Origin: a virus
Length of the DNA stretch: 64,000 nucleotides
Reading direction: 5' to 3' (one strand)
Virus record (IMG/VR): IMGVR_UViG_3300043571_000279
Span: 1-64,000 of that record
Shown here: positions 1-64,000 of the stretch, piece after piece
Layout of the letters: every line of letters starts with the position of its first letter
How positions within the stretch are numbered: the stretch's first letter is position 1
Program-made: the position numbers and the translations under genes
The notes under the pieces: generated by a model
The model's database searches: none
What the model saw: only the letters and a program-made list of their open reading frames with translations
What the model was told of the DNA's origin: nothing

Positions 1-901
1 GTGCGTCGTAAATTAGACGGTTCTTATGCTTAACCATAATGTCACGAACATACTGCTCTGCCTTCATCTTAGGAAGATTACCAACGTCAATATACCAAAT
101 ACGACGTTCTGGTGCACGAGCAAGACGGTAAATAACTAGAGCGTCTTCCAATGTTCTTAACTGATTAAGCGGCTTGATTGCTTTATGTAGATAAGATAAA
201 ACCATTGTGCCTTGATTGTCAGTAAGACCAGACACAACGTGTAAAATAGAATCCTTAGCAATTTTTAGTCCTGTTGTTGATGGACCAACTGCTTTATTTC
301 CGAAGTTGAAACCTTTGTCATTGAAAATGAAATATTCATTAACTGTCTTAGTTACAACTGCATCGCCTGGATTATTGGCTTGAATCTTTTTCTTTTGGAC
401 CTCACGGACTTTACGAATCTTACGTGGATCAACGTATCTTACTTCTTTGATACCTGCTGCTGGATTTTTATCATCAATAATAACATGATAATATAAACGA
501 CCATCAATATACCAGCGTCTATAAATTTCATAAGCATATTTGTTAAACCCTAAAAGGTTTAGACAATATTGAAATTCGTCACGAATAATCTTTTTAATAT
601 TTTCATTAACATTTAACTGCTCAAGATTAATTTGAACAATATGTTCTTCGTCAATTGAAATAGATTCATTAACAATTTCGTCAACAGCGGCATCACATTC
701 TGGTTGTAATGACATCTCACGATATTTTGTTACTAACTCTGCTTCAGATCTAACAGTGCCATCGAGATCAACATAAGTGCCAAAAGCACCACCTGCTGAT
801 ACGACTACTGCACCATCATCTGAGTCCTTTGGAGGAGCAAATGATGGTAACTCTATGTCTGGACGTTTTTTTCTGAGTTCGAAGCCGAATAATTCTGCCA
901 A
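1..901 (-). CDS. 20: Portal vertex protein gp20 (partial, N-terminal ~300 aa)
   Basis: This is the portal of T4-like phages, the dodecameric ring at one capsid vertex through which DNA is packaged and to which the neck attaches. The reading frame is open from 901 to the window edge. The visible N-terminal part begins LAELFGFELRKKRPDIELP and contains the family-typical stretch RLARAPERRIWYIDVGNLP followed by KAEQYVRDIMVKHKNRLIYDA. No ATG is available upstream; the likely start is TTG at 901-899, preceded by GGAG seven bases upstream. It lies directly downstream of gp19 in the T4 order 18-19-20. The C-terminal part of the protein is outside the window. Identity is firm; the TTG start is inferred from frame and ribosome binding site. 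Confidence 0.9.
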   Translation of the reverse strand, partial: MAELFGFELRKKRPDIELPSFAPPKDSDDGAVVVSAGGAFGTYVDLDGTVRSEAELVTKYREMSLQPECDAAVDEIVNESISIDEEHIVQINLEQLNVNENIKKIIRDEFQYCLNLLGFNKYAYEIYRRWYIDGRLYYHVIIDDKNPAAGIKEVRYVDPRKIRKVREVQKKKIQANNPGDAVVTKTVNEYFIFNDKGFNFGNKAVGPSTTGLKIAKDSILHVVSGLTDNQGTMVLSYLHKAIKPLNQLRTLEDALVIYRLARAPERRIWYIDVGNLPKMKAEQYVRDIMVKHKNRLIYDA

Positions 902-919
902 ATTTTTTCTCCAAGTATT

Positions 920-940
920 GAGGGGAGATTAACTCCCCTC
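920..940 (-). promoter_or_regulatory. Intercistronic stem-loop between gp19 and gp20
   Basis: A perfect 8-bp stem (GAGGGGAG/CTCCCCTC) with a 5-nt loop lies in the leader of gp20, a few bases before its ribosome binding site. No U-tract follows on the minus strand, so it looks more like an mRNA processing/stability or translational element than a terminator. Confidence 0.6.
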
Positions 941-955
941 TTCAATAATATAAAG

Positions 956-963
956 TATTTATT
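956..963 (-). promoter_or_regulatory. T4-type late promoter variant (AATAAATA) for gp20
   Basis: AATAAATA on the minus strand overlaps the gp19 stop codon. Start of transcription would fall near 950, giving a leader that contains the 920-940 hairpin. It differs from the T4 consensus TATAAATA in the first base, a variant repeated before several other late genes here. Confidence 0.45.
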
Positions 964-1576
964 ATAGTACCGATTGAGGCCCAACTTCAGTTTCAGCAAG
1001 ATAAGTAGTAACCTTACCTGATGTTTTAACTGAAGCGTCTTCAACTGTTGGAATCCAATAATCATAAGCAAAGTTTACAGTAAACTCTTCAATATTATTA
1101 CCAGAATCCCAACCTAGACCAATACCACTTAGCTGTGTTGGGAAAGCGCCCCAGAGCTGATATTCACGAAGGACATCGCCATCCTTACTATATTGTGTTA
1201 CGTCAATTAGTGTTTTATACTGTTCGGCAGAAGCAGTTGGAACACGAACGTTTGAAATTACAGTATTAATACCGTTTAGCCAAGCTTCGAACATTGAACG
1301 AACAGAGAAATCTTCATCGTTCATGACTGTTACTGACCAATCAGCATAAGTTCTTTCTCCAGCAACTTTAATCTTACGACCGAAATAAGGAATTTCGATG
1401 TTAGAAACAGTTGATTCAGGTAGTTCGGCTGCACGACATGTGAAAACGAACTTTCTGAAGGCTTCCGGATTTAACGGAATGCCAACTGGAGGAGCAACAT
1501 TAATTTGGAAGAGGGAGGGTCTAGCTCCACCATAAACTAGACCCTGTGCCTTAAATTGATTAATATTGAAAGCCAT
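962..1576 (-). CDS. 19: Tail tube protein gp19
   Basis: This is the major subunit of the inner tail tube, which polymerises on the gp48/gp54 baseplate cap inside the sheath. It is 204 residues, close to the usual length for T4-like gp19. The N-terminus MAFNINQFKAQGLVYGGARP and the C-terminal half, with the tube-fold signature LWGAFPTQLSGIGLGWDS...FTVNFAYDYW, are characteristic. A paralogous tube-fold protein is encoded at 49740-50432. The gene sits between sheath gp18 and portal gp20, as in T4. A good ribosome binding site (AAAGGAGT) precedes the ATG. Confidence 0.93.
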   Translation of the reverse strand: MAFNINQFKAQGLVYGGARPSLFQINVAPPVGIPLNPEAFRKFVFTCRAAELPESTVSNIEIPYFGRKIKVAGERTYADWSVTVMNDEDFSVRSMFEAWLNGINTVISNVRVPTASAEQYKTLIDVTQYSKDGDVLREYQLWGAFPTQLSGIGLGWDSGNNIEEFTVNFAYDYWIPTVEDASVKTSGKVTTYLAETEVGPQSVL

Positions 1577-1602
1577 CTATTTTACTCCTTTGAGATTTTA
1601 TC

Positions 1603-1610
1603 TATTTATT
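1603..1610 (-). promoter_or_regulatory. Late promoter variant (AATAAATA) for gp19
   Basis: AATAAATA on the minus strand lies 27 bp before the gp19 ATG and overlaps the end of gp18. Position and sequence fit the late-promoter pattern seen throughout the window. Confidence 0.45.
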
Positions 1611-4206
1611 AAAACTTTCCGATAACTTCAGTAAACTGCACTCCAGTTGGAACAGCAATAAAGTTAAGCTGGATGAAGTTAATGCTTCTCGCAGGTTTAA
1701 TATAGATATCACCGACAAACTGATTGCTGTCGATAATTTGTGGCGTATTATTTGTATCGTCACAAACAACGTAGAAGTCAGTAATACCACGTCTACCCTG
1801 AATATTGCGTAGGTATGGTGTTACTAGGTTCTTGAACTGCGCTCTAGTAAATGCGTCATTGAACTCGAATAGTGAATATTTAGCTGAAATAGCAATTGCC
1901 TTTTCAAGAACAATGAATAGTCTACGAACATTGATACGATCAAACGCAGATGGCTTAGACTGTAGAGTCTTATCGCCATACAAGATAGTTCCTTGGCCTG
2001 GGAAAGTTACAACTGGATTTATGTTCTTAACATAAAGAGTGTCTCTTTCTGCCTTGCGTGGATTAAATGCTAGTTTAACTAGGTTCTTAATCTGACCACG
2101 GTTGAAACCTGCAGGTGAGAACCAAACTTCTCTTGAAGCGTCGGATCTTACACACAATCCAGCAATATCACCATTTAGAGGAATCCAACGATAAACGTCG
2201 TTATAACGGTCATACTGATACTTGTAACCGGAATCAAGAATTGCGTATGAAGAATCATGAATTACATTTCTCCAAGCAACAAGATCTGCAGCCTCATTAC
2301 CTGTGTTGTTTACTACAGTTCTCTTATCAGGCGAGATAAGAGCGACACAGTCTCTTCTGATATCGCAAATATTATCGATAATATAATTTGCTAATTCATG
2401 ATTATAAACAGTTACTTCGTTACCATCTTCGTCTTCAGAAATAGTCATTCCACCAGTTGGACGACCTTGAAGAACAAGAGAAATATCGATATCTTCAGGT
2501 GAAACGAATAGATCGTATGCTTCACCAAGAATATCAATAGTGGCGTTTTCTTCAGAAAGACCATCAGCGCCCAGTGAGAACTGAACACTTGCAGGTCTTG
2601 AAGAAGTTGAAGAAGTTAGATTTATAGCATTATTAGAACGAGCAGTTGCTCTATCGTTTGCCCACCAAATATACTGAGAACCTTCGTTGACAACTGTCTT
2701 GTAATAATTTACAGAGTTATCTTCGTTCTTAGCGTCTGTGGCTCTTGAAAGTTTCTGATGAACTTCTAGGATTTGACCAGGAACGCCAGTAAAGGCACCG
2801 TTATTATCAACTACAACGACATGAAGTTCATCGTTTGCTGATGTGTTACCGTTAAAAAGCTGCCATTCTGACTGTCCAGGAGCTCCATCAACTACGTCAA
2901 AGAATTCCCAAAATCTTTGAATTTTATTGAAAGTATAGTTTGAACGTAGTCTATAAGGATCCTCAAACCCAATATTCAATGTAGAAGTATTGGCAAGGAA
3001 CTTACTGTTTGCTCCATTAGTCTGAACAAGATTTACTCTGTTTCCAAATGGTGTTGTTGATAGTCTGAATGATGTGTTATTGGCTTCAATTACATAGTAA
3101 GTTGTACCATTAGTAAGACCAGCAATTACAGCATCGCCAGCGTTGTTAGAATAAACAACGGCATCACCATTAGAGAACGGATTTTTAGTAACTGTGATAA
3201 AATCAGTACTTGTATTAACGTTATTATTTCCGCTAATTGAAACGTTGGCTGTTACATTTGTTGTAACAGAAGTTCTCTTAACTTGAAGGTACTGATAACC
3301 AATAGTGCTATTACCAGCCAAAATTCTATCGCCAGCAGCTATCTGACTCTGAACTGTAGTAATAGATGCATTAGTAGAAGTATTACCAACGAATTTAACG
3401 AGACCTGTATTTGAACCTATTCTAAATTCAATACGATTAGTCAATGCAATATTTGCTTGATAGCTGTTTGCATTATCGCAGATAGCAACTCTCAAAGAGT
3501 TACCCATCAAACCTGGATACTTTGCTACGTAAATAACGTCGGCATCAAAATTGCCATCGATATCAGTATAAACATTACGATTTTTTACAATCTGATTTAC
3601 TAGATTAGCTACGAACGGAGTTCCTGTAGAATCATCAAAGCCGACAGCTGTATAAGCAGTATCTGGACGACCAAAATAGATATCTGCATTAGCTGTGCCA
3701 GTTATTGAACCAGTAGTTGTAGTGAATATATTCTGGTTAAGAACAATAGCTGTTGTGTTAATAGCAGCAATAGAAAATGCATTTGAGGCTGCAATTATGC
3801 TTGAATTAGTTGTCTGGTTGATATACATACCAACGGTTAGACCCAAATTAGCAACATTTGCTCCAGTTCCACTAGTCAAGATGTTATTTGAAACTGATGA
3901 ATTTGCTGCAAGAACAAAGGTTAGAGGGCCAGGAGTAGCTCCATCTACTTTTGCTGCTCTAGAAACATAAAGACGATTTGAATATGCCAAAAAGTTTGCA
4001 GCTGTAAACCAAGTTTCAGCGTTGAAATTAGTTGGCTTGGCGAATCTTCTTACAAGATCGTCTTCTGTTGAGATGAGAACACGTTCACCTATTGGACCCC
4101 AACGGAATACGCCAGCAAAGGCACCGTCAGATGTGGCTACTGAAGGAACAACGGTTGTAAGATCGATTTCTGATACATTTACACCAGGTGATAGTTGGAA
4201 AGCCAT
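1609..4206 (-). CDS. 18: Tail sheath protein gp18
   Basis: This is the contractile sheath subunit. At 865 residues it is longer than T4 gp18 (659 aa), with the extra length in the middle. The N-terminus MAFQLSPGVNVSEIDLTTVVP is the standard sheath start (SPGV-V-E-D-T). The C-terminal region, with the conserved patterns CVRSDASREVWFSPAGFNRG and LNPRKAERDTLYVKNINPVVTFPGQGTILYGDKTL and ending in a tube-contact domain, is highly typical. The middle insertion (about residues 80-450) is rich in Asn, Ser and Thr and resembles the composition of the fibres encoded nearby; it would lie on the outside of the sheath. It has its own late promoter at 4252-4259. Confidence 0.95.
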   Translation of the reverse strand: MAFQLSPGVNVSEIDLTTVVPSVATSDGAFAGVFRWGPIGERVLISTEDDLVRRFAKPTNFNAETWFTAANFLAYSNRLYVSRAAKVDGATPGPLTFVLAANSSVSNNILTSGTGANVANLGLTVGMYINQTTNSSIIAASNAFSIAAINTTAIVLNQNIFTTTTGSITGTANADIYFGRPDTAYTAVGFDDSTGTPFVANLVNQIVKNRNVYTDIDGNFDADVIYVAKYPGLMGNSLRVAICDNANSYQANIALTNRIEFRIGSNTGLVKFVGNTSTNASITTVQSQIAAGDRILAGNSTIGYQYLQVKRTSVTTNVTANVSISGNNNVNTSTDFITVTKNPFSNGDAVVYSNNAGDAVIAGLTNGTTYYVIEANNTSFRLSTTPFGNRVNLVQTNGANSKFLANTSTLNIGFEDPYRLRSNYTFNKIQRFWEFFDVVDGAPGQSEWQLFNGNTSANDELHVVVVDNNGAFTGVPGQILEVHQKLSRATDAKNEDNSVNYYKTVVNEGSQYIWWANDRATARSNNAINLTSSTSSRPASVQFSLGADGLSEENATIDILGEAYDLFVSPEDIDISLVLQGRPTGGMTISEDEDGNEVTVYNHELANYIIDNICDIRRDCVALISPDKRTVVNNTGNEAADLVAWRNVIHDSSYAILDSGYKYQYDRYNDVYRWIPLNGDIAGLCVRSDASREVWFSPAGFNRGQIKNLVKLAFNPRKAERDTLYVKNINPVVTFPGQGTILYGDKTLQSKPSAFDRINVRRLFIVLEKAIAISAKYSLFEFNDAFTRAQFKNLVTPYLRNIQGRRGITDFYVVCDDTNNTPQIIDSNQFVGDIYIKPARSINFIQLNFIAVPTGVQFTEVIGKF

Positions 4207-4251
4207 TTATTTTTCTCCCTTTTGCGAGAACTTGCAATTATGAATTTTTTA

Positions 4252-4259
4252 TATTTATA
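4252..4259 (-). promoter_or_regulatory. Late promoter TATAAATA for gp18
   Basis: A perfect T4 late promoter box lies on the minus strand 46 bp upstream of the gp18 ATG, in the gap between gp17 and gp18. This is one of the clearest late promoters of the window. Confidence 0.8.
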
Positions 4260-4271
4260 AAATGGGCTTTT

Positions 4272-5912
4272 TTAGAAGTCCTGAGGTTGGTTCCACATCC
4301 AAGAATCACCGACAAATCTTTCATAATCTTCTTCAATAAAATCGTCCCTTCCAGAGTCCACAAACCCAAAAGGAGCCAAATCTTGCTCCATATCTTCTTC
4401 GGTTTTGTCCCTTAGTGACATAAGAGTGTTGATATTAGTATAGTCTTTAAAATATTGCTGGTCCGAGAGCCAAGCAAACAGAACCAGACACATAACCAAG
4501 TCATCGTGTTTACCGGACTCTGCTTCGTACGAAGTTCCTTTTTTAGAAAAGGTGCCTAATTCACTGATGGTGTTTACGTCGTTTACTATCAACTGGTTTT
4601 GCTCAATCAGTAGTTTTAGGATAGAACACCCAATAGATTTTACAATTTTGGTAGTTCTAATGCCCTTGTCAACGCTGCCGCCTCCAAACCCAGTAGTTAT
4701 TCTTTTGCCGGACCTACCAGCGTTTTCGGTAAACAGAACATTCTCATACCCAAAATCATAGTTGAGAGAAGTTGAGACTTGTTCACCTATGTCATTAACC
4801 TCAACAAGAACTGAAGCATTATTATACGCCTTAGCGGTTCGGTGGATAATGTCGGCATAATCTAGCGGGGTGATAGCATTATTCCTATAAACGCCCACTT
4901 GTTGATAAGGCATAGAAGTAACATCTATCAACTGAAAGGCTGAATAGTCCAATCCTTTACCACGAGAAACGTCACAAACCATCATATAAACATGATTAGG
5001 TTCTACTGCTCTGAACTGAGTTAGACCATCTTTTTGTAAGATTGGATTCTGAGAAACTAATTCCTTGAGCTTCCAACCAGCAATTAGAGTTCCGGATGAA
5101 CCTAGGAATTCGCAGTTATACTCCTGATCAAACTTTTCAAGATCAAAGTTCATACCCGCTAAAGTGTCAGCTTTCCACTTCTCATCTCTACCAGGAACTG
5201 CTTGCCAATTGACTAGAATTGGATGATATCCGTTAGTCCCCTTTTCAGCGTTCGCCCAAGTAGCATGGAAGTGGTTCAAACCGTTCGGAGTAGAAACTAG
5301 AATGATCTTGGATTCTGAACCTGATGAAATAGTAGGATAAACTGAGGTGAAGAATTCGTCCCAGTTATCAATGAACGCCGCTTCGTCGATGAATAGAAGG
5401 TTGATGGTATAACCACGGATGGCGCTGGCAGAAGTGGCAGCAGCCAAAACACGACTGTTATTTTCAAGAACGAATGAACCTTTATTCCATTCAACAACGC
5501 CCTGCTGGAGCCATTTAGGTAAGTGCTGGTAAGCCAACTGAACACGACCAAGAATTTCTCGAGCCGTATCGCCCTTGTTGGCTAGTAGGGCTACGGTCTT
5601 ATCAGGGTGAAAAATAATATACCAAAGGATGAAGGCGCAGGTAGTTGTTGACTTACCTGCCTGTCGAGCAGTAGTAACAATAGTGTAACGGTTGTCTTTA
5701 AATGAAGTCACCATTTCTTTCTGGTAACCATACAACTTGAAACTTGTAAGACCCTCGTTAATCGAGATAATCTTCATATAATTTTCAGTAAAATAAACAG
5801 GATCGTTCTGACATTTTACATACTCCTGAACAAGGTCCGGAGTCCATTCAATGTTCTGATTAGTTTTCTTTAGAAGAACATTACCCTTATAACCACCCAC
5901 CAACTCATTCAT
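4272..5912 (-). CDS. 17: Large terminase subunit gp17 (ATPase/nuclease)
   Basis: This is the DNA packaging motor: it cuts concatemeric DNA and pumps it into the prohead through gp20. The protein has 546 residues. The N-terminal ATPase shows Walker A TARQAGKST (residues 81-89) and Walker B NLLFIDEAAF (171-180, with the acidic pair D176/E177). The coupling motif VSTPNGLNHF follows at about 206-215. The C-terminal RNase H-like nuclease shows its first acidic residue in VCDVSRGKG (D314) and a late acidic motif in GKHDDLVM. The gene overlaps gp16 by 8 bp, implying translational coupling. No intron or intein is visible. Confidence 0.97.
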   Translation of the reverse strand: MNELVGGYKGNVLLKKTNQNIEWTPDLVQEYVKCQNDPVYFTENYMKIISINEGLTSFKLYGYQKEMVTSFKDNRYTIVTTARQAGKSTTTCAFILWYIIFHPDKTVALLANKGDTAREILGRVQLAYQHLPKWLQQGVVEWNKGSFVLENNSRVLAAATSASAIRGYTINLLFIDEAAFIDNWDEFFTSVYPTISSGSESKIILVSTPNGLNHFHATWANAEKGTNGYHPILVNWQAVPGRDEKWKADTLAGMNFDLEKFDQEYNCEFLGSSGTLIAGWKLKELVSQNPILQKDGLTQFRAVEPNHVYMMVCDVSRGKGLDYSAFQLIDVTSMPYQQVGVYRNNAITPLDYADIIHRTAKAYNNASVLVEVNDIGEQVSTSLNYDFGYENVLFTENAGRSGKRITTGFGGGSVDKGIRTTKIVKSIGCSILKLLIEQNQLIVNDVNTISELGTFSKKGTSYEAESGKHDDLVMCLVLFAWLSDQQYFKDYTNINTLMSLRDKTEEDMEQDLAPFGFVDSGRDDFIEEDYERFVGDSWMWNQPQDF

Positions 5913-6321
5913 TGTTCTTCATATCCTTGAGAACTTTTTGTAACTCGGCAGTTGAACCCACAAATAAGTTGTTATTAATAGTCTGAGCTTTTTCGTTTAT
6001 AGGACTATCTTTGGCGTCAATATCTCTAATTTTAGTTTGAAGATCTAACAGTTCTTTATTAGTGTTGACCACTGTATCCATAAGTTTGGCCAAGACTTCG
6101 AATGCACGTGGATGCTGAGAAGCTGCTGCGATCTCAGTTAATTTACCAATGGCTTCTTGACCTGTTTGAATTACTTCATACAAATTAGCTCTTGCAGCTT
6201 CAAAATCATTCCTAGCAGAATCATCATGAGCTTTAGCAATTATATTGTCTATTTGTTTTTCATATTCTAATGGCGGCAGACCTAATGCCTTGCCAATAGG
6301 ATCATCATCTTTTTCTGTCAT
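5905..6321 (-). CDS. 16: Small terminase subunit gp16
   Basis: This is the small terminase subunit, which recognises DNA and regulates gp17. It has 138 residues and is mostly predicted helix, with a central EAARANLYEVIQTGQEAIGKL/VLAKLMDTVVNTNKELLDLQTKI helical-hairpin region typical of T4 gp16 oligomerisation. Position between gp15 and gp17, with overlaps at both ends (4 bp and 8 bp), fixes the identity. The N-terminal stretch DDPIGKALGLPPLEYE is notable because a close match begins the protein encoded at 60844-61272 on the other strand. Confidence 0.88.
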   Translation of the reverse strand: MTEKDDDPIGKALGLPPLEYEKQIDNIIAKAHDDSARNDFEAARANLYEVIQTGQEAIGKLTEIAAASQHPRAFEVLAKLMDTVVNTNKELLDLQTKIRDIDAKDSPINEKAQTINNNLFVGSTAELQKVLKDMKNNE

Positions 6322-7175
6322 TCAATCTCATCAGTGTTGTAAATTTGAGTAATAAACCCATAATCATCGTCAGCGTCAATTTCTGTATATGGCAAAGTGC
6401 CAGTATTTGCATTTGGTTTTCCGGTGTATGTAATTGGATCACCATTTGCGTTCAAACCTGGCTGAATAGTAACCTTTTCAATCATTGGGGTTACGCCTCT
6501 ACCTTCAGCAGCAGTATTTGTAGAAGGTATATAAAACTGAGTTCTAATAAACTTAATAATACCAGAAGATTTAATCGGACCATAGATATAACCCTTGAGG
6601 GTGAAATCTAGTTCCCAAATAATAGCTCTTCTTTCAACATATGCGCCATCGTATTTATCAATCTGATTGATGTTGTTCAGAACAATAGGAATATCCATTG
6701 TTACATTTACTTCAGGAATAAGATTAACTGTAGTTGTCCAGTCTGGAGTAAAATACGGAAGAATTTGTTCTATAATTTTAGTTCCATCTTCAGCATTTTT
6801 TACATAGATATATGCTTTAAAATTTATATTGTACGGTACTGGATTATATTGATATTTAAACTTACTAATGTCATCAGCGTCTTTAACAGCTATTCTTCCG
6901 ATAGTGTTTAACTTTCTAGATCCATCATATTCCATTTTACCCATCTCAAACGAAATCATAGGCATAGCAGGAACAGCATTAGTTTTATCTAATGTAGGAT
7001 CTTGAAGAACACGAGCAAGCATTTTATCTTTTGCTGCGTATGTAATTGGCACTTTTAACAGAGCAGTGACGTTACCTGATGCATCTGTTCTTGTAATGCG
7101 AATATCGTTCAACAATGTGCCCATAAGAATTACGTATTTTCTAATGAGGCTGAAATAAAATGGTTTGCCAAACAT
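6318..7175 (-). CDS. 15: Tail sheath stabiliser / tail completion protein gp15
   Basis: Gp15 forms the terminal hexamer that caps the finished tail and joins it to the neck. The protein is 285 aa (T4 272 aa). The N-terminus MFGKPFYFSLIRKYVILMGTLLNDIRI matches the gp15 pattern MFG-FY-S--R-Y--LMG-L, which also supports the first ATG as start. VPITYAAKDKMLARVLQDP and the LPYFTPDW/NLIPE segments are family typical. It starts at the stop of gp14 and overlaps gp16 by 4 bp. Confidence 0.93.
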   Translation of the reverse strand: MFGKPFYFSLIRKYVILMGTLLNDIRITRTDASGNVTALLKVPITYAAKDKMLARVLQDPTLDKTNAVPAMPMISFEMGKMEYDGSRKLNTIGRIAVKDADDISKFKYQYNPVPYNINFKAYIYVKNAEDGTKIIEQILPYFTPDWTTTVNLIPEVNVTMDIPIVLNNINQIDKYDGAYVERRAIIWELDFTLKGYIYGPIKSSGIIKFIRTQFYIPSTNTAAEGRGVTPMIEKVTIQPGLNANGDPITYTGKPNANTGTLPYTEIDADDDYGFITQIYNTDEIE

Positions 7176-7897
7176 TAGATATTTCCTTCACTGAATGGGT
7201 CTATAGAGGAGAAATCAATAAATTGATCGGACTCTGCCTGTATTTCCATACTATCATCCGCTGTGACATTGCCTGCAGCTGCATTTTCAAGAATAAGGTA
7301 ATCACCATCTTCAGTCAATATTGGGCCATTGTCAGAATCATCATCAATTGTCCAATCAAGAATATTTTGACTGTTCTGTTTTTCTAAAGCATCGATTTCA
7401 GGTATACCTGTATTGAATCTTTCACCAGAATATTCGAACACTTCACAAGTCATTTCCCATGTTTGTAAAGCGCCCAGTTGATAAAACATTTCATACTTAT
7501 TCACGAAACGAATAACAAACGCTCTTTGATTTAATGGAAACCAAATAACATCGCCTTCGTTTGGTCTTACTTGAGTAGTAAACTCACCAATTTCTTCATT
7601 AAATATTCTACGAGCAATAGAAAATACAACTTGATTGCGTATTTCGACACCAAATTTTGATAGGAATTCTCCGTCGCCAGAGAACCCATCAATTGATTTG
7701 ATATACATTTCTACAGGATACGCAGCTTCGTAACTTGACGAATCGTCTGCGCCATAAACTTCATCATAATTATTCAGAGTTCTAGGAAGATAATACATGT
7801 CCTGGCCATAGATCTTAATAGATTCTATGATTAGATTTTCAAGTAACAGCTGTTCCTGAGAAGCCTGAAAATTATTGAAAAAGAAATTAGTGGCCAT
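7175..7897 (-). CDS. 14: Neck protein gp14
   Basis: Gp14 forms, with gp13, the neck that connects the portal to the completed tail. It has 240 residues. The stretch QLLLENLIIESIKIYGQDMYYLPRTLNNYDEVYGAD is the gp14 hallmark, and GEFLSKFGVEIRNQVVFSIARRIF and the region around FPLNQRAFVIRFVNKYEMFYQLGALQTWEMTCEVFEYSGERF are also well conserved. It lies between gp13 and gp15 as in T4. Confidence 0.94.
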   Translation of the reverse strand: MATNFFFNNFQASQEQLLLENLIIESIKIYGQDMYYLPRTLNNYDEVYGADDSSSYEAAYPVEMYIKSIDGFSGDGEFLSKFGVEIRNQVVFSIARRIFNEEIGEFTTQVRPNEGDVIWFPLNQRAFVIRFVNKYEMFYQLGALQTWEMTCEVFEYSGERFNTGIPEIDALEKQNSQNILDWTIDDDSDNGPILTEDGDYLILENAAAGNVTADDSMEIQAESDQFIDFSSIDPFSEGNI

Positions 7898-7899
7898 AA

Positions 7900-8637
7900 T
7901 TACCCGATCATATCAGTTGCTGGTAAGCTGTATGAATAAATCATTTCTTTTTCTAGATCTGCTCTTTCAGCTGTCGCTTCATCATAAATCTTTTGACCGT
8001 TAAAGGTTAGACCTCCAGGCATTTTCATGCCTTCAAACTTTTTAAGGTTTGTTCCCCACTGTTGTTTAATCAAACAAGCTGCATATCTAAGCAACCAACG
8101 ATCGCTCCAAGCCTTAGTCCAAACATCTGGATCTACAACTTGATACGCTTCGACAATCAAATAGTTACCAACAGCAATCTGATCCCAAGACATGTCAATA
8201 TAAAGTCTATTATTATGACGATTATATCGTAGCGGTTGCTGACCTACTAACATTTGTTCAAGAAACTGAACATGATTCATAGCCATATAATATGGAACCA
8301 TTGAAACAGATGTTAGAGTATAAAGGTCGTTAAGAGCAATCTGATAACGAATATTGAATAGATTATTAAGACCAAGAGCAGAACCAAGAGGAAAAATGTT
8401 TACAGCGCCAATAATATTATCAGGAAGGGCAATATATTTGTTAGATATATCTGTTGCATCTATTTGTCTTTTATAATATGTTTTTTCTGAACCATCAAAA
8501 TGATAATCCCAAAAATAACGCAGAGCTTCGTCGATGCGATCGGAAACTTGATCTTCATCAACATTAATTTCAATTACTGGTTTACCTAGTCTTCGAAGAC
8601 AATTTTCAGTAAATTCTGCTCTTGTTGTCGGAGTCAT
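7900..8637 (-). CDS. 13: Neck protein gp13 (head-to-tail connector)
   Basis: Gp13 binds the portal vertex after packaging and is needed for tail joining. The protein has 245 aa. Visible family features are the N-terminal TRAEFTENCLRRLGKPVIEINVDEDQVSDRIDEALRYF, then YHFDGSEKTYYKR and the C-terminal KLFE-like region LIKQQWGTNLKKFEGMKMPGGLTFNG. It is preceded by a consensus late promoter at 8665-8672 and followed after 2 bp by gp14, so 13-14-15-16-17 form one compact operon. Confidence 0.94.
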   Translation of the reverse strand: MTPTTRAEFTENCLRRLGKPVIEINVDEDQVSDRIDEALRYFWDYHFDGSEKTYYKRQIDATDISNKYIALPDNIIGAVNIFPLGSALGLNNLFNIRYQIALNDLYTLTSVSMVPYYMAMNHVQFLEQMLVGQQPLRYNRHNNRLYIDMSWDQIAVGNYLIVEAYQVVDPDVWTKAWSDRWLLRYAACLIKQQWGTNLKKFEGMKMPGGLTFNGQKIYDEATAERADLEKEMIYSYSLPATDMIG

Positions 8638-8656
8638 TTGATTCCCTTAATCTATT

Positions 8657-9103
8657 TTATGGTATATTTATAGGAAGAGGCACTGGCACTTTATTACTTG
8701 CATTAATAGAAAACTCAACAATTGCATTAGCAAAATCTTTAAATTGTTGAACACTAGTAAATGTATGAATATTCATACCAAAATCTGGCCAATCTAATGT
8801 GTTAGAGTTTCCTGGGAATGCATTGTTCATTTGAATATATAAAAGAATAGAAGAAATTTTCTGTTGAACCTCGGTGCCATAAGGATAATCGCCATTTAAA
8901 TCTGGGTTAGAAGCTGATGCAATACTAACTGTCAATGGCGGCATATATGGTATAGGATCCGGGTCCTCTACTACATTACCTTCTGCAAGCCAAGCTTGAT
9001 AATCTGCCCATTCTTCTACATGTTCTGGGCCAATAATCATATTATCAGAAAGACGAACTACTGCGTCAGTGTCAAATCTTGCTTTATAACCTGTTGTTGA
9101 CAT
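8657..9103 (-). CDS. Putative tail-fibre assembly (chaperone-like) protein
   Basis: A 148-aa protein at the downstream end of the fibre cluster. The N-terminus reads like a fibre-linked segment (KARFDTDAVVRLSDNMIIGP), followed by EEWADYQAWLAEGNVVEDPDPIPY, a pattern typical of small tail-fibre assembly proteins (YLAWLAEGN-P-P). The C-terminal half, VQQKISSILLYIQMN...FTSVQQFKDFANAIVEF, is helical. In other phages such proteins help fold or attach the distal fibre and sit immediately after it, as here. The assignment is by motif and position only; it could also be a small structural tip protein. Confidence 0.55.
   Translation of the reverse strand: MSTTGYKARFDTDAVVRLSDNMIIGPEHVEEWADYQAWLAEGNVVEDPDPIPYMPPLTVSIASASNPDLNGDYPYGTEVQQKISSILLYIQMNNAFPGNSNTLDWPDFGMNIHTFTSVQQFKDFANAIVEFSINASNKVPVPLPINIP
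8665..8672 (-). promoter_or_regulatory. Late promoter TATAAATA for gp13-gp17
   Basis: A perfect TATAAATA on the minus strand lies 28 bp before the gp13 ATG and inside the 3' end of the preceding fibre-region gene. It would drive the neck/terminase operon late in infection. Confidence 0.75.
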
Positions 9104-9114
9104 TTTATAATCCT

Positions 9115-9714
9115 TTAATTAAAACCGTAAAGTGTTACTGAACCTGAAGATAGATTACCGGACTGTGCATTTATTTGCATACCATCGATGGTGTTTGTTA
9201 TACCGCTTACACCACTAGGCGTTCCATCCCAGAATCCACCACCATGGTGATAACCGAGATAACCGCTGGTATATAGATATCCTGTAATCCAAAATTCATA
9301 ATTTTTTATATGAGTTGTTTGTCTTGTATTATATATAATGAATTTACCAGAAACACCACCATTAGAATAATTCACAAAATATCCATTATAACACAATGGT
9401 ATATAAGAATAATCACCACCACCAAAAGAACCACTATTGTTATTGTAAATACCATACAAAACATGTCTGTAATAATTAAGACCTCTGTAGGCACCCGCAA
9501 CATAAAAATAACACCATAGTCCAGTGCTTTGTGTGACAGGCAATAGATTATTAAACACCAATTCATAGTGATTATATGAAGTATTGAACGCTGGATAAAG
9601 AGCAGCACTATTAGATGCAGTGTATTCTGCTATAAATTGTTTATTACCATATTGAGTTGTTTGTATGGTTGAATCAGAATATCTTACACCACTGCTGATT
9701 GCTGAAGTTGCCAT
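9115..9714 (-). CDS. Short tail-fibre tip / adhesin paralogue A
   Basis: A 199-aa protein with a short N-terminal connector (AISSGVRYSDSTIQTTQYG) and a compact, aromatic-rich beta domain to the C-terminus (SYNHYELVFNNLLPVT...YFYVAGAYRGLNYYRH...GFN). The same domain recurs in the next two genes and at the C-terminus of the protein at 12502-16077, so it is probably an interchangeable receptor-binding tip. These four copies align over about 150 residues around NHYELVFNNLLP / NNYELLVYNMM / NHYDYVLNNVM / PHYKVYFWNTLP. Role as receptor-binding protein is inferred from architecture and location. Confidence 0.6.
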   Translation of the reverse strand: MATSAISSGVRYSDSTIQTTQYGNKQFIAEYTASNSAALYPAFNTSYNHYELVFNNLLPVTQSTGLWCYFYVAGAYRGLNYYRHVLYGIYNNNSGSFGGGDYSYIPLCYNGYFVNYSNGGVSGKFIIYNTRQTTHIKNYEFWITGYLYTSGYLGYHHGGGFWDGTPSGVSGITNTIDGMQINAQSGNLSSGSVTLYGFN

Positions 9715-9727
9715 TTATTTTCCTATT

Positions 9728-10339
9728 TTAGTTCCAACCATAGACTCTTATAGTTCCGGCTTGTATATTTCCTGAACTATAATATATTTGAAAACCATCA
9801 AGTTTAGAAGTAGAAGAACTATGTGTTCCACCACCAAAAGTAAGTGCAGCATAATTTGTCGTATAATCCATTCCGGATAAAACAAAATTATAATTCTTTG
9901 AAGAAGAAGTATTACGACAATTTGTGAATCTAATCATTCCACTAACACCAGCACTACTACCGTTGAAAGCGTAATTGGAATAAGTTAATGGTATATATCC
10001 AACAGAACCGCCAATACCAGCATATCCACTAGCAGGAACAAATGGTGGGCTACCAGTGGTTGCGTATTGATTGATCCAAACGCCTGTAGAATAATATGTG
10101 CCAGAATTAAAACCACCGTCGAAATAATATCGCATATAAAAACCAACATTTAACGTTGCTGACATCATGTTGTAAACAAGCAATTCATAATTGTTATATG
10201 AATCACTAAAACCCGTATAAGACAATGAAGCACTACTAGAAGCGGTTAAAGTTGTAAGAAGAGTTCTAGCGCCTCTTGCTGTAGTCTGAGTTGTTCCGTC
10301 AGGAAATGTTACATTAGAGCTTTTTAAACTTGTTGGCAT
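9728..10339 (-). CDS. Short tail-fibre tip / adhesin paralogue B
   Basis: A 203-aa member of the same family as its neighbours on both sides. It begins with SSNVTFPDGTTQTTARG, a connector pattern (TFPDGT-QTTA) common in phage fibre and collar-attached proteins. The C-terminal beta domain ends YSSGNIQAGTIRVYGWN, parallel to YSSSGNITGNMRVVGYN in the long fibre at 12502-16077. Gene spacing is 13 bp to the next paralogue. Likely a receptor-binding or decoration tip; the specific ligand cannot be told from sequence. Confidence 0.6.
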   Translation of the reverse strand: MPTSLKSSNVTFPDGTTQTTARGARTLLTTLTASSSASLSYTGFSDSYNNYELLVYNMMSATLNVGFYMRYYFDGGFNSGTYYSTGVWINQYATTGSPPFVPASGYAGIGGSVGYIPLTYSNYAFNGSSAGVSGMIRFTNCRNTSSSKNYNFVLSGMDYTTNYAALTFGGGTHSSSTSKLDGFQIYYSSGNIQAGTIRVYGWN

Positions 10340-10342
10340 TTA

Positions 10343-10915
10343 TTAATTCCATCCGTATATATCTACAGATCCGGAAATTATAGAACCTCCAGTTGGTAGA
10401 AATTGTATTCCATCGACTGCAGCATTAGACCCTGACCAAGTAGTTCCTCCTCCAAACTGCGCTGAATACCCAGCAGTATAATATTTTCCAGCTGCATGAA
10501 AAAGAGAAAATTTTACATTTGTTGTTTGGCGGCAATTATACAAAGTCAAACATCCAGAAACACCACCACCAGCAACATTATACGTATAACTATCAATAAC
10601 TGCATATGCAGTATAACCGCCTTGTGGGGCCCACCCATTAGAATTACTGTTAACCCAACCTGCTGTGTAATATCCTGAAGATTGATAAACTGCACTTACA
10701 TAATATCTGTAACACAAATAATAACCACTAGTGCACATTACATTATTCAATACATAATCATAATGATTATATGTATTTGTATGGCCTGTATACTGTATCG
10801 AACCAGAATTAGAAGCTGTTATCGTTGTCAAATACTGTCTGGTACCACGTGCAGTTGGTTGTAAAGAACCATCTGGAAACGTAACACCAGAATTATTAAT
10901 TTTTGTTCCTGGCAT
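10343..10915 (-). CDS. Short tail-fibre tip / adhesin paralogue C
   Basis: A 190-aa protein, third of three tandem paralogues. N-terminal connector is NSGVTFPDGSLQPTARG; the beta domain starts at TYNHYDYVLNNVM and ends GSIISGSVDIYGWN. It begins 3 bp after the end of the S74-type fibre at 10918-12453, consistent with co-translation. Sequence divergence among the three tips is high outside the framework, which is what is expected of receptor-binding modules under diversifying selection. Confidence 0.6.
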   Translation of the reverse strand: MPGTKINNSGVTFPDGSLQPTARGTRQYLTTITASNSGSIQYTGHTNTYNHYDYVLNNVMCTSGYYLCYRYYVSAVYQSSGYYTAGWVNSNSNGWAPQGGYTAYAVIDSYTYNVAGGGVSGCLTLYNCRQTTNVKFSLFHAAGKYYTAGYSAQFGGGTTWSGSNAAVDGIQFLPTGGSIISGSVDIYGWN

Positions 10916-10917
10916 AA

Positions 10918-12453
10918 TTAGACCTTACTTTTTAGATCTTCAACTTCTTTTGCTAGTTGTTTGATAGCTTCGATCAATAATGGAACTATTCTTTCATATT
11001 GAACAGTTTTATAGTTTTCACCAGAGATAGATCTTTGAACACCGTCAACAGTTTCCACGTCAAAAGGTGCCAATCTAACTACTTGTGGCAGAACTTTTTC
11101 TAGTTCTTGTGCCAGTACACCGACTTGATTTGTTTCATTATAACCAAAAGTTGATGCTAAATCATTACTTCTAAAATTAACTCCAGAAATACTCATAACT
11201 TTTTCTAGAGCATTTTCAATTGGTTTAATGTCAGTTTTCAATCTTTCGTCGGAATAACCACCGACAATATCACCCATGGCATATATGGTAGAGCTACCTT
11301 GAGCGGCCATACCAACACCTATAGAATTAAATCTTGAATCTTGCGATATGCTTGTGAAAGTGCCAGCAGAAGTTGCATAGGTGGCATTAGTAGCTGAACC
11401 AGCAGAAGTTGCATAGGTGGCATTGGTAGCAGCTGATGCGTTAGTGGCAGAAGCAGCTGAACCGTTGATGTTAATAGACCAAGTGCCAGAAGCATTAGTA
11501 CCAGTAGTTGACGGAGCTCCAATTGAGTTATAAGAAATTGTTCTGGCTGTTCCGCCGTTGAACGTAGTGCCAGAAGCAGCGCCTGCTCCGCCATTATTAA
11601 ATGTCACTGCTTGAGAAGTCGATCCGGCCGATGTTGCATAAGTAGCATTAGTAGCGGCAGAAGCATTCGTAGCCGAAGCAGCTGAACCGTTGATGTTAAT
11701 AGACCAAGTTCCGGAAGCATTAGTTCCGTCTGTCTTTGGAGCTCCGATAGAGTTATATGAGATAACTCTAGCAGTTCCTCCATTAAACGTAGTGCCAGAA
11801 ATAGCACCAGTTCCATCTGAGGCAAAAGTTAGAGATTGAGAAGTGGAACCAGCCGATGTTGCATAGGTGGCATTAGTAGCACTACCAGCACTAGTAGCAT
11901 AAGTAGCGTTGGTAGCCGAAGCAGCTGAACCGTTAATACTTATAGACCAAGTACCAGAGGCGTTAGTGCCAGTAGTTGATGGAGCTCCAATACTATTGTA
12001 TGAAATGGTAACTGCAGAGCTACCATTAAATGTTGTTCCGGAAGCCGAACCTGCTCCACCATTATTAATTGTTAATGCATTTGGAACATTGGTAACATTT
12101 AAAGTTCTATTAGCGTCGATCGTTCCACCGCCAGACAAACCTGTACCAGCAGTTATTGAAATTGTGCTATGAGCTATGTGGCGATCTGCTGAATAATTGG
12201 AAAGGGAGTTGTGATCTATCGTGCCTTGAGTTGCTGTCTGAACAGTTCCATAAAAACCAGAAGAAGCATTTACCCAGCCGGTAACACTAGTGTTACCAAG
12301 AGCAACTGTGCCAGCAATTGACAATTTATTTGCAGGAGTAGTATTAGCAATACCAACATTACCATTTGAAGATACAGTCAAAGCTGTTCCTATGGAAACT
12401 GAGTTAGTTCCTGTAGATAAGCCATTTTTAACTACGAAATCTTTATTAGCCAT
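10918..12453 (-). CDS. Tail fibre with C-terminal intramolecular chaperone (peptidase S74 type)
   Basis: A 511-aa fibre protein. The N-terminal region is FVVKNGLSTGTNSVSIGTALTVSSNGNVGIANTTPANKLSI, followed by Ala/Ser/Thr/Asn repeats (variants of SATNATYATSAG and NASGTWSI). The C-terminal approximately 130 residues form an endosialidase-type chaperone domain (Peptidase_S74): SDERLKTDIKPIENALEKVMSI, then GVLAQELEKVLPQVV and the terminal helix RIVPLLIEAIKQLAKEVEDL. In this family the domain folds the trimeric fibre and then cleaves itself off. Repeats here are nearly identical at DNA level to those in the gene at 12502-16077, allowing recombination. Confidence 0.85.
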   Translation of the reverse strand: MANKDFVVKNGLSTGTNSVSIGTALTVSSNGNVGIANTTPANKLSIAGTVALGNTSVTGWVNASSGFYGTVQTATQGTIDHNSLSNYSADRHIAHSTISITAGTGLSGGGTIDANRTLNVTNVPNALTINNGGAGSASGTTFNGSSAVTISYNSIGAPSTTGTNASGTWSISINGSAASATNATYATSAGSATNATYATSAGSTSQSLTFASDGTGAISGTTFNGGTARVISYNSIGAPKTDGTNASGTWSININGSAASATNASAATNATYATSAGSTSQAVTFNNGGAGAASGTTFNGGTARTISYNSIGAPSTTGTNASGTWSININGSAASATNASAATNATYATSAGSATNATYATSAGTFTSISQDSRFNSIGVGMAAQGSSTIYAMGDIVGGYSDERLKTDIKPIENALEKVMSISGVNFRSNDLASTFGYNETNQVGVLAQELEKVLPQVVRLAPFDVETVDGVQRSISGENYKTVQYERIVPLLIEAIKQLAKEVEDLKSKV

Positions 12454-12486
12454 GGTTCCCTTTCCCCTATGGTTTTATTTTAAATA

Positions 12487-12493
12487 TATTTAG
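12487..12493 (-). promoter_or_regulatory. Late promoter variant (CTAAATA) for the S74 fibre
   Basis: CTAAATA on the minus strand, 34 bp before the ATG at 12453. The CTAAATA variant also occurs before the homing-endonuclease genes and before gp32. Confidence 0.4.
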
Positions 12494-12501
12494 TATTAAA
12501 A

Positions 12502-15500
12502 TTAATTATATCCAACAACTCTCATGTTACCTGTAATATTTCCAGAGGAAGAATATAACTGAATACCAGTAATAGCTCCTGTAGATCCCGTATACCATCC
12601 ACCACCAAATGCTCGGTGTCCAAATCCAGTAGTATATGCTGCTCCGTATACATCCCATCTAAATGATTTATATACAGACGCAACGTTAGCGCCTAATAAT
12701 TCAATAGTTCCTGCCATACCGCTACCACCTGTCGCTGCGGTGATAAAGTAACCTGGATATGTTAAATAACAAAAAGTATAAGTGCCGCCATAATATGCAC
12801 CATTACCATTATTGTACGCAGCTAATGATTCATGATAATAATTACTTGTTCCAAAAGCGCCGGCAATATAAATTCTCATATATAAAGACTGAGACTGTGT
12901 AACTGGCAAAGTGTTCCAGAAATAAACCTTATAATGAGGATAAGAAGCCCAACCAGTTGATTGCAACGCAGCAGCATTAGTTACGCTCTGATAGTCTAAC
13001 CCAACGCCTGGATATCCAGAATTGGTTGCATAAGTGGCGTTGGTGGCGGCTGAAGCATTAGTTGCTGATGCTGCTGATCCATTGATGTTGATAGACCAAG
13101 TTCCAGAAGCGTTTGTTCCAGTAGTTGACGGAGCTCCAATTGAGTTATAAGAAATTGTTCTGGCTGTTCCGCCGTTGAATGTTGTTCCAGAAGCTGCACC
13201 AGCACCACCATTATTGAATGTGACTGCTTGGGTAGTAGAACCAGCAGACCCATTAACGTTGATCGACCAAGTTCCAGAAGCATTAGTGCCAGTAGTTGAC
13301 GGAGCGCCAATGGAGTTATAAGAAATTGTTCTGGCAGTGCCACCATTGAATGTTGTTCCAGAAGCTGCACCAGCACCACCATTATTGAATGTGACTGCTT
13401 GGGTAGTAGAACCAGCAGACCCATTAACGTTGATCGACCAAGTTCCAGTATTCAATACATACTGAACAGCATCGCTTCTGAACCAATTTCCGGAAGCGTC
13501 TATGTAAGAGTGTCCAACAGTGCTACCTGCTCCATAAATTCTAGTAGCACCAGAATTAGTGCTACCGTACCCAATAAACATACCATCGTTATTTGTTGCC
13601 AGGTTAGAATTACGAATAACTCTTACATTAACGTAGTTATCTGCGTTGTTTACACCGGAAGTACCAGCACTAGTAGCATAAGTAGCATTAGTAGCTGCAG
13701 AAGCATTAGTTGCAGAAGCTGCTGAACCATTGATATTGATAGACCAAGTTCCAGAAGCGTTTGTTCCAGTAGTTGATGGAGCGCCAACAGTATTGTATGA
13801 AACCGTTAATGTCGCAGCGCCAGTATAAGTGCTACCAGAAGCTGCTCCAGCACCACCATTATTGAATGTTACGGCGTTAGGGTTAGGCGCTGATCCAGCG
13901 GTTGTAGCATAAGTAGCGTTAGTGGCAGCAGAAGCGTTTGTGGCCGAAGCTGCTGAACCATTGATATTGATAGACCAAGTTCCACTGTTAATAACAGCCT
14001 GTGTGCCATTAATATAAGTGCCAGTAGTATTAGATAATAAAATGGTTGAAGTATTTGCGTATAATTTTATACCGCCAGCAGTAGTAGCAGTTGATAACCA
14101 TAGATGATTGTTTTCAATACCAGCAGCATAATCCACCGAAGTCGCTGCGATAGCTGGATACAATAGTAATTTTGTTCCTGCCGATCTTGTGGTAACTGCA
14201 GGAGCAGCAACGCCAGAAGTATTCCAACCTATAAAATTACTTGTAGCGTTAGAAAATATAATAGAGTTTGCACCAGCCGAGAATGTTACAGCTCCATCAA
14301 ATGTGTCAGCTGTATCTGTTCTAGCATAATTGGCAGCAGCAACGCCGCCTAGATTAGAAGCATTGGTCGCATTTGTGGCTGCTGAAGCGTTAGTAGCAGA
14401 AGCAGCCGAACCATTAATATTGATTGACCAAGTGCCAGAAGCATTAGTGCCAGTTGTTGACGGTGCGCCAACAGAATTATAAGAAATTGTTCTAGCAGTA
14501 CCACCATTAAAAGTACTAGTAGCAGCTGCACCAGTTCCATCAGATGCAAACGTTAAGGATTGAGTTGTATTTGCAGTTCCCGCACTAGTAGCATAAGTTG
14601 CATTAGTAGCTGATCCAGCCGAAGTAGCGTTAGTGGCTGATGCAGCAACAGGAACCTTATAACTAGAATATGCAGTAGTATCAAAAGATTCGCCAGAATC
14701 TAGAACCACACCAGCAGTAAATTTACAAGAACTATTATCACCATTAACTACTGCAAGTAGAACCCAATCAGCAGGCACCATATAATTTGCTGTTCCTACA
14801 TTGTAGTCTACAATATGGAATGCTGTTGCGCCAGCTGCCGAACCATCGCCAAGATCATAATAAAGGGCTTGCCATGAAGCAAGAGGAATACCATTAGTCG
14901 TTGCAGTTACTGCAGTAGTGCCAACAACATCAATTGATCCAGTTGATGGGCAGTTAATGTCATAGTAATTAGCGTTTCCGGGTGATGATGTTCCTTTAGA
15001 ATCACCAATAATAATGAAACGTGCAGTCCATTTAACAAACCCAGCAACAGCGCCGTAACTAATAGTTCCTCCACCAGAAATATTATGAGCGCCTCTGGTT
15101 GAATAAATTGCTTCATTAAACCAGTTAGTTGTGACAATGTTTGTAGAATTATCAGTTAATGCTTGGGTTGTAGAAGTAGTAGCACTACCGGCACTGGTAG
15201 CATAAGTAGCGTTGGTAGCTGATCCAGCCGAAGTAGCATAGGTAGCATTAGTGGCAGCGGAAGCGTTAGTGGCCGATCCAGCTGACGTTGCGTAGGTGGC
15301 ACTATTGACGTTTAAGTTACCTTCAGTCTTGCCGTTAACGTAAGTCGTATTATTTGCTGAAAGGGTTCCAATATACGTCGAATTAACATGAACACCAGTA
15401 GCATTTACTACAGTGCCAGTTCCTTGAGTGACATACAAACCGGTAGCATTAGCAGTTATGCCATTATTAGCAAGAACGCTTACTGTTCCTGTGGCAGTGA

Positions 15501-16077
15501 TAGTTCCACCGGTAAGACCATTGCCTGTTGCAACTGATGTTACTCCAGCATCGTCTGTTGCCCAGTAAGTTGCAGTTCCATTCGAATGTAGAACATGTCC
15601 AGCAGTACCAAAACCACCATTAGCAGAAAGACCAGAACTACCCATAATAACATTAGCGTTATGAGTGTGCACTCCGGATATTGTAAATGCAGCAGTAGTG
15701 TTTATAACATTAGCTGGTATTTGAGCGTAAGGCAATGTGCCAGTAGTAATATTGGTAGCGTTGGTATAAAAAGAAGCTAATTGACCGTTCAAATAGGTTG
15801 AATTGTTAGCTGTTCCTGCGTTAGTAGCATAAGTTGCATTAGTAGCGGCAGAAGCATTGGTAGCGCTACCAGCAGATGTGGCATAGGTAGCACTATTGAC
15901 GTTTAGATTGCCTTCAGTTTTTCCATATGGGCCAATAGAATTGGCGACCAAAGTGGCATTGGCATAAACGCCAGTAGCATTGGCGGTCAACATAGTAAAG
16001 GTTGAATTTGCACCGACCCTTAATTGAGTTGTTGTAAGACTACTATTTACCGTAGAGTTACCAATAAACTCACCCAT
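12502..16077 (-). CDS. Long tail-fibre protein with repeats and adhesin tip
   Basis: A 1191-aa fibre protein. It consists of an N-terminal region (MGEFIGNSTVNSSLTTTQLRVGANSTF), a long body of Ala/Asn/Thr/Ser repeats (ATNATYATSAGSATN units), a non-repetitive insert at about residues 330-480, and a C-terminal tip (about 1040-1191) that is homologous to the three short proteins at 9115-10915. The body includes two tandem 171-nt repeats at 13087-13428. The promoter TATAAATA at 16124-16131 lies in the end of the preceding gene. Probably forms a trimeric distal fibre; no enzymatic motif is visible. Confidence 0.75.
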   Translation of the reverse strand: MGEFIGNSTVNSSLTTTQLRVGANSTFTMLTANATGVYANATLVANSIGPYGKTEGNLNVNSATYATSAGSATNASAATNATYATNAGTANNSTYLNGQLASFYTNATNITTGTLPYAQIPANVINTTAAFTISGVHTHNANVIMGSSGLSANGGFGTAGHVLHSNGTATYWATDDAGVTSVATGNGLTGGTITATGTVSVLANNGITANATGLYVTQGTGTVVNATGVHVNSTYIGTLSANNTTYVNGKTEGNLNVNSATYATSAGSATNASAATNATYATSAGSATNATYATSAGSATTSTTQALTDNSTNIVTTNWFNEAIYSTRGAHNISGGGTISYGAVAGFVKWTARFIIIGDSKGTSSPGNANYYDINCPSTGSIDVVGTTAVTATTNGIPLASWQALYYDLGDGSAAGATAFHIVDYNVGTANYMVPADWVLLAVVNGDNSSCKFTAGVVLDSGESFDTTAYSSYKVPVAASATNATSAGSATNATYATSAGTANTTQSLTFASDGTGAAATSTFNGGTARTISYNSVGAPSTTGTNASGTWSININGSAASATNASAATNATNASNLGGVAAANYARTDTADTFDGAVTFSAGANSIIFSNATSNFIGWNTSGVAAPAVTTRSAGTKLLLYPAIAATSVDYAAGIENNHLWLSTATTAGGIKLYANTSTILLSNTTGTYINGTQAVINSGTWSININGSAASATNASAATNATYATTAGSAPNPNAVTFNNGGAGAASGSTYTGAATLTVSYNTVGAPSTTGTNASGTWSININGSAASATNASAATNATYATSAGTSGVNNADNYVNVRVIRNSNLATNNDGMFIGYGSTNSGATRIYGAGSTVGHSYIDASGNWFRSDAVQYVLNTGTWSINVNGSAGSTTQAVTFNNGGAGAASGTTFNGGTARTISYNSIGAPSTTGTNASGTWSINVNGSAGSTTQAVTFNNGGAGAASGTTFNGGTARTISYNSIGAPSTTGTNASGTWSININGSAASATNASAATNATYATNSGYPGVGLDYQSVTNAAALQSTGWASYPHYKVYFWNTLPVTQSQSLYMRIYIAGAFGTSNYYHESLAAYNNGNGAYYGGTYTFCYLTYPGYFITAATGGSGMAGTIELLGANVASVYKSFRWDVYGAAYTTGFGHRAFGGGWYTGSTGAITGIQLYSSSGNITGNMRVVGYN
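13087..13428 (-). repeat. Tandem 171-nt coding repeat (2 units)
   Basis: Two adjacent in-frame units (13087-13257 and 13258-13428) encode 57 residues each of NASGTWSI-type fibre repeat. The distal two thirds of the units are almost identical at nucleotide level, including synonymous positions, which points to recent duplication. A related sequence occurs again at about 11500-11600 in the neighbouring fibre gene. Confidence 0.8.
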
Positions 16078-19000
16078 TATTCAACCTCTTCTAATTTAAA
16101 TTTGAATTTTTTACCATTTTTATTATTTATAATGAAAAGCTCAGTTTCGCCTTCTTGGATAGTCCAATTACCAGTAGTTCCATCAATATCATTACCTCTA
16201 GTTCTTTCGTTAGAAAGATGTAAGTCGCCCGTAAATACGTTGGCCCATCTTAATGTTGCGGAACCTAGATTATAAGCGTTATCAGAACCTGGCATCACAT
16301 TACCACCAACGACCAATTTATCTGCTGGTGTTGTGTTCCCGATACCTACGTTTCCTGATCCAAGAATTCGCATTGCTTCCGATGTATTATTAACAGCAAA
16401 ACAAATAGCATCCCCAGAGGTTCCGGAGGCAACCACATTTCTGATAGTAACACCAGCAAAAGTTCCACCATTGTCATAACCAAACAATGCGCCGTAACTG
16501 CCGTTTCTATTGACTGCAAAATAAGACAAACCAGTATTTGATGAAGTACTAATTTGAACTGGTAGAGCTGAGTCTGCTATCGAGCCTGCACCAATAGAAA
16601 GTTTTGATTGTGGAGAAGAAGTTGCAATACCAACATTACCATTAGCAACAATATATGCTGCAGTTCCAAAAGTAGATGTATTAGTAGAAACCACTAAAGA
16701 TACAGTGTTTGTTAATGTTGAATTAGCGGTAAATGCAGTGCCTACTGTATGACTAGCAGCATTAATAATACCAGTGTAAACACCAGTTGAGTTGGCTATT
16801 GTAGAAGTTCCAACAGTAAGACTGGCTGCGTTCATAGTTCCAGTATGATACACACCAGTAGCATTAGCAATAAGAGATGTACCTACTGTATGAGATGATC
16901 CATTAACAACTCCAGTATATACCGGAAGATAAGCAGCGATATTCGCATTCAACGTAGAATTGAGCTGATAAGAAGCTGCTGCAGTTCCGCCAAGATTGGT
17001 TGAGTTATTGGAAGTTAATGCGCTGTTGACATTTAACGAACCTTCTGTTTTACCATAAGGACCAGTAGAGTTACCGATAAGAGTAGAACCAACATAATAT
17101 GTTACTGCGTTAACTACTGTAGCATTGGCAGTAAAAGCAGTTCCTACTGTATGACTAGCAGCGTTTACGGTTCCAGTATGATACATACCACCAATATTAG
17201 CAACCAACCAATTTGTAGAAGTATTACCAAGATATAGAGTATTAGCTTGGAAATTGGCTAGTTGAAAAGTAGTATTTGTAGTATCAATGTTAACATTAGC
17301 ATCTGGTTCTGGTTTATATCCATCAAAAACTTTCCAGATACCATCAGAAGCATCTCGGAAAATACCAGAATGGGCGTAACCCAAAGAATTACCAGTAGTA
17401 TTATAGTTACCAACTATACCGAGATCTTCGTTGTCTACTGTATTATTTGAATTTAGATAGATAAAGTTATCAACAATAGATAATGTGTTCGAACCAATAA
17501 CATTAACATTACCAGAAATAGAAAGACTTCCAGTAAGAGTCAAACTACTAAAAGAAACGTTATCAGTTGTTCTAACGTTTTGATCCATACGATAAGGAAG
17601 TCTAGCCTCAGCTAAAGTTCCAGTATTAATATTAGATGCGTTTGAAGCAAATACTGTAGCATTAGAATAAGCAGTAGCTGCATTACCAGTAATTGCAGAA
17701 TTAGCTGTTGCTATTTTGCCATCTGTATATGATACAGAGTTCGAATAAGCAGTAGCAGCATTACCTGTTATGGCCGAATTGGCAGTGGCAATTTTACCAT
17801 CAACATACGAAACAGCATTAGAATACGCAGAAACAGCGGCAGATTGCGCTGACGCTGCTCTAGTATTAGCATCTATTGCCCTATCATAAGCATTCTTAAC
17901 AGTATTCGCTACAGGAATATATGTAATAGATGTGTTTGTTACAGAATCTAATTTGAGACCATCAACATAAGAAACAGCATTGGTATAAGCAGTAGCTGCG
18001 TTACCTGTGATCCATGACGATACATTCGCAACAGTAGCAGAAGAATTACCAAGATAAGTTGCTGTGTTTGACGTTAACGCATTATTAACATTTAAATTGC
18101 TTTCGGTTTTACCATAAGGACCGGTAGTATTACCAATTAAGGTCGTTCCTGCATAGTATGATACTGCATTAACTACAGTAGAGTTAGCGGTAAAGGCAGT
18201 CCCTACTGTGTGTGATGCAGCGTTAACAATTGATGCGTCTAGCTTGCCAGTGCTTGGAACGTAATACAACTTAGTTGTTGATACAACTGCGTTTGTCCAA
18301 GCGCCAGAAGAAGCATTTGAAAGACCAATATAGAAAGTCTGAGTGTCTGTATTATTAGCGTTTAATGTAGCGCCAGCAGTAGCCCAATAAGTAGCAGAAC
18401 CGTTTGAAAGTAAAGACTGTCCTGCAGAACCGTAAGAACCGTTTGCTGATATACCAGAGGAACCTAATACGATATTAGCATTAAAAGTGGTCACACCAGA
18501 TAAAGTAAACGATCCAGTTGTATTAACAACATTATTTCCTAACTGAGCGTATGGTAAAGTTCCAGTAGTAATATTAGTTGCATCAGTATAATAAGAAGGC
18601 AAATTGCCACCAAAATATGAAGAATTATTAGCCGTTCCAGTAAAAGAAGTAGAGTTTATAGAAACATTTACAGTGCTATTACCGACATATATTGGTAATC
18701 TTGTAAACGTGCCAGCATATCCAGTTTCTAAATATGAATTTCCTGTCCAACCGAATACAATACCTTCTAAATTTGAATTTGCTGCAATAATATCAAGAGA
18801 ATTGTTTGTATAGTAATATTTTGTAGTGGCTCCTGTATTACGACCAATTTTCCAATTTTGGTCAGATGCTCCACCAAATAATATTGAACCCGTATTAGAA
18901 ACGACAGAAATATTATTACCAGTAAACGCTACGTTTGACTGGAAAGTATGAATATTAGACCAAGTGAAATTATACCCAGTATTAACAGAAAGAGTTCCAC

Positions 19001-19670
19001 TCGAAGTAATTGGCCCACCAGTCAAACCAGTTCCTGATCCAACACTAGTAACAGTACCCGTACCAGTAATAGTCGCCCAATAAGTAGCAGATCCATTAGA
19101 AGTCAAAATTTGACCATTAGTACCAATACTACCATTTGAATATATGGGATTAGATCCTATGTCAAGTGGAACATTAATTCTAAAAGCCGATCCTTGACCA
19201 GAAATCGTATTAGCATATACATTAAAAATGGCTCTTTGACCGTTTGTAGTATTTGTAGAATAAAATACAAAGTTATCGTCGCTCTGTTGTCTAAAACCAA
19301 CATTGGCGCCGCCAGACAAAGGAGTAAATGTTATACCCCTATCATTGTATGATATATTAATGTTATTGTTTGTATAAACGCCAGAAGTGTTTGCAATAAA
19401 TGCCGCTGATCCTACTTTAAAAGAAGCAGAATTAATAGAATTAGTAAAAATACCGGAAGAATTGGTAATAGAATTGGTTGCAACGGTTATTGAATTGGTA
19501 ACATTGACTATAGTATTATTGGCCCCAATTTCCCAAACGTTTGTTCCATCAGAAGAATATAATATTCTGTCAGTAAGATTAATAGCCTGTTCGCCAATGG
19601 CAATATCTGAAGTAGTTGGCTTTTTGCCTGCGACTGATGAACGACGCAGTTTGAAAACTGTATTTGCCAT
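16077..19670 (-). CDS. Large tail-fibre / virion structural protein
   Basis: An 1197-aa protein. The N-terminus FKLRRSSVAGKKPTTSDIAIGEQAINLTDRILYSSDGTNVWEIG is the short attachment domain common to many phage fibres (L-RSS-AGK-PT---L--GE-A-N). The body carries NATGV/ANSTG repeats and a domain around NFIYLNSNNTVDNEDLGIVGNYN...HSGIFRDASDGIWKVF that recurs in the proteins at 21060 and 23560. The C-terminus SNERTRGNDIDGTTGNWTIQEGETELFIINNKNGKKFKFKLEEVE is a distinctive ending that, as I recall, is widespread on fibres of T4-like marine phages. It is preceded by a palindrome at 19688-19703 and a good ribosome binding site. Confidence 0.75.
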   Translation of the reverse strand: MANTVFKLRRSSVAGKKPTTSDIAIGEQAINLTDRILYSSDGTNVWEIGANNTIVNVTNSITVATNSITNSSGIFTNSINSASFKVGSAAFIANTSGVYTNNNINISYNDRGITFTPLSGGANVGFRQQSDDNFVFYSTNTTNGQRAIFNVYANTISGQGSAFRINVPLDIGSNPIYSNGSIGTNGQILTSNGSATYWATITGTGTVTSVGSGTGLTGGPITSSGTLSVNTGYNFTWSNIHTFQSNVAFTGNNISVVSNTGSILFGGASDQNWKIGRNTGATTKYYYTNNSLDIIAANSNLEGIVFGWTGNSYLETGYAGTFTRLPIYVGNSTVNVSINSTSFTGTANNSSYFGGNLPSYYTDATNITTGTLPYAQLGNNVVNTTGSFTLSGVTTFNANIVLGSSGISANGSYGSAGQSLLSNGSATYWATAGATLNANNTDTQTFYIGLSNASSGAWTNAVVSTTKLYYVPSTGKLDASIVNAASHTVGTAFTANSTVVNAVSYYAGTTLIGNTTGPYGKTESNLNVNNALTSNTATYLGNSSATVANVSSWITGNAATAYTNAVSYVDGLKLDSVTNTSITYIPVANTVKNAYDRAIDANTRAASAQSAAVSAYSNAVSYVDGKIATANSAITGNAATAYSNSVSYTDGKIATANSAITGNAATAYSNATVFASNASNINTGTLAEARLPYRMDQNVRTTDNVSFSSLTLTGSLSISGNVNVIGSNTLSIVDNFIYLNSNNTVDNEDLGIVGNYNTTGNSLGYAHSGIFRDASDGIWKVFDGYKPEPDANVNIDTTNTTFQLANFQANTLYLGNTSTNWLVANIGGMYHTGTVNAASHTVGTAFTANATVVNAVTYYVGSTLIGNSTGPYGKTEGSLNVNSALTSNNSTNLGGTAAASYQLNSTLNANIAAYLPVYTGVVNGSSHTVGTSLIANATGVYHTGTMNAASLTVGTSTIANSTGVYTGIINAASHTVGTAFTANSTLTNTVSLVVSTNTSTFGTAAYIVANGNVGIATSSPQSKLSIGAGSIADSALPVQISTSSNTGLSYFAVNRNGSYGALFGYDNGGTFAGVTIRNVVASGTSGDAICFAVNNTSEAMRILGSGNVGIGNTTPADKLVVGGNVMPGSDNAYNLGSATLRWANVFTGDLHLSNERTRGNDIDGTTGNWTIQEGETELFIINNKNGKKFKFKLEEVE
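16124..16131 (-). promoter_or_regulatory. Late promoter TATAAATA for the long fibre
   Basis: A perfect TATAAATA on the minus strand lies 47 bp before the start of the gene at 12502-16077, embedded in the 3' end of the upstream fibre gene. Confidence 0.6.
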
Positions 19671-19687
19671 TCTAGGCTCTCCTGTAG

Positions 19688-19703
19688 CTCAGTATATACT
19701 GAG
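19688..19703. promoter_or_regulatory. 16-nt perfect palindrome before the fibre gene
   Basis: CTCAGTATATACTGAG is a perfect palindrome between the coiled-coil gene and the fibre gene at 16077-19670, just upstream of its AGGAG ribosome binding site. As RNA it forms a 6-7 bp hairpin. Function unknown: mRNA stability element, weak terminator or operator are all possible. Confidence 0.5.
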
Positions 19704-19707
19704 AATA

Positions 19708-20229
19708 TTAAAATTCATCTGGAGGCAATGTTGCCTCTGTTTTTAGTTTTCTTTTATTTATTGGTAGTTTAGATTTAAGTGTTAAATTTTCTTGATGTAA
19801 CTTATTTAATTCAGAAGTCTGACGACGATATTCTTCTGCTAAATCTTCCAATCTTTTGATATCATCGAAATGTTTATCTTTGTAATCGTTATATTCTTGT
19901 GTTATTTTTATTCTTTCTTCTTTACAATCATGCAAAGATCTTTTTAAATCTTCTATAGTTTTTGTATGTTCTATCTTTTCTTGTTCAAATATTTTTTTAT
20001 CAATAGTAAGAGATTCTACGCCTTTGGCCGCTTGTTGCATCATTTCATTTTGAATCTCAACTTGTTTTTGAGATTCTTCATATTTTGATGAAAGATTTTT
20101 AACTGAAGCTGATAGTGCAGTAACTCTAATTTCTAGATCTATGTTTTTACGCAGAAAATCCAGAAGCATATTTTCTTGCTTCTGGATAAACTGTTTTAAA
20201 TAAATGTCTTGACCTTCATCATTTTCCAT
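19708..20229 (-). CDS. Coiled-coil protein of the fibre region
   Basis: A 173-aa, highly charged protein. Almost the whole length (residues 10-160) is predicted coiled coil: LEIRVTALSASVKNLSSKYEESQKQVEIQ, then EQEKIEHTKTIEDLKRSLHDCKEERIKITQEYNDYKDKH and LAEEYRRQTSELNKLHQENLTLKSKL. No signal or membrane segment. It lies between a GIY-YIG endonuclease gene and a large fibre gene, so a role as a fibre-associated rod or assembly factor is plausible but unproven. Confidence 0.65.
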   Translation of the reverse strand: MENDEGQDIYLKQFIQKQENMLLDFLRKNIDLEIRVTALSASVKNLSSKYEESQKQVEIQNEMMQQAAKGVESLTIDKKIFEQEKIEHTKTIEDLKRSLHDCKEERIKITQEYNDYKDKHFDDIKRLEDLAEEYRRQTSELNKLHQENLTLKSKLPINKRKLKTEATLPPDEF

Positions 20230-20259
20230 AGTATAATTCCTTTGTCAACGAAAAATATA

Positions 20260-21006
20260 TCACTTCTTAATTCTTCCTCTGACGTAACCTTCCGGAATAG
20301 CTTCTTGTTTGTTAATTCTGGTGTTTGCTCTACCATTATTAATCCAAATAAGATTCGAAACAGCGCTACGGATTCTTTGTTTATCTTCTTCTGTTTTATT
20401 AACTCCTTTTTTCGGAGTTTTCTTCCATCTTTGTTTTAGAGAATTAATTCTTTTTTCAATTTGTTCTTCAGATTGTTTTTTACCTACTTTTATATTTATT
20501 TGAGTTTGTCTATATGTTGGATCTGTCCACAATTCTAAAGATTTTTGTCTTCTCATTTCTATTTGATCATTATCCTCAAATTGCTTTTTATTAGCTTCTC
20601 TCAATTTTTGTTTGGTTTCTTCTGACCTTGTTTTGCCAATAGACCAATGACCCCAATTTTCGTGTTTCTTATGAGATAGTGATATCTTTTCGCCTACTGT
20701 TAATATTTTTTCTCCATCTGTTGTCCAATGACCATTAAGATGGTTTATTAAATTATAATATTTTTTCCCTAACTCTTCATCTTTTATAAAAGAAAGATAC
20801 TTATATTCTTCTATCAATAACTGTTTTCTATCAAAAACCTTTTTAATAATCCTACGTTTAAAATCATGAGGTCTTCTTTTATAAGCGTCTCTCATCCAGT
20901 TCGAAGAACATTTATAACCATCAGTTTCGGTTCCCCAATGAGATCCAATATAATATCTTTTATGTTTTTTATCAAACCAAATATATACAAATCCATACTT
21001 TTCCAA
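20260..21006 (-). CDS. GIY-YIG homing endonuclease with NUMOD-type DNA-binding tail
   Basis: A free-standing homing endonuclease inserted in the fibre cluster. The N-terminal GIY-YIG nuclease reads YGFVYIWFDKKHKRYYIGSHWG, followed by a catalytic-type helix with RR and the Glu in LIEEYKYLSF. Residues after about 110 carry NUMOD3-like helices (GKTRSEETKQKLREANKKQ, GKKQSEEQIEKRI). The C-terminus WINNGRANTRINKQ...PEGYVRGRIKK is a module also seen in the HNH protein at 57864-58328. The frame is open to an ATG at 21033, but that ATG lies in a hairpin and lacks a ribosome binding site. TTG at 21006 has AGGAG seven bases upstream, so I take it as the start. Confidence 0.85.
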   Translation of the reverse strand: MEKYGFVYIWFDKKHKRYYIGSHWGTETDGYKCSSNWMRDAYKRRPHDFKRRIIKKVFDRKQLLIEEYKYLSFIKDEELGKKYYNLINHLNGHWTTDGEKILTVGEKISLSHKKHENWGHWSIGKTRSEETKQKLREANKKQFEDNDQIEMRRQKSLELWTDPTYRQTQINIKVGKKQSEEQIEKRINSLKQRWKKTPKKGVNKTEEDKQRIRSAVSNLIWINNGRANTRINKQEAIPEGYVRGRIKK

Positions 21007-21012
21007 TTTATT

Positions 21013-21045
21013 ACTCCTATGAATTGTTCCCATAGGAGTATTTAG
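21013..21045 (-). promoter_or_regulatory. Late promoter (CTAAATA) plus RBS-sequestering hairpin of the GIY-YIG gene
   Basis: On the minus strand CTAAATA (21045-21039) runs directly into ACTCCTATG, which is perfectly complementary to CATAGGAGT nine bases later (arms 21031-21039 and 21013-21021). The second arm contains the AGGAG ribosome binding site. Read-through RNA would hide it; RNA started from the promoter (about 21033) would lack most of the 5' arm. This is the logic known for T4 I-TevI and phage mobE. Confidence 0.65.
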
Positions 21046-21059
21046 TAAAAAGTATAGTG

Positions 21060-22913
21060 CTAAAAACTGCCACCATCCAATATATCATAGACTAAAGCTG
21101 TTCCGTTAGACTGCAGAACATATCCGCTAGTGCCAAGTGTTAATTCGTTATATCCATTGGTTGAGTTACCTACCAATAATGCATTATTAGTTACTGTTGC
21201 CTTTCCAGTACCACCGGAAGTTCCTGCAAGAGCAGTGGCAAGAGTAAGAGTATTAGCAACAATGCCAACAGAATATGTAGAATTGGCTGTTAAATTAGCT
21301 GATGTTGTATTAGTGGTAAGAGCACCGGAAGCTAGATATGCGACAAGAGTTGCTGTTCTATATGATGCATCGTTAGTATCTACATCATTGTTACCAGATA
21401 GTTCTTGTTCTAGATTAAAGAATAGCTTCCATAATCCATCAGTATGATCCCTAAATAAACCAGTATGACGGTTTGCACCATCATTGTAGTTTGCAGCAAA
21501 ACCAATATCGACTAAATCGCTGGAATAATTGTTACCAGCAAGGTATATCATTGGGTCAGAAACAATAACTGATTGAACATTTTGAGTTACTAGATTGCCA
21601 GTAACAGTTAGAGTTCCTGCAACACTGACATTTGAGCCAAATGAAGCTCCATCTGTGGTACTAATGTGATTAACATATATATTGGCCCAACGTAAAGAGT
21701 TCGAACCCAAATCATAGCTATTGTTTGTGGTTGGGATAATAGCTGTGTCGATACGAGCATTAAATGTTACTTTGTCAGAAGTTGCATCACCAAGAGTTGT
21801 ATTACCATTAACTGATAAGTCAGTGGTAACGACATTTGCGAATGTTACGTTAGAAGTTGTAGCTACCGGCTGTCCGATGAAAACACCAGTGGCATTAACG
21901 GTAACACCAGTGTTGCCAACAACGTTAATACCGGAAGAGTCAACGCTGATACCATTAGCAGCCTTTGCCCATGTACCAGAAGTATTAGAAACAATACCAT
22001 TATTAGCTAAAACGCCAACACCAGAAGCATCGACATAAACACCATTAGCAGGGTCAACGTAAGTACCAGTAGTGTTAGCAATAATACCGTTGTTAGGAAG
22101 AACGCTTACGGCTGTTGCATTAACCGAAATACCAATACCAGCACCGACATCAATAGTGATATCGCCTACGCTACCACCACCATTTAGACCGTCTCCAGCA
22201 GTGATGCTCGAAATATCACCAACGTCGTCTGCCCAATATGTGCTAGAACCGTTTGTTCTAAGAACCTGATTGGCTGTACCAAGAGAACCATTAACAGAAA
22301 GACCAACACCTGTTCCGATAGTGACTTGAGTAACATTTGCTTTAAAATTAGAACCAACACTAATTGTAGCGCCATTAACTGTGCCTGTAGCGAAAACTCC
22401 AATAGAATTAGCAACTACATCAGTTCCAACAGTATGAGAAGCAGCATTAACAGTTGTTCCAAATAAATTGTTGGTGGTAATAGTATTACCGATTGCAAGC
22501 GTGTTAGAAGTTTTGACAAATGTAAACCCAGCAACACCATTAGCTACGCCAGAATCATTGAACTGAACATAAGTGTTTGATCCAGAGGTACCTGTACCCC
22601 AATAAACGCCGCCTGAAGAATTAACAACTAGAACCTGCCCATTTGAACCGGCAGATCCATTTGCGACCAAAGATGTAATTACCGCATTGGCAACAATAAC
22701 TTTATCAATACCGCTTGTAGAGTTGGCTACAAGGGCATGATTAGCAGTCAGAGTACCAGGATACTGAGCGCCACCAACACGAAGGACACCCGACCCGTCT
22801 GGAAGACCAATATAAAGCGTATTAGAGGCTTGAGTAAAGGCTAATTCGCCGTTTGATAGTCCAGTAACTGTAGCGTTGGACGTAGATCTTTTAATCTGAA
22901 TCTTATTGGCCAT
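21060..22913 (-). CDS. Tail-fibre / structural protein
   Basis: A 617-aa fibre protein. N-terminal attachment domain: IQIKRSTSNATVTGLSNGELAFTQASNTLYIGLPDGSGVLRVGG. The body contains Asn/Gly/Val repeats (ANNGIVSNTSG, VNATGVFIG), then a module PMIYLAGNNYSSDLVDIGFAANYNDGANRHTGLFRDHTDGLWKLF shared with the fibres at 16077 and 23560. The C-terminus ends LDGGSF, the same last residues as the 92-aa protein at 22953. A consensus late promoter lies at 22943-22950. Role as a fibre segment is inferred from composition and context. Confidence 0.72.
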   Translation of the reverse strand: MANKIQIKRSTSNATVTGLSNGELAFTQASNTLYIGLPDGSGVLRVGGAQYPGTLTANHALVANSTSGIDKVIVANAVITSLVANGSAGSNGQVLVVNSSGGVYWGTGTSGSNTYVQFNDSGVANGVAGFTFVKTSNTLAIGNTITTNNLFGTTVNAASHTVGTDVVANSIGVFATGTVNGATISVGSNFKANVTQVTIGTGVGLSVNGSLGTANQVLRTNGSSTYWADDVGDISSITAGDGLNGGGSVGDITIDVGAGIGISVNATAVSVLPNNGIIANTTGTYVDPANGVYVDASGVGVLANNGIVSNTSGTWAKAANGISVDSSGINVVGNTGVTVNATGVFIGQPVATTSNVTFANVVTTDLSVNGNTTLGDATSDKVTFNARIDTAIIPTTNNSYDLGSNSLRWANIYVNHISTTDGASFGSNVSVAGTLTVTGNLVTQNVQSVIVSDPMIYLAGNNYSSDLVDIGFAANYNDGANRHTGLFRDHTDGLWKLFFNLEQELSGNNDVDTNDASYRTATLVAYLASGALTTNTTSANLTANSTYSVGIVANTLTLATALAGTSGGTGKATVTNNALLVGNSTNGYNELTLGTSGYVLQSNGTALVYDILDGGSF

Positions 22914-22942
22914 ATTAAATGGTGCTCCTGTGAATTTTTATA

Positions 22943-22950
22943 TATTTATA
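22943..22950 (-). promoter_or_regulatory. Late promoter TATAAATA for the fibre at 21060
   Basis: A perfect late box on the minus strand, 30 bp before the ATG at 22913, in the short gap after the 92-aa gene. Confidence 0.75.
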
Positions 22951-22952
22951 AA

Positions 22953-23231
22953 TTAAAAGCTTCCACCATCTAGATCGCCAACAACATCAGTACCAAGATC
23001 AAGTTTCTTTATGATATATTTGTCTGTTACAGAATCATAAACAGGAACAGCGCCTGTAGTTTCATCTACTGAATAAACGTCTTTTAGACTGTCTAATCTT
23101 TCTATCCCTGTACTTATTGTAGGTGTATTTTTAAGAGTAACAGGCGAAGAGGTCTCCAAAACCCCAGCTGTTCCATTAGCTGAAACACGAATAGTTCTCT
23201 TTCTACCTACTACTACATTAGTTATAGTCAT
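22953..23231 (-). CDS. Small structural protein with DGGSF C-terminus
   Basis: A 92-aa protein starting MTITNVVVGRKRTIRVSANG and ending VVGDLDGGSF. The closing LDGGSF is identical to the end of the following fibre protein, and VDETTGAVPVYDSVTDKYIIKKLDL has the short-beta-strand character of fibre C-termini. I do not recognise a named family. It lies in an operon with the 108-aa protein upstream (2-bp gap). Confidence 0.55.
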   Translation of the reverse strand: MTITNVVVGRKRTIRVSANGTAGVLETSSPVTLKNTPTISTGIERLDSLKDVYSVDETTGAVPVYDSVTDKYIIKKLDLGTDVVGDLDGGSF

Positions 23232-23233
23232 TT

Positions 23234-23560
23234 TTATCTCGTAACATTAGGTGTAACTGTGATAATCCCTTCAACTACACGTGAAATAGTAGTGCCGTCA
23301 GATATTTCCACGTCGTATACGTATCTACCAGCCACAAGATTTGCTGTCTGAGCATTTGTTAATGACAAAGTAATAACTCCAACACTAGTATTAACTGCAG
23401 TTGTAAAGGCCACATAATTTGTCGAAGTATACCATTTTCTTAGCTGAGAATTGGCTGTATATCCAACAAGATTCAACATATCGCCGTTTTCGTCGGTTAA
23501 TGTTAGATCTGTTGAAAAATTGGTGCCTTGATCTATAACTAAGTTAGCTTTTGTTGCCAT
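23234..23560 (-). CDS. Small beta-sandwich structural protein
   Basis: A 108-aa protein: ANLVIDQGTNFSTDLTLTDENGDMLNLVGYTANSQLRKWYTST...GRYVYDVEISDGTTISRVVEGIITVTPNVTR. The pattern (QGT-F---L-L-D-NG----L-GY-A--Q-R and YVYDVEI-DG----R-VEG-I-V-P-VT) is that of small Ig-like phage structural proteins that often accompany fibres in T4-like phages. It is transcribed just downstream of the 1416-aa fibre, sharing its stop/start base. Confidence 0.6.
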   Translation of the reverse strand: MATKANLVIDQGTNFSTDLTLTDENGDMLNLVGYTANSQLRKWYTSTNYVAFTTAVNTSVGVITLSLTNAQTANLVAGRYVYDVEISDGTTISRVVEGIITVTPNVTR

Positions 23561-26500
23561 TAGACTACCGTTCTAGTATACTTAACTGTTGTTGCTGATA
23601 ATGCTGGTGTAAACTGTAGTATAATATGTGTAGAATTTTGAGTCGCTGAAAATACACCAACGTTACTATTTGAAGTGATAGATGCATACTCAGTAATCTG
23701 AGAAGCTGAACCATCGTGCATAACGAGAACTTTAGACACATATTTATTATTAGCAACATTATCTGAAACGCTGATGAGATATTCTGAACCTAGATATGAA
23801 CCAATCAAGAAGCTGTCGATATTCTGAGCAGTTGTTCCAGAAGTTGTAACAGATCCGTTTGAGACATTTACTAGAGATTGAATATATGTAGAGTTAGCAA
23901 ACACACCAGATGAGTTAGAAATAATACCAGTGTTAGCTAATACGGCTAGAGATCTTGTTGAAGATATATCTCCACCACCACTCAGACCATTTCCTGCTGT
24001 AATAGAAACTGCAGTATGATCAATATGTCTATTAACTGCATAGTTGCTAAGGCTATTATGGTCAATCTTAGTTTGATCGATCCATAGACCAGTTGTATTA
24101 GAAATTAACTGATTGTTGCCAGCAAGAACATTAATGCCAGAAGATGTGACTGAAATACCGTTGGCGGCTGCTGCAGCGATAGCATCAGCAGAAACTGAAA
24201 TACCATTACCTTGGCCAATATCGAATGTTCTAGAGGCTGCTATAGTTCCGCCGCCAGTAAGACCATTACCAGCAGTTAATGTTACTGTGGTGTGATCAAT
24301 ATGTTCGTTACCAACGAAGTTTGCTAGCGAATCGTGGTTTATTGTTCCCTGAGTTGCAGTTAGAACAGTACCATATAGGCTGTTAGCAGTTATTGTAGAA
24401 CTTACAGTTGAATTTGCTGTAATATTAACAACAGTAGAATTTGCTACGAAAGCGCCACCAGTTCCATAAGGAACGAGATATGCTTGAAGAGTTCCTGTTC
24501 CTGAATTTGCAGAAGTGTCAACTGTTGTAGCTGTATTTGGGTTGGTGTTAGAAACAAACAACCAGAAATAAGGATTGCTGTTTGAAGACTTAGCAGCTTG
24601 ACGAACTAAACCTGAATACCAAATTTTGCTAGTATTACCAGCTGGTGAATACCAGCCAATATCAACAGTATCAGTTGTTATATTATTATCAGCTAGTTCA
24701 ATGATATTGTCATTTACCATTAATGTGGCAGTATTAACAGATACGACTGTTCCGCCAACAACTAGGTTACCACTAAATGTAGCATTTCTAAGACTGATAT
24801 CAGCGCCAGAACCGCTTAGAGTGGTACCAATACCCAATACAACATTAGAGTTAAGAGTTGTTGTTGTAGCAGTAACTGTTAAATTAGAACTGATACTTGT
24901 ATTGGTTCCGGATATTACTAGATTAGCACCAGTGTGACTGATGTTAGAAGCAATAGTAAAATTAGCGCCATTTACAATAAGATTAGATGAAACTACAGTA
25001 TTAGGCGAAGCAATAAGAGTATTACCGCCAGCAACATTCAAACTAGCACCAAACAGACCCCATCTATTTGTTGCATTACCTAGATTATAACCGTTACCCT
25101 GAGGAATGATATTTCCTGCAGCATTACCAGTATAACTCAAAGTACCGCTTACAGACAAATCGCCAGTAACTTCAAGCAAACCATCAACGATAGTTTTGTA
25201 AGTAGAATTACCAGATCCGAATATAGTGTTACCATTAATTACAGTGTCACCATCTACTCTTAGTTTTGTAACTGGTGATGAATTACCAATACCAATATTA
25301 CCATTGGCAATAATATAAGCTGCAGTTCCAAAAGTAGATGTATTTGTTTGAACATTTAGTGCATAAACATTTGCTAATGTAGAATTAGCAGTAAATCTTG
25401 TTGTAGAAAGAGTAGCAGCATTAACAGTTCCAGTAGCATAAACACCGGAAGTGTTTGCATTTGTATTACCAAGAGCATCTGTAACTGATAGTAAAGTGCT
25501 TGAAACTGAAGCATTTACTGAAGAATTACCTACAAACAATGAAGAACTATTTGCAATTACGTTAGCGCCAACAGAAACAGCAATAGTGTTTACTGTAGAA
25601 ATACCAGCATTCAAACCTATAGGAGATATATTGGCTGTAGCTGAACTATTTGCTATCTTCAACAAAGAAGAATTGGCCACAGCATTTACTGTTGAATTGC
25701 CAACAGTAAACCCACTAGTGGTTACTGAGACGTTTGCGCCAGCATTGAAGAATCCGTTGGATATTGCTGATAGACCTATAGTCAAGCTTGATGAGTTTAA
25801 GTTAGCTGATCCTGAAGAATTAGCTAATTGCAATAATGTTGAAGTAAGAACAGAGTTTGTGCTTGAATTGCCTACATAAACCGCAGTAGTATTAGCAATT
25901 ACGTTAGCTCCGGCTGCAATAACAGTAGAGTTAACCACTGAAGTGCCAATTCTAAGGTCTATAGGAGTTAGATTGGAAGTTCCTGTTGAATTGGCTACCT
26001 GAATTAAAGTAGAATTACTGATAGAATTGACAGTAGAATTACCAACAAAATATGTTGAAGAATTTACAACAACATTAGCGCCAACAGTAATATTAGTATT
26101 TGATAGAGTAGAAATACCAATAGCTATTGATGTTGGAGTTAAATTAGCAATACCACTAGAATTGGAAACTTGATGTAGAGTTGAATTTGATACGCTATTT
26201 ACACTAGAATTACCTACGAAAAATGTAGTAGTGTTTACTGTGACATTAGCACCAACAGTAACATTAGTGTTTGATACAGTAGAAACTCCAATAGCAAGAC
26301 TTGTTGGAATTAAATTAGCTGTGCCTGAAGAATTTGCTACTTGAATTAAAGTGGAATTACTAATAGAATTTACTGAAGAATTACCAACAAAATATGTTGT
26401 AGCATTAACAATTACGTTTGCTCCAACCAATACTGAAGTATTGTTGAGTTCTGAAATACCAATTTTAATTGATGTAGGATTTAAGTTTGCTATTCCGGAA

Positions 26501-27810
26501 CTATTAGCAATTTTTAGTAGAGAAGAATTTGCAACAGTGTTAACAGATGAATTACCAATAGTAACAACTGAAGTGTTAACAACTACATTAGATCCAACAG
26601 TAATAGCAGAAGTATTAGCTACTAATCCACCGGCGCCAGTTGTGATAATTGTGCTGTTAACAAGAGAAGTACCTATTGTAAGGTTTACTGGTGTTAGATT
26701 TGCAGTCCCAGAAGAATTAGACATCTGAGTCATTGTAGAATTCACAGTAGCATTTACTGAAGAATTACCTACAAACAACGTTGAAGAATTTGCAATAACG
26801 TTTGAACCAATTAATACTGAAGTATTATTAAGAACAGAGATACCTATAGAAACGGCTGTAGGAGTAAGATTAGCAATTCCTGTGCTGTTTGCAATCTTCA
26901 ATAAAGAAGAATTTGCAACTGTATTTACAGTCGAATTACCAATGGTAGCAACTGAAGTGTTAACAACTACGTTTGAACCTACTGTTATAGCGGTAGTGTT
27001 TGCGACCAAACCGCCAGCGCCAGTTGTAATGATTGTGCTATTGACGATTGAAGTGCCAATCTTAAGATCAACAGGAGTTAGATTAGCTGTGCCAGAAGAA
27101 TTTGACATCTGAACCATTGTCGAGTTGACAGTGGAGTTAACAGATGAATTTCCGACCAATAAAGTCGAAGTGTTCGCATAAACGTTCGCACCAATAACAA
27201 TGGTGGAAGAATTTATTACGGGAGTCCCAGTAACTGTTGGGAACGACATCGATGTGCTGTTGACTACTACGTTTCCAATAGTTAAAGAATTGTATGTTAA
27301 ATTGGAATTAACATTATTATTTGAAACTTTGAAATTAGCAGAAGTTAAAACAGTGTTAACAATGTCATTGCTCTGAATATAAATGGTAGCTTTATTTAAA
27401 ACAAGATTACCATTGATATCGCCAACATATAAAGCTGAAGTGTTGATAGCAACATTATCATTAACTAAAACATTATTAGCTCTAATAGAAGATGGCGTTA
27501 TGTATGTATTACAAGTATTATTACCCAAGGTAAGGGCTGTAGTATTTGTTACGAAATAGTGATCTTCGCTGGCAGTATTAATTGTGGATACGTTAACAGT
27601 AATAACACTGTTAGTATAAACGTTAGCAGCTGTTAAACTATTTGCAGAAAATCTACCAGAAATTGCAGCATTACCAGCAGTTTGAGCAGAAGCCAAATTT
27701 GCTGTCGTTGTAATTACACAATTCGACATTAACGTTGCAAGTTCGTTTGTTCTGCCACGCCAATATTCGAATGTGTTATTTAATTCCGTATTTGCTACAT
27801 TAATTGTCAT
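23560..27810 (-). CDS. Giant tail-fibre protein with 57-residue repeats
   Basis: A 1416-aa protein. After an N-terminal region (FEYWRGRTNELATLMSNCVITTTANLASAQTAGNAA) most of residues 140-830 are degenerate 57-residue repeats of the type GANV-VNTTTFFVGNSSVNS-SNSTL-QVANSSG-ANLTP. After that come modules shared with other fibres: TLMVNDNIIELADNNITTDTVDIGWYSPAG...YSGLVRQ and two copies of DHNSL-NY---RHIDHT-V-ITAGNGLSGGG. The C-terminus contains a small sandwich domain (IDSFLIGSYLGSEYLISVSDNVANNKYVSKVLVMHDG). The repeats probably make a beta-helical or beta-prism shaft. No enzyme motif. Confidence 0.75.
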   Translation of the reverse strand: MTINVANTELNNTFEYWRGRTNELATLMSNCVITTTANLASAQTAGNAAISGRFSANSLTAANVYTNSVITVNVSTINTASEDHYFVTNTTALTLGNNTCNTYITPSSIRANNVLVNDNVAINTSALYVGDINGNLVLNKATIYIQSNDIVNTVLTSANFKVSNNNVNSNLTYNSLTIGNVVVNSTSMSFPTVTGTPVINSSTIVIGANVYANTSTLLVGNSSVNSTVNSTMVQMSNSSGTANLTPVDLKIGTSIVNSTIITTGAGGLVANTTAITVGSNVVVNTSVATIGNSTVNTVANSSLLKIANSTGIANLTPTAVSIGISVLNNTSVLIGSNVIANSSTLFVGNSSVNATVNSTMTQMSNSSGTANLTPVNLTIGTSLVNSTIITTGAGGLVANTSAITVGSNVVVNTSVVTIGNSSVNTVANSSLLKIANSSGIANLNPTSIKIGISELNNTSVLVGANVIVNATTYFVGNSSVNSISNSTLIQVANSSGTANLIPTSLAIGVSTVSNTNVTVGANVTVNTTTFFVGNSSVNSVSNSTLHQVSNSSGIANLTPTSIAIGISTLSNTNITVGANVVVNSSTYFVGNSTVNSISNSTLIQVANSTGTSNLTPIDLRIGTSVVNSTVIAAGANVIANTTAVYVGNSSTNSVLTSTLLQLANSSGSANLNSSSLTIGLSAISNGFFNAGANVSVTTSGFTVGNSTVNAVANSSLLKIANSSATANISPIGLNAGISTVNTIAVSVGANVIANSSSLFVGNSSVNASVSSTLLSVTDALGNTNANTSGVYATGTVNAATLSTTRFTANSTLANVYALNVQTNTSTFGTAAYIIANGNIGIGNSSPVTKLRVDGDTVINGNTIFGSGNSTYKTIVDGLLEVTGDLSVSGTLSYTGNAAGNIIPQGNGYNLGNATNRWGLFGASLNVAGGNTLIASPNTVVSSNLIVNGANFTIASNISHTGANLVISGTNTSISSNLTVTATTTTLNSNVVLGIGTTLSGSGADISLRNATFSGNLVVGGTVVSVNTATLMVNDNIIELADNNITTDTVDIGWYSPAGNTSKIWYSGLVRQAAKSSNSNPYFWLFVSNTNPNTATTVDTSANSGTGTLQAYLVPYGTGGAFVANSTVVNITANSTVSSTITANSLYGTVLTATQGTINHDSLANFVGNEHIDHTTVTLTAGNGLTGGGTIAASRTFDIGQGNGISVSADAIAAAAANGISVTSSGINVLAGNNQLISNTTGLWIDQTKIDHNSLSNYAVNRHIDHTAVSITAGNGLSGGGDISSTRSLAVLANTGIISNSSGVFANSTYIQSLVNVSNGSVTTSGTTAQNIDSFLIGSYLGSEYLISVSDNVANNKYVSKVLVMHDGSASQITEYASITSNSNVGVFSATQNSTHIILQFTPALSATTVKYTRTVV
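25400..27250 (-). repeat. Array of 171-nt (57-aa) coding repeats in the giant fibre
   Basis: About ten degenerate units. The spacing is exact where checked: equivalent sequence (acctacgaaa-like start of the VGNSSVNS segment) begins at 26041, 26212 and 26383, i.e. every 171 nt. Divergence between units is much greater than in the 13087-13428 repeat, so this array is older. Confidence 0.75.
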
Positions 27811-27811
27811 T

Positions 27812-28021
27812 CTAGATCTTCTCTGCTATAGCTTTTAGAACGTTTTTAATTTCAGAAATGTCATCATCAATTCTTTTTATTTTTTCTTTGAAAGATTCGA
27901 ATTCTTTCTCTTTTTCTCTTCTTATTTTATAAGCCAACAGGCCAGCGTTATTTTTATTTAATAACGCCCCTGTTGACAAATCTCTGTATAGACCTTCTTT
28001 TTCTGTTTTTTGTTCCATCAT
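27812..28021 (-). CDS. Small coiled-coil protein
   Basis: About 69 residues starting MMEQKTEKEGLYRDLSTGALLNKN (start taken at the first of two ATGs just after the stop of the 2086-aa gene, AGAGATA upstream). The C-terminal half, REKEKEFESFKEKIKRIDDDISEIKNVLKAIAEKI, is a strong coiled coil. The head DLSTGALLN.N...L..YK..R is a pattern that, as I recall, occurs in small proteins of T4-like phages near fibre genes. Probably structural or assembly; function unknown. Confidence 0.6.
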   Translation of the reverse strand: MMEQKTEKEGLYRDLSTGALLNKNNAGLLAYKIRREKEKEFESFKEKIKRIDDDISEIKNVLKAIAEKI

Positions 28022-28022
28022 A

Positions 28023-31000
28023 TTATCTCTGTAGTGCAATAACTCTTAGGTCACCAACTTTAGGAACTAGAGCTGAACTTATACCGTCAGCATTACCATA
28101 CAATCCAATCTTAATTTGGAACTGTTTGAATCCCTTGAAAGTGTTTCCTTCAGATGTATATTGCAATATACCATTACCATCATAATTATCAGGATTTACA
28201 GAATAATCAAATTCTAAGAAATCTCTATTGTTTACGCTTGAACTATAAATCGAGTCAAAATAAACCATTGGTGTCCATTTTTTATTACTTAAACCTTGAT
28301 AATCCTCTGCATTAGCAACTTTAAACCAAACTTTGACGTCAGTTCCAACAGGTCTATATGCAGTTATTTTTACTATCAAATCTTCTGCATCTTGGCCTTC
28401 TGCCAAAGTAATGACTTTACTAATATATCTATTTATTAGACTTCCGCCAGAGATTTGATCTTCGGATCTAGAAACACTAATAACATTGGCAGATATGCCT
28501 TTACTTGTTGTTCCTGTAGATTCATACACAGTAATAATTTCAGCGTTTGCATATCCATTTACGTCAGTAATAACAGTATTACCTATTATAGAAGTAACAT
28601 ATCCATTTACTGTTCCGACGATTTTATCGCCTATGATTATAGTATTAGCTCCCTGATCAATATTATCCAATATCAATACATCCGGGTCGTCTGCATTAAT
28701 CAAATTATGAACATAAACGCTATTACCTCTTGACAAGTCAATAACAGGTGAAACATATACACTAGAAGTAGTTAATGTTGCTCTGGCCTGTGAACTTGGA
28801 TTACTAGAGTTCAACGATATCTCATTTACTCTAGAAAGTATTTTATTTTCTTCGTAAAAATCTGAAGAAACATCTGGTATTCCAGGATAATAATTACCAT
28901 ATGCGTTTGTATCAGATCTCCAGCCTCTCTTTTCGAAACCACAAGAAGTGTTTCTAAATGTTAGATAATGAGGCTTCAAACAAGTGGTTGAATATGGGTA
29001 ATAAGTGAATGAATCAATTACACCAACGTTAGCACTTCTAACACCTTTTACTACACCGTTCGCTAGATACAATCCGTTTGAATCTTCAATAATAAAAATA
29101 TTATTTGCGCTATCGTATGATTTTAGTTTTCCTGAACCACTATAAACACCATTTACTGTAGCTGAAATATTCTTAAGAGTTCCTGATGAATTCTTAACAG
29201 TAACAGTTTCAGTGTTAGAGAAACCAATTCCTGTGGTAGAATACAATGAACCAGCGCCTACTGCAGTAACATTTCCAACAGCGCCTGAGCTTGAACCTGT
29301 TAAAATATCACCTATTACAATAGTGTTTCCTGTTGAAACTATGCTTGTCAATGCTAGTTTAGCAGAGCCAACAATTTCTTCACCATAATTAGTGAAAGCT
29401 CCAGCACCTGATTTTAGCTTAATATATTCAACAGGAATGTTACCAAGCATAGCAGTTCCGGAACCGACAGCAAAGTTTGCTCTATTGAAAGTACAAGTCA
29501 AATCAACGTCAGGAACCATATCATAATTAGTATTGTTATTAGTGGTATACAAAGTTCCTGTCAATCTTCTACTAGTAATTTGACTATTAGTAAGAACGTC
29601 AGTTTCGCCAAGTCTTGAAACCCAGAAATATGTATCAGGGTTCAAACCTTCAGTGTGAATAACAAATGCGTAAGAAGTGTTATTCATTAGGTAAACAGGT
29701 GCAGGGAAGTTTACCTTTGTGGCTTGGAAATTAGTTGTTCCAACAGGATTCAACTTGATTCTAGGATCAGTTCTCTTCATCCAAACTTCAGAATAAGGAA
29801 CCTGATTCTTGGTAACACCACCGGCATTCATTTCTCTAATTTCAAACCAAACACCAAGAGTTGGGTGCATTGATTCGATGAAAATGTCTACAGAAGTTAG
29901 GAAAATACCATCTTCTGTTGGTGGAACATCAACTTTAAACGAATATGCCATACATGAACAAGCCCAAATTTCTAGAGTTTGTCCCTTTCCTGGAATAAAT
30001 CTTTCTTCTGGGGTTGAGTTAGTTTCAATAGTAGGAACAACAGTAGAAACAATAGTGTTTTGTTTCTGAGCGTTGATTCCTAAAGAAGTCCAATAACCTC
30101 TGGCGTGTGAAGTTGCATCAACAGCATTAGTTGGCGAGTCAGTTACAATAACTTCCTTAGTGCCAACTTTAAAGCGTTTACCAGTTGTTGGTAATCTCAA
30201 ATCGAATACAAGATCACCGCCGTCATTAGTAATTAGCTCAGCACCCTCTGTTTTATAGCTATCTGGTTTAGCGCCAAAAAGATTAGATGCTACCCACTGA
30301 GAACAATAGCTGGTCATATTTTCTGAATCAAAGTAGACCCAGTATCTAGTTCTGGCCTTTAGACCCTGAACTATTATGGTTATAGTCTGTGGTCTGATAT
30401 ATGTTGCTAAGGTAACATCAGTTACGAAAGAACCTAGAGTTTGTGTTTCAGTTCCCCAATCAAGAGATTTTTCTACTTTACTTCTGCGTTCTGTAGTGCC
30501 CGGATCTGTTCCTTCAATAGCAAAGGAACGCATGAAATTATCAGGTGTATTACTACCTAAATTACCACTGCCCATTTGAACGGCTATATCTGGGTTTGTT
30601 GACCATCCAAAATAACCGGTAACTAATTGACCATTAGCCAAATAGTAAGGAGTTCTTGGGTTATAACCACCACCTGCATTATATGCATAATAATTAGCAG
30701 GAAGAGTATTTGTTTTAACTGGTTTAGCAAAATCCAAAGCTTCTTTATAACTAGAGAAAGAACCTTCTAATGATTTGCCACCATTCCAGCTATTACCATA
30801 ACCTCCTTCATTTGTTGAATAAACGTTATAGACTGGTTTACCTACGCCATACTTTTCCCATGAAGTCCATTCTGTGCTTAACAAGATAGGATTTGGCAAA
30901 TCATCACCATAGGTGATTTTTTTATCAACTGTTTTTTGGTCGTGCCAGATATCAGTTTCTGGACGGAAGGTCATTCTTCCTACGAATCTGTAAACACTGT

Positions 31001-34000
31001 ATTCAATGTTTCTTCTAGTTGAAATATTTTTTTGGCTTAGTAACACTGTTTCAGTGTAAGGTCTAGTTACAAGAGAACCAGTTAACTGAACTCCAGAAGA
31101 ACCTGTGGACTGATATTGATACTTTACTGAATCAGCTTCGTGAAAAGGTCTAATACAGTTTTCTTTAGGATCAATGGAGCATCGATAATCGTCATTTCTG
31201 GTATCACCCAAAGAGTGATCTACGAAACCGTCAACAAAGAATCCATTTTTAAATCTATCCAGACCAGTAGCAGCATCTGTAATATTTAAATCTGTTGCTG
31301 TTTTTTCTAGAAGAGTCAAAGCATTATAATAATCTAGATTATCAACTCTATTTTTGATAGTGCCAATATCCTTCATAGTATATCTTCTATTTGCAATATT
31401 TTTGGCAGTACAACCATATGTTTGGTTACCAAGTTGTCTTGCATAAGTTTCAGACAAAGAAGGATATGGTTTGATGAGAGCTTTGACCAAAGGCATAACA
31501 TTATCAGGCGCAATAGGGCTGATAGGATTTATGTCTGGTTTGCCTTTATATAAAATGAAATTACCGTTGGTGTCTACAGCAATCAAATCTCTTCTAGCAA
31601 GGTAATATGAATAGTCAATATACATATTACTTCCAGGAATAGAAGTTCTTAAACCTCCTGTGGGAACATACATAGAAGTAGTTGTTGCTGGATTTACTGT
31701 CGCTGCAGAAATATTACCAGTCGAAGTAGCTTGAGTGCTAGCAGCTGTTGCAGTTTTGTATGGTCTAAAGTCCATAGCATTTCTTAGTTCAAACATTTCA
31801 CCGTATGATGTAGCATACACTGGTATCTGATAGGTGAAAATAGTGCTTTCAGAAACTGTCGTATCATCAACTGGGTATGAATCAACAGAAAAATAGCCAG
31901 CGCCGCCAGTATAATCTGCCTCAAAATGATCTAATTGCACCAATAGATATTTGTTTTTAATATCAATACCGCCTTTGAATATCAAAGAAGCGTGATCATA
32001 AAAACAATCTCTTTGACCATCATCTAGAGCGAAATATGATGTTACATCATCACCATCAGTGTTATTAACAAATGCACCAGTCTTAATTCTTACAGATCTT
32101 ACTCTATAAACGTCTGGCAAACCTAAGTTATATGGACCAACAGTATTAGCAACGTTAGTTGCTGTATTGATCATCACATAACGTCTAGGACTCAATATTT
32201 TTTTGACTTCCTGAGCACCACTTCTAGTAATATTATAAGTGATTGAACAAGAAACTGAACCTGTTGTGTTTGAAGTGTCTTCCTTCAAATCAACAGTCAT
32301 GACACCAGAAGATGATAAACTAACATTTCTGGTTACACCTGAACTGCCCTTTATAGTCAAATCAACTATATCACCAGCCATGTATGATCTATAAATCACG
32401 TTAGAAACTGGGCTACTAGAAAGAGTACCTACAATACTCATAGATGTATCGCTGTATACTGTGTTTACAAAATAGTAGCTACCGTTTACTTTGATTCTAT
32501 CACCAGCGTTCAATCTAGAGAAATATGTAGAAGTTCCAGTAAGATTGCCCTGACCAGAAGTTCCAGATACTACACCAGATGGCGAGAATAAATGAATATC
32601 TTTATTAGCATTAACAGTAAGAAGAATAGTTCTTTTTTCTGTTGAAGAAAGAGAACCAGTAGAATACGACAATTCTTCCTGATCTGAACCACTCAAAGAT
32701 AAGGTTAAGATACCACCAGTAGCAAAGTTTGTGGTTTTTGTTTCTGTTCTACTGAAATTGAAAATTGTATCAGAAATACCATTATTACCTCTGAGAGATC
32801 TAGTATAATTGGTATTAACTTTATAAAGCAAAGTGTTAAGATTATAATCGTTGAATATTGGAGTACTATTTGAATTTAATTGAATGTCAGCAAAAAATGT
32901 AGAGCTGATACCTACTGATCTAACATTTGCAATGTTACCGTTAGTAAGCTGAGTATCATATAGATATAATCTATATGAACCGTTAGCTGAACCCTGAGAT
33001 CCTGAATCGTAAGCAAAATACTTAACTCTAGCAGTACCGATCAAAGCGCCAGTATTTGCTGTTGATAATGTTGTTTTATTTGTAATTCTCTGTTCAGCAG
33101 TATTATAAAGATTTACTAAAGTACCAGTATCTAAAGATAGGGTCCCTATAGCTTCTTTGACTAGATAATAACCACTTGTTCTTGCATTAATAGTTTCACC
33201 GTTTTCAGATTCGTATTCTATGCCCTTATCAGTAATAATGTGCTGTGTGACAAGTTTATTAACTTCATAACCTTTTACGTAAGCAACACCTGGATCAATA
33301 TCGATAGTTAGTTTTTGTGAATCGCCACCCTCTGCTAATGAGAATAGTCCTTCATTAGAGTTTACGTTTAAATGCTCTCTTACTCTGGCATTAAACCCAG
33401 AAACGTAATAATCGCCTGATTCATCATAAGTTCTTTTTGCGAATTCGTCATAAATTCTTGCGTATTCAGTTCTTTCTTTAGACTGTTCGATAATGCCATT
33501 TTTAATAACAACAAGAATCGAAAAATCAGGATCAGTAATCTCAGCATCATAATCAACAACAGTAAGAGTAGGATCTACTGCAAATCTATGAGCTCCTGGA
33601 GCGTTTTCATTAGGAGATCCTAGAGCGTTATCCAATAAAGATGGATCTTGTAAATCTGTTATGATTGATTCTACAACTTTAAAACCTGCAATCACAGAAG
33701 GAGTTGTGGTATAAAACGAAAGCGCCACAGTTTGCGCAGGAAAGGCTGCAAAAAAGCCTTTTGAGAACATTACGCCTTGCGAAATGCTAAAGATAGTTCC
33801 TACTGAGTTGCAATCTTCTTCTACAGTTTTAAAGAAATTATTAGGATTGCTGTTGTCAGTGACAATTTCGTCCGTTAGAAAGAAATTAGTATCTGTGCCT
33901 GATTTTGTATATCTAACGAAAAATACATAAACGTTATTATCGAAATCATAGTCTACGTGTTTTACGTAAGCTTCGACACCGGAAACAGATCCAGTAACAA

Positions 34001-34283
34001 TTTTACCAACAAAATATGATGATTCTAGATCTTGGGTTAATGAAACTACCTTTACGGTATCAATGTAATGTTCATAATCAAAAGAACCATCTAATACTAT
34101 AGAGCCGTTTTTAAATATATGTTGACCAAATCTATCAATTTGTTTCTGCAGAATAGTCTGCATTTGATTGAGTTCACGTGCCTGGATAGCTGTAGAAGGT
34201 CTGAATAGGACTTTATAATAATTTTTAGCTTCATCATAATCGTCAAAATAAGGGTTGACGTTAAAATTAGTGTTTATTGGCAT
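28023..34283 (-). CDS. Very large virion structural protein (DUF4815-type, baseplate/fibre)
   Basis: With 2086 residues this is the largest protein in the window. The N-terminal region NPYFDDYDEAKNYYKVLFRPSTAIQARELNQMQTILQKQIDRFGQHIFKNGSIV is the hallmark of DUF4815 virion proteins. A central part carries beta-rich segments (IGDILTGSSSGAVGNV, IGDKIVGTVNGYVTSIIG repeats). The C-terminal portion LINRYISKVITLAEGQDAEDLIVKITAYRPVGTDVKVWFK...GFKQFQIKIGLYGN is conserved in T4-like marine phages as I recall. Its place after gp8 corresponds to T4 genes 9-12, so it may replace gp10-type wedge or short-fibre components. Confidence 0.7.
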   Translation of the reverse strand: MPINTNFNVNPYFDDYDEAKNYYKVLFRPSTAIQARELNQMQTILQKQIDRFGQHIFKNGSIVLDGSFDYEHYIDTVKVVSLTQDLESSYFVGKIVTGSVSGVEAYVKHVDYDFDNNVYVFFVRYTKSGTDTNFFLTDEIVTDNSNPNNFFKTVEEDCNSVGTIFSISQGVMFSKGFFAAFPAQTVALSFYTTTPSVIAGFKVVESIITDLQDPSLLDNALGSPNENAPGAHRFAVDPTLTVVDYDAEITDPDFSILVVIKNGIIEQSKERTEYARIYDEFAKRTYDESGDYYVSGFNARVREHLNVNSNEGLFSLAEGGDSQKLTIDIDPGVAYVKGYEVNKLVTQHIITDKGIEYESENGETINARTSGYYLVKEAIGTLSLDTGTLVNLYNTAEQRITNKTTLSTANTGALIGTARVKYFAYDSGSQGSANGSYRLYLYDTQLTNGNIANVRSVGISSTFFADIQLNSNSTPIFNDYNLNTLLYKVNTNYTRSLRGNNGISDTIFNFSRTETKTTNFATGGILTLSLSGSDQEELSYSTGSLSSTEKRTILLTVNANKDIHLFSPSGVVSGTSGQGNLTGTSTYFSRLNAGDRIKVNGSYYFVNTVYSDTSMSIVGTLSSSPVSNVIYRSYMAGDIVDLTIKGSSGVTRNVSLSSSGVMTVDLKEDTSNTTGSVSCSITYNITRSGAQEVKKILSPRRYVMINTATNVANTVGPYNLGLPDVYRVRSVRIKTGAFVNNTDGDDVTSYFALDDGQRDCFYDHASLIFKGGIDIKNKYLLVQLDHFEADYTGGAGYFSVDSYPVDDTTVSESTIFTYQIPVYATSYGEMFELRNAMDFRPYKTATAASTQATSTGNISAATVNPATTTSMYVPTGGLRTSIPGSNMYIDYSYYLARRDLIAVDTNGNFILYKGKPDINPISPIAPDNVMPLVKALIKPYPSLSETYARQLGNQTYGCTAKNIANRRYTMKDIGTIKNRVDNLDYYNALTLLEKTATDLNITDAATGLDRFKNGFFVDGFVDHSLGDTRNDDYRCSIDPKENCIRPFHEADSVKYQYQSTGSSGVQLTGSLVTRPYTETVLLSQKNISTRRNIEYSVYRFVGRMTFRPETDIWHDQKTVDKKITYGDDLPNPILLSTEWTSWEKYGVGKPVYNVYSTNEGGYGNSWNGGKSLEGSFSSYKEALDFAKPVKTNTLPANYYAYNAGGGYNPRTPYYLANGQLVTGYFGWSTNPDIAVQMGSGNLGSNTPDNFMRSFAIEGTDPGTTERRSKVEKSLDWGTETQTLGSFVTDVTLATYIRPQTITIIVQGLKARTRYWVYFDSENMTSYCSQWVASNLFGAKPDSYKTEGAELITNDGGDLVFDLRLPTTGKRFKVGTKEVIVTDSPTNAVDATSHARGYWTSLGINAQKQNTIVSTVVPTIETNSTPEERFIPGKGQTLEIWACSCMAYSFKVDVPPTEDGIFLTSVDIFIESMHPTLGVWFEIREMNAGGVTKNQVPYSEVWMKRTDPRIKLNPVGTTNFQATKVNFPAPVYLMNNTSYAFVIHTEGLNPDTYFWVSRLGETDVLTNSQITSRRLTGTLYTTNNNTNYDMVPDVDLTCTFNRANFAVGSGTAMLGNIPVEYIKLKSGAGAFTNYGEEIVGSAKLALTSIVSTGNTIVIGDILTGSSSGAVGNVTAVGAGSLYSTTGIGFSNTETVTVKNSSGTLKNISATVNGVYSGSGKLKSYDSANNIFIIEDSNGLYLANGVVKGVRSANVGVIDSFTYYPYSTTCLKPHYLTFRNTSCGFEKRGWRSDTNAYGNYYPGIPDVSSDFYEENKILSRVNEISLNSSNPSSQARATLTTSSVYVSPVIDLSRGNSVYVHNLINADDPDVLILDNIDQGANTIIIGDKIVGTVNGYVTSIIGNTVITDVNGYANAEIITVYESTGTTSKGISANVISVSRSEDQISGGSLINRYISKVITLAEGQDAEDLIVKITAYRPVGTDVKVWFKVANAEDYQGLSNKKWTPMVYFDSIYSSSVNNRDFLEFDYSVNPDNYDGNGILQYTSEGNTFKGFKQFQIKIGLYGNADGISSALVPKVGDLRVIALQR

Positions 34284-34296
34284 TTTCTAATCCTGT

Positions 34297-35856
34297 TTAA
34301 AATTCTACAATCAACTTGAACGATTCAGTCTGTGTGTTTGATCTTTCAACTGTATTTATATTCTGAACATAAAGAGGTCTAACGTCTTTAGTGTAAATTG
34401 CGCCTTCTGCACTTATAGTTATATTGAGGGTAGGTGTACCATCTTCATAAGTGATTCTCTCACCATCTTCAAAACTTCTGTCTCCGGCTACATACATTGC
34501 ACTAGAATTAACAAAGGCTATAATTCCTTTAGCGCCAGAACTTTCTCCATAGATAACATCTTCAACGTTGAAAGTGTAATATATGTTATTGATATCAAAT
34601 TTCAAAAGTTGATTAAAAGTGTTAGTTTGATACCTGTTTTCACTTTTTTCGAAATTTATATCCATAGCGTATGGATTTTTCATTAAACCGATTTTAGAGT
34701 AATTAATATTGTCTGGTATTGTGGTCAATTCGTTGTTAGAAAATCTAAAAGCTACACAGAATCCTTTGGCGTCTAATTCTGATGCTGGGTCGCTTCCATG
34801 CCCTCCAGGAGGAGGAACAATAGCATAAGCTGTGGCTCCGGATCCCCAAAGAGTATTACTCTGAATTGAGACATTGGCTCTTGTGATTCCAGTTCCAATG
34901 TCAAGCATAATTATACTACCAATAGAATTCTGATAAGGATTGATTGTAGTATAAGCTTTTGGTCGAGCTCCGAGATCAGCGTCTGTATTGAAAACTACTC
35001 TTGGGCTGATTTTATATTGAGTCTCGCCTTCAATTATATTATCTGTATTGATTCCTTCGTCTTGCACTCTTACGAAATTACCAGTAGTATTAGAAATATA
35101 TTGTTTCACATATGTTAATTGAGAAGTTGTTTCTAATGTGTTATAGATATAAATTCCATTTTTAGTATAATATTCATTGAAAGATGATGCATTTGAAGAA
35201 ATCTGAATCATGGTACTGTTAATAACAGCTTCTACAATACCGTCATGGTGTGCATCATAACCAGATCCTGGGTTAGTAATGACAACAACTTCTACGCCTG
35301 AATAGCTTGATGCAGTAGCATAGATATTTTGATCTGTATAAACTGGAATATAGTCATCTGTTGCAAATTTATCGTAGTTTGCAGAAGAAACAGAATAAAC
35401 ATAACGCCAAACATAACCATCTGAAGTTTGAAATGACAATTTGCCTTGAGGGTCACCAATGGTGCTTGGGTCAATTGTAGAAGGAGCGCCATTGGCGTTA
35501 TCTATACATTTATAGATCAAATAGTTGCCACCAACAATGCCAGGAATACACACAGTGTAAAAATTACTGTTAGAATGTAATGTATCTGAGGTATTATCAT
35601 ATTCGTCGAATACTTTTCCATATTCCCATTGTTTATTGTCTATGACTAATGTAACATCATTATAAGTAAGTCGTTTACCAAAAAGCATTGACCAAACAGG
35701 ATAATTTGTGTCATAATCGTCGTTTGCTAGCGTGGGGACAGTAAGGCTAGAAACAGGATCAGCAGCAAAAGCGTAATAATCGCTTGAGCCTGACAACATA
35801 TTATCTTTCATTTCATCAATGAGAGCTTTTTTGTATGTAGGTAGTAACTTACCCAT
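34297..35856 (-). CDS. 8: Baseplate wedge protein gp8-like
   Basis: A 519-aa protein. The central signature SFQTSDGYVWRYVYSVSSANYDKFATDDYIPVYTD matches the gp8 pattern (T-DGY-WKY-Y----D--KF----IPV), and WSMLFGKRLTYNDVTLVIDNKQWEYGKVFDEYDN fits the N-terminal part. It is longer than T4 gp8 (334 aa), as in cyanophages. In T4 the gp8 dimer sits on the wedge next to gp7 and gp10. Gene order gp6 - gp7-like - fibre - gp8 supports the call. Confidence 0.75.
   Translation of the reverse strand: MGKLLPTYKKALIDEMKDNMLSGSSDYYAFAADPVSSLTVPTLANDDYDTNYPVWSMLFGKRLTYNDVTLVIDNKQWEYGKVFDEYDNTSDTLHSNSNFYTVCIPGIVGGNYLIYKCIDNANGAPSTIDPSTIGDPQGKLSFQTSDGYVWRYVYSVSSANYDKFATDDYIPVYTDQNIYATASSYSGVEVVVITNPGSGYDAHHDGIVEAVINSTMIQISSNASSFNEYYTKNGIYIYNTLETTSQLTYVKQYISNTTGNFVRVQDEGINTDNIIEGETQYKISPRVVFNTDADLGARPKAYTTINPYQNSIGSIIMLDIGTGITRANVSIQSNTLWGSGATAYAIVPPPGGHGSDPASELDAKGFCVAFRFSNNELTTIPDNINYSKIGLMKNPYAMDINFEKSENRYQTNTFNQLLKFDINNIYYTFNVEDVIYGESSGAKGIIAFVNSSAMYVAGDRSFEDGERITYEDGTPTLNITISAEGAIYTKDVRPLYVQNINTVERSNTQTESFKLIVEF
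34353..34360 (-). promoter_or_regulatory. Late promoter TATAAATA for the 2086-aa gene
   Basis: A perfect late box on the minus strand inside the 3' end of gp8, 70 bp before the ATG at 34283. Confidence 0.55.
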
Positions 35857-35866
35857 TTAATAACCC

Positions 35867-36802
35867 TTACTTACCGATAGCAATATAATAAACGTTTGTT
35901 GCAGTAGCATTAGAAGTTCTTACTGTTGCACCGCTTACTGTTCTTGCTGTAAAATAAACGTAATCTGCAGTATTACCTGTAGCAGTAATTGAAAATACTG
36001 CAGTACTAAAAACGTCTGCAAAAGATATAGAACCAGTGCTAGTGTTAGACAACACCCATCCCCAAGTCATCTTTAGACCGTTTGGAAGAAAAGTGTAACC
36101 ATTAGCAGCGGCTGTATGCGAACCTAATGTAAATCCAGTGTTTGATACTACATTAGCTGCCGGCAGAGTGGCCATAGTTGTATTAATAGTAACATTAGCA
36201 CCAACGGTTATTTTACCAGGTTCAACATTAGCCTGACCAGAAGTACCGTTGGCAACACGAACAATACTATAATCCAAAAGCAAGTTTGCTGATGTATTAC
36301 CACAGGAAATAGCTTGGTTATTAATGCTAACGTTAGCACCAACAAGAATTCTATTTGGATGAATAACTATAGAACCCTGAGTGTTATTAGCAATAGAAAT
36401 ATTAGTTCCATTAGCAAATACATTTGATGTTGCGTTTCCAATAGCGATAACAGAACTGTTTACTGTTGCCCCAAAAGCTCCAGAGGTTGTATTTCCGATA
36501 CTAAGCTGCGCAGCTGTTAAATTGGCAGTATATGTATTGTTAGAAACCTGAATTGTGTATGTATTTACTACTGATTTTGAAGAATTTGTAGCATTAGCGA
36601 CCTGAACGCTTGGAGCCGCTGTTGAATTTGAAGTAAGGATAACATTTGACGTTGCATTACCAACTGTTACCCAACTAGTGACTGTAGGATTACTGAAAGC
36701 ATTAGCCAAACTTTCATTAACCTTAATCATAGCAGTTCTTAGTGGATCGCCAGTTCCATCATTAGCTGTCGTTCCAACATCAATTTCTTGATATGTACCC
36801 AT
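35867..36802 (-). CDS. Small fibre-like protein inserted between gp7 and gp8
   Basis: A 311-aa protein. The N-terminus QEIDVGTTANDGTGDPLRTAMIKVNESLANAF is a common fibre attachment pattern (D-GT-ANDGTGD-LR-A--K-N). The middle has VGNATSNV/SIGNTTSG repeats like the giant fibre. The C-terminal beta domain, from NGYTFLPNGLKMTWGWVLSNTSTG to TNVYYIAIGK, resembles tip domains that begin with G-----PNGL---WG. Probably a short fibre attached to the baseplate wedge. Confidence 0.65.
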   Translation of the reverse strand: MGTYQEIDVGTTANDGTGDPLRTAMIKVNESLANAFSNPTVTSWVTVGNATSNVILTSNSTAAPSVQVANATNSSKSVVNTYTIQVSNNTYTANLTAAQLSIGNTTSGAFGATVNSSVIAIGNATSNVFANGTNISIANNTQGSIVIHPNRILVGANVSINNQAISCGNTSANLLLDYSIVRVANGTSGQANVEPGKITVGANVTINTTMATLPAANVVSNTGFTLGSHTAAANGYTFLPNGLKMTWGWVLSNTSTGSISFADVFSTAVFSITATGNTADYVYFTARTVSGATVRTSNATATNVYYIAIGK

Positions 36803-36816
36803 AAATTTGTCCCCTT

Positions 36817-39800
36817 TTAATAAGCAATAATATCCGAAGTTACGAATCTAGAATTACTGTCTGCTGTTAGATGAACGTAAATATCCCCATTTGAGTTCAA
36901 ATCTCTATCGACAGAGATAACAATAAAATCAGATCTGTTAGTTATATTGTCAACTTTGATTGCAATATTATCAACAGAAACTGTAGGAATATCAGCATAT
37001 TCATAATAGTCATAAACATATGTATCTACTGTGAAATGATCCTCATCACAAGTAATAAAATCTCCTGAAACTAGAGTATAAAGTGTAACAGGATCAGTAT
37101 TAGCATATGATTGATCATATGCGATTTGCATAATAGAAGTATTTAGATCTTTGTATAAATACTTACCAAATAATTCAGAACCAGCAGAGTGGAAAGTTTC
37201 GTTAATTATATCTTTGTATTTAGAAAGATTTTTTGCAGCCCTGATTTCATAAGAATAATCTTGATAATAATAACTATCTTGGATGTATTTATCGGAATCC
37301 AAGAAACTTCTTGTAGAATTCCAGAATCCTTTGCCTTCTCCTATACCTTTTTTGTTGACAAGGCCAGTAACTTCCACCAGAGTATTAAATTCTACCAATT
37401 CAGAAGTCAAAAATGCATTTTTGCCATTTTTTGTTTGGACAAGTACCTGAGGAGCCTGTCTGTAACCCGATCCACCATTCAATACTGTTGCGTCAACAAT
37501 TCCGCCTGTTGTATTTGTAGTTATGAATCCTGTGGCAATAGTTCCTGGATCTCCGCCAGCGAAAACCAATTTTTCGTTGTTAGCATATCCAGTTCCGCCT
37601 TGAACAATTGTAATAGCATCTGAAACTGCATTATACAAATAAGCAGTTACTTCTTCGCCTTCAACATAACCAATACCAGAATCAAGACTAGTAACAGACT
37701 TAATAGCATTATTTCCTGAGCTAGGAATAGCTGTGATTTTTTCGTTTTCACCATTTATAGAACCATTGGCACTATACATCAATGTGTCATATTTGGCAAA
37801 ATTGGCAGGTATAGTTGTTGGAGCCATAAAATATTTTGCTTTATCTGTTGAATTATAAATTGTATTTCCATACAGATACATTTTTGTATTGCTAACAACT
37901 TCTTTAATAACTTGGAATTCAACAGTATTAGAATCTGCACTATTCGCTTGGAAACAAATTACATCGTTCGCCTCAAAAACCTCTGAGAACACTGTGCCAA
38001 AATTAGCATTTGTTATTTCGTCACTAGTAAGAGTAACAATATAATTATTTGTGTAATTGATATAGTAATAAGAATTACCTGTCAGACCGTCTAAAGCAGT
38101 ATTGCCATTAGGTACTACGTATTCAATTCTTTGTCCAAAAGTCAATTCAGAGTATTCTAATGATATACTAGAACTATTGACAAAGTTCACATAATAATAT
38201 GTATTACCAGTCAATCCGTTTAGCGGAGTATTGCTATTAGGAACTTGATAATAAACTCTATCGCCTTTTGCGAAATAGCTACTGGCTGAGCTTATTTTGA
38301 TAGTATCTGTGTTATAATCAAAACCACTAGAATTAGCATAGAAATTATAAGAAACATTATTTCTTACCAATACTATACTATGAGTTTCATTCGAGTTTGC
38401 GCCAGGAGCAGTGTTATTAATGCTAACGTTAGCAACGTTATATCCTCGGCTCAACTTTATTGGCTTAATCCAATTTCCCAACAAACTGAAGCCATTACCG
38501 TTCGCATAAAATGCAAACTGTGTTCCTGTTTCGTCTTCTATATAATGTGTTTCTGCTGGGTTATCAGCTTCACGAACAACTGCAAGGATATCCACATTTG
38601 CGCCAAGAACAGGAGTTGATCCAGTAACATAATAAGCAAACCCAACATCAAAAACTGCACCACTACCGCTTGAATTACCACCAATAGAATTTGAAACCAC
38701 AATGGTAGGGTTCAAATTAATAAAATTAGTTCCTGGATTAGTAACTACAAATGATAGATTTCCACCAGTGCTATTAGTAGATAATGATAAGGTAGCATTA
38801 GTTCCAAGAGCATTGGCAGTCAAAGCAATAGATGTAGTGTTTACGAAATTAATCCAGTAATAATTATTACCTGTAAGCCCTCTCAAAGCAGTATTATTGG
38901 TAGGAACTTGGTAATAAACCTTATCGCCTTTTGCAAAATAATCGTCTGCTTGATAAATATAAATTACATCAGAGGTATTACTAAATCCTTGAGAATTTGC
39001 ATAAAATTGATAAATTGCGCCGTTGCTTACTAAAACAATATCATGAAGCTCTGCAGGATCAGTAGTTCCTCTTGCATCTCTAATATTAACATTAGATCTT
39101 AAATTTACTACAGTGATAATATCTGTATTGTTATAATTTGTAGCAATACCAGTATAAATTAATTCTCTGACTTCCAGAGCGTCTGCAGAATATGTGACTT
39201 TTCCTGGCAATTCATTAGATGTAATTACTGATCTTGTAAATGTAGTAGCTGGTTTAGTATAATTGTTACCAATTTTAATATTTCTAAGATTTAGAATTCT
39301 ACCAAAAGTACCACCTTTATAAGTCAAAACGTCATTTAATGTTGAATTGATATTACCAATTAGGTTTTTATCAAACCCAAAAGTTGCATCGTTTAGATAA
39401 ACTCTTTTATAGTTGTATATTATATCATCATTATATAATACATATCTTTTAGAATAAAGGTTACGAATATTGAATCCGCCGCCTGTACCTGTTTTATCAT
39501 ATGTGTCATTATAGAGAAATGTGAGAGAATTAGCTGTAAAACCAAATCCGCTACTCTGAACTCTAATTGTCAAAGCACCAATTTGTTTGAATACTTCTGC
39601 TACTCTTATTAGACCTTCTTTACCATAAGAAATAATATCGTCGGTAATGGGATCTCTATAAACAAGTTTTAGAACGTCGCCAACATTAAAATCCTGACCG
39701 CCAATAGTAACGTCAAGATTATACATAGAACCAAGAACTACTGGAGCTTGATAATTTATTTCACTGTTAGCAAAAAAGTCATAACGAATTATCTTTTCGC

Positions 39801-40392
39801 CGATGATAAATTCGCCGCCGTTTGGAAGAACATTAGTAATGTAAACAAGATTTACAATATCGTTGTTATATCTTTGTTGAACATAATTTTCAACAACAGC
39901 AAAAGTATTAGAAGAAGTGCCAACAATAGTTTTACCAACCCAATCTTTCATTACATCATTATCAGTAATTTCTAGATATTGGGGCTTATACCAATTACCA
40001 TCAGACACTCTCATAACATCAGTGCCTGGAAGGTAAATGTCTACATCTTCGTCATAAATTAATCTGAAAAGAAGCTTATAACAGTATATTGACCCTTTAG
40101 ATCTGTAAACGTCAAGAATATGCTTTAGTAGAAATCTTTTGTTTGAAATGATATCAAACGGAATACCATACAGATACTTTTTCTGAAAGTGCTGTAAAAA
40201 GTCTTCAGTAGTATTATCGATATCTCTATTGTCGAATAAGCTTCTGGCTTCGCCAATAGGGTTGCCTTCGCTTTCCATCCATTCGTAATATGCCTTCATA
40301 AACAATATGAAGGTTGGTCCATCTTCCTGATAAAATTGCGGGAATTGGTTCTCTACGAAATTAGAGATATATTTTTCTACTGAAAATTCCAT
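36817..40392 (-). CDS. Large baseplate wedge protein (gp7-like)
   Basis: An 1191-aa protein directly downstream of gp6. The N-terminus YISNFVENQFPQFYQEDGPTFILFMKAYYEWMES, followed by LLKHILDVYRSKGSIYCYKLLFRLIYDEDVDIYLPGTDVMRVSDGNW, is a well-recognisable wedge/structural signature of T4-like phages. The body contains repeated beta modules (ETHSIVLVRNNVSYNFYANSSGFDYNTDTIKI... and GDRVYYQVPNSNTPLNGLTGNTYYYVNFVNSSSI), each present two or three times. Assignment to gp7 rests on gene order (25-6-7-8), size (T4 gp7 1032 aa) and N-terminal pattern. Confidence 0.65.
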   Translation of the reverse strand: MEFSVEKYISNFVENQFPQFYQEDGPTFILFMKAYYEWMESEGNPIGEARSLFDNRDIDNTTEDFLQHFQKKYLYGIPFDIISNKRFLLKHILDVYRSKGSIYCYKLLFRLIYDEDVDIYLPGTDVMRVSDGNWYKPQYLEITDNDVMKDWVGKTIVGTSSNTFAVVENYVQQRYNNDIVNLVYITNVLPNGGEFIIGEKIIRYDFFANSEINYQAPVVLGSMYNLDVTIGGQDFNVGDVLKLVYRDPITDDIISYGKEGLIRVAEVFKQIGALTIRVQSSGFGFTANSLTFLYNDTYDKTGTGGGFNIRNLYSKRYVLYNDDIIYNYKRVYLNDATFGFDKNLIGNINSTLNDVLTYKGGTFGRILNLRNIKIGNNYTKPATTFTRSVITSNELPGKVTYSADALEVRELIYTGIATNYNNTDIITVVNLRSNVNIRDARGTTDPAELHDIVLVSNGAIYQFYANSQGFSNTSDVIYIYQADDYFAKGDKVYYQVPTNNTALRGLTGNNYYWINFVNTTSIALTANALGTNATLSLSTNSTGGNLSFVVTNPGTNFINLNPTIVVSNSIGGNSSGSGAVFDVGFAYYVTGSTPVLGANVDILAVVREADNPAETHYIEDETGTQFAFYANGNGFSLLGNWIKPIKLSRGYNVANVSINNTAPGANSNETHSIVLVRNNVSYNFYANSSGFDYNTDTIKISSASSYFAKGDRVYYQVPNSNTPLNGLTGNTYYYVNFVNSSSISLEYSELTFGQRIEYVVPNGNTALDGLTGNSYYYINYTNNYIVTLTSDEITNANFGTVFSEVFEANDVICFQANSADSNTVEFQVIKEVVSNTKMYLYGNTIYNSTDKAKYFMAPTTIPANFAKYDTLMYSANGSINGENEKITAIPSSGNNAIKSVTSLDSGIGYVEGEEVTAYLYNAVSDAITIVQGGTGYANNEKLVFAGGDPGTIATGFITTNTTGGIVDATVLNGGSGYRQAPQVLVQTKNGKNAFLTSELVEFNTLVEVTGLVNKKGIGEGKGFWNSTRSFLDSDKYIQDSYYYQDYSYEIRAAKNLSKYKDIINETFHSAGSELFGKYLYKDLNTSIMQIAYDQSYANTDPVTLYTLVSGDFITCDEDHFTVDTYVYDYYEYADIPTVSVDNIAIKVDNITNRSDFIVISVDRDLNSNGDIYVHLTADSNSRFVTSDIIAY

Positions 40393-42290
40393 TATTCTTT
40401 AGCTTCGATTATGGTTATAGATACATCTTCAGGTACTATTTTAATAATATTATTTAAGCCAGCAAAAATATCTACATCTTCATTGCGAAGATAAATTGCA
40501 ATTTCACCACTGTAAGAAGAAATGGTTATATCGTTCAAAGTAAACGATCCATCACTATATTTAATTTTACCAACTTCAACAATAGGTGTGATGACTCCAT
40601 TTACTGGAGCATAAACTTTAATAATTGCTTTACCAATATCATCGCCAGTTTCTTCTGCTTGTCCATCGTCAGCAAAATATGCATCGGTATATTCAACACC
40701 ATTATATACGTATGTGAATTTTGAAGAAATTAATGAAGCATGATCGTAATGAGTTTGATAACTAGACAAATAAAGTTCAGCGTGCGGTATTAATACTCCA
40801 TTTTCATAAACTTTTTTAGTTGGAGTCTCATACATAATAACATTTTTTGTGGCTATGCTATATGTGGTAGGCCAATTTAATAAAGGAGCAATTTTTTTAA
40901 TTAATCTCAAATGTGTTTGGTTACTTACCACACTAGTGTCAGAATCATCAATTTCTGTAGCTAATCGACTGAATCTTAAATCTTTATTAAATAATTCCAA
41001 GTGATCTGAACTATATTGAAGTATAGAGTTCAAAACTTCTGTATTAATTTCAGAAACAGATTTACTTGTAGTATATATGTTATATTGAACGACTGTATCA
41101 AGCTTGACATATATGTATTCTGGGTCAGTTAAATCTAATCTGTTAGGAAGAGCAACATATCTTAAAAGGAAGTTAATGATTCTATTTTTCAAATAGTCAG
41201 GAGCAATAGTTCCAATAACTGGCTTTAAACAAACAATAACTCTACCATATCTTTTAGGTTCAACTTCTTGACCACCAAATATGGCAACGTCTTGAATTTC
41301 TCCGCCGAAATTGTTTTTAACAAGAGCAGCATAATCGTCTGAAGAAACTGCTCTTTGCTGAGTAGCAAAATATCTTGGAGCGGCGAATCTTACCGATTCG
41401 ATTGATTCTTGTGCAGAACCACCAACAGAGGGAGAAACTGTTGTGATAGAAGAGGGTGAAGCGACACCGTTATTAAATGGTCCAATATCGTCATCTAGTG
41501 TAAATTCTTCAACGCCGTTACCAAGATAACCATTGGTAACAATATATTTTACAAGAATGGTAGACCCATTCTTAGGCTTTCTACCAAAATAACCGTCACC
41601 AAAAACAACTTCATATTTGTTGCTATCAGAACCTTGAACGAAAAACACTTCTGATTTATTGTCAAGTTCAAATAAGGTTTCAGAACGTGTAAATTCTGTG
41701 TTTGTAGAACCGTTATCTTCAACTACATATACTTCTAAACTTGTAGTGTCAATATTTTGATTAGAAAGAACAAATAATTGATTTTCAATATCATAATTCA
41801 TTACAAATGAATCTTGGAAATATATACCTTCGTTAATTTGAAGGTTATCTATTGTAAATATATTATTAGTTGAGGTGACTGTAATTCTAGAGTCTGTTAC
41901 GAAATTGAATGAACCATTGGAGTTTGACCCTGAGAATCTAGTGCCCTTTGGAATGGTAAGATTTCCCAAAATACCAGTTGTTTCAACTGTGAATGAAACA
42001 TTAGCAACAGAACAATGGGCGCTTCTTGGGGTATAATTTAACTCTTTTGAATGAGACACAATCGAATCGTATTTCTGAGCTGAATCAAGAAACATCTCAG
42101 AAGCAACCATATTGAGATAAAACGAATTCAAATATGAATTATATGCCATAACGTCTAATAGAACGTTAATATTTGAGCCGTCGTAGTTGTAATCTTTGAG
42201 AACAGACTGAGTTTTTAGGAACTCTTTGAAATTCTCTTTAAGAGTATCAAAATCTAAAGAACTAAGTGTTAGTGAGCTATTTGCTGCCAT
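40392..42290 (-). CDS. 6: Baseplate wedge protein gp6
   Basis: Gp6 forms the ring that holds the wedges together around the hub. The protein has 632 residues, near T4 gp6 (660). Family features: SLDFDTLKENFKEFLKTQSVLKDYNYDGSNINVLLDVMAYNSYLNSFYLNMVASEMFLDSAQ, KELNYTPRSAHCSVANVSF, and ESVRFAAPRYFATQQRAVSSDDYAALVKNNF, the J-like wedge motif. It begins one base after the gp25 stop and abuts the wedge gene downstream. Confidence 0.95.
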   Translation of the reverse strand: MAANSSLTLSSLDFDTLKENFKEFLKTQSVLKDYNYDGSNINVLLDVMAYNSYLNSFYLNMVASEMFLDSAQKYDSIVSHSKELNYTPRSAHCSVANVSFTVETTGILGNLTIPKGTRFSGSNSNGSFNFVTDSRITVTSTNNIFTIDNLQINEGIYFQDSFVMNYDIENQLFVLSNQNIDTTSLEVYVVEDNGSTNTEFTRSETLFELDNKSEVFFVQGSDSNKYEVVFGDGYFGRKPKNGSTILVKYIVTNGYLGNGVEEFTLDDDIGPFNNGVASPSSITTVSPSVGGSAQESIESVRFAAPRYFATQQRAVSSDDYAALVKNNFGGEIQDVAIFGGQEVEPKRYGRVIVCLKPVIGTIAPDYLKNRIINFLLRYVALPNRLDLTDPEYIYVKLDTVVQYNIYTTSKSVSEINTEVLNSILQYSSDHLELFNKDLRFSRLATEIDDSDTSVVSNQTHLRLIKKIAPLLNWPTTYSIATKNVIMYETPTKKVYENGVLIPHAELYLSSYQTHYDHASLISSKFTYVYNGVEYTDAYFADDGQAEETGDDIGKAIIKVYAPVNGVITPIVEVGKIKYSDGSFTLNDITISSYSGEIAIYLRNEDVDIFAGLNNIIKIVPEDVSITIIEAKE

Positions 42291-42716
42291 TTATCGGACT
42301 CGTTTCAATAGGACAGTAAGAGTAATAGGTTCTGGATTATTTATTAAAGTATAATAGATACTTATTTCTAAAGAGTTTTCGTTTGGCTGAATTTTAACTT
42401 CAACACCCAAAAGGTTTGCTCTTGGTTCATTGTTCTCTATAGTATTTTTTATAAAAAGTTCCAGAAGAGAAATATCTTCAGGATACTGATTCTCAAAAAG
42501 CATAGAATACACATCTGAGCCTACCATTGGCTGAAAAGGTCTCTCGCCAAGATTTGTTTTTATAAGATTTTTTAACGATTGATTGACTGCTTGCTCGTTA
42601 GTAACTCTACCAAGTTGATTACCAAATGGAGTGATGTCAAAACCTGTCAAAAAATCCGAAAAATATTCTTTTTGTTTTGATGTGCCTGTTAAAGCGTCTG
42701 CTCTTGTTGTTGCCAT
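42291..42716 (-). CDS. 25: Baseplate wedge protein gp25
   Basis: Gp25 is the small conserved wedge core component with a lysozyme-related fold (GPW/gp25 family). It has 141 aa. FSDFLTGFDITPFGNQLGRVTNEQAVNQSLKNLIKTNLGERPFQPMVGSDVYSMLFE is the family signature (RPF-P--G), followed by NNEPRANLLGVEVK. The gene lies between PAAR and gp6, its usual partner in contractile systems. Confidence 0.95.
   Translation of the reverse strand: MATTRADALTGTSKQKEYFSDFLTGFDITPFGNQLGRVTNEQAVNQSLKNLIKTNLGERPFQPMVGSDVYSMLFENQYPEDISLLELFIKNTIENNEPRANLLGVEVKIQPNENSLEISIYYTLINNPEPITLTVLLKRVR
42338..42345 (-). promoter_or_regulatory. Possible late promoter variant (AATAAATA) for gp6
   Basis: AATAAATA on the minus strand, 48 bp before the gp6 ATG inside gp25. 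Weak evidence, since the variant also occurs by chance in AT-rich DNA. Confidence 0.3.
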
Positions 42717-43004
42717 TTATCCTACTTCTACTAAACTGCTTCCAGAAGAAGCTTTGGGATTACAATGTTCTCCGCCAGCTGTTGGACATAAATTGTCCTG
42801 ATTAGCACTATCATTAACCACTATTATTTTTTTACCAGCAATTGTAATATACGATTTAGAAGCTATTAAACCGCCAGCACCATGTGTATTTTGATCGTTT
42901 TCAACAGCCCATAATTTTCCTTCGATGGTAACAAAATTCTGACCACTAACAACTGTAGTAGCTCCACAAGATCTTTGATCGCTGTGTCTATGTGCTTGGC
43001 TCAT
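42717..43004 (-). CDS. 5.4: PAAR-domain spike tip protein (T4 gp5.4)
   Basis: A 95-aa PAAR-repeat protein that sharpens the tip of the gp5 membrane-piercing spike. Visible: HRHSDQRSCGATTVVSGQNFVTIEGKLWAVENDQNTHGAGGLIA, with the Cys/His residues that bind the tip metal ion (including H5/H7-type N-terminal His, DNLCP and GGEHCNP). It is followed immediately by gp25 and preceded by the beta-helix protein it would cap. Confidence 0.92.
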   Translation of the reverse strand: MSQAHRHSDQRSCGATTVVSGQNFVTIEGKLWAVENDQNTHGAGGLIASKSYITIAGKKIIVVNDSANQDNLCPTAGGEHCNPKASSGSSLVEVG

Positions 43005-43011
43005 TTACTAT

Positions 43012-43836
43012 TTAACCTTGTTCAAATTTAATCTGGGAAGATTTAATAGTAATCGAACCGCTTTCTATCACTATACTGGAACCACCAACTTTTAATGTAA
43101 TTTTTGATTGTGATTCGACAGTAATATCAGATTGTGCTTTTCCTATAATCTTAGCTGCAGAATTAATAGTAGCATCAGATCCTGTTTGGATCATCATGGT
43201 ACTACCAGTTTCTATTTTGCCCTTTTGTTTTATGTGAATATCATGGTTAGAACCTGCATATAAAGAAACGTCTTTCTGAAATACTTCGATTTTGTTTTTC
43301 TCACCCATAGAAACATATTCGCCTTCAGTTGCCATAAAGCGATCTTTTTTACATCTATCTCTAAGAGTTCCAGAGCTTACTTTACAAGTTACGGAATCAG
43401 AGGCTTTCTGGGTCGACTTATATTGTGCGCCTCCAGACATTTTGATTTCTTCTTTTTGTGTACCTCTGTAATATTTTCCACCAGTTGCTTGACCAAAATC
43501 TTTTCCGTATTCAATTCTACCAGTTTTTTCACCATTATGATCGTAATGACCATCAACTTGACTAGCATGCCCGCCAGCAGTATATCCTCTATATTCACCA
43601 GATTTTAGATTTGTGTGTATTTCTTTTTTATCAGAATCGTGCTGTGTGGTATGATAGCTTCCACTAGGCAATAATTCTTCAGAATAAGATTTTTCGTTTT
43701 CGTCAGGATAACGATATTTGAAATGATGACCACCTAATGCATCCCATTCTCCGTGAATGTATCCATATTTTGGAACAATATCGCCCTCATCAACTCCGGA
43801 CTTTGGTAATTTTTTATTGTCTTTATCATTAGCCAT
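43012..43836 (-). CDS. Central spike beta-helix protein (gp5 C-terminal part)
   Basis: A 274-aa protein equivalent to the C-terminal needle of T4 gp5. The C-terminal 130 residues are a regular short-repeat triple-beta-helix sequence of the VgrG/gp5 type (KNKIEVFQKDVSLYAGSNHDIHIKQKGKIETGSTMMIQTGSDATINSAAKIIGKAQSDITVESQSKITLKVGGSSIVIESG). The N-terminal half has GYTAGGHASQVDGHYDHNG-like Gly/His-rich turns. It lacks both the OB domain (separate gene 45330-45743) and any lysozyme domain. It is followed by the PAAR tip gene. Confidence 0.8.
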   Translation of the reverse strand: MANDKDNKKLPKSGVDEGDIVPKYGYIHGEWDALGGHHFKYRYPDENEKSYSEELLPSGSYHTTQHDSDKKEIHTNLKSGEYRGYTAGGHASQVDGHYDHNGEKTGRIEYGKDFGQATGGKYYRGTQKEEIKMSGGAQYKSTQKASDSVTCKVSSGTLRDRCKKDRFMATEGEYVSMGEKNKIEVFQKDVSLYAGSNHDIHIKQKGKIETGSTMMIQTGSDATINSAAKIIGKAQSDITVESQSKITLKVGGSSIVIESGSITIKSSQIKFEQG

Positions 43837-45330
43837 TTACGATATTCCCAATAATTTTAACATTGTTTCAATATTTGTCAATCCTGTTTCTGAAATATTT
43901 CCTCCGGAATAACTGCCACCGCCAGAAGCTTGTGGGAATCCTGAACCAGCCCCACCGCCACCGCCATTGGAACCGCCACCAAAACCACCGAAACTGCCTA
44001 ACAGACTTCCACCACCAAGATTTCCTAGGATACCACCAATACCTCCTCCACCAATTCCAAACCCTCCCATGATATTCGATAAGCCTCCCATGTTTCCAAG
44101 AGATCCTAAAGCTCCGCCCAAACCACCGCCCATTGCCATATTTCCTAGTTCAAAGAGCTGATTGTTGAACGACATATCTTTTGTATACTGTTGCAAAGCT
44201 TTATTAATCTCGCCTTGGTTCAATACAGATTTTGGTAATTGTTCAGATTGTAACATTTGCAATAATTGCTGTAATTGGCCACCCATCATACCAGCCATAT
44301 TATTTCCTCCGTTGTTGCCGGAGTTACCACCAGAATTATTTCCCATGTTGTTGTTTAATGTATCTTGCTCTATTAAGTTTGATCTTTTTATCAACAATTC
44401 ATTAAATATTGCAATTGTCAAAATAGGTTGCGGTCCAATTTCCAAATTAGGTTGTGGTGTTTGTAATTTCACATATTGATCTAGATCTTCTGCCAATCCC
44501 AATTCTGAATTTGAGTATATTTCTTGACTTGATGAAGAAAAGTGATAAGAATTTTCTTCCTTTTTTGTCCAAACCTTATCCGTAGAAGCTGGAGATCTCC
44601 ATTCATAGTATCCAGGATACGGGTCTGTTGCTAAAGTGTAGTATTGTTTTTGGTAAAAATCAGGAACAGCAGCTGGATCTACCAAAGGATCGGGCACATC
44701 AACTCCAAATACAACTGTTTCGTATACTGACACAGGAATATCTTCTGGTCCATAATATAGACAAACTTTTATCAAGTTTGCCATAGCATTCTCAACAATT
44801 TTTCTATATCTAATATCAACTAGATTTATTCTGTTTTCTGAGAGTAACTCAACAAAAACTTGTATTACTCTTTCAAATCCATATTTTCTAACCAAAATAG
44901 CCAAAGCACCAGTAAAAGAATCTTCTAATACTGAAGAAATACCAGAAGGTAATACTGGTATTTGATTTAAACCAGTTTGCCCACCAGCACCACCACCTCC
45001 AAAACCACTACCCATAGACAATATACTAGTCATTTGCATCAATTGTTGATACATTTGTGGTATGACTTGTGCTTTACCTTGAGGATCAATTTGTTTTACT
45101 AATTGCGGTAAATCTGTGATACCTTTATCACCAGAAGCAGTTGTTGGTTTGTCTGCATTAGGAGCAAATTTATCTCTGACATCAGAAAGTTCTTTTGAAT
45201 CGTCTGGCTTAACTGCTGGCGCATCAGCATATTTTACCGAAGCATCAATTTTTGGTTTTTTACCACCAATAGTTTGATTGTTCGGACTTACTCTCTTTTT
45301 ATTTTTTTCAAAAGCTGGTTTAGGCGCCAT
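43837..45330 (-). CDS. Unrecognised Gly-rich protein between the two halves of gp5
   Basis: A 497-aa protein that takes the place that the lysozyme domain has in T4 gp5 (between OB fold and beta-helix). The N-terminus is basic and disordered (PKPAFEKNKKRVSPNNQTIGGKKPK). A helical domain at about 130-200 reads SGISSVLEDSFTGALAILVRKYGFERVIQVFVELLSENRINLVDIRYRKIVENAMANLIKVCLYYGPEDIPV. The C-terminal third (about 330-480) is low-complexity Gly/Asn/Leu. No catalytic Glu/Asp lysozyme motif is visible. Probably a hub-associated virion protein. Confidence 0.6.
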   Translation of the reverse strand: MAPKPAFEKNKKRVSPNNQTIGGKKPKIDASVKYADAPAVKPDDSKELSDVRDKFAPNADKPTTASGDKGITDLPQLVKQIDPQGKAQVIPQMYQQLMQMTSILSMGSGFGGGGAGGQTGLNQIPVLPSGISSVLEDSFTGALAILVRKYGFERVIQVFVELLSENRINLVDIRYRKIVENAMANLIKVCLYYGPEDIPVSVYETVVFGVDVPDPLVDPAAVPDFYQKQYYTLATDPYPGYYEWRSPASTDKVWTKKEENSYHFSSSSQEIYSNSELGLAEDLDQYVKLQTPQPNLEIGPQPILTIAIFNELLIKRSNLIEQDTLNNNMGNNSGGNSGNNGGNNMAGMMGGQLQQLLQMLQSEQLPKSVLNQGEINKALQQYTKDMSFNNQLFELGNMAMGGGLGGALGSLGNMGGLSNIMGGFGIGGGGIGGILGNLGGGSLLGSFGGFGGGSNGGGGGAGSGFPQASGGGSYSGGNISETGLTNIETMLKLLGIS

Positions 45331-45743
45331 TAATTACTATCCTTTTTAGTCCAAGCTGGATTATCAATGCCTGGTTTTTTAATTTTACCGCCAGAATTTT
45401 TCTTAGCATCATCAGTATTTGTTCCTACACCGCCATTACTATCTTCATGTCCTTCTGGCATATCACCTCTTGCCAATGATCCTATAACAATAGGATATTG
45501 TTTAGCATGATCTTCTTCAGAATATATAATCAAAACTCTAGAACCAACCACTAGACCTGAAGGAGATATTCCTATTCTCGACGTTGCTGGCGAAGTGACT
45601 GGATGAAGCACCATGGCCCATGGCAACTCATCATCCTTTACTTGTTGTTCGTCGTTATGTTTATTGTATATTCTAACTTTCACACGTCCTGATTTAGTAG
45701 GATCGTCTTCAAAGTTTCTGACTTCTGCTATATGAAATGTCAT
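45330..45743 (-). CDS. Spike OB-fold protein (gp5 N-terminal part)
   Basis: A 137-aa protein matching only the N-terminal OB domain of gp5/VgrG: FHIAEVRNFEDDPTKSGRVKVRIYNKHNDEQQVKDDELPWAMVLHPVTSPATSRIGISPSGLVVGSRVLIIY...QYPIVIGSLARG. The DE-LPWA--L-P pattern is diagnostic. The tail after residue 95 is a flexible linker (GHEDSNGGVGTNTDDAKKNSGGK). It overlaps the gp27-like hub gene by 4 bp and the Gly-rich gene by 1 bp, so these are co-translated. Confidence 0.82.
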   Translation of the reverse strand: MTFHIAEVRNFEDDPTKSGRVKVRIYNKHNDEQQVKDDELPWAMVLHPVTSPATSRIGISPSGLVVGSRVLIIYSEEDHAKQYPIVIGSLARGDMPEGHEDSNGGVGTNTDDAKKNSGGKIKKPGIDNPAWTKKDSN

Positions 45744-47002
45744 GCTTGACCTCCTCCACCTTCTTTATAAGAAGCCTTTACAACTCTAACTACCATAGTG
45801 CAATGAGGTGGTTCAGCTGCTATTCTATATTTTGTTCTAATAGCAACAACCAAAAACTTACCATTCATTTGTTTTTCGCCACCTTCCCAATCACTGTTTG
45901 CTTTTGTGGGAATATCAAGCTCTATCATTTCTCCTAATTTGATATCAGGGTTATAATAAGTTTCAAACTCTGCAGAATTTTGGGCCAGATGAGATAAAAA
46001 AGCTGCTCGTTTAGTCATAGCTGAAGCAGTTTCATGTTTTTCTTTATTGTTTGCCTTATCATGCACATAATGAGTTGGTACGCCTTTATCAACATATGAA
46101 GGCGAACTGTTATAAACTGGATCTCTATCTGCAAATTTAAATTTGTTATTGCTTTTTGGTTGGTTTACAGCCACAACTTTATGCGTAGTATAATCAAAAG
46201 TATATTCTGAAGATTTATCTAACGCTCTTGGACCACTATCAAAAGACTTTGATGGTTTGAACCACATAACAGAATTTTGTCTTTCTTGTCTATTATTGAG
46301 TTCAAAATTCAAATTAGTGGTTTGTTTTAATTTTACTTTTGAAGAGCCTTCAAATAGTTCTTCGAAAGTTTTAAAGTGATACTCATATTCACCACCAGAT
46401 TGACCTGATTTCTGAAATAACACAAAACAAGAGGATTCATATTTGTCCGAAACATGCTCAGTGCTTATTTGTTTATAAGCATCTAGAGGATGAGACTTAG
46501 GAATTATCAATCTTCTTTTTTTGGTCTTACCAGCATTGAATTGTTTTTTAGATTTGAATCCCTTTTCAACTATATGTTTTACTGCTTCAGAAGTTTCTTG
46601 ATTGAAACTTTTTTCAACATAGTTACCTTGAGCGTTTAAAAACTCTGGCGAAACGCATCTAATGTCATATTGTTTGTGATGTCCAGAACCAACGTTATTC
46701 AAAGATTGATCGTTCAAATCTTTGTTGTGAAACATTTTCATCTTTAATTTATGTCCGCCACCAATTCCTGCTATAGAATTGTCGCCAGAAAAATTTATCT
46801 CAACATCCTGGTCGTATGAACCATTTAATTTTGTTTTGCCCAATTGATCTGTTGGATCGAGAACTCTTATTTCAGCTAATGGTCCATAAGGATTTAGAAT
46901 ATCTTCATAAATGTTGAAACCAACGAGAGAAACCTTTCCCCCTTGGATCAAATCCATTTGTCCAACCTTCAATGAAGAAATTTTAATATCACCAATAGCC
47001 AT
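45740..47002 (-). CDS. 27: Baseplate hub protein gp27-like
   Basis: A 420-aa hub protein of the gp27/VgrG N-terminal/gpD class: the trimer that adapts the six-fold tube to the three-fold spike. Visible: KVSLVGFNIYEDILNPYGPLAEIRVLDPTDQLGKTKLNGSYDQDVEINFSG, FVLFQKSGQSGGEYEYHFKTFEELFEGS and the C-terminal LGEMIELDIPTKANSD...GKFLVVAIRTKYRIA..PHCTMVVRVVK. The gene directly precedes the OB-fold spike gene, its physical partner. Confidence 0.8.
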   Translation of the reverse strand: MAIGDIKISSLKVGQMDLIQGGKVSLVGFNIYEDILNPYGPLAEIRVLDPTDQLGKTKLNGSYDQDVEINFSGDNSIAGIGGGHKLKMKMFHNKDLNDQSLNNVGSGHHKQYDIRCVSPEFLNAQGNYVEKSFNQETSEAVKHIVEKGFKSKKQFNAGKTKKRRLIIPKSHPLDAYKQISTEHVSDKYESSCFVLFQKSGQSGGEYEYHFKTFEELFEGSSKVKLKQTTNLNFELNNRQERQNSVMWFKPSKSFDSGPRALDKSSEYTFDYTTHKVVAVNQPKSNNKFKFADRDPVYNSSPSYVDKGVPTHYVHDKANNKEKHETASAMTKRAAFLSHLAQNSAEFETYYNPDIKLGEMIELDIPTKANSDWEGGEKQMNGKFLVVAIRTKYRIAAEPPHCTMVVRVVKASYKEGGGGQA

Positions 47003-47003
47003 A

Positions 47004-47879
47004 TTATTCTCTCATCAAATCTTTTAGATTATTGACCATGGTTTGTTTGAGGCTACTATCGATAACTCTTACAGATTTATTGAACTCATTTTTTTCATTT
47101 TCATGTTCCAAATAAGTAACCGGAGTCCAATAAGAATATTCTTCTTCTGATAGATTATTAGCGACAGAAGTAACAGAAGTGAAAACTGTATTCACTGTGC
47201 TTTCTCTTCCGTATATATAACTATTTTCTTTAATTACTACTGTGGCACTTGTGAAAAATGATCCGCTGACATGTTGAACATTTATCATATTGTTTGCAAT
47301 TGATGCTATTTGTCCTGAGCCAGAATTAATTTCATCAAATACAATATCAACTATTTCGTCCACAATAAAGTTTGTGTTTGACACCTGATAGGAAACCATT
47401 TTATTTGTTACTATTTTCCAATCAACCTGTTTTCTCTTATACCCAATAATTTTGTTATTTGGTCCAAAATTTGGTTCCCAATAGTTTTTTAAGGTTTTGG
47501 GTAATGAGTTCCAGACTTCTACGTTAATGTCCTCTACATTTGGCCAATCGTTTCTGTAAAACATAATTTTATCAGTAGCATTAACATATGAACCGTATTT
47601 TTTGGTGATATACTCTTGGAATTCTTCTGTGTGAAGATACCATTCGTAATATGGATCAACTATTTTATTGCCTAGATACAATATCCAACTTTTAAATGGA
47701 TCTTGATAATAACGGTAACTTAGTTGATCCGCTCTTTCGTTGGAAGTAATTTCATAAGGATAAAAAGCAAAAGGATCTGTTGAAACTTTTTCTAACAAAG
47801 CAACACGCTTTGTAATATCTACGGCATTATTATTGCCGTAATTGATAATTGGGTGTTTGTCGAAATATCTATCTACCAT
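47004..47879 (-). CDS. 53: Baseplate wedge protein gp53
   Basis: A 291-aa protein. The N-terminal part YPYEITSNERADQLSYRYYQDPFKSWILYLGNKIVDPYYEWYLHTEEFQEYITKKYGS is the characteristic gp53/LysM-like pattern (R-D-LS--YY-DP---W-L---N-I-DPYY-W-L). T4 gp53 has 196 aa; the extension to 291 is at the C-terminus. It lies between gp48 and the gp27-like hub. Confidence 0.88.
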   Translation of the reverse strand: MVDRYFDKHPIINYGNNNAVDITKRVALLEKVSTDPFAFYPYEITSNERADQLSYRYYQDPFKSWILYLGNKIVDPYYEWYLHTEEFQEYITKKYGSYVNATDKIMFYRNDWPNVEDINVEVWNSLPKTLKNYWEPNFGPNNKIIGYKRKQVDWKIVTNKMVSYQVSNTNFIVDEIVDIVFDEINSGSGQIASIANNMINVQHVSGSFFTSATVVIKENSYIYGRESTVNTVFTSVTSVANNLSEEEYSYWTPVTYLEHENEKNEFNKSVRVIDSSLKQTMVNNLKDLMRE

Positions 47880-47882
47880 GTC

Positions 47883-48647
47883 TTACTCTACGTATGTGTC
47901 TTTTTTCTGCAATTGAAGTTCTTTTAATTGCATAGTAAGAGTTACAATTGTTGGTGCGCCACTTTTGAAAAACGATGGTCCTGCGCCTGTATAGTCCACC
48001 TGAACACCTAGAATAGCACAAGGCTTTAGTTTGAACAAATAATCATCTGGTCTAAATCTGACCATGGCAATATCTGGATATTTCATTAATCCGCCACCAA
48101 GAGAACCAGTTGAAGGCAAAGCAGATTTTTTGCATTTGTTGATAATATCCTTCAAATTATCAGAATCTTCTCTTGTATTCGGAGCTAATATCCAACTAAA
48201 AGTATATTCTTTGAAATTTGGTCTTTTGAACATCATAAACTGGAATGGATTTACAGATTGTCCAGTAAAAGTTCCAGCCATATCAACACCAGCTGTCAAG
48301 CCAGTCATAACACCGCCAAGTCCCTGTGCTACTCTAGCAACTGCACCAGCACCAAATGTGCTAGCTATACCAGCCCCTGCATTTAAAAGCTGTGGTGCTG
48401 CTTGTGTTCCTGACCATTCTTCCCAAATAATACTTTCATTATCATTAATTCTTCTTGGAATGGGTAATCTAACTCCTCCACCAAAGGAAAGAGCTCCTAA
48501 ACCAGTTGCAGTGGCATATTCGTAACTTTGGAAGTTTATTTCGGTATAGTATTCTCTACCATTTGTGATGAGATCCGAAGGGAAGGTCATGCCCGCCCCG
48601 CTTCCGATATTTCTTCCCGGTGGTTGTGGAAAATTAGGTACTGCCAT
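47883..48647 (-). CDS. 48: Baseplate tail-tube cap protein gp48
   Basis: Gp48 sits on the hub and, with gp54, starts tail-tube polymerisation. The protein has 254 aa. PLPIPRRINDNESIIWEEWSG-type N-terminal half, QSVNPFQFMMFKRPNFKEYTFSWILAPNTREDSDNLKDIINKCKKSALPS and YKFKPCAILGVQVDYTGAGPSFFKSGAPTIVTLTMQLKELQL-like C-terminus (here LFKLKPCAILG...) are family typical. First gene of the long minus-strand baseplate operon, with its late promoter at 48680-48687. Confidence 0.85.
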   Translation of the reverse strand: MAVPNFPQPPGRNIGSGAGMTFPSDLITNGREYYTEINFQSYEYATATGLGALSFGGGVRLPIPRRINDNESIIWEEWSGTQAAPQLLNAGAGIASTFGAGAVARVAQGLGGVMTGLTAGVDMAGTFTGQSVNPFQFMMFKRPNFKEYTFSWILAPNTREDSDNLKDIINKCKKSALPSTGSLGGGLMKYPDIAMVRFRPDDYLFKLKPCAILGVQVDYTGAGPSFFKSGAPTIVTLTMQLKELQLQKKDTYVE

Positions 48648-48666
48648 GATTCCCTTTTATTATTTG

Positions 48667-48674
48667 AATAAATA
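48667..48674 (+). promoter_or_regulatory. Late promoter variant (AATAAATA) for the gp4 operon
   Basis: AATAAATA on the plus strand, 27 bp before the gp4 ATG, in the only divergent intergenic gap of the structural block. It is paired with an identical box on the other strand at 48680-48687. Confidence 0.6.
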
Positions 48675-48679
48675 TAGTT

Positions 48680-48687
48680 TATTTATT
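48680..48687 (-). promoter_or_regulatory. Late promoter variant (AATAAATA) for the gp48 baseplate operon
   Basis: AATAAATA on the minus strand, 33 bp before the gp48 ATG. The two divergent boxes lie only 5 bp apart and their predicted transcripts overlap at the 5' ends. Confidence 0.6.
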
Positions 48688-48700
48688 AGTGATATAGAAC

Positions 48701-49156
48701 ATGGCTAAGTATCAAGGTTATTTTAAACCAAGGAATCCTCAAAAATACAAAGGCGATCCAACCAACATTATTTATCGTTCTCGATGGGAATTATTAGTAA
48801 TGAGTCGATTTGATATTGACCCTAACATAATATGGTGGTCTTCAGAGGAGACTATAATACCATATAGATCGCCAGTTGATAATAGAATACATCGCTATTA
48901 TGTGGATTTTACTGCAAAAATGAATAAGCCTGGAGGCGGGACTAGAACTGTGCTCATAGAGGTAAAACCCTTCAAGCAAACGCAGCCGCCAACTATTACT
49001 GAAAGCAAAAAGAAAAGTCGAAAATATGTTAATGAAGTTATGACTTGGGGTGTAAATTCAGCCAAATGGAAAGCTGCTCGTGAATACTGCAAAGATAGAG
49101 GATTTGAATTCATAATAATGACAGAAAACGAACTAGGATTACCGAAAGGTTATTAA
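48701..49156 (+). CDS. 4: Head completion protein gp4
   Basis: Gp4 (the T4 50/65/4 product) acts after packaging to complete the head before tail joining; the family is related to endonucleases. It has 151 aa, the T4 length. Visible signature: YQGYFKPRNPQKYKGDPTNIIYRSRWELLVMSRFDIDPNIIWWSSEETIIPYRSPVDNRIHRYYVDFTAKM...VLIEVKPFKQTQPP. The E(x)n D(x)n EVK arrangement (E37-type, D in VDF, E/K in IEVKP) fits a PD-(D/E)XK-type nuclease core. Confidence 0.95.
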   Translation: MAKYQGYFKPRNPQKYKGDPTNIIYRSRWELLVMSRFDIDPNIIWWSSEETIIPYRSPVDNRIHRYYVDFTAKMNKPGGGTRTVLIEVKPFKQTQPPTITESKKKSRKYVNEVMTWGVNSAKWKAAREYCKDRGFEFIIMTENELGLPKGY

Positions 49157-49731
49157 TGCCAAATACGTTCAATGACCTTCTAAGAGCCTCTGCCCGAGCT
49201 TTAGCTGACAAATCTCTTTCAGCTGAGGATTGGTTCAATGATTCTGTCGAAGATTTAAAATCAAATAAGACCAAAGCAGAACCAAACAAATATTTTAAAA
49301 AGATGTCATTGCCTCAAATTGGAGGAATGTACCTTTATTTGTATGATCCAAAATACAAAGCCACCCTTCCTTTTTACGATATGTATCCATTAACTATGCC
49401 CGTTGAGATGTATATAGACGGATTTTTGGGTATCAACCTACATTATCTTCCGGCATTGGCCAGAGTCAGGTTATTAAACTCTTTAGTAGAATTTACTGAC
49501 GAAAATAAATATAAAATGAATAAAAGGCTTAGTTTGTCTTATGAAATTTTAAGAGGTTATTCAAACGTCTTTAAAGGCGTTGATGGGTGTATAAAGAGAT
49601 ATCTTTATAGTCATGTTAGAAGTTCGTTTCATGAAGTTGACCCGTCTAATTGGGAAAAGGCTGCTGTGTTGCCAATTCATAGATGGAAAATAAACTCAAA
49701 TAAAAGATATGCTGGTTCACCACCTTACTAG
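49156..49731 (+). CDS. Conserved T4-like phage protein next to gp4, function not recognised
   Basis: A 191-aa protein that starts in the gp4 stop codon region (TAATG junction). The segment GGMYLYLYDPKYKATLPFYDMYPLTMPVEMYIDGFLGINLHYLPALARVRLLN looks strongly conserved in type, and I believe similar proteins occur beside gp4/gp48 in other T4-like phages, but I cannot assign a T4 gene. WKINSNKRYAGSPPY at the C-terminus suggests a structural contact tail. Context argues for head completion, DNA-end protection (gp2-like) or tail initiation. Confidence 0.6.
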   Translation: MPNTFNDLLRASARALADKSLSAEDWFNDSVEDLKSNKTKAEPNKYFKKMSLPQIGGMYLYLYDPKYKATLPFYDMYPLTMPVEMYIDGFLGINLHYLPALARVRLLNSLVEFTDENKYKMNKRLSLSYEILRGYSNVFKGVDGCIKRYLYSHVRSSFHEVDPSNWEKAAVLPIHRWKINSNKRYAGSPPY

Positions 49732-49739
49732 GGACTAAA

Positions 49740-50432
49740 ATGGCTTTTAACATAAACAAGTTTTCAACTAATATAAGAGATTTCGGATACCTAGATAATA
49801 ATTCTTTTGAGGTATTTGTTCAAACACCACCAGTTATGACGCAAAACGGTGGTGCTTTGGGCAATCAGGGCACTCCTGTTTCGTTAAAACAAATATCTGA
49901 AAATATGTCTTTCAGAGTTGATCAAGTCAGAGCTCCTGGTATTTCTCTTATTTCTTCAGACATCAATCATTACGGTATAGGTCCAACTCAAAAGAAACCA
50001 ACAAACGCCCAATATCAAGAAACTAATATTTCTATGATTGGTGATCATTTTTGCGAATTTTGGCAATATTGGTATCAATGGACTAGATCTATTTTCCAGT
50101 ATAGTGGAACTTCTACAGGTCAAGCGCCAACATATACAGCTGAATACAAAGATCAGTATTCATCAACAATAGTAATTGTAATTTACGATCATTATGGAAA
50201 CTCAATTCAGAAAATTAACTTATTTGAAGCGTTTCCGAGTGCATTAAGAGAAATACCGCTTTCATGGGGTGATGGTAATTTGATGAGAATTAATGTTTCT
50301 TTAGCTTATACTGAATATACAATTGAGGGTTCATCAATTTTAAGAACCAGATCGCAACCAGGTGGACTATCAACAGCAAAAGAACGAGAAACTATAGGTG
50401 TTGGTGTGGGATCATCACAATCAATATTTTAA
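49740..50432 (+). CDS. 54: Tail-tube initiator, gp54-like (tube-fold paralogue)
   Basis: A 230-aa protein of the tail-tube fold. It shares the start MAFNIN-F with gp19 and the C-terminal signature KINLFEAFPSALREIPLSWGDGNLMRINVSLAYTEYTIEG with the tube family; an extra region WQYWYQWTRSIFQYSG is typical of gp54. Gp54 binds gp48 on the baseplate and nucleates gp19 assembly. It is followed by gp26-like and tape-measure genes, matching the T4 25-26-51-27-28-29-48-54 functional group. It could instead be a second tube protein. Confidence 0.7.
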   Translation: MAFNINKFSTNIRDFGYLDNNSFEVFVQTPPVMTQNGGALGNQGTPVSLKQISENMSFRVDQVRAPGISLISSDINHYGIGPTQKKPTNAQYQETNISMIGDHFCEFWQYWYQWTRSIFQYSGTSTGQAPTYTAEYKDQYSSTIVIVIYDHYGNSIQKINLFEAFPSALREIPLSWGDGNLMRINVSLAYTEYTIEGSSILRTRSQPGGLSTAKERETIGVGVGSSQSIF

Positions 50433-50450
50433 TCATAATGGAGTTTTAAT

Positions 50451-51164
50451 ATGTCATCATTGCCTAAAATTGATTATCCAGTTTATAGAGTAAATGTTCC
50501 TTCCTTGAAAAAGGAATTTCAGTTTAGACCTTTCTTAGTTAAAGAAGAAAAACTGTTATTAATGGCTAAAGAAAGTGAACAGGCAACGGATATTCTCTCA
50601 GCAATCAAACAAATCATCAATAATTGTTCTATTGATTCTAAATTTGACATTGATAAGCTGGCGCTCTTTGATCTTGAGTATATTTTTCTCAAATTAAGGT
50701 CAATTTCAGTGGATAATATCGTAAAAGTTTCATACAAAGATTCTGAAGACGATAAAACATACGATTTTGAGATCGATCTCAATAAAATTGAAGTAAATTT
50801 TCCTGAAAAAATTATTAATAACATAAAAATCACCGATAAATCGGGTATTGTTATGAAATATCCTTCTGCAAAACTGTATGACGACAAAGAATTTTTGAGT
50901 TTAGAGAAAGATTACATATTTGAGCTCATAGTTCGTTGTATCGATTCAATTTATTATGAAGATCAGATCTATAAAGCAAGCGATTATAAAAAACAGGATC
51001 TAGTAGACTTTCTAGAAAACCTCAATATTAAGGTTTTTGAAGAAATTCAGAAGTTTTTACTTAATATTCCTAAGATCGAATATGTAATTAAGTATGAAAA
51101 TACAGCAGGGACAAAACGAGAGATCGTTTTGAATTCGTTAAACGATTTTTTTACATGGCGCTGA
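50451..51164 (+). CDS. 26: Baseplate hub / tail assembly chaperone gp26-like
   Basis: A 237-aa protein of the T4 baseplate (gp26-type) family: KIDYPVYRVNVPSLKKEFQFRPFLVKEEKLLLMAKESEQATDILSAIKQIINNCSIDSKFDIDKLALFDLEYIFLKLRSISVDN. The segment RPF-VKEEK-LL-A-ES and FD-EY-FLKLR are family hallmarks. Position directly before a tape-measure-type gene is that of gpG-like tail assembly chaperones. Its end overlaps the 59-aa reading frame at 51155 over a run of seven T, see the frameshift feature. Confidence 0.85.
   Translation: MSSLPKIDYPVYRVNVPSLKKEFQFRPFLVKEEKLLLMAKESEQATDILSAIKQIINNCSIDSKFDIDKLALFDLEYIFLKLRSISVDNIVKVSYKDSEDDKTYDFEIDLNKIEVNFPEKIINNIKITDKSGIVMKYPSAKLYDDKEFLSLEKDYIFELIVRCIDSIYYEDQIYKASDYKKQDLVDFLENLNIKVFEEIQKFLLNIPKIEYVIKYENTAGTKREIVLNSLNDFFTWR
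51146..51152 (+). promoter_or_regulatory. Probable -1 frameshift site T-TTT-TTT
   Basis: In the gp26-like frame the codons read GAT TTT TTT ACA TGG CGC TGA, so the seven-T run is exactly an X-XXY-YYZ slippery heptamer. A -1 slip enters the overlapping frame just before ATG 51155 and extends the product by 60 residues to about 294. Ten bases later the zero frame ends. A possible 6-bp hairpin lies at 51173-51197. Confidence 0.55.
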
Positions 51165-51334
51165 GTCATAATTCGTTGGGTAACTATTTCTCAACGATAT
51201 TTTCATTGGCCCAGCACCATAAATATTCAATTAGTGATATTGAACACCTTATGCCATTTGAAAGAGATATCTATGTTCAGATGTTAGTTGATTATCTTAA
51301 AGAAGTAGAAGAACTCAAAAATAAGAGCAAATAA
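51155..51334 (+). CDS. Short ORF after gp26-like gene, probable frameshift extension (gpT-like)
   Basis: A 59-residue frame (MALSHNSLGNYFSTIFSLAQ... to LKEVEELKNKSK) that overlaps the gp26-like gene by 10 bp and ends one base before the tape-measure ATG. It contains HHKYSISDIEHLMPFERDIYVQMLVDYL, whose pattern (Y----IE-LMPFER--Y--ML---L) is a typical second half of tail assembly chaperones. No ribosome binding site precedes its ATG, which lies inside the previous frame, so it is more likely made as a -1 fusion or by coupled translation. Coding is convincing; the mode of expression is inferred. Confidence 0.7.
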   Translation: MALSHNSLGNYFSTIFSLAQHHKYSISDIEHLMPFERDIYVQMLVDYLKEVEELKNKSK

Positions 51335-53434
51335 ATGGAACAAGCAGAACTTTCGCAACTCTCAGGCACAATTCGTTCAGCGATGGGAGATTCCGCTGGA
51401 CAATTCAGAGAAGCTGCGGAAAGAGGAAATGCTAATTTATCTAAGATTATGGGAACTATTGCTGCTGCTATTAAGGCACAGCGACAGGATCTTAATGATC
51501 TTCAAAATGTTATGCAGGAAAACGAAAGTGTATCTGAAAGAAATTCTTCTACATTACAAGCAATTCAATCTGAACTTCAAGACATAAATTCTGGCATACA
51601 TGATATGGCTACTGGCATAAAAAATATGGCCAGAGGAATAGCAAACGTTGATAATAGTATATTTCGCCTAAATCAAGACCTTCAATCTTCAATTGGACAA
51701 AGTCTATTACCAGGATTATTAACTGGTCTTAGCGGAACAGCTATGTCCATAGTTAAAGGTATTGGTGCATTGGCTATGGGAGGTTTGGCTTTTGGTGCGG
51801 GTAAAACTGCAATGGACTTTATGACTGGAGGTGGTGCTGGCGGCGCTGGTGGAGGTCTCGGCGGCGCTGGTGGCGGAGTCAAACAGGTAAGCAATCCTGT
51901 TATGGCAAAGGACATATATAGCTACCTGACTAAAGAAAAAGGTATAGACCACGAACACGCTGTAGGAATGTTAGCTAATATACAAAATGAATCAAAATTT
52001 AATTCAGGCGCATATAATCGCAACGACGTTAATGGTCCATCTGGCGGTTTGTTCCAACATCATGATAATTTAAGAACTGGTGAACATAGATTCACTGACA
52101 TGACTAGAGCAGCTGGACCTGACTGGCAGAAAAATTGGAAAGGGCAAATTGATTACGCTCTGACCGAAGGCGAAATGAAATCTTATTTAAAAACTCCAGT
52201 TTCTAGCGGCCAAGAAGCGGCTGCTCAATTTGTTTATAAATTTGAAAAACCAAGAGATCAAGCTGGAGAAGCATCAAAAAGAGCAGGGAATGTTGCAGCT
52301 GTAGAAAAAGCGATTGTTGGTGGTGGTGGGGCTGGAGCTACCAAAGGAGCTTCTGAAAGTGGAGCAACTCCACAATCTTCGCCAATGCAATCTAAGTTTG
52401 AACAACCACCAGTTTCTTCTGAAGGCGTTTCTAGAGTTGAGAAAATTGGTGGCGAACACGGACATGGTCCCATAAGTGGCGCTGCGGAACATAATCACAA
52501 TGAAAAAGAAGCTGGTATTGGTAAAATGCCTGCATTGCCTGGAGGCGACATAGTTGCTTTAGGTAGAGCACTACAAGCACAAGGAATAAGAGTTTCAGAA
52601 CATCCAGCGTTTAATGGCGTTCATCCGGAACAGCATCATCCTGGTTCTGCTCATAACGATGGGTTGGCAATTGATATTAATGCTCCTGGTAGTATAACTG
52701 AAGCCAGTGATCCGGTTTGGGGCAAGAGATTTGATGAATTGGCAAAACAAATTCAAGCTGCAGGATATACTGTTCTTTGGAGAACCAAAGGTCACGATAA
52801 CCATATTCACGCTCAAATAGGTGGCAAAGGTATCAAAGGTGGTCAATCTATAATTGGCGGTCAAACAACTCCCGGATCTGAACCATCAGCAACAACTCCA
52901 GGATCAAGTTCTCCGATGATGCCAACAGCAACTCCAGTTGCAATGACACAGGCAATGCCAGGAGCAGCCGCAGGATTAACTCCTGAACAAATGACAATGA
53001 TGATGACAGGAATGAATCCTATGGCTGCGGCTGCAGCATCAGCAATGATGGGCCAATTACAATCAGCTCAAGACGAAGCTGCAGCAATTGCTCCGCAGCA
53101 ACAAGCAGAACAGCCACAATCACAACAGTTATCTAGTACACAAATATTAGAACAATTGAGTAGATCTACAGAAAACACTCAAACTCTTAAACAGGCAGCT
53201 GTATCAAACCAAGTTCAACAAGAAATTGCGCAACAGGAACCAATATCTGAAATACTTGCTTCTATATTTGGTCAACAATCTGGTTCGTCATCTACAGTTG
53301 TCAATAACAACAGCAATGTTAGTGCTGGCGGCTACAATGGCACATATGATGTTGGCTGGCCTGATTGGGCTGAAATGATTGGTGGCAATCATTGGAAAGA
53401 AATGAAGAATTACAAAAAGAACATGTGGGGATAA
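51335..53434 (+). CDS. Tape-measure/hub-type protein with tail lysozyme and M15-like peptidase domains
   Basis: A 699-aa protein. Residues 1-125 are helical/coiled coil (IKAQRQDLNDLQNVMQENESVSERNSSTLQAIQSEL); a hydrophobic segment spans about 125-160. Next comes a Phage_lysozyme2-type domain (about 189-320): IYSYLTKEKGIDHEHAVGMLANIQNESKFNSGAYN, with catalytic-type E219. Then a peptidase M15/DD-carboxypeptidase-like domain (about 400-495): HHPGSAHNDGLAIDINAP and the metal-type HDNHIHAQI. The C-terminal part is Gln/Ala-rich with a terminal GWPDWAEMIGGNHWKEMKNY. Location after the chaperone pair suggests the gp29 role. Lysozyme on this protein would make up for the lack of one in gp5. Confidence 0.75.
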   Translation: MEQAELSQLSGTIRSAMGDSAGQFREAAERGNANLSKIMGTIAAAIKAQRQDLNDLQNVMQENESVSERNSSTLQAIQSELQDINSGIHDMATGIKNMARGIANVDNSIFRLNQDLQSSIGQSLLPGLLTGLSGTAMSIVKGIGALAMGGLAFGAGKTAMDFMTGGGAGGAGGGLGGAGGGVKQVSNPVMAKDIYSYLTKEKGIDHEHAVGMLANIQNESKFNSGAYNRNDVNGPSGGLFQHHDNLRTGEHRFTDMTRAAGPDWQKNWKGQIDYALTEGEMKSYLKTPVSSGQEAAAQFVYKFEKPRDQAGEASKRAGNVAAVEKAIVGGGGAGATKGASESGATPQSSPMQSKFEQPPVSSEGVSRVEKIGGEHGHGPISGAAEHNHNEKEAGIGKMPALPGGDIVALGRALQAQGIRVSEHPAFNGVHPEQHHPGSAHNDGLAIDINAPGSITEASDPVWGKRFDELAKQIQAAGYTVLWRTKGHDNHIHAQIGGKGIKGGQSIIGGQTTPGSEPSATTPGSSSPMMPTATPVAMTQAMPGAAAGLTPEQMTMMMTGMNPMAAAAASAMMGQLQSAQDEAAAIAPQQQAEQPQSQQLSSTQILEQLSRSTENTQTLKQAAVSNQVQQEIAQQEPISEILASIFGQQSGSSSTVVNNNSNVSAGGYNGTYDVGWPDWAEMIGGNHWKEMKNYKKNMWG

Positions 53435-53435
53435 T

Positions 53436-53470
53436 AAAAAAGGGAGCCAAAAGGCTCCCTCTTCATTTTA
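53436..53470. terminator. Bidirectional terminator between tape-measure gene and gp32
   Basis: An 8-bp stem AGGGAGCC/GGCTCCCT with AAAA loop (53441-53460) is flanked by six A on the left and T-rich sequence on the right. It lies between the converging genes and would work in both directions. Confidence 0.85.
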
Positions 53471-54370
53471 TTCATTAGCAAGCTTCTTAAAGAACTCCAA
53501 TGACTCATCGTCATCTTCGTCATCACCAGAATACTTCGGCGCATGAGTCGCCTTAAATGCCGGAGCAGAATCTTCTTCCTGCCATGGGACTTCTGTATTC
53601 TCAGCAGCCTTACGCTTTGCTGCAGGTGAATCTTCAGCAAGAACCTTGGCCAGACGAGCACGTAGCTCTTCTTCTGACTTGAAGTTCTTAGGATCTAGGA
53701 ATTCCTTAAGCGAATGCTCACTCTTCCAGATCTGCTCTAGTTCCTTATCGTTATCAGACAGAGGCTCTGGCTTACCAAACTCTGACTTATCGTAATTACG
53801 ATAACCTTCGACCTGACGAATCTTTAGCTTGAATGGTGCACCTGCCCAAAGATCGAATGGGTTGATTGCTTCCTCGTCAGCAAACTGAGGCTCCATTGCT
53901 TCCTTGAGCTTATCAAAGATCTTCTTACCATACTTGTAAAGAAAAACCTTACCCTCATTGGCAGGATTACCTGGATCGCTGATAACATGAATATTGCTGA
54001 TGAAGTGAAGACGACGCTTCTGCTTACGAGCAATTTCCTTGTTAGCTTCAATACCCGAATTCCATAGCTTAGAATTATACTCAGAAACTGGATCGCTCTT
54101 ACCAAGAGTTGTTAGTGAGTTCTCGATATACCATCCGCCCGGACCCTGGAAACCATGATCAAAGATACGAACGAAGGGAACATCCTCGCCAGCTGGCGGA
54201 GGGAGGAAACGAATAACAGCATAACCATTACCAGCCTTATCGACTGTTGGCGTCCAGAAGCGATCGTCGGCACCCTTGCCTTCGCCGCCTGATAGCTTAT
54301 TGAGTTCTGATGTTAGGGATTCGAGAGACTTCTTACCAGAAGCTGCCTTGAGGGACTTAAAATCTACCAT
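53468..54370 (-). CDS. 32: Single-stranded DNA-binding protein gp32
   Basis: Gp32 coats ssDNA during replication and recombination. The protein has 300 aa from MVDFKSLKAASGKKSLESLTSEL (ATG 54370, GGAGA upstream); the frame is open further upstream but without a ribosome binding site. N-terminal LAST-like K/S motif FKSLKAASGKKSLESL; core DRFWTPTVDKAGNGYAVIRFLPPPAGEDVPFVRIFDHGF and WYIENSLTTLGKSDPVSEYN. The zinc-finger Cys/His set of T4 gp32 is not evident here. The acidic C-terminus DDEDDDESLEFFKKL contacts gp59 and polymerase in T4. Higher GC and regular codon use fit high expression. Confidence 0.95.
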   Translation of the reverse strand: MVDFKSLKAASGKKSLESLTSELNKLSGGEGKGADDRFWTPTVDKAGNGYAVIRFLPPPAGEDVPFVRIFDHGFQGPGGWYIENSLTTLGKSDPVSEYNSKLWNSGIEANKEIARKQKRRLHFISNIHVISDPGNPANEGKVFLYKYGKKIFDKLKEAMEPQFADEEAINPFDLWAGAPFKLKIRQVEGYRNYDKSEFGKPEPLSDNDKELEQIWKSEHSLKEFLDPKNFKSEEELRARLAKVLAEDSPAAKRKAAENTEVPWQEEDSAPAFKATHAPKYSGDDEDDDESLEFFKKLANE

Positions 54371-54399
54371 GTATATTCTCCGTATAACAGTGTATGACA

Positions 54400-54438
54400 A
54401 TTGTATGATGGGTATTTGTATCACCCAACATTATTTAG
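54400..54438 (-). promoter_or_regulatory. Promoter region of gp32 (sigma70-like and late-like boxes)
   Basis: Minus strand: TTGGGT (54428-54423), 17-bp spacer, TACAAT (54405-54400), plus a CTAAATA late-type box (54438-54432) that overlaps the gp59 end. This would allow early and late transcription of gp32. The -35 match is weak. Confidence 0.45.
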
Positions 54439-55006
54439 TATACCCCATATCGCTCATTATGTCAAGCATTACCTGCTTGATTTTCTCAATATCATATTTT
54501 ATAAATGGAGTATATTTCACAACCTTCAATCGGACTTCTTCCCATATCGGGTCGTATTCAAGTTTAGAGTCCCACTGAGCCATCGCTTTAGTCATTTTAA
54601 TAAAGACACAGAGAGACTCTAAACTGATCTCGTTGCCAAGATATAACCTCAAAGCAGCAGGATGATGCTGCCCTCCTGATTCTTGTAGGATTTTCTTAAA
54701 ATCATTTTTGAAATTGTAGGTGAGGGACTGATTACGCTTTTTCCAATTTTGGTATGTTAATTGGGCGGTCTCAGAATATGCAATATCTCGTATCCATAAC
54801 TTTGGATTATCGCTAAGATTAGCAACAAGAAACTCGTGATAATTCTCATTCTTAGCAAGTTTTTCAAAGAATATCTTATCCTTACGCTTCTCGAAAGAAG
54901 TATGTTTCAGACCTGTCTTTCCGTTGTATTTAATGTAGTCGTAATCAGTTTTGGTGAAGTGGTTTTTTAAAGCCACGTATTCTTTATATGCTTCAAAGGC
55001 TGACAT
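54431..55006 (-). CDS. 59: Helicase loader gp59
   Basis: Gp59 loads the gp41 helicase onto gp32-coated forks. The protein has 191 aa (T4 217). The pattern YDYIKYNGKTGLKHTSFEKRKDKIFFEKLAKNENYHEFLVANLSDNPKLWIRDI corresponds to T4 YDVIKYNW--RVSDAAYQKRRDKYFFQKLSEK---LISNLVAN-DAWIGDI. It is encoded next to gp32 and near gp33 as in T4. Its first 9-10 codons (MSAFEAYKE) recur at 55577-55602 beyond the GIY-YIG gene, separating gp59 from its probable former upstream neighbour. Confidence 0.92.
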   Translation of the reverse strand: MSAFEAYKEYVALKNHFTKTDYDYIKYNGKTGLKHTSFEKRKDKIFFEKLAKNENYHEFLVANLSDNPKLWIRDIAYSETAQLTYQNWKKRNQSLTYNFKNDFKKILQESGGQHHPAALRLYLGNEISLESLCVFIKMTKAMAQWDSKLEYDPIWEEVRLKVVKYTPFIKYDIEKIKQVMLDIMSDMGYTK

Positions 55007-55016
55007 GTCAAAATAC

Positions 55017-55060
55017 CTAAATAAAGATGTCCGTCACGAGTTGGCGCTCTACGGACTCTA
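55017..55060 (+). promoter_or_regulatory. Late-type promoter and conserved leader hairpin of the plus-strand GIY-YIG gene
   Basis: CTAAATA (55017-55023) is followed at fixed distance by TGTCCGTCACGAGTTGG and GCTCTACGGACTCTA, which fold as GTCCGT/ACGGAC with an inner GAG/CTC pairing. The same block occurs at 60778-60822. The predicted +1 is at the foot of the hairpin. Confidence 0.6.
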
Positions 55061-55081
55061 CACCTGTTAAAGAGGTCCAGC

Positions 55082-55555
55082 ATGAATATTTATTACGTAT
55101 ACGCATATATCCGAGCATCAGACAACTCCCCATATTATATCGGCAAGGGCAAAGGTCGAAGAGCCTTTAATAAATCTCATAGCGTATCAGTTCCCAAAGA
55201 CAAATCAAAAATAATATTTCTTGAAACTAATCTAACCAACGTTGGTGCTTGCGCTATTGAACGACGTTTAATACGTTGGTATGGAAGAAAAGATTTAAAC
55301 AATGGTATTCTCCATAATCGCTCGGATGGTGGCGAAGGACCAGATGGAGCAACCGTCTGGAACAAAGGAAAAACTGGAGTCTACTCAGAAGAAACTATTC
55401 AAAAGTTACGATCGAAAGCATCTGGCAAAAAACAATCAAAAGAAACAATCGAAAAAAGAATACAAAAAACAAAAGGCAAAACCAGAAGCGAAGAATTCAA
55501 ACGACAACAATCCGAAAAAATTAAAGAATGGTGGCGTTTGAAGAAGCAATCTTAG
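55082..55555 (+). CDS. GIY-YIG homing endonuclease with NUMOD3 repeats
   Basis: A 157-aa free-standing homing endonuclease, transcribed against its neighbours. The nuclease core is [28 protein letters not shown] (GIY/YIG strands), with [17 protein letters not shown] as the helix carrying the catalytic Glu (E in AIERRLI). NUMOD3-like helices follow: [45 protein letters not shown]. The ATG at 55082 is preceded by AGAGG. Its 3' end overlaps the convergent metallopeptidase gene by 35 bp. Insertion between gp59 and the metallopeptidase gene with duplicated gp59 sequence marks it as a recent invader. Confidence 0.88.
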
Positions 55556-56072
55556 GTTGTTTCTGTGGAGCCATAATCTTTATACGCTTCGAAGGCTGAC
55601 ATTTTATTTCAGGTTCTCCCTCTCTCATATAATTTATGAATTTAAAATAAAGTCCTTTCTCTCGGCCATAAGCCTCGATTTCCCAAGGACATTCCCAATA
55701 ATCCATCTCTTCGTGGAGGTATTTTTCACCCTGCCATTTGACCATGCGTACTGGCTTCCAAATGTCTTTCATTTCACCTTTAGCATATTGCTTTAGGTGG
55801 ACCATTTCATGAGCTAAAGCTAGTAATGTTTCTTTCTTGTTAAGAGCTCTATCTACGCCTATAGTAAATTCTCTTTTCTGCTGACTGTCGTCAGTCCAGT
55901 CGCAATAAGCGTAGTCTCCGTCGATATGATCCATTTTCTCAAATTGGATAGTCAACTTTAAGTTGTTGTAAAGTTTACCCCCTCCAATGAGATATTTTCC
56001 ATAAAAATTCGCCGCCTTCTTGACTATTGGCAGGGATATATGTGAGGGTTTACCGATTGTTTTTATGCGCAT
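55521..56072 (-). CDS. SprT-like / HExxH zinc metallopeptidase-like protein
   Basis: A 183-aa protein starting [21 protein letters not shown] (ATG 56072 after GGAGG; the open frame continues further up without a ribosome binding site). The zinc motif is HEMVH (H88 E89 H92) in [19 protein letters not shown], followed by [15 protein letters not shown], which may give the third ligand or a structural Glu. This type is widespread in phages as predicted SprT/ImmA-like peptidases; substrate unknown. The last 30 residues ([15 protein letters not shown]...) are read out of frame from the duplicated gp59 start and HEG flank, so the native C-terminus was probably shorter. Confidence 0.7.
55577..55602 (-). 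repeat. Partial duplicate of the gp59 gene start
   Basis: The 26 nt at 55577-55602 match 54981-55006 (gp59 codons 1-9) at 24 positions; the two differences are synonymous in the gp59 frame (TTT/TTC and GCA/GCG). The copy is out of frame within the 3' end of the metallopeptidase gene. The two copies flank the GIY-YIG cassette. Confidence 0.8.
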
Positions 56073-56099
56073 ATTAGCCTCCAACAATGGTTCACCCAC

Positions 56100-56107
56100 T
56101 ATTTATA
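56100..56107 (-). promoter_or_regulatory. Late promoter TATAAATA for the metallopeptidase (and gp59)
   Basis: A perfect late box on the minus strand, 28 bp before ATG 56072 and overlapping the gp33 stop. Confidence 0.6.
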
Positions 56108-56321
56108 TCGGCAATCTAGCCCCACGTTTCAGAACATTAAGGTTTTCAGCCTCCAATTGAATCTTAGACTTCATTACTGGGTCTTTTCGTATCCAATACG
56201 CCGCAGTCTCTATTTCTAGATTATTTTTCTCGCACCAAAAAACTACGGCGTCAATATATTCAATATTTTTATCTTGACAGAGTTTTTCTACTTCTTCTAT
56301 GAAGCCTGAATTTTTAAGCAT
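56103..56321 (-). CDS. 33: Late transcription coactivator gp33
   Basis: Gp33 bridges RNA polymerase and the sliding clamp for transcription from late promoters, together with the sigma-like gp55. It has 72 aa. The sequence FIEEVEKLCQDKNIEYIDAVVFWCEKNNLEIETAAYWIRKDPVMKSKIQLEAENLNVLKRGARLPI has the gp33 core (YIDAV--WCEKN-LE-E-A----K-P--KSKI--EAENLN-L---ARLP). It lies next to gp59 and gp32 as in T4. Its presence fits the TATAAATA late promoters. Confidence 0.85.
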   Translation of the reverse strand: MLKNSGFIEEVEKLCQDKNIEYIDAVVFWCEKNNLEIETAAYWIRKDPVMKSKIQLEAENLNVLKRGARLPI

Positions 56322-56482
56322 TGTTTTTCATATTCCTTCAATTCGGCTATTCGTCGTTCAAGATATTGTTGTATATGACTATCGTTCAATCTTCGAGCCT
56401 TATGTCTGTTCAACTCCTGTTGTAATGACCACATTACAGTGCTAGCATGAGAGTATGCATAAGTCTCTTTGATTGTGTCCAT
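56297..56482 (-). CDS. Small hypothetical helical protein
   Basis: A 61-aa protein starting MDTIKETYAYSHASTVMWSLQQELNRHKARRL (ATG 56482, AAGGAT upstream; an in-frame start further up would overlap the L,D-transpeptidase gene and lacks a ribosome binding site). All-helical, charged: YLERRIAELKEYEKQCLK. It overlaps gp33 by 25 bp, so gp33 translation is probably coupled to it. No family recognised. Confidence 0.65.
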   Translation of the reverse strand: MDTIKETYAYSHASTVMWSLQQELNRHKARRLNDSHIQQYLERRIAELKEYEKQCLKIQAS

Positions 56483-56486
56483 AGAA

Positions 56487-56888
56487 CTAATCCTTGATTG
56501 TGATTGTCGTAGATTCACCTTTGGTCATATTGTAAAGAGTGTAAGCGTTATTTGGACTCAACCGAACGCATCCGTGACTAGCAGGTCGACCCAAATTGCC
56601 CACGTGAGGGGTAGCATGAATAGCATAACCACCAGAAAAGAATATAGAGTGCGGCATGGGAGCATTGTCATATTTCTTTGAATAATGTATAGGCTGATAA
56701 GAATAAGGGCGGAAAGTTCCAGTTGGCGTATAATATCCCTTCCGGGCTGTAGATACTGGCCAACGTTCAATTAACTCTCCATCCTCGTAAATTGTCATTG
56801 ACTGGCTGCGTTTCGAAACTACTATATCATAGTTTGCTAGAGCAGAGGTAGAGAATAGAACTAATGCAGAGATCAGTAGTTTGTTCAT
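56487..56888 (-). CDS. Secreted L,D-transpeptidase (YkuD family)
   Basis: A 133-aa protein with an N-terminal signal peptide (KLLISALVLFSTSALA, cleavage about 18/19). The mature part is a minimal YkuD domain: IVVSKRSQSMTIYEDGELIERWPVSTARKGYYTPTGTFRP, H91 in GYAIHATPHVGNLGRPA and the catalytic motif SHGCVRLSPNNA (H105, C107, R109). Such enzymes make 3-3 cross-links in peptidoglycan or attach outer-membrane proteins to it. All catalytic residues are present. Encoded in a chain of overlapping small genes (ATGA overlaps) under the tRNA promoter, so likely early. Role during infection unknown: wall modification, superinfection exclusion or lysis timing. Confidence 0.9.
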   Translation of the reverse strand: MNKLLISALVLFSTSALANYDIVVSKRSQSMTIYEDGELIERWPVSTARKGYYTPTGTFRPYSYQPIHYSKKYDNAPMPHSIFFSGGYAIHATPHVGNLGRPASHGCVRLSPNNAYTLYNMTKGESTTITIKD

Positions 56889-57025
56889 TCTGAATCCTCA
56901 ATTTGATCGAGCTTTTCTCTTACAAATACAGCAAACTCTGGATCTTCCTTGAGATGCTGCTCTAACTGAGCAGTAGTCATCTGTTCAGACATAAAGCATT
57001 CCCAAAGCAATTCATAATTATTCAT
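56885..57025 (-). CDS. Small acidic protein (46 aa)
   Basis: ATG 57025 to TGA 56885, overlapping both neighbours by 4 bp (ATGA). Sequence: MNNYELLWECFMSEQ... to EKLDQIEDSE, helical and acidic, with MTTAQLEQHLKEDPEF. The perfect ATGA junctions at both ends are strong evidence that it is translated. Function unknown; the size and acidity are common for early phage modulators of host proteins. Confidence 0.7.
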   Translation of the reverse strand: MNNYELLWECFMSEQMTTAQLEQHLKEDPEFAVFVREKLDQIEDSE

Positions 57026-57225
57026 GATAGATATCCTAGGATAGAACCAACAGGGCCAACAAAAACACCAATACAGCGAAGAATAAACTTAGCGGTTACA
57101 GGATTGTCCATTGTATTCCAGATAGCAATAATGTTCATCACCCATCCAACAAAAAAGACAAGCCATATTACAGTTAGAGTAATGTAATATGCTAGGCCAT
57201 GATCTTCTTCACGATAATTTGCCAT
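57022..57225 (-). CDS. Two-TM small membrane protein, possibly Imm-like
   Basis: A 67-aa protein with two transmembrane segments: YYITLTVIWLVFFVGWVMNIIAIW (about 13-36) and FILRCIGVFVGPVGSILGYL (about 47-66), separated by NTMDNPVTAK. GGAGA precedes the ATG. Architecture (small, two TM, GW and NIIAIW in TM1, G-rich TM2) resembles superinfection-immunity proteins of T4-like phages, but I cannot confirm family membership. Encoded just before the transpeptidase genes, so both may act on the envelope. Confidence 0.65.
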   Translation of the reverse strand: MANYREEDHGLAYYITLTVIWLVFFVGWVMNIIAIWNTMDNPVTAKFILRCIGVFVGPVGSILGYLS

Positions 57226-57240
57226 AATATATTCTCCAGA

Positions 57241-57351
57241 TTAGCGACCTGACTGTTTACGCCAAATCCATGATGAAAGGTTTAGAAGCGTTTGATGAAA
57301 TTTGTCTACCAAAGAACTGTTCCAGAACCAATGAAGCTTACGGTTTGACAT
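57241..57351 (-). CDS. Very small basic protein (36 aa)
   Basis: ATG 57351 to TAA 57241, with a strong ribosome binding site (CGGAGAAC) 7 bp upstream. Sequence: MSNRKLHWFWNSSLVDKF then HQTLLNLSSWIWRKQSGR: basic, Trp-rich, amphipathic. It is the first reading frame after the tRNA and is followed closely by the two-TM gene. No family recognised. Confidence 0.55.
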   Translation of the reverse strand: MSNRKLHWFWNSSLVDKFHQTLLNLSSWIWRKQSGR

Positions 57352-57370
57352 TTTGTTCTCCGTTAAGAAA

Positions 57371-57447
57371 TGGCGATCCCGGCACGATTCGAACGTGCGA
57401 CCCACAGATTAGAAGTCTGTTGCTCTATCCAGCTGAGCTACGGGACC
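57371..57447 (-). tRNA. tRNA-Arg (anticodon TCT)
   Basis: A 77-nt cloverleaf with encoded CCA. Acceptor GGTCCCG/CGGGATC (one G-U), D-arm GCTCAGCTGGATAGAGC, anticodon arm ACAGA-CTTCTAA-TCTGT (anticodon TCT reading AGA), T-arm GCACG-TTCGAAT-CGTGC. AGA is frequent in the AT-rich phage genes, and a host with higher GC would have little of this tRNA. Confidence 0.97.
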
Positions 57448-57456
57448 ATTGTTAGT

Positions 57457-57485
57457 ATTATACGCTGATCCGAATGGAAAAGCAA
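57457..57485 (-). promoter_or_regulatory. Sigma70-like promoter for tRNA-Arg and downstream small genes
   Basis: Minus strand: TTGCTT (57485-57480), 17-bp spacer, TATAAT (57462-57457). The tRNA starts about 10 bp downstream of the -10 box. Confidence 0.75.
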
Positions 57486-57490
57486 GTTGT

Positions 57491-57685
57491 TTATACAAAC
57501 ATTCCAAAAATGCCAGAAAGAACAAAGAACGTAATTGCAGAAGCCAATGTGATCTCAATTACGCCTGTCGCCCAATAACCCAGAATAGCTCCCAGAAATA
57601 GACCTGCAACGGCGCAGATATAGACATTAGTACTGAGAGCAAAGTTGAACTCACGCATACCCGTATATTTGTCTTTGTTACTCAT
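57491..57685 (-). CDS. Small two-TM membrane protein (64 aa)
   Basis: Starts MSNKDKYTGMREFNFALS (ATG 57685 after AAAGGA). Two hydrophobic helices: TNVYICAVAGLFLGAILGYWATGVI and LASAITFFVLSGIFGMFV. The gene follows the tmRNA coding piece and would be reached by transcripts that pass the hairpin at 57710-57737. Function unknown. Confidence 0.7.
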   Translation of the reverse strand: MSNKDKYTGMREFNFALSTNVYICAVAGLFLGAILGYWATGVIEITLASAITFFVLSGIFGMFV

Positions 57686-57709
57686 AATATATCCTTTCAA
57701 AATGAAAAT

Positions 57710-57737
57710 GCGACTGTTCTGTTTCTAGGTCAGTCGC
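57710..57737 (-). terminator. Hairpin at the end of the tmRNA coding piece (possible terminator)
   Basis: GCGACTG (57737-57731) pairs perfectly with CAGTCGC (57716-57710) over a 14-nt loop, followed by ATTTTCATTTT. It could end the tmRNA transcript. Part of the 5' arm and loop alternatively pairs with the 5' end of the acceptor piece (GACCT with AGGTC). Confidence 0.5.
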
Positions 57738-57862
57738 CAACCCAATGAGGATTAAGCTGCTAGAGCGTAACCTTCAAATGATGCATCATTATCGTTTGCA
57801 TCTACGTTTCGCCTTTGGTCTCCTCGAAGCCTTAATGTAGATAATCGAGCCTATACACCCCC
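57725..57862 (-). ncRNA. ssrA: tmRNA coding piece (permuted ssrA): 5' acceptor strand, tag frame
   Basis: Starts GGGGGTG at 57862, which pairs with CACCTCC of the acceptor piece at 58383-58449 (7 bp, G3-U70 wobble = alanine identity). A D-arm-like region GGCTCGATTA follows, then a helix ATCTAC/GTAGAT enclosing the pre-tag region. The resume codon GCA at 57799-57797 opens a 15-residue tag ANDNDASFEGYALAA ending in TAA at 57754-57752. The tag has the universal ANDN start and the YALAA degron end. The 3' end is only estimated. tmRNA with SmpB rescues stalled ribosomes; no smpB is in the window. Confidence 0.93.
57752..57799 (-). other. tmRNA proteolysis-tag reading frame
   Basis: GCA AAC GAT AAT ... 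CTA GCA GCT TAA encodes ANDNDASFEGYALAA. No start codon or ribosome binding site precedes it, as expected for a tmRNA resume frame. The ANDN opening and -ALAA end match bacterial tags recognised by ClpXP/ClpAP-type proteases. Confidence 0.93.
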
Positions 57863-57863
57863 A

Positions 57864-58328
57864 TCATAAACTGACATATGGATTCGTTTTTTTCATAACA
57901 GATTTTAATCTACCACGAACCCAATCTTTAGGATAATCCTCTAAAGAGAACTGTCCTTCGGAAACGCCATCATTGAACCAATATCTCTTGTTTCTAATTT
58001 TTCTGCCATCTGTTCCTTTTTCATAAGGAGAAGGAACGCCTGATCTTATCCATTTACCAGTGGCAGATTTCTTACCATTTCCCCATCTAATAGCATTGGT
58101 TATTGCAGCGCCTTTTTTTGCTCCTTCACGAATTGCTATAAAAGTGCATTCGTCAGAAGTAAGAAGACCTAACAAACCTTTCCAAGCCAATAAATCTTGC
58201 CAGTGACCATGTGTTTCATATAAAACTCTATGGGCTTCGGCATGTTCTTCAATAGTAAGTTCTATCAAGTTATTTGGTTCATCTGTTCCGCCTAAATGTT
58301 TGGGAACAATATGATGTATGTGTTTCAT
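57864..58328 (-). CDS. HNH homing endonuclease inside the tmRNA intervening sequence
   Basis: A 154-aa protein. The N-terminal HNH finger is HIHHIVPKHLGGTDEPNNLIELTIEEHAEAHRVLYE (HH...N...H pattern of phage HNH homing enzymes). A basic middle part (GAKKGAAITNAIRWGNGKKSATGKW) precedes a C-terminal module RYWFNDGVSEGQFSLEDYPKDWVRGRLKS that is also found at the end of the GIY-YIG protein at 20260-21006. ATG 58328 has a near-perfect ribosome binding site AGGAGG. The stop codon ends one base before the first G of the tmRNA coding piece, and the promoter hairpin starts just after the acceptor CCA, so the gene fills the intervening sequence almost exactly. Confidence 0.92.
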   Translation of the reverse strand: MKHIHHIVPKHLGGTDEPNNLIELTIEEHAEAHRVLYETHGHWQDLLAWKGLLGLLTSDECTFIAIREGAKKGAAITNAIRWGNGKKSATGKWIRSGVPSPYEKGTDGRKIRNKRYWFNDGVSEGQFSLEDYPKDWVRGRLKSVMKKTNPYVSL

Positions 58329-58333
58329 TTAAT

Positions 58334-58369
58334 CCTCCTGTCAATCATACTTATTTATAATAGACAGGA
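58334..58369 (-). promoter_or_regulatory. Late promoter TATAAATA inside an RBS-sequestering hairpin
   Basis: TCCTGTC (58369-58363) and GACAGGA (58342-58336) form a perfect 7-bp stem. Its 20-nt loop contains a perfect TATAAATA (58359-58352). The 3' arm overlaps the AGGAGG ribosome binding site (58339-58334). Late RNA starting near 58346 lacks the 5' arm and is translatable; read-through tmRNA precursor is not. Confidence 0.8.
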
Positions 58370-58382
58370 TTTTATCAGTTTA

Positions 58383-58449
58383 TGGTGGAGGTGAGGGGAT
58401 TCGCACCCCTGTCTTACCAACCTATATGCTAAGTCTCAACGACCTCGGC
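58383..58449 (-). ncRNA. ssrA: tmRNA acceptor piece (permuted ssrA): T-arm, 3' acceptor strand, CCA
   Basis: Begins about 58449 (GCCGAGGTCG), 7 nt after an AATAAATA promoter box. CTTAGCATATAG is followed by TTGGTAA-GAC (P2-like strand, which can pair with TTATC of the coding piece), the T-arm AGGGG-TGCGAAT-CCCCT, the acceptor strand CACCTCC, discriminator A and encoded CCA (58385-58383). No anticodon arm exists, which excludes an ordinary tRNA. The T-loop has G instead of U at position 55. In permuted tmRNA genes the acceptor piece precedes the coding piece, as here. Confidence 0.92.
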
Positions 58450-58455
58450 AAACTT

Positions 58456-58463
58456 TATTTATT
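58456..58463 (-). promoter_or_regulatory. Promoter box (AATAAATA) upstream of the tmRNA acceptor piece
   Basis: AATAAATA on the minus strand, seven bases before the first paired base of the acceptor piece. Resembles the late-promoter variant used elsewhere; the tmRNA may also be read through from the early operon upstream. Confidence 0.45.
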
Positions 58464-58513
58464 CTTTTGGAATTTCGTTTTCAAATTCTTCAATTAGGGG
58501 ATGTGGTGGTTCT

Positions 58514-58636
58514 TTAGTGGCACGGTCTGTTAGAACTGTCCCGTACAATGCACTTACCGACGGTCGCCAACTCAGCGCAGCCAGCAACACCCAGACTAAG
58601 ACACACCATTGCTATTGCTATATAAACCTTTTTCAT
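58514..58636 (-). CDS. Small lipoprotein (40 aa)
   Basis: Starts MKKVYIAIAMVCLSLGVAGC (ATG 58636, strong GGAGGAT ribosome binding site; the longer open frame is not used). Lipobox LGVAGC gives a lipidated Cys20 and a mature 21-residue tail AELATVGKCIVRDSSNRPCH with two further Cys. It overlaps the end of the 95-aa gene by 41 bp. Similar in size to Rz1-type spanins and entericidin-like lipoproteins, but with no Pro-rich region; function unknown. Confidence 0.75.
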   Translation of the reverse strand: MKKVYIAIAMVCLSLGVAGCAELATVGKCIVRDSSNRPCH

Positions 58637-58883
58637 TCTTATCCTCCGGATTATAATCGTGCTTTTCAGTTTCATGAAGAGCAACAGAAAACCATTCAGT
58701 AGAACCTTCACGTTGATACTGAAGATCCTGCATTGGAACCATTACCATTTCCTTAGTCTGAGGATGAACCATCATCTTAGGAAACATTACCATACGAAAA
58801 TCTACAATCGGCTTTTTCTTATCAACGCCTCCCGTTGGGAGACTGCTAGCAGCAATTGCACCATCTGGTCCAAGAATACTCAT
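58596..58883 (-). CDS. Small hypothetical protein (95 aa)
   Basis: MSILGPDGAIAASSLPTGGVDKKKPIVDFRMVMFPKMMVHPQTKEMVMVPMQDLQYQREGSTEWFSVALHE and so on: soluble, with an N-terminal glycine/serine head reminiscent of phage structural heads, and a short beta-hairpin MVMVPMQDLQYQ. Starts with an ATGA overlap with the upstream gene. No family recognised. Confidence 0.65.
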   Translation of the reverse strand: MSILGPDGAIAASSLPTGGVDKKKPIVDFRMVMFPKMMVHPQTKEMVMVPMQDLQYQREGSTEWFSVALHETEKHDYNPEDKNEKGLYSNSNGVS

Positions 58884-59233
58884 GTCTTTTGTCCTTTTAC
58901 CTTTTCAAGCAACTGACCTAGATATTCAATCGCTTTATCATTAAATGTAACGTCGTCTAAAACACCAACAACGCAATATTGCTTTGCTGCCATTGCATTT
59001 CCATCCGAAGACTTATCGTATTCAATGATAAACAGATGCCGATCTTTGGACATCATAACTTCATTCATCTTATCATTCTTTATACCATTATAAAGAGTAA
59101 CAAGAGCTTTATCATCAATCATCTTCATAAATTCTTTATTTTCATAACACTTCAATTCTGACTCTGCTGATAAAGCAGAGCCAGTTAACATTGAAGAGAT
59201 AATCACACCATACATGATATTCTTCATCATCAC
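58880..59233 (-). CDS. Periplasmic small protein (about 115-117 aa)
   Basis: Signal peptide MMMKNIMYGVIISSMLTGSALSA|ESELKC; mature part about 94 residues with two Cys (KCYENKEF and KQYCVVGVLDDV). Ribosome binding site AAGGAAG. The pattern ECYDT-EFM--I--K----Y---- followed by QYCVVGVL resembles small exported proteins seen in other phages, but I assign no function. Follows the 63-aa exported gene with a 4-bp overlap. Confidence 0.7.
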   Translation of the reverse strand: MMMKNIMYGVIISSMLTGSALSAESELKCYENKEFMKMIDDKALVTLYNGIKNDKMNEVMMSKDRHLFIIEYDKSSDGNAMAAKQYCVVGVLDDVTFNDKAIEYLGQLLEKVKGQKT

Positions 59234-59421
59234 TTCCTTGTGGTTACTTCCTGAACCTTTTGAGCAACCTTTTGATAATCAATCTTACCAAAATTGGTTG
59301 GACGCTTTGGAGGTAGAGGAACTTCAACATACTTTGTAACTGGAGGCGCAATAACGTCGCCAGCAATTGCACTACCACCCATAAGCATGGCAGCGATAGT
59401 CGATAAGATAATCTTATTCAT
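59230..59421 (-). CDS. Small exported protein (63 aa)
   Basis: Signal peptide MNKIILSTIAAMLMGGSAIAG, then a Pro-rich mature part DVIAPPVTKYVEVPLPPKRP and a basic tail GKIDYQKVAQKVQEVTTRK. GGAAAT precedes the start. Pro-rich exported tails can bridge envelope layers, so a spanin-like role is possible but speculative. Confidence 0.65.
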   Translation of the reverse strand: MNKIILSTIAAMLMGGSAIAGDVIAPPVTKYVEVPLPPKRPTNFGKIDYQKVAQKVQEVTTRK

Positions 59422-59422
59422 C

Positions 59423-59599
59423 TTATTTCCTTTCGGTATTATTTACGATGTTCTTAAGCAAAGCAACATCGTAATTTGTGATACGAGAAAAAGCATTCAA
59501 CGCTTCTTCCCTTGATACTCCTTCTTTTTCGAGAAGGAACTTTGCTACGATCTTTATATCATTAAAGTCTTCGTAGAATTCTACATCTTTAGTGTTCAT
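59423..59599 (-). CDS. Small acidic protein (58 aa)
   Basis: ATG 59599 overlaps the stop of the 375-aa gene (ATGA), TAA at 59425-59423. Sequence runs MNTKDVEFYEDFNDIKIVAK then FLLEKEGVSREEALNAFSRITNYDVALLKNIVNNTERK: one short N-terminal strand and two helices. Coding is supported by the overlap and uninterrupted frame; function unknown. Confidence 0.65.
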   Translation of the reverse strand: MNTKDVEFYEDFNDIKIVAKFLLEKEGVSREEALNAFSRITNYDVALLKNIVNNTERK

Positions 59600-60723
59600 T
59601 GAACCACCCTCAACAAAATCGTGTTCTCGTTGATACGATACGCAAGAGGCTTTTCTGTCTTGAGATCATCAAGGACTTTTCGTAGAACAAGTTTACCACC
59701 CTCAAGTATGCGCTTGAGAAAATCGTTCGGTTCTTTCCTGCCCACAGAGCGGGAAATAGAACTACTTTCGTCATAGTTCGTAATGCTAGTTCCCTTGACC
59801 TGTAGCCCACCACGATCAATCGCTGTAAGCCTCGTAATCGTCTTATACTTTGTATTGAAAGTCCAGAGTTCCATTGCACCGATGATTTTTTCCGGTGACA
59901 CTGAAGCAATTTTATAAGTTGCATCTTCCTTTTGGAACTTGAGACCCTTGATCTTCTTCTCAACTGATACTGCTCGTGGCTTGCGAGCCGTTCTAACTTT
60001 CTTCGTATTTGAAGAATATCTCTCCGCATCTTCGATGAGGGTGTTGTAGAACGAGACGAGTTTCTTGATTTCTGTCTTTTTAAGGTGACGATAACCTTCT
60101 TTAAGCTGATCATCTTTTCCCTCATACGCTTCAAGCAATTCGTCGAGCACTGGGGAAAATTTAGCAATGATTGAAGTAGCATAGGCTGCAGGAATATTGT
60201 TGCTCTGCAGCCACTCATACATCGAAAACTCTACATTCTCGTAGATGTAATCGTCAATCAATCCTTCAATCTCTCCCAAAATATCATGAGTTTTCTCACG
60301 CATACGATCCTGGATAGAAATCCTCGGAGTTTCTGATTCCTCCTTGGGTTCTTCCTTCGCCTTGTCCCACATATTTAGGATCTTAGAACTGAAAAACTGC
60401 ATCGTAGTTCCCGATGGCTTATGACCACGAGAGATCATACGTGCAATCCAAGCAGCAGTCAAAGGAATATCTACGTCGGAGATCCTCGAAAGCTTCTTGG
60501 CTAGGTCTGGCTTACCAGTGTTCTTGAAATATTCCTTTAGATAATCACGAGCATCATTGGCAGTGCACATGTAGTTATACCATGTGAAACACTGACCCTC
60601 GTTGACATCCTGGGTCATAAGAGGCTCGTCGCCCAGATATTTCTTGTTCACAATATACTGTTCGGATCGAGAGACCCGAATAGTCTTTGGTTTACGCTTA
60701 ATGAGTGCTGGGCGACGAGCCAT
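59596..60723 (-). CDS. Hypothetical phage protein (375 aa)
   Basis: Starts MARRPALIKRKPKTIRVSRSEQY (ATG 60723 with GGAGAT; an in-frame ATG five codons earlier coincides with the ribosome binding site). N-terminal part contains QCFTWYNYMCTANDARDYLKEYFKNTGKPDLAKKLSRISDVDIPLTAAWIARMISRGH, helical. The C-terminal half (about 240-375) has IKGLKFQKEDATYKIASVSPEKIIGAMELWTFNTKYKTITRL, a compact beta fold. I have the impression that such proteins recur in T4-like phages, without known function. First gene of an early-type operon under the 60749-60777 promoter. Confidence 0.75.
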   Translation of the reverse strand: MARRPALIKRKPKTIRVSRSEQYIVNKKYLGDEPLMTQDVNEGQCFTWYNYMCTANDARDYLKEYFKNTGKPDLAKKLSRISDVDIPLTAAWIARMISRGHKPSGTTMQFFSSKILNMWDKAKEEPKEESETPRISIQDRMREKTHDILGEIEGLIDDYIYENVEFSMYEWLQSNNIPAAYATSIIAKFSPVLDELLEAYEGKDDQLKEGYRHLKKTEIKKLVSFYNTLIEDAERYSSNTKKVRTARKPRAVSVEKKIKGLKFQKEDATYKIASVSPEKIIGAMELWTFNTKYKTITRLTAIDRGGLQVKGTSITNYDESSSISRSVGRKEPNDFLKRILEGGKLVLRKVLDDLKTEKPLAYRINENTILLRVVQ

Positions 60724-60748
60724 GAATATCTCCTTCAATCGTATACAT

Positions 60749-60777
60749 ATTATACTTTATATAAGGGTCAAAGACAA
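60749..60777 (-). promoter_or_regulatory. Sigma70-like early promoter for the 60723-58514 operon
   Basis: Minus strand: TTGTCT (60777-60772), 17-bp spacer, TATAAT (60754-60749), 26 bp before the ATG. Confidence 0.75.
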
Positions 60778-60822
60778 CTAAATATTATTGTCCGTCACGA
60801 GTTGGGAGCTCTACGGACTCTA
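60778..60822 (+). promoter_or_regulatory. Late-type promoter and conserved leader hairpin of the NUMOD gene
   Basis: CTAAATA (60778-60784), four bases, then TGTCCGTCACGAGTTGG and GCTCTACGGACTCTA: the same block and spacing as at 55017-55060, folding as GTCCGT/ACGGAC. A ribosome binding site AAGGAG and ATG 60844 follow. Confidence 0.6.
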
Positions 60823-60843
60823 ACGCTAAGAAGGAGCATCAGC

Positions 60844-61272
60844 ATGGATATTTATGATCCAATCGGTAAAGCATTAGGTCTCGAACCTATCGAATTTAAT
60901 TATGATATAAAAACCTATTGTCCAGACCAAGAAATTATTCCTTGGAACAAAGGTTTGACAAAAGAAGATCCTTACGTCGCTGAAATAGGCAAAAGAATTT
61001 CTCAAGCAAAACAAAATAATCCTACCAAACCTTGGAACAAAGGTTTGACAAAAGAAGATCAACGTGTAAGAGAAAACTCTATAAAGGCAGCTAATACTAA
61101 AAAACAGCAGGGGTTTTATAAAGATTGCGGAAAATATCTCCCTAAACTCATAGGAGATAAAAATCATATGAAGTCTTCAGAACATAGAAAACGTATGTCT
61201 GAATTAGCTTCTAGAAGATATAAAAAATGGAACGAGGACGGTAGCTGGACTTGGGGCTACCGTCCTCTGTAA
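60844..61272 (+). CDS. NUMOD-repeat DNA-binding protein, homing-endonuclease remnant with gp16-like N-terminus
   Basis: A 142-aa protein transcribed against its neighbours, starting MDIYDPIGKALGLEPIEF (ATG 60844, AAGGAG upstream). Residues 5-18 match gp16 (DPIGKALGLPPLEYE). Then come two copies of PWNKGLTKED--V (30-residue period) and NHMKSSEHRKRMSELASRRYKKW, a NUMOD3-like helix. No GIY-YIG or HNH catalytic motif is present, so it is either a nuclease-less relic or a DNA-binding protein. The shared leader with the 55082 GIY-YIG gene shows a common mobile origin. Confidence 0.7.
   Translation: MDIYDPIGKALGLEPIEFNYDIKTYCPDQEIIPWNKGLTKEDPYVAEIGKRISQAKQNNPTKPWNKGLTKEDQRVRENSIKAANTKKQQGFYKDCGKYLPKLIGDKNHMKSSEHRKRMSELASRRYKKWNEDGSWTWGYRPL
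60940..61060 (+). repeat. 31-nt perfect direct repeat within the NUMOD gene
   Basis: The 31 nt at 60940-60970 recur exactly at 61030-61060 (period 90 nt, 30 codons), encoding PWNKGLTKED twice. Identity at all third positions suggests recent duplication or gene conversion. Confidence 0.85.
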
Positions 61273-61273
61273 C

Positions 61274-62254
61274 TTATGCCGCTTGTTCGGCCATTTCTAC
61301 TGCAAGCTCAAGAGCCTTAGTCTTGAGACCCTTGTTGTAGCCATACCAAGCCGACTGCATTCGAGTGTCAGCCGTACGACCGAGAACGTGATCGGTCATA
61401 AACGTAACAGCGTTAAAAGGCTGCCACCAGCTGCCCTGAGCGAATTCGCTACCAGGCTGAGTGTCGAGAATACCGAGAGCCATATTGGCATTCTTCGAAC
61501 GCTTACCCTCAACCTTATCTTCCGAAGTAGCACCAGCCAGCGGGAAGATACGCTCGAAGTACTCGACGATCGTTTCAGTCTTGGCCTTCTTCGAACCAAG
61601 GAACTGAGCCATCTCCTTATACTTCTGGAGCTTGTCGGTTGCAATGCCAAGCATATCCTTCACGTTAGCAGGGTTAAACTGCTTACGATGGGAAATCTTG
61701 ACCATACGCTCTACCTTCGAACTGAGCGAGAGCGAGAGCGTATTGTTGCAAACGACTCGGATCGGCGTAAACCGAACGTCAGTAGAGAAACCATACTTGT
61801 GGAAATTAGAAAATAGAAGATAAGAGTCAATTTGATCTCCTTTGAAAAGCTCGAAAGATTCCTTGATCTTTGCGAGACCCCAAACGATCTGACCTCCCTT
61901 TAGCGAACCAGCGGTATGCATCTCCATATCGCCAGCCATCACAAACTCATTAAAGAAGTCGAACGCCTCTGCATTCTGCACGGGGTTCCAGTCGTCAGAG
62001 ACAACGTCAAGCATCTTCTTGTCCTTCATACGAACAAGAGCAGACTGACCTGTCTCCATTACACTATCCGGATCGTTTTCATCCAGAATAGCAAAAGTAG
62101 GAAACTTCTGGACTTCCCAATTGAGACCAGCAGCTTCCAACATCTGTTCCGGGGTGAGATCCCCGAGAACCTTAACACCAAGACCATGCCACGGAACATC
62201 GCCAGCATAAGCCATCTGAGCGACACCATCAACGAATTCGATTTCATGAGCCAT
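61274..62254 (-). CDS. DUF932 family protein
   Basis: A 326-aa protein. Starts MAHEIEFVDGVAQMAYAGDVPWHGLGVKVLGDLTPEQMLEAAGLNWEVQ, the standard DUF932 N-terminus (A-----PWHGLG). RMKDKKMLDVVSDDWNPVQNAEAFDFFNEFV and FTPIRVVCNNTLSLSLSS are the other conserved blocks. DUF932 proteins are frequent on phages and plasmids; molecular role unknown. The gene has its own early promoter and a higher GC than its neighbours. Confidence 0.92.
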   Translation of the reverse strand: MAHEIEFVDGVAQMAYAGDVPWHGLGVKVLGDLTPEQMLEAAGLNWEVQKFPTFAILDENDPDSVMETGQSALVRMKDKKMLDVVSDDWNPVQNAEAFDFFNEFVMAGDMEMHTAGSLKGGQIVWGLAKIKESFELFKGDQIDSYLLFSNFHKYGFSTDVRFTPIRVVCNNTLSLSLSSKVERMVKISHRKQFNPANVKDMLGIATDKLQKYKEMAQFLGSKKAKTETIVEYFERIFPLAGATSEDKVEGKRSKNANMALGILDTQPGSEFAQGSWWQPFNAVTFMTDHVLGRTADTRMQSAWYGYNKGLKTKALELAVEMAEQAA

Positions 62255-62288
62255 TTTACTTCTCCTTCACATCAACCATCATATACAT

Positions 62289-62317
62289 AGTATAGCTCGA
62301 TATTTTAAAAAAGTCAA
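62289..62317 (-). promoter_or_regulatory. Sigma70-like early promoter for the DUF932 gene
   Basis: Minus strand: TTGACT (62317-62312), 17-bp spacer, TATACT (62294-62289), 35 bp before the ATG. This is the best sigma70 match in the window. Confidence 0.8.
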
Positions 62318-62526
62318 GCGATCTTTTTGGCTTCGAGAGAGTCCTGAAAACCCTGATGGAACCCAGCATACCACTCTCGTTCACGATAGTGTTCCGACTG
62401 AACTAGCCTCTCGTTGCTCTGATCTACGGAAAGATAATTATAGGGACAATCCTTTATAGACCCTCCCTCTACATAATGCGTTTTACCTTCGAGAAAAAAT
62501 TGATTAGTATACTGCCATTCATTCAT
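62314..62526 (-). CDS. Small hypothetical protein (70 aa)
   Basis: Starts MNEWQYTNQFFLEGKTHYVEGGSIKDCPYNYLSVDQ (ATG 62526, AAGGAT upstream). Soluble, aromatic-rich; ends REREWYAGFHQGFQDSLEAKKIA, a W-AG-H-GF--S pattern. Overlaps the end of the 60-aa gene by 8 bp. Function unknown. Confidence 0.65.
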   Translation of the reverse strand: MNEWQYTNQFFLEGKTHYVEGGSIKDCPYNYLSVDQSNERLVQSEHYREREWYAGFHQGFQDSLEAKKIA

Positions 62527-62701
62527 GTCGTTTATCCTTGACTTGAATCCAACAATTTTTAGGGTCATCGTGACACTGGACTTCCATTAAGGTGCCAGAG
62601 TCCTTCATCTTCTGTGTTATATATATTGCATCGAAATATGGGATAATCAAATATCCGCACATGAGCAATAATTCTAACCAAATTCTTTTTTTCTCAGTCA
62701 T
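62519..62701 (-). CDS. Small membrane-anchored protein (60 aa)
   Basis: MTEKKRIWLELLLMCGYLIIPYFDAIYITQKMKDSG: one N-terminal transmembrane segment (about 7-27), then a periplasmic-type tail with two Cys (VQCHDDPKNCWIQVKDK). Overlaps the preceding gene by 4 bp. Function unknown. Confidence 0.65.
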   Translation of the reverse strand: MTEKKRIWLELLLMCGYLIIPYFDAIYITQKMKDSGTLMEVQCHDDPKNCWIQVKDKRHE

Positions 62702-63018
62702 GATGAGAACGAGTAATATGCATCAATAATCTTTTGAAGTGGTCGCTCAAGACTATCATAATGTTCTTTATCTAAAATACCGCAAAGAATATCTTGATAA
62801 TCTTCTGGTTCAAGAAACTGTTTTAGAATGTTTTGATATTGTTGACGAGTTTTTGGCTCTTCTACAGGAACACCCATTACATTAGGTACATCGTATTGCT
62901 TCATTTCTTCGGCAATACTACGTGCAATGATAGTCTTTGCCTTACTGACAAAGTCTTTCATAGTTTCTAACTCTAACTGCTTTTTGGTTTTAGGAAAAGG
63001 TATAACTTCAGCGCTCAC
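62698..63018 (-). CDS. Hypothetical protein (106 aa)
   Basis: MSAEVIPFPKTKKQLELETMKDFVSKAKTIIARSIAEEMKQYDVP and RQQYQNILKQFLEPEDYQDILCGILDKEHYDSLERPLQKIIDAYYSF: all-helical, soluble. The VIPF opening followed by a Lys/Glu helix is common in small phage proteins. Part of an overlapping gene chain (63238-62314). Function unknown. Confidence 0.65.
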   Translation of the reverse strand: MSAEVIPFPKTKKQLELETMKDFVSKAKTIIARSIAEEMKQYDVPNVMGVPVEEPKTRQQYQNILKQFLEPEDYQDILCGILDKEHYDSLERPLQKIIDAYYSFSS

Positions 63019-63241
63019 GACTCATATCCCTTGGAACACATTTCACTTTGACATAAAAGATATCGCCTTGCCTCGGAGCAAGAGCACTCTTTGCTATTCT
63101 TTCATAGCCTTCTTTTGCACAACTCATTGGAGTGTTTTGTATTTCTCCCATGATAATTGTTGTATCTCGACCACCTTCTTTACATTCAAAATCGGAAAGC
63201 ATAGAATTACAAATTAATATGACTGGTATATATTGAATCAT
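63008..63241 (-). CDS. Small exported protein (77 aa)
   Basis: ATG 63241 overlaps the stop of the upstream 50-aa gene (ATGA). Short hydrophobic N-terminus MIQYIPVILICNSMLS, then a Cys-containing domain FECKEGGRDTTIIMGEIQN...SCAKEGYERIAKSALAPRQGDIFYVKVKCVPRD. The hydrophobic start may be a short signal or anchor. No family recognised. Confidence 0.6.
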   Translation of the reverse strand: MIQYIPVILICNSMLSDFECKEGGRDTTIIMGEIQNTPMSCAKEGYERIAKSALAPRQGDIFYVKVKCVPRDMSRER

Positions 63242-63390
63242 CCCTGACAACGTATACCAAATTTAGCTTCAGCCCCCATTACTTTACCATGTAGAGGACC
63301 AATCTTACATGCTTTAGATTCAATTTCTACATGTTGCTCGGTACACATTCCCGCAATGCACATATAGACAATAGCTGCAACGAGTTTCAT
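63238..63390 (-). CDS. Small exported Cys-rich protein (50 aa)
   Basis: ATG 63390 (GGAG upstream) to TGA 63238. MKLVAAIVYMCIAGMCTEQH opens with a short signal-like segment; mature part VEIESKACKIGPLHGKVMGAEAKFGIRCQG has paired Cys. The ATGA overlap with the next gene supports coding. The neighbour genes also encode small Cys-containing exported proteins. Confidence 0.6.
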   Translation of the reverse strand: MKLVAAIVYMCIAGMCTEQHVEIESKACKIGPLHGKVMGAEAKFGIRCQG

Positions 63391-63399
63391 TTTCGCTCC

Positions 63400-63525
63400 T
63401 TATACAAAAAAGGCATGCCAATTATGATATAGAAACCAACCAGCCAATAGAGCAAAAGCTGCTCGAGGCTGAAAGGTGCCCACTAGTAGTAAAACAACTA
63501 CAACAAGCTTTGGGTCAAAAAACAT
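63400..63525 (-). CDS. Small membrane protein (41 aa)
   Basis: ATG 63525 (AAGGATATAAT upstream) to TAA 63400. MFFDPKLVVVVLLLVGTFQP then a second hydrophobic stretch AAFALLAGWFLYHNWHAFFV: two short transmembrane helices. Ends 10 bp before the next gene. Confidence 0.55.
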   Translation of the reverse strand: MFFDPKLVVVVLLLVGTFQPRAAFALLAGWFLYHNWHAFFV

Positions 63526-63535
63526 ATTATATCCT

Positions 63536-63721
63536 TTATGCTGCCTTCTTAACCTCAACAAAATGTTTCTTGAGATTGTCAGAAGCTTTGTTTAAAATTT
63601 CTCCAGAAACGCCAATACGAATAAGATTAGACAACTCAATAATTTCTTCTTCTGAAATATCATTGGCTGGCTTAAACTCGAACAAATTAGACTGATTATA
63701 TTTTTTAGTTGCCTTTGCCAT
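63536..63721 (-). CDS. Small hypothetical protein (61 aa)
   Basis: MAKATKKYNQSNLFEFKPANDISEEEIIELSNLIRIGVSGEILNKASDNLKKHFVEVKKAA: soluble, two helices. AAAGGAAC precedes the ATG. Function unknown. Confidence 0.6.
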   Translation of the reverse strand: MAKATKKYNQSNLFEFKPANDISEEEIIELSNLIRIGVSGEILNKASDNLKKHFVEVKKAA

Positions 63722-63732
63722 ACGAGTTCCTT

Positions 63733-63915
63733 TTAAATCTTTTGTAGGGTTGAATTCGTTTCTATAATTTCCATCTCACTGAGGGGTACGTATTCATTTG
63801 AATTTAGGCTAGAAAAAATCTGTTTAGCTGATTCTGCTTCTTCTATTGAAGAATAGAAACCAAGAACCAAACCCTTTTTCTTATGCATTAAAACATAATA
63901 ATGAGCGTTTGTCAT
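63733..63915 (-). CDS. Small hypothetical protein (60 aa)
   Basis: MTNAHYYVLMHKKKGLVLGFYSSIEEAESAKQIFSSLNSNEYVPLSEMEIIETN: short alpha/beta fold (strand - turn - helix - strand) of the kind often seen in small phage proteins that bind host factors. AAGGAATAG precedes the ATG. Function unknown. Confidence 0.6.
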   Translation of the reverse strand: MTNAHYYVLMHKKKGLVLGFYSSIEEAESAKQIFSSLNSNEYVPLSEMEIIETNSTLQKI

Positions 63916-63931
63916 TTACTATTCCTTATGT

Positions 63932-64000
63932 TTAAGATTGAGTTTTATACATAACATATGATGCGGAAAACCCTAATAGAGAAATTAGAGCACACATAAA
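63932..64000 (-). CDS. Possible end of a small membrane peptide gene (partial)
   Basis: A frame entering from the window edge reads (F)MCALISLLGFSASYVMYKTQS and stops at 63932, 17 bp before the next gene. It may be a tiny complete ORF from the ATG at 63997 or the tail of a longer one. Confidence 0.35.
   Translation of the reverse strand, partial: FMCALISLLGFSASYVMYKTQS

Follow-up and report, generated by a model that had tools for sequence, protein, structure and literature searches.

A 520-nt insert in the permuted tmRNA gene (ssrA) of a virus that we take to be a T4-like myovirus is likely an HNH homing element specialised on the ssrA genes of T4-like phages, with RNA processing replacing splicing. 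The insert fills the intervening sequence (IVS) between the two RNA pieces of the gene. The sequence evidence for this reading consists of the position of the insert, an intact tmRNA around it, a stem between the IVS ends, a leader motif with a predicted hairpin, membership of a single HNH clade, a scattered distribution of occupied genes and the existence of empty counterparts.

The tmRNA gene of the window and its insert

The window, that is, the whole stretch of 64,000 nt analysed here, comes from a virus record of 68,719 bases. A permuted tmRNA gene lies at 57752-58444 on the minus strand, where Rfam cmscan matches RF04321 (tmRNA_permuted) across the long insert with 52.8 bits, compared with a gathering score of 47. 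We take the virus to be T4-like from the PHROG families matched by its tail sheath, terminase large subunit, baseplate and single-strand DNA-binding proteins. Two regions, 965-1576 (-) and 49740-50429 (+), are different genes, yet each matches the tail tube family phrog_45.

A sequence-only reading of the window had proposed an HNH gene filling the IVS of a tmRNA gene, and this is confirmed by the Rfam match, the ORF map and the relatives described below. Its further statements, an IVS of 520 nt, a protein of 154 aa and a stop codon one base short of the mature 5′ end, also hold on the sequence coordinates (Table 1). The single base between the HNH stop and the mature 5′ end is 57863. From the mature 5′ end at 57862, GGGGGTG pairs at 7/7 positions with the acceptor strand and includes G3.U70; this pair is the identity pair of alanyl-tRNA synthetase. 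With its seven acceptor pairs, G3.U70 and the tag ANDNDASFEGYALAA, the tmRNA appears intact, as inferred from its sequence; the presence of two mature RNA pieces in the cell is likewise an inference.

Table 1. Features of the occupied tmRNA gene in the window
Feature	Position	Strand	Basis
tmRNA acceptor piece (Rfam-matched part), with T-arm	58383..58444	-	RF04321, sequence, detector
Acceptor strand CACCTCC	58393-58387	-	Sequence
Encoded CCA	58385-58383	-	Sequence
IVS, 520 nt	57863..58382	-	Sequence, detector; excision inferred from known permuted-tmRNA maturation (PMC11915505)
IVS end stem, 5′ strand TAAACTGATA, 10 bp	58373..58382	-	Stem test with swapped-partner control
Leader hairpin overlapping the HNH RBS	58336..58369	-	Predicted; MFE (leader + 15 nt) -15.1, z -3.9 against 100 letter shuffles
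TATAAATA inside the hairpin	58352..58359	-	Identical to what we take to be the T4 late-promoter consensus, TATAAATA
AGGAGG, RBS of the HNH gene	58334..58339	-	Sequence
HNH endonuclease gene, 154 aa; stop TGA 57866-57864	57864..58328	-	ORF map, profile matches, alignment
IVS end stem, 3′ strand, formed by the final sense codons of the HNH gene	57867..57876	-	Stem test
tmRNA coding piece, mature 5′ end to tag stop	57752..57862	-	RF04321 match
Conserved coding-piece region, +8 to +25 from mature 5′ end	57838..57855	-	Proposed recognition region of ssrA-linked HNHs, inferred
Tag frame ANDNDASFEGYALAA + stop	57752..57799	-	Sequence

The same arrangement, with an IVS of 520 nt, is found in four IMG/VR contigs from other data sets (L002-L005). 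Chance or assembly error was rejected on the basis of these copies, the lack of hits of our permuted-tmRNA detector in shuffled sequence and the presence of HNH relatives in the IVSs of 19 other tmRNA genes, all distinct. The idea that the HNH gene is embedded in a group I intron or an intein was also rejected, as there is no Rfam intron match in the window; the only Rfam families above cut-off there are tRNA and tmRNA_permuted, and no self-splicing intron around the ORF was found. tmRNA genes with a long IVS are easily overlooked. ARAGORN, run on the window, did not report the tmRNA at 57752-58444, and a genome search with RF04321 returned 57752-57912 only, below cut-off. Therefore, occupied ssrA genes may be under-annotated.

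The IVS holds no other ORF of at least 60 aa, the runner-up being a 48-aa frame on the opposite strand. The window protein matches phrog_655 (homing endonuclease; E 6.8e-14), PDB 6me0 (the C-terminal part of a maturase reverse transcriptase; 8.5e-6) and PF01844 (E 3.7e-4), the last with 21.0 bits, slightly below the cut-off of 21.4. Its HNH motif is N-terminal, and H5, H6, N20, H29 and H33 are invariant in an 18-sequence alignment. A Foldseek search of the PDB with a model of the protein (mean pLDDT 76.7, C-terminal half poor) gave nothing at E 0.001. Third codon positions hold most of the differences between HNH genes over the first 210 nt (23/38, 28/49, 29/54 and 24/43 in four pairs), and the codons appear to be under purifying selection, an inference from sequence.

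Occupied and empty tmRNA genes in other phages

Relatives of the HNH protein were collected from IMG/VR as 27 loci found with the window protein and the best 80 of at least 482 found with a four-sequence alignment. An HNH gene lies in the IVS of 20 distinct phage tmRNA genes: that of the window (same in L002-L005), L008, L009, L152 (also L153), L155 (also L156-L159), L160, L161, L162, L163 (also L164), L165 (near-copy L166), L167, L168 (also L170), L169, L171 (also L173), L172, L174, L176, L177, L183 and L193. The detector placed 15 of these, Rfam placed L160 and L176, and L165, L171 and L177, which fall below the Rfam cut-off, were placed by eye; acceptor pairing and tag were checked for all five genes that the detector missed. 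Rfam was run on 9, 20, 20 and 20 source sequences (two twice), and the remaining HNH loci were seen by the detector alone. Run on 2.93 Mb of shuffled sequence, one version of the detector returned no hits.

In all 20 occupied tmRNAs the acceptor stem pairs at 7/7 positions, G3.U70 is present and the tag ends in AA, although their acceptor sequences and tags vary widely. In addition, a close HNH relative (70%, tblastn) in L007 lies directly 5′ of a tmRNA whose IVS is 67 nt. The usual form of the T-loop is TTCRANT, from which many permuted tmRNAs of phages depart; we observed GGCAGTA in L008, L162, L169, L172 and L183, GGCGGTA in L168 and GGCAGTT in L152.

Occupation is rare in samples not picked by HNH, being found in 1/58 and 0/96 distinct tmRNAs. 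In a sample drawn by T-arm pattern, the detector found a permuted tmRNA in 65/120 loci (58 distinct), with IVSs of 3-175 nt except for the 520 nt of the window's phage. In a sample drawn by GGCAGTA it found one in 97/120 loci (96 distinct), with IVSs of 4-266 nt and no HNH. The GGCAGTA loci number at least 120, and the counts are those of samples. HNH motifs sought up to 1.5 kb after the T-arm in the 120 GGCAGTA loci were absent. Among relatives found via a neighbouring gene (best 80 of 356 kept), 2/15 have an occupied IVS. These rates may be underestimates because the detector missed 5/20 known occupied genes.

The ends of the IVS pair with each other in occupied genes, by 10.2 bp on average compared with 5.05 when partners are swapped (0/2000 as high) and 3.97 for shuffled letters; L161 (3 bp) and L165 (6 bp) have no clear end stem under the test used. 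In 62 empty IVSs of 45-199 nt the ends pair likewise (10.16 bp, against 5.12 when swapped), and thus an end stem is normal in these precursors, with occupied genes supplying the 3′ strand from the end of the nuclease gene. TGAT stands immediately before the mature 5′ end in 52/62 empty IVSs and 16/20 occupied ones, and the ORF stop falls one base before it in 10/15 detector-found genes, the window's included. The HNH ORF extends into the mature coding piece in four of those 15 (L009, L161, L174 and L183) as well as in L165, L176 and L177. The claim that the insert disturbs neither RNA piece is therefore too simple, as the 3′ end of the ORF is a strand of the end stem and the ORF enters the coding piece in some genes.

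The leaders of the HNH genes carry T4-type late-promoter motifs. TAAATA occurs within the first 75 nt of the IVS in 18/20 genes and TATAAATA in 13/20, compared with contig baselines per 60 nt of 0.028 and 0.0038, respectively. In all 18 TAAATA leaders the motif lies inside a predicted hairpin that adjoins or covers the RBS. The RBS is predicted to be mostly paired (open probability at most 0.40; window 0.33) in 16 of these 18, and mostly open on the long leader in L177 (0.75) and L183 (0.61). Neither a late-promoter motif nor a hairpin was found in the leaders of L155 and L160. For the window, the predicted open probability of the RBS rises from 0.33 to 0.93 with a transcript starting just after the motif, the start site being assumed. 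The leader thus has the features of a T4-type late promoter within a hairpin that hides the RBS, as inferred from sequence and predicted by the folding model.

Other, non-HNH ORFs were observed in phage IVSs. In L371, L443, L406, L435, L449, L378, L437, L424, L343, L377 and L418, a large part of the IVS is occupied by an ORF of 44-77 aa, whose end coincides with, or lies close to, the 3′ end of the IVS. Differences between homologous ORFs of this kind lie mainly at third positions (29/42 for L371/L443 and 17/28 for L449/L406), and therefore the IVS may be a general gene pocket. The small proteins gave no PHROG match (nine proteins searched) and no Pfam match (five searched). In L056 and L123 a related ORF of 57-58 aa with CxC and CxxC cysteines crosses from the IVS into the coding piece; it has no Pfam match, and we take it to be reminiscent of a small ferredoxin.

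Distribution of the element among ssrA genes

A tree of 78 HNH proteins unites those from the 20 IVSs and that of L007 in a single starred clade (96/83), and 0/500 label shuffles were equally clustered. L006 was excluded, being partial and having an ORF without the HNH motif. All 21 members of the clade are located in or directly beside ssrA. An HNH gene unlinked to tmRNA in all relatives would have refuted the idea of an ssrA-directed element, and this is not what is observed. In the sister group (L175, L180, L192 and L226), Rfam found no tmRNA in the stretches examined.

In a tree of 95 tmRNAs (20 occupied and 75 empty), the occupied genes are scattered, the state switching 16 times and starred branches forcing at least 9 of these changes. 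The labels are almost random in their mixing (16 changes compared with a shuffled mean of 18.5; 27/500 shuffles as low). Label shuffles overstate certainty, however, because the rows are related. Moreover, identity of the IVS and identity of the coding piece are uncorrelated over the 190 pairs of occupied genes (r = 0.04), the IVS being more alike in 108; on this measure unrelated downstream DNA gives approximately 0.5. For L169 and L171, identity is 0.79 in the IVS, 0.63 in the coding piece and 0.53 downstream. L161 and L008 join L167 in a starred group of the tmRNA tree (100/95), yet their HNHs are of the other subfamily. The two trees agree for L009/L174 and L176/L177, and therefore part of the pattern is vertical.

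Empty counterparts were sought in related phages and found. The closest pair of occupied and empty genes is L170 (IVS 514 nt) and L244 (IVS 95 nt), which are identical at 99/106 aligned positions on the acceptor side and 161/173 on the coding side; the two IVSs do not match. When its own copies are set aside, the window's phage is closest by a neighbouring gene to L230-L232, which show 87% identity and have an IVS of 93 nt. These two cases (L170/L244 and window/L230), together with the scatter on the tmRNA tree, show presence and absence at one site in related genomes. Taken together, the pattern is likely that of an element moving between ssrA genes and not of simple descent, although vertical descent with many losses cannot be fully excluded. 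The core of the sequence-only reading, a mobile endonuclease that uses the IVS as a safe site and spreads among ssrA genes, is thus supported by the single clade, the scatter, the decoupling of IVS and coding piece and the empty counterparts, with cleavage and cut site inferred.

That reading had also allowed for spread to host ssrA genes, which was not seen in one scan of bacterial and archaeal genomes. Of 193 pattern-matched stretches in these genomes, five encode a relative, N-terminal only (longest residues 1-95), and the detector found no permuted tmRNA in them. In isolated phages, 69 of 50,697 records have an HNH match, with up to 52% identity over residues 1-87 and higher identity solely over shorter stretches (62% over 45 residues); query coverage reaches 80% or more in six records, whose identity is 29-34%. 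With no close full-length relative among the 50,697, all sightings of the element in the searched collections come from uncultured phages.

The T4 endonuclease I-TevI has a late promoter in an RBS-hiding hairpin, an ORF whose 3′ end contributes to intron structure and an operator that resembles its homing site (PMC2988022). In light of this operator, we compared HNH leaders with ssrA, using a 16-nt matrix (consensus CATAGGTTCGACAGGG) derived from the stretch that immediately follows the mature 5′ end in empty tmRNAs (49 distinct segments) and a threshold of z >= 2 against 60 letter shuffles. The ssrA motif passes in 11/18 IVS leaders (mean 8.1, shuffled -2.6), in the one L007 leader (1/1) and in 11/11 leaders of a class lying antisense to ssrA sequence (mean 13.5, shuffled -1.9), compared with 0/45 leaders of other HNHs (mean -2.7, shuffled -1.2). 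The seven IVS leaders under z 2 include that of the window (-0.9). Rows within a clade are kin, and therefore these represent two or so independent cases, not 22. A better fit of each leader to its own tmRNA than to swapped ones was unsupported (677/5000 swaps as high). Our interpretation, inferred from sequence alone and with the homing site itself unidentified, is that the motif is an operator that was copied from the DNA target or matches it; alternatively, the motif could be a relic of the origin of the element.

The antisense class is a second HNH clade (L178, L181, L196, L197, L199, L203, L204, L215 and L220). In 9/11 members, as judged by eye, the HNH 3′ end directly adjoins part of a tmRNA gene. 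In seven closely related members the abutting acceptor piece is broken in the T-loop after GTTCGA, and in L181 the abutting piece comprises the acceptor piece, the IVS and the first 7 nt of the coding piece. In L178 and L181, moreover, the HNH 5′ end is flanked by a complete tmRNA. Possibly these represent insertion into ssrA with a replacement copy, which we infer by eye. The single origin of the clade is not independent evidence, because the label was partly assigned from the C-terminal type. Further HNHs outside the IVS clade were observed near permuted tmRNAs: those of L009 (1840-2280, -) and of a minus-strand ORF in L177 are related and lie antisense after the tmRNA, and that of L216 (1695-2333, +) lies directly 5′ of it. 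L216, L184 and the second HNHs of L009 and L177 are near tmRNA and were labelled "other".

Mechanism, rival explanations and known systems

The element takes the place of the short IVS in a permuted tmRNA gene. Since the IVS leaves the precursor anyway during maturation (tRNA-type processing), the element can do without a self-splicing intron or an intein; removal by the tmRNA maturation enzymes is inferred. The RNA gene would be kept working by a rebuilt IVS end stem whose 3′ strand is the end of the element's own ORF. Translation of the HNH protein would probably be late, from a T4-type late promoter lying within a hairpin that hides the RBS on read-through precursor. We infer that the protein binds the coding piece near +8 to +25. 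In a mixed infection, the enzyme would probably cut an ssrA gene with a foreign IVS at or near the junction of IVS and coding piece, and repair would then copy the whole IVS into the cut allele. Self-protection would come from the altered IVS side of the site. The timing of transcription and translation, cleavage, the cut site and copying are thus all inferred.

Several rival explanations were considered. An ancient ssrA HNH gene could have been inherited vertically with many losses, its enzyme no longer mobile. This is favoured by the pairing of L009/L174 and L176/L177 on both trees and by the ease of loss, as counts of changes cannot separate gain from loss. However, the lack of correlation over 190 pairs, the grouping of L161 and L008 with L167 on the tmRNA tree (100/95) despite HNHs of the other subfamily and the apparent purifying selection on HNH codons make it unlikely. 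Less likely still is that an ordinary free-standing HNH gene landed in non-coding DNA and that the ssrA site is meaningless. Phage HNHs with a related N-terminal domain are common elsewhere, and other HNHs do lie near tmRNA genes, but against this stand the location of 21/21 clade members at ssrA, the precise boundaries and the absence of the leader ssrA motif from all 45 other HNHs.

It is also very unlikely that the phage has recruited the nuclease and retains it for a benefit, such as cutting host or rival-phage ssrA or affecting the maturation of tmRNA, and not as a selfish gene. Phage homing endonucleases can exclude rivals, and both the third-position bias and the small non-HNH ORFs of other IVSs fit a pocket for useful cargo. 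Patchy presence and independence from the tmRNA lineage nevertheless favour mobility, and the two can coexist. A tmRNA that is a dead remnant, with the HNH gene in a pseudogene, would accord with the unusual T-loops (GGCAGTA) at some loci. This is all but excluded by the full acceptor stem, G3.U70 and tag in 20/20 genes, and the GGCAGTA T-loop also occurs in short-IVS permuted phage tmRNAs (97/120 loci).

In the literature searched, which was mostly open-access, we found no permuted tmRNA reported to carry an HNH gene in its IVS, and within this scope the claim that no example had been described holds. Two-piece tmRNAs are known in aquatic phages, e.g. phage Melnitz (PMC9004378), and the permuted tmRNAs of bacteria and phages (RF04321) share the RNA architecture seen here; no HNH in the IVS is mentioned for Melnitz in the relevant sections of that paper. 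The unusual IVS contents named elsewhere are a repetitive element and tRNA-Ala (PMC11915505). The endonuclease genes described for ssrA in PMC11915505 belong to the LAGLIDADG family and are carried by group I introns situated in the T-loop of the tmRNA gene. Like the present gene they lie within ssrA and are removed from the RNA, but nuclease family and site differ and splicing is required, and the relevant sections mention no endonuclease gene in a permuted IVS.

The leader layout has parallels among T4 endonucleases. As with I-TevI, the ORF lies in a segment removed from the RNA and has a promoter (late for I-TevI) and an RBS-hiding hairpin. In contrast to I-TevI, there is no ribozyme, removal is via tmRNA maturation, no ligation follows and the host gene is a split RNA; moreover, the nuclease is HNH and not GIY-YIG (I-TevIII is HNH). 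T4 segB and Aeh1 mobE (PMC2988022) are likewise small phage homing endonuclease genes without an intron and with a similar promoter/RBS hairpin layout, and segB sits between tRNA genes. However, these lie between genes, whereas the window's HNH gene is inside one RNA gene, between its two pieces.

A bolder reading is that the IVS of permuted ssrA is a third sheltered niche beside introns and inteins and a wider phage gene pocket, in which a dedicated HNH clade binds ssrA approximately 8-25 nt past the mature 5′ end, represses itself via the leader copy, cleaves alleles whose IVS is foreign, swaps the whole IVS and encodes a maturation stem in its last codons. Taken as one joint claim, this could as easily fail as hold. 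As the leader motif predicts a DNA target, the idea is directly testable. Homing endonucleases need harmless sites, and a segment discarded by tRNA-type processing is such a site without splicing machinery. That one specialised clade resides in this segment suggests that maturation, and not splicing alone, can shelter selfish genes.
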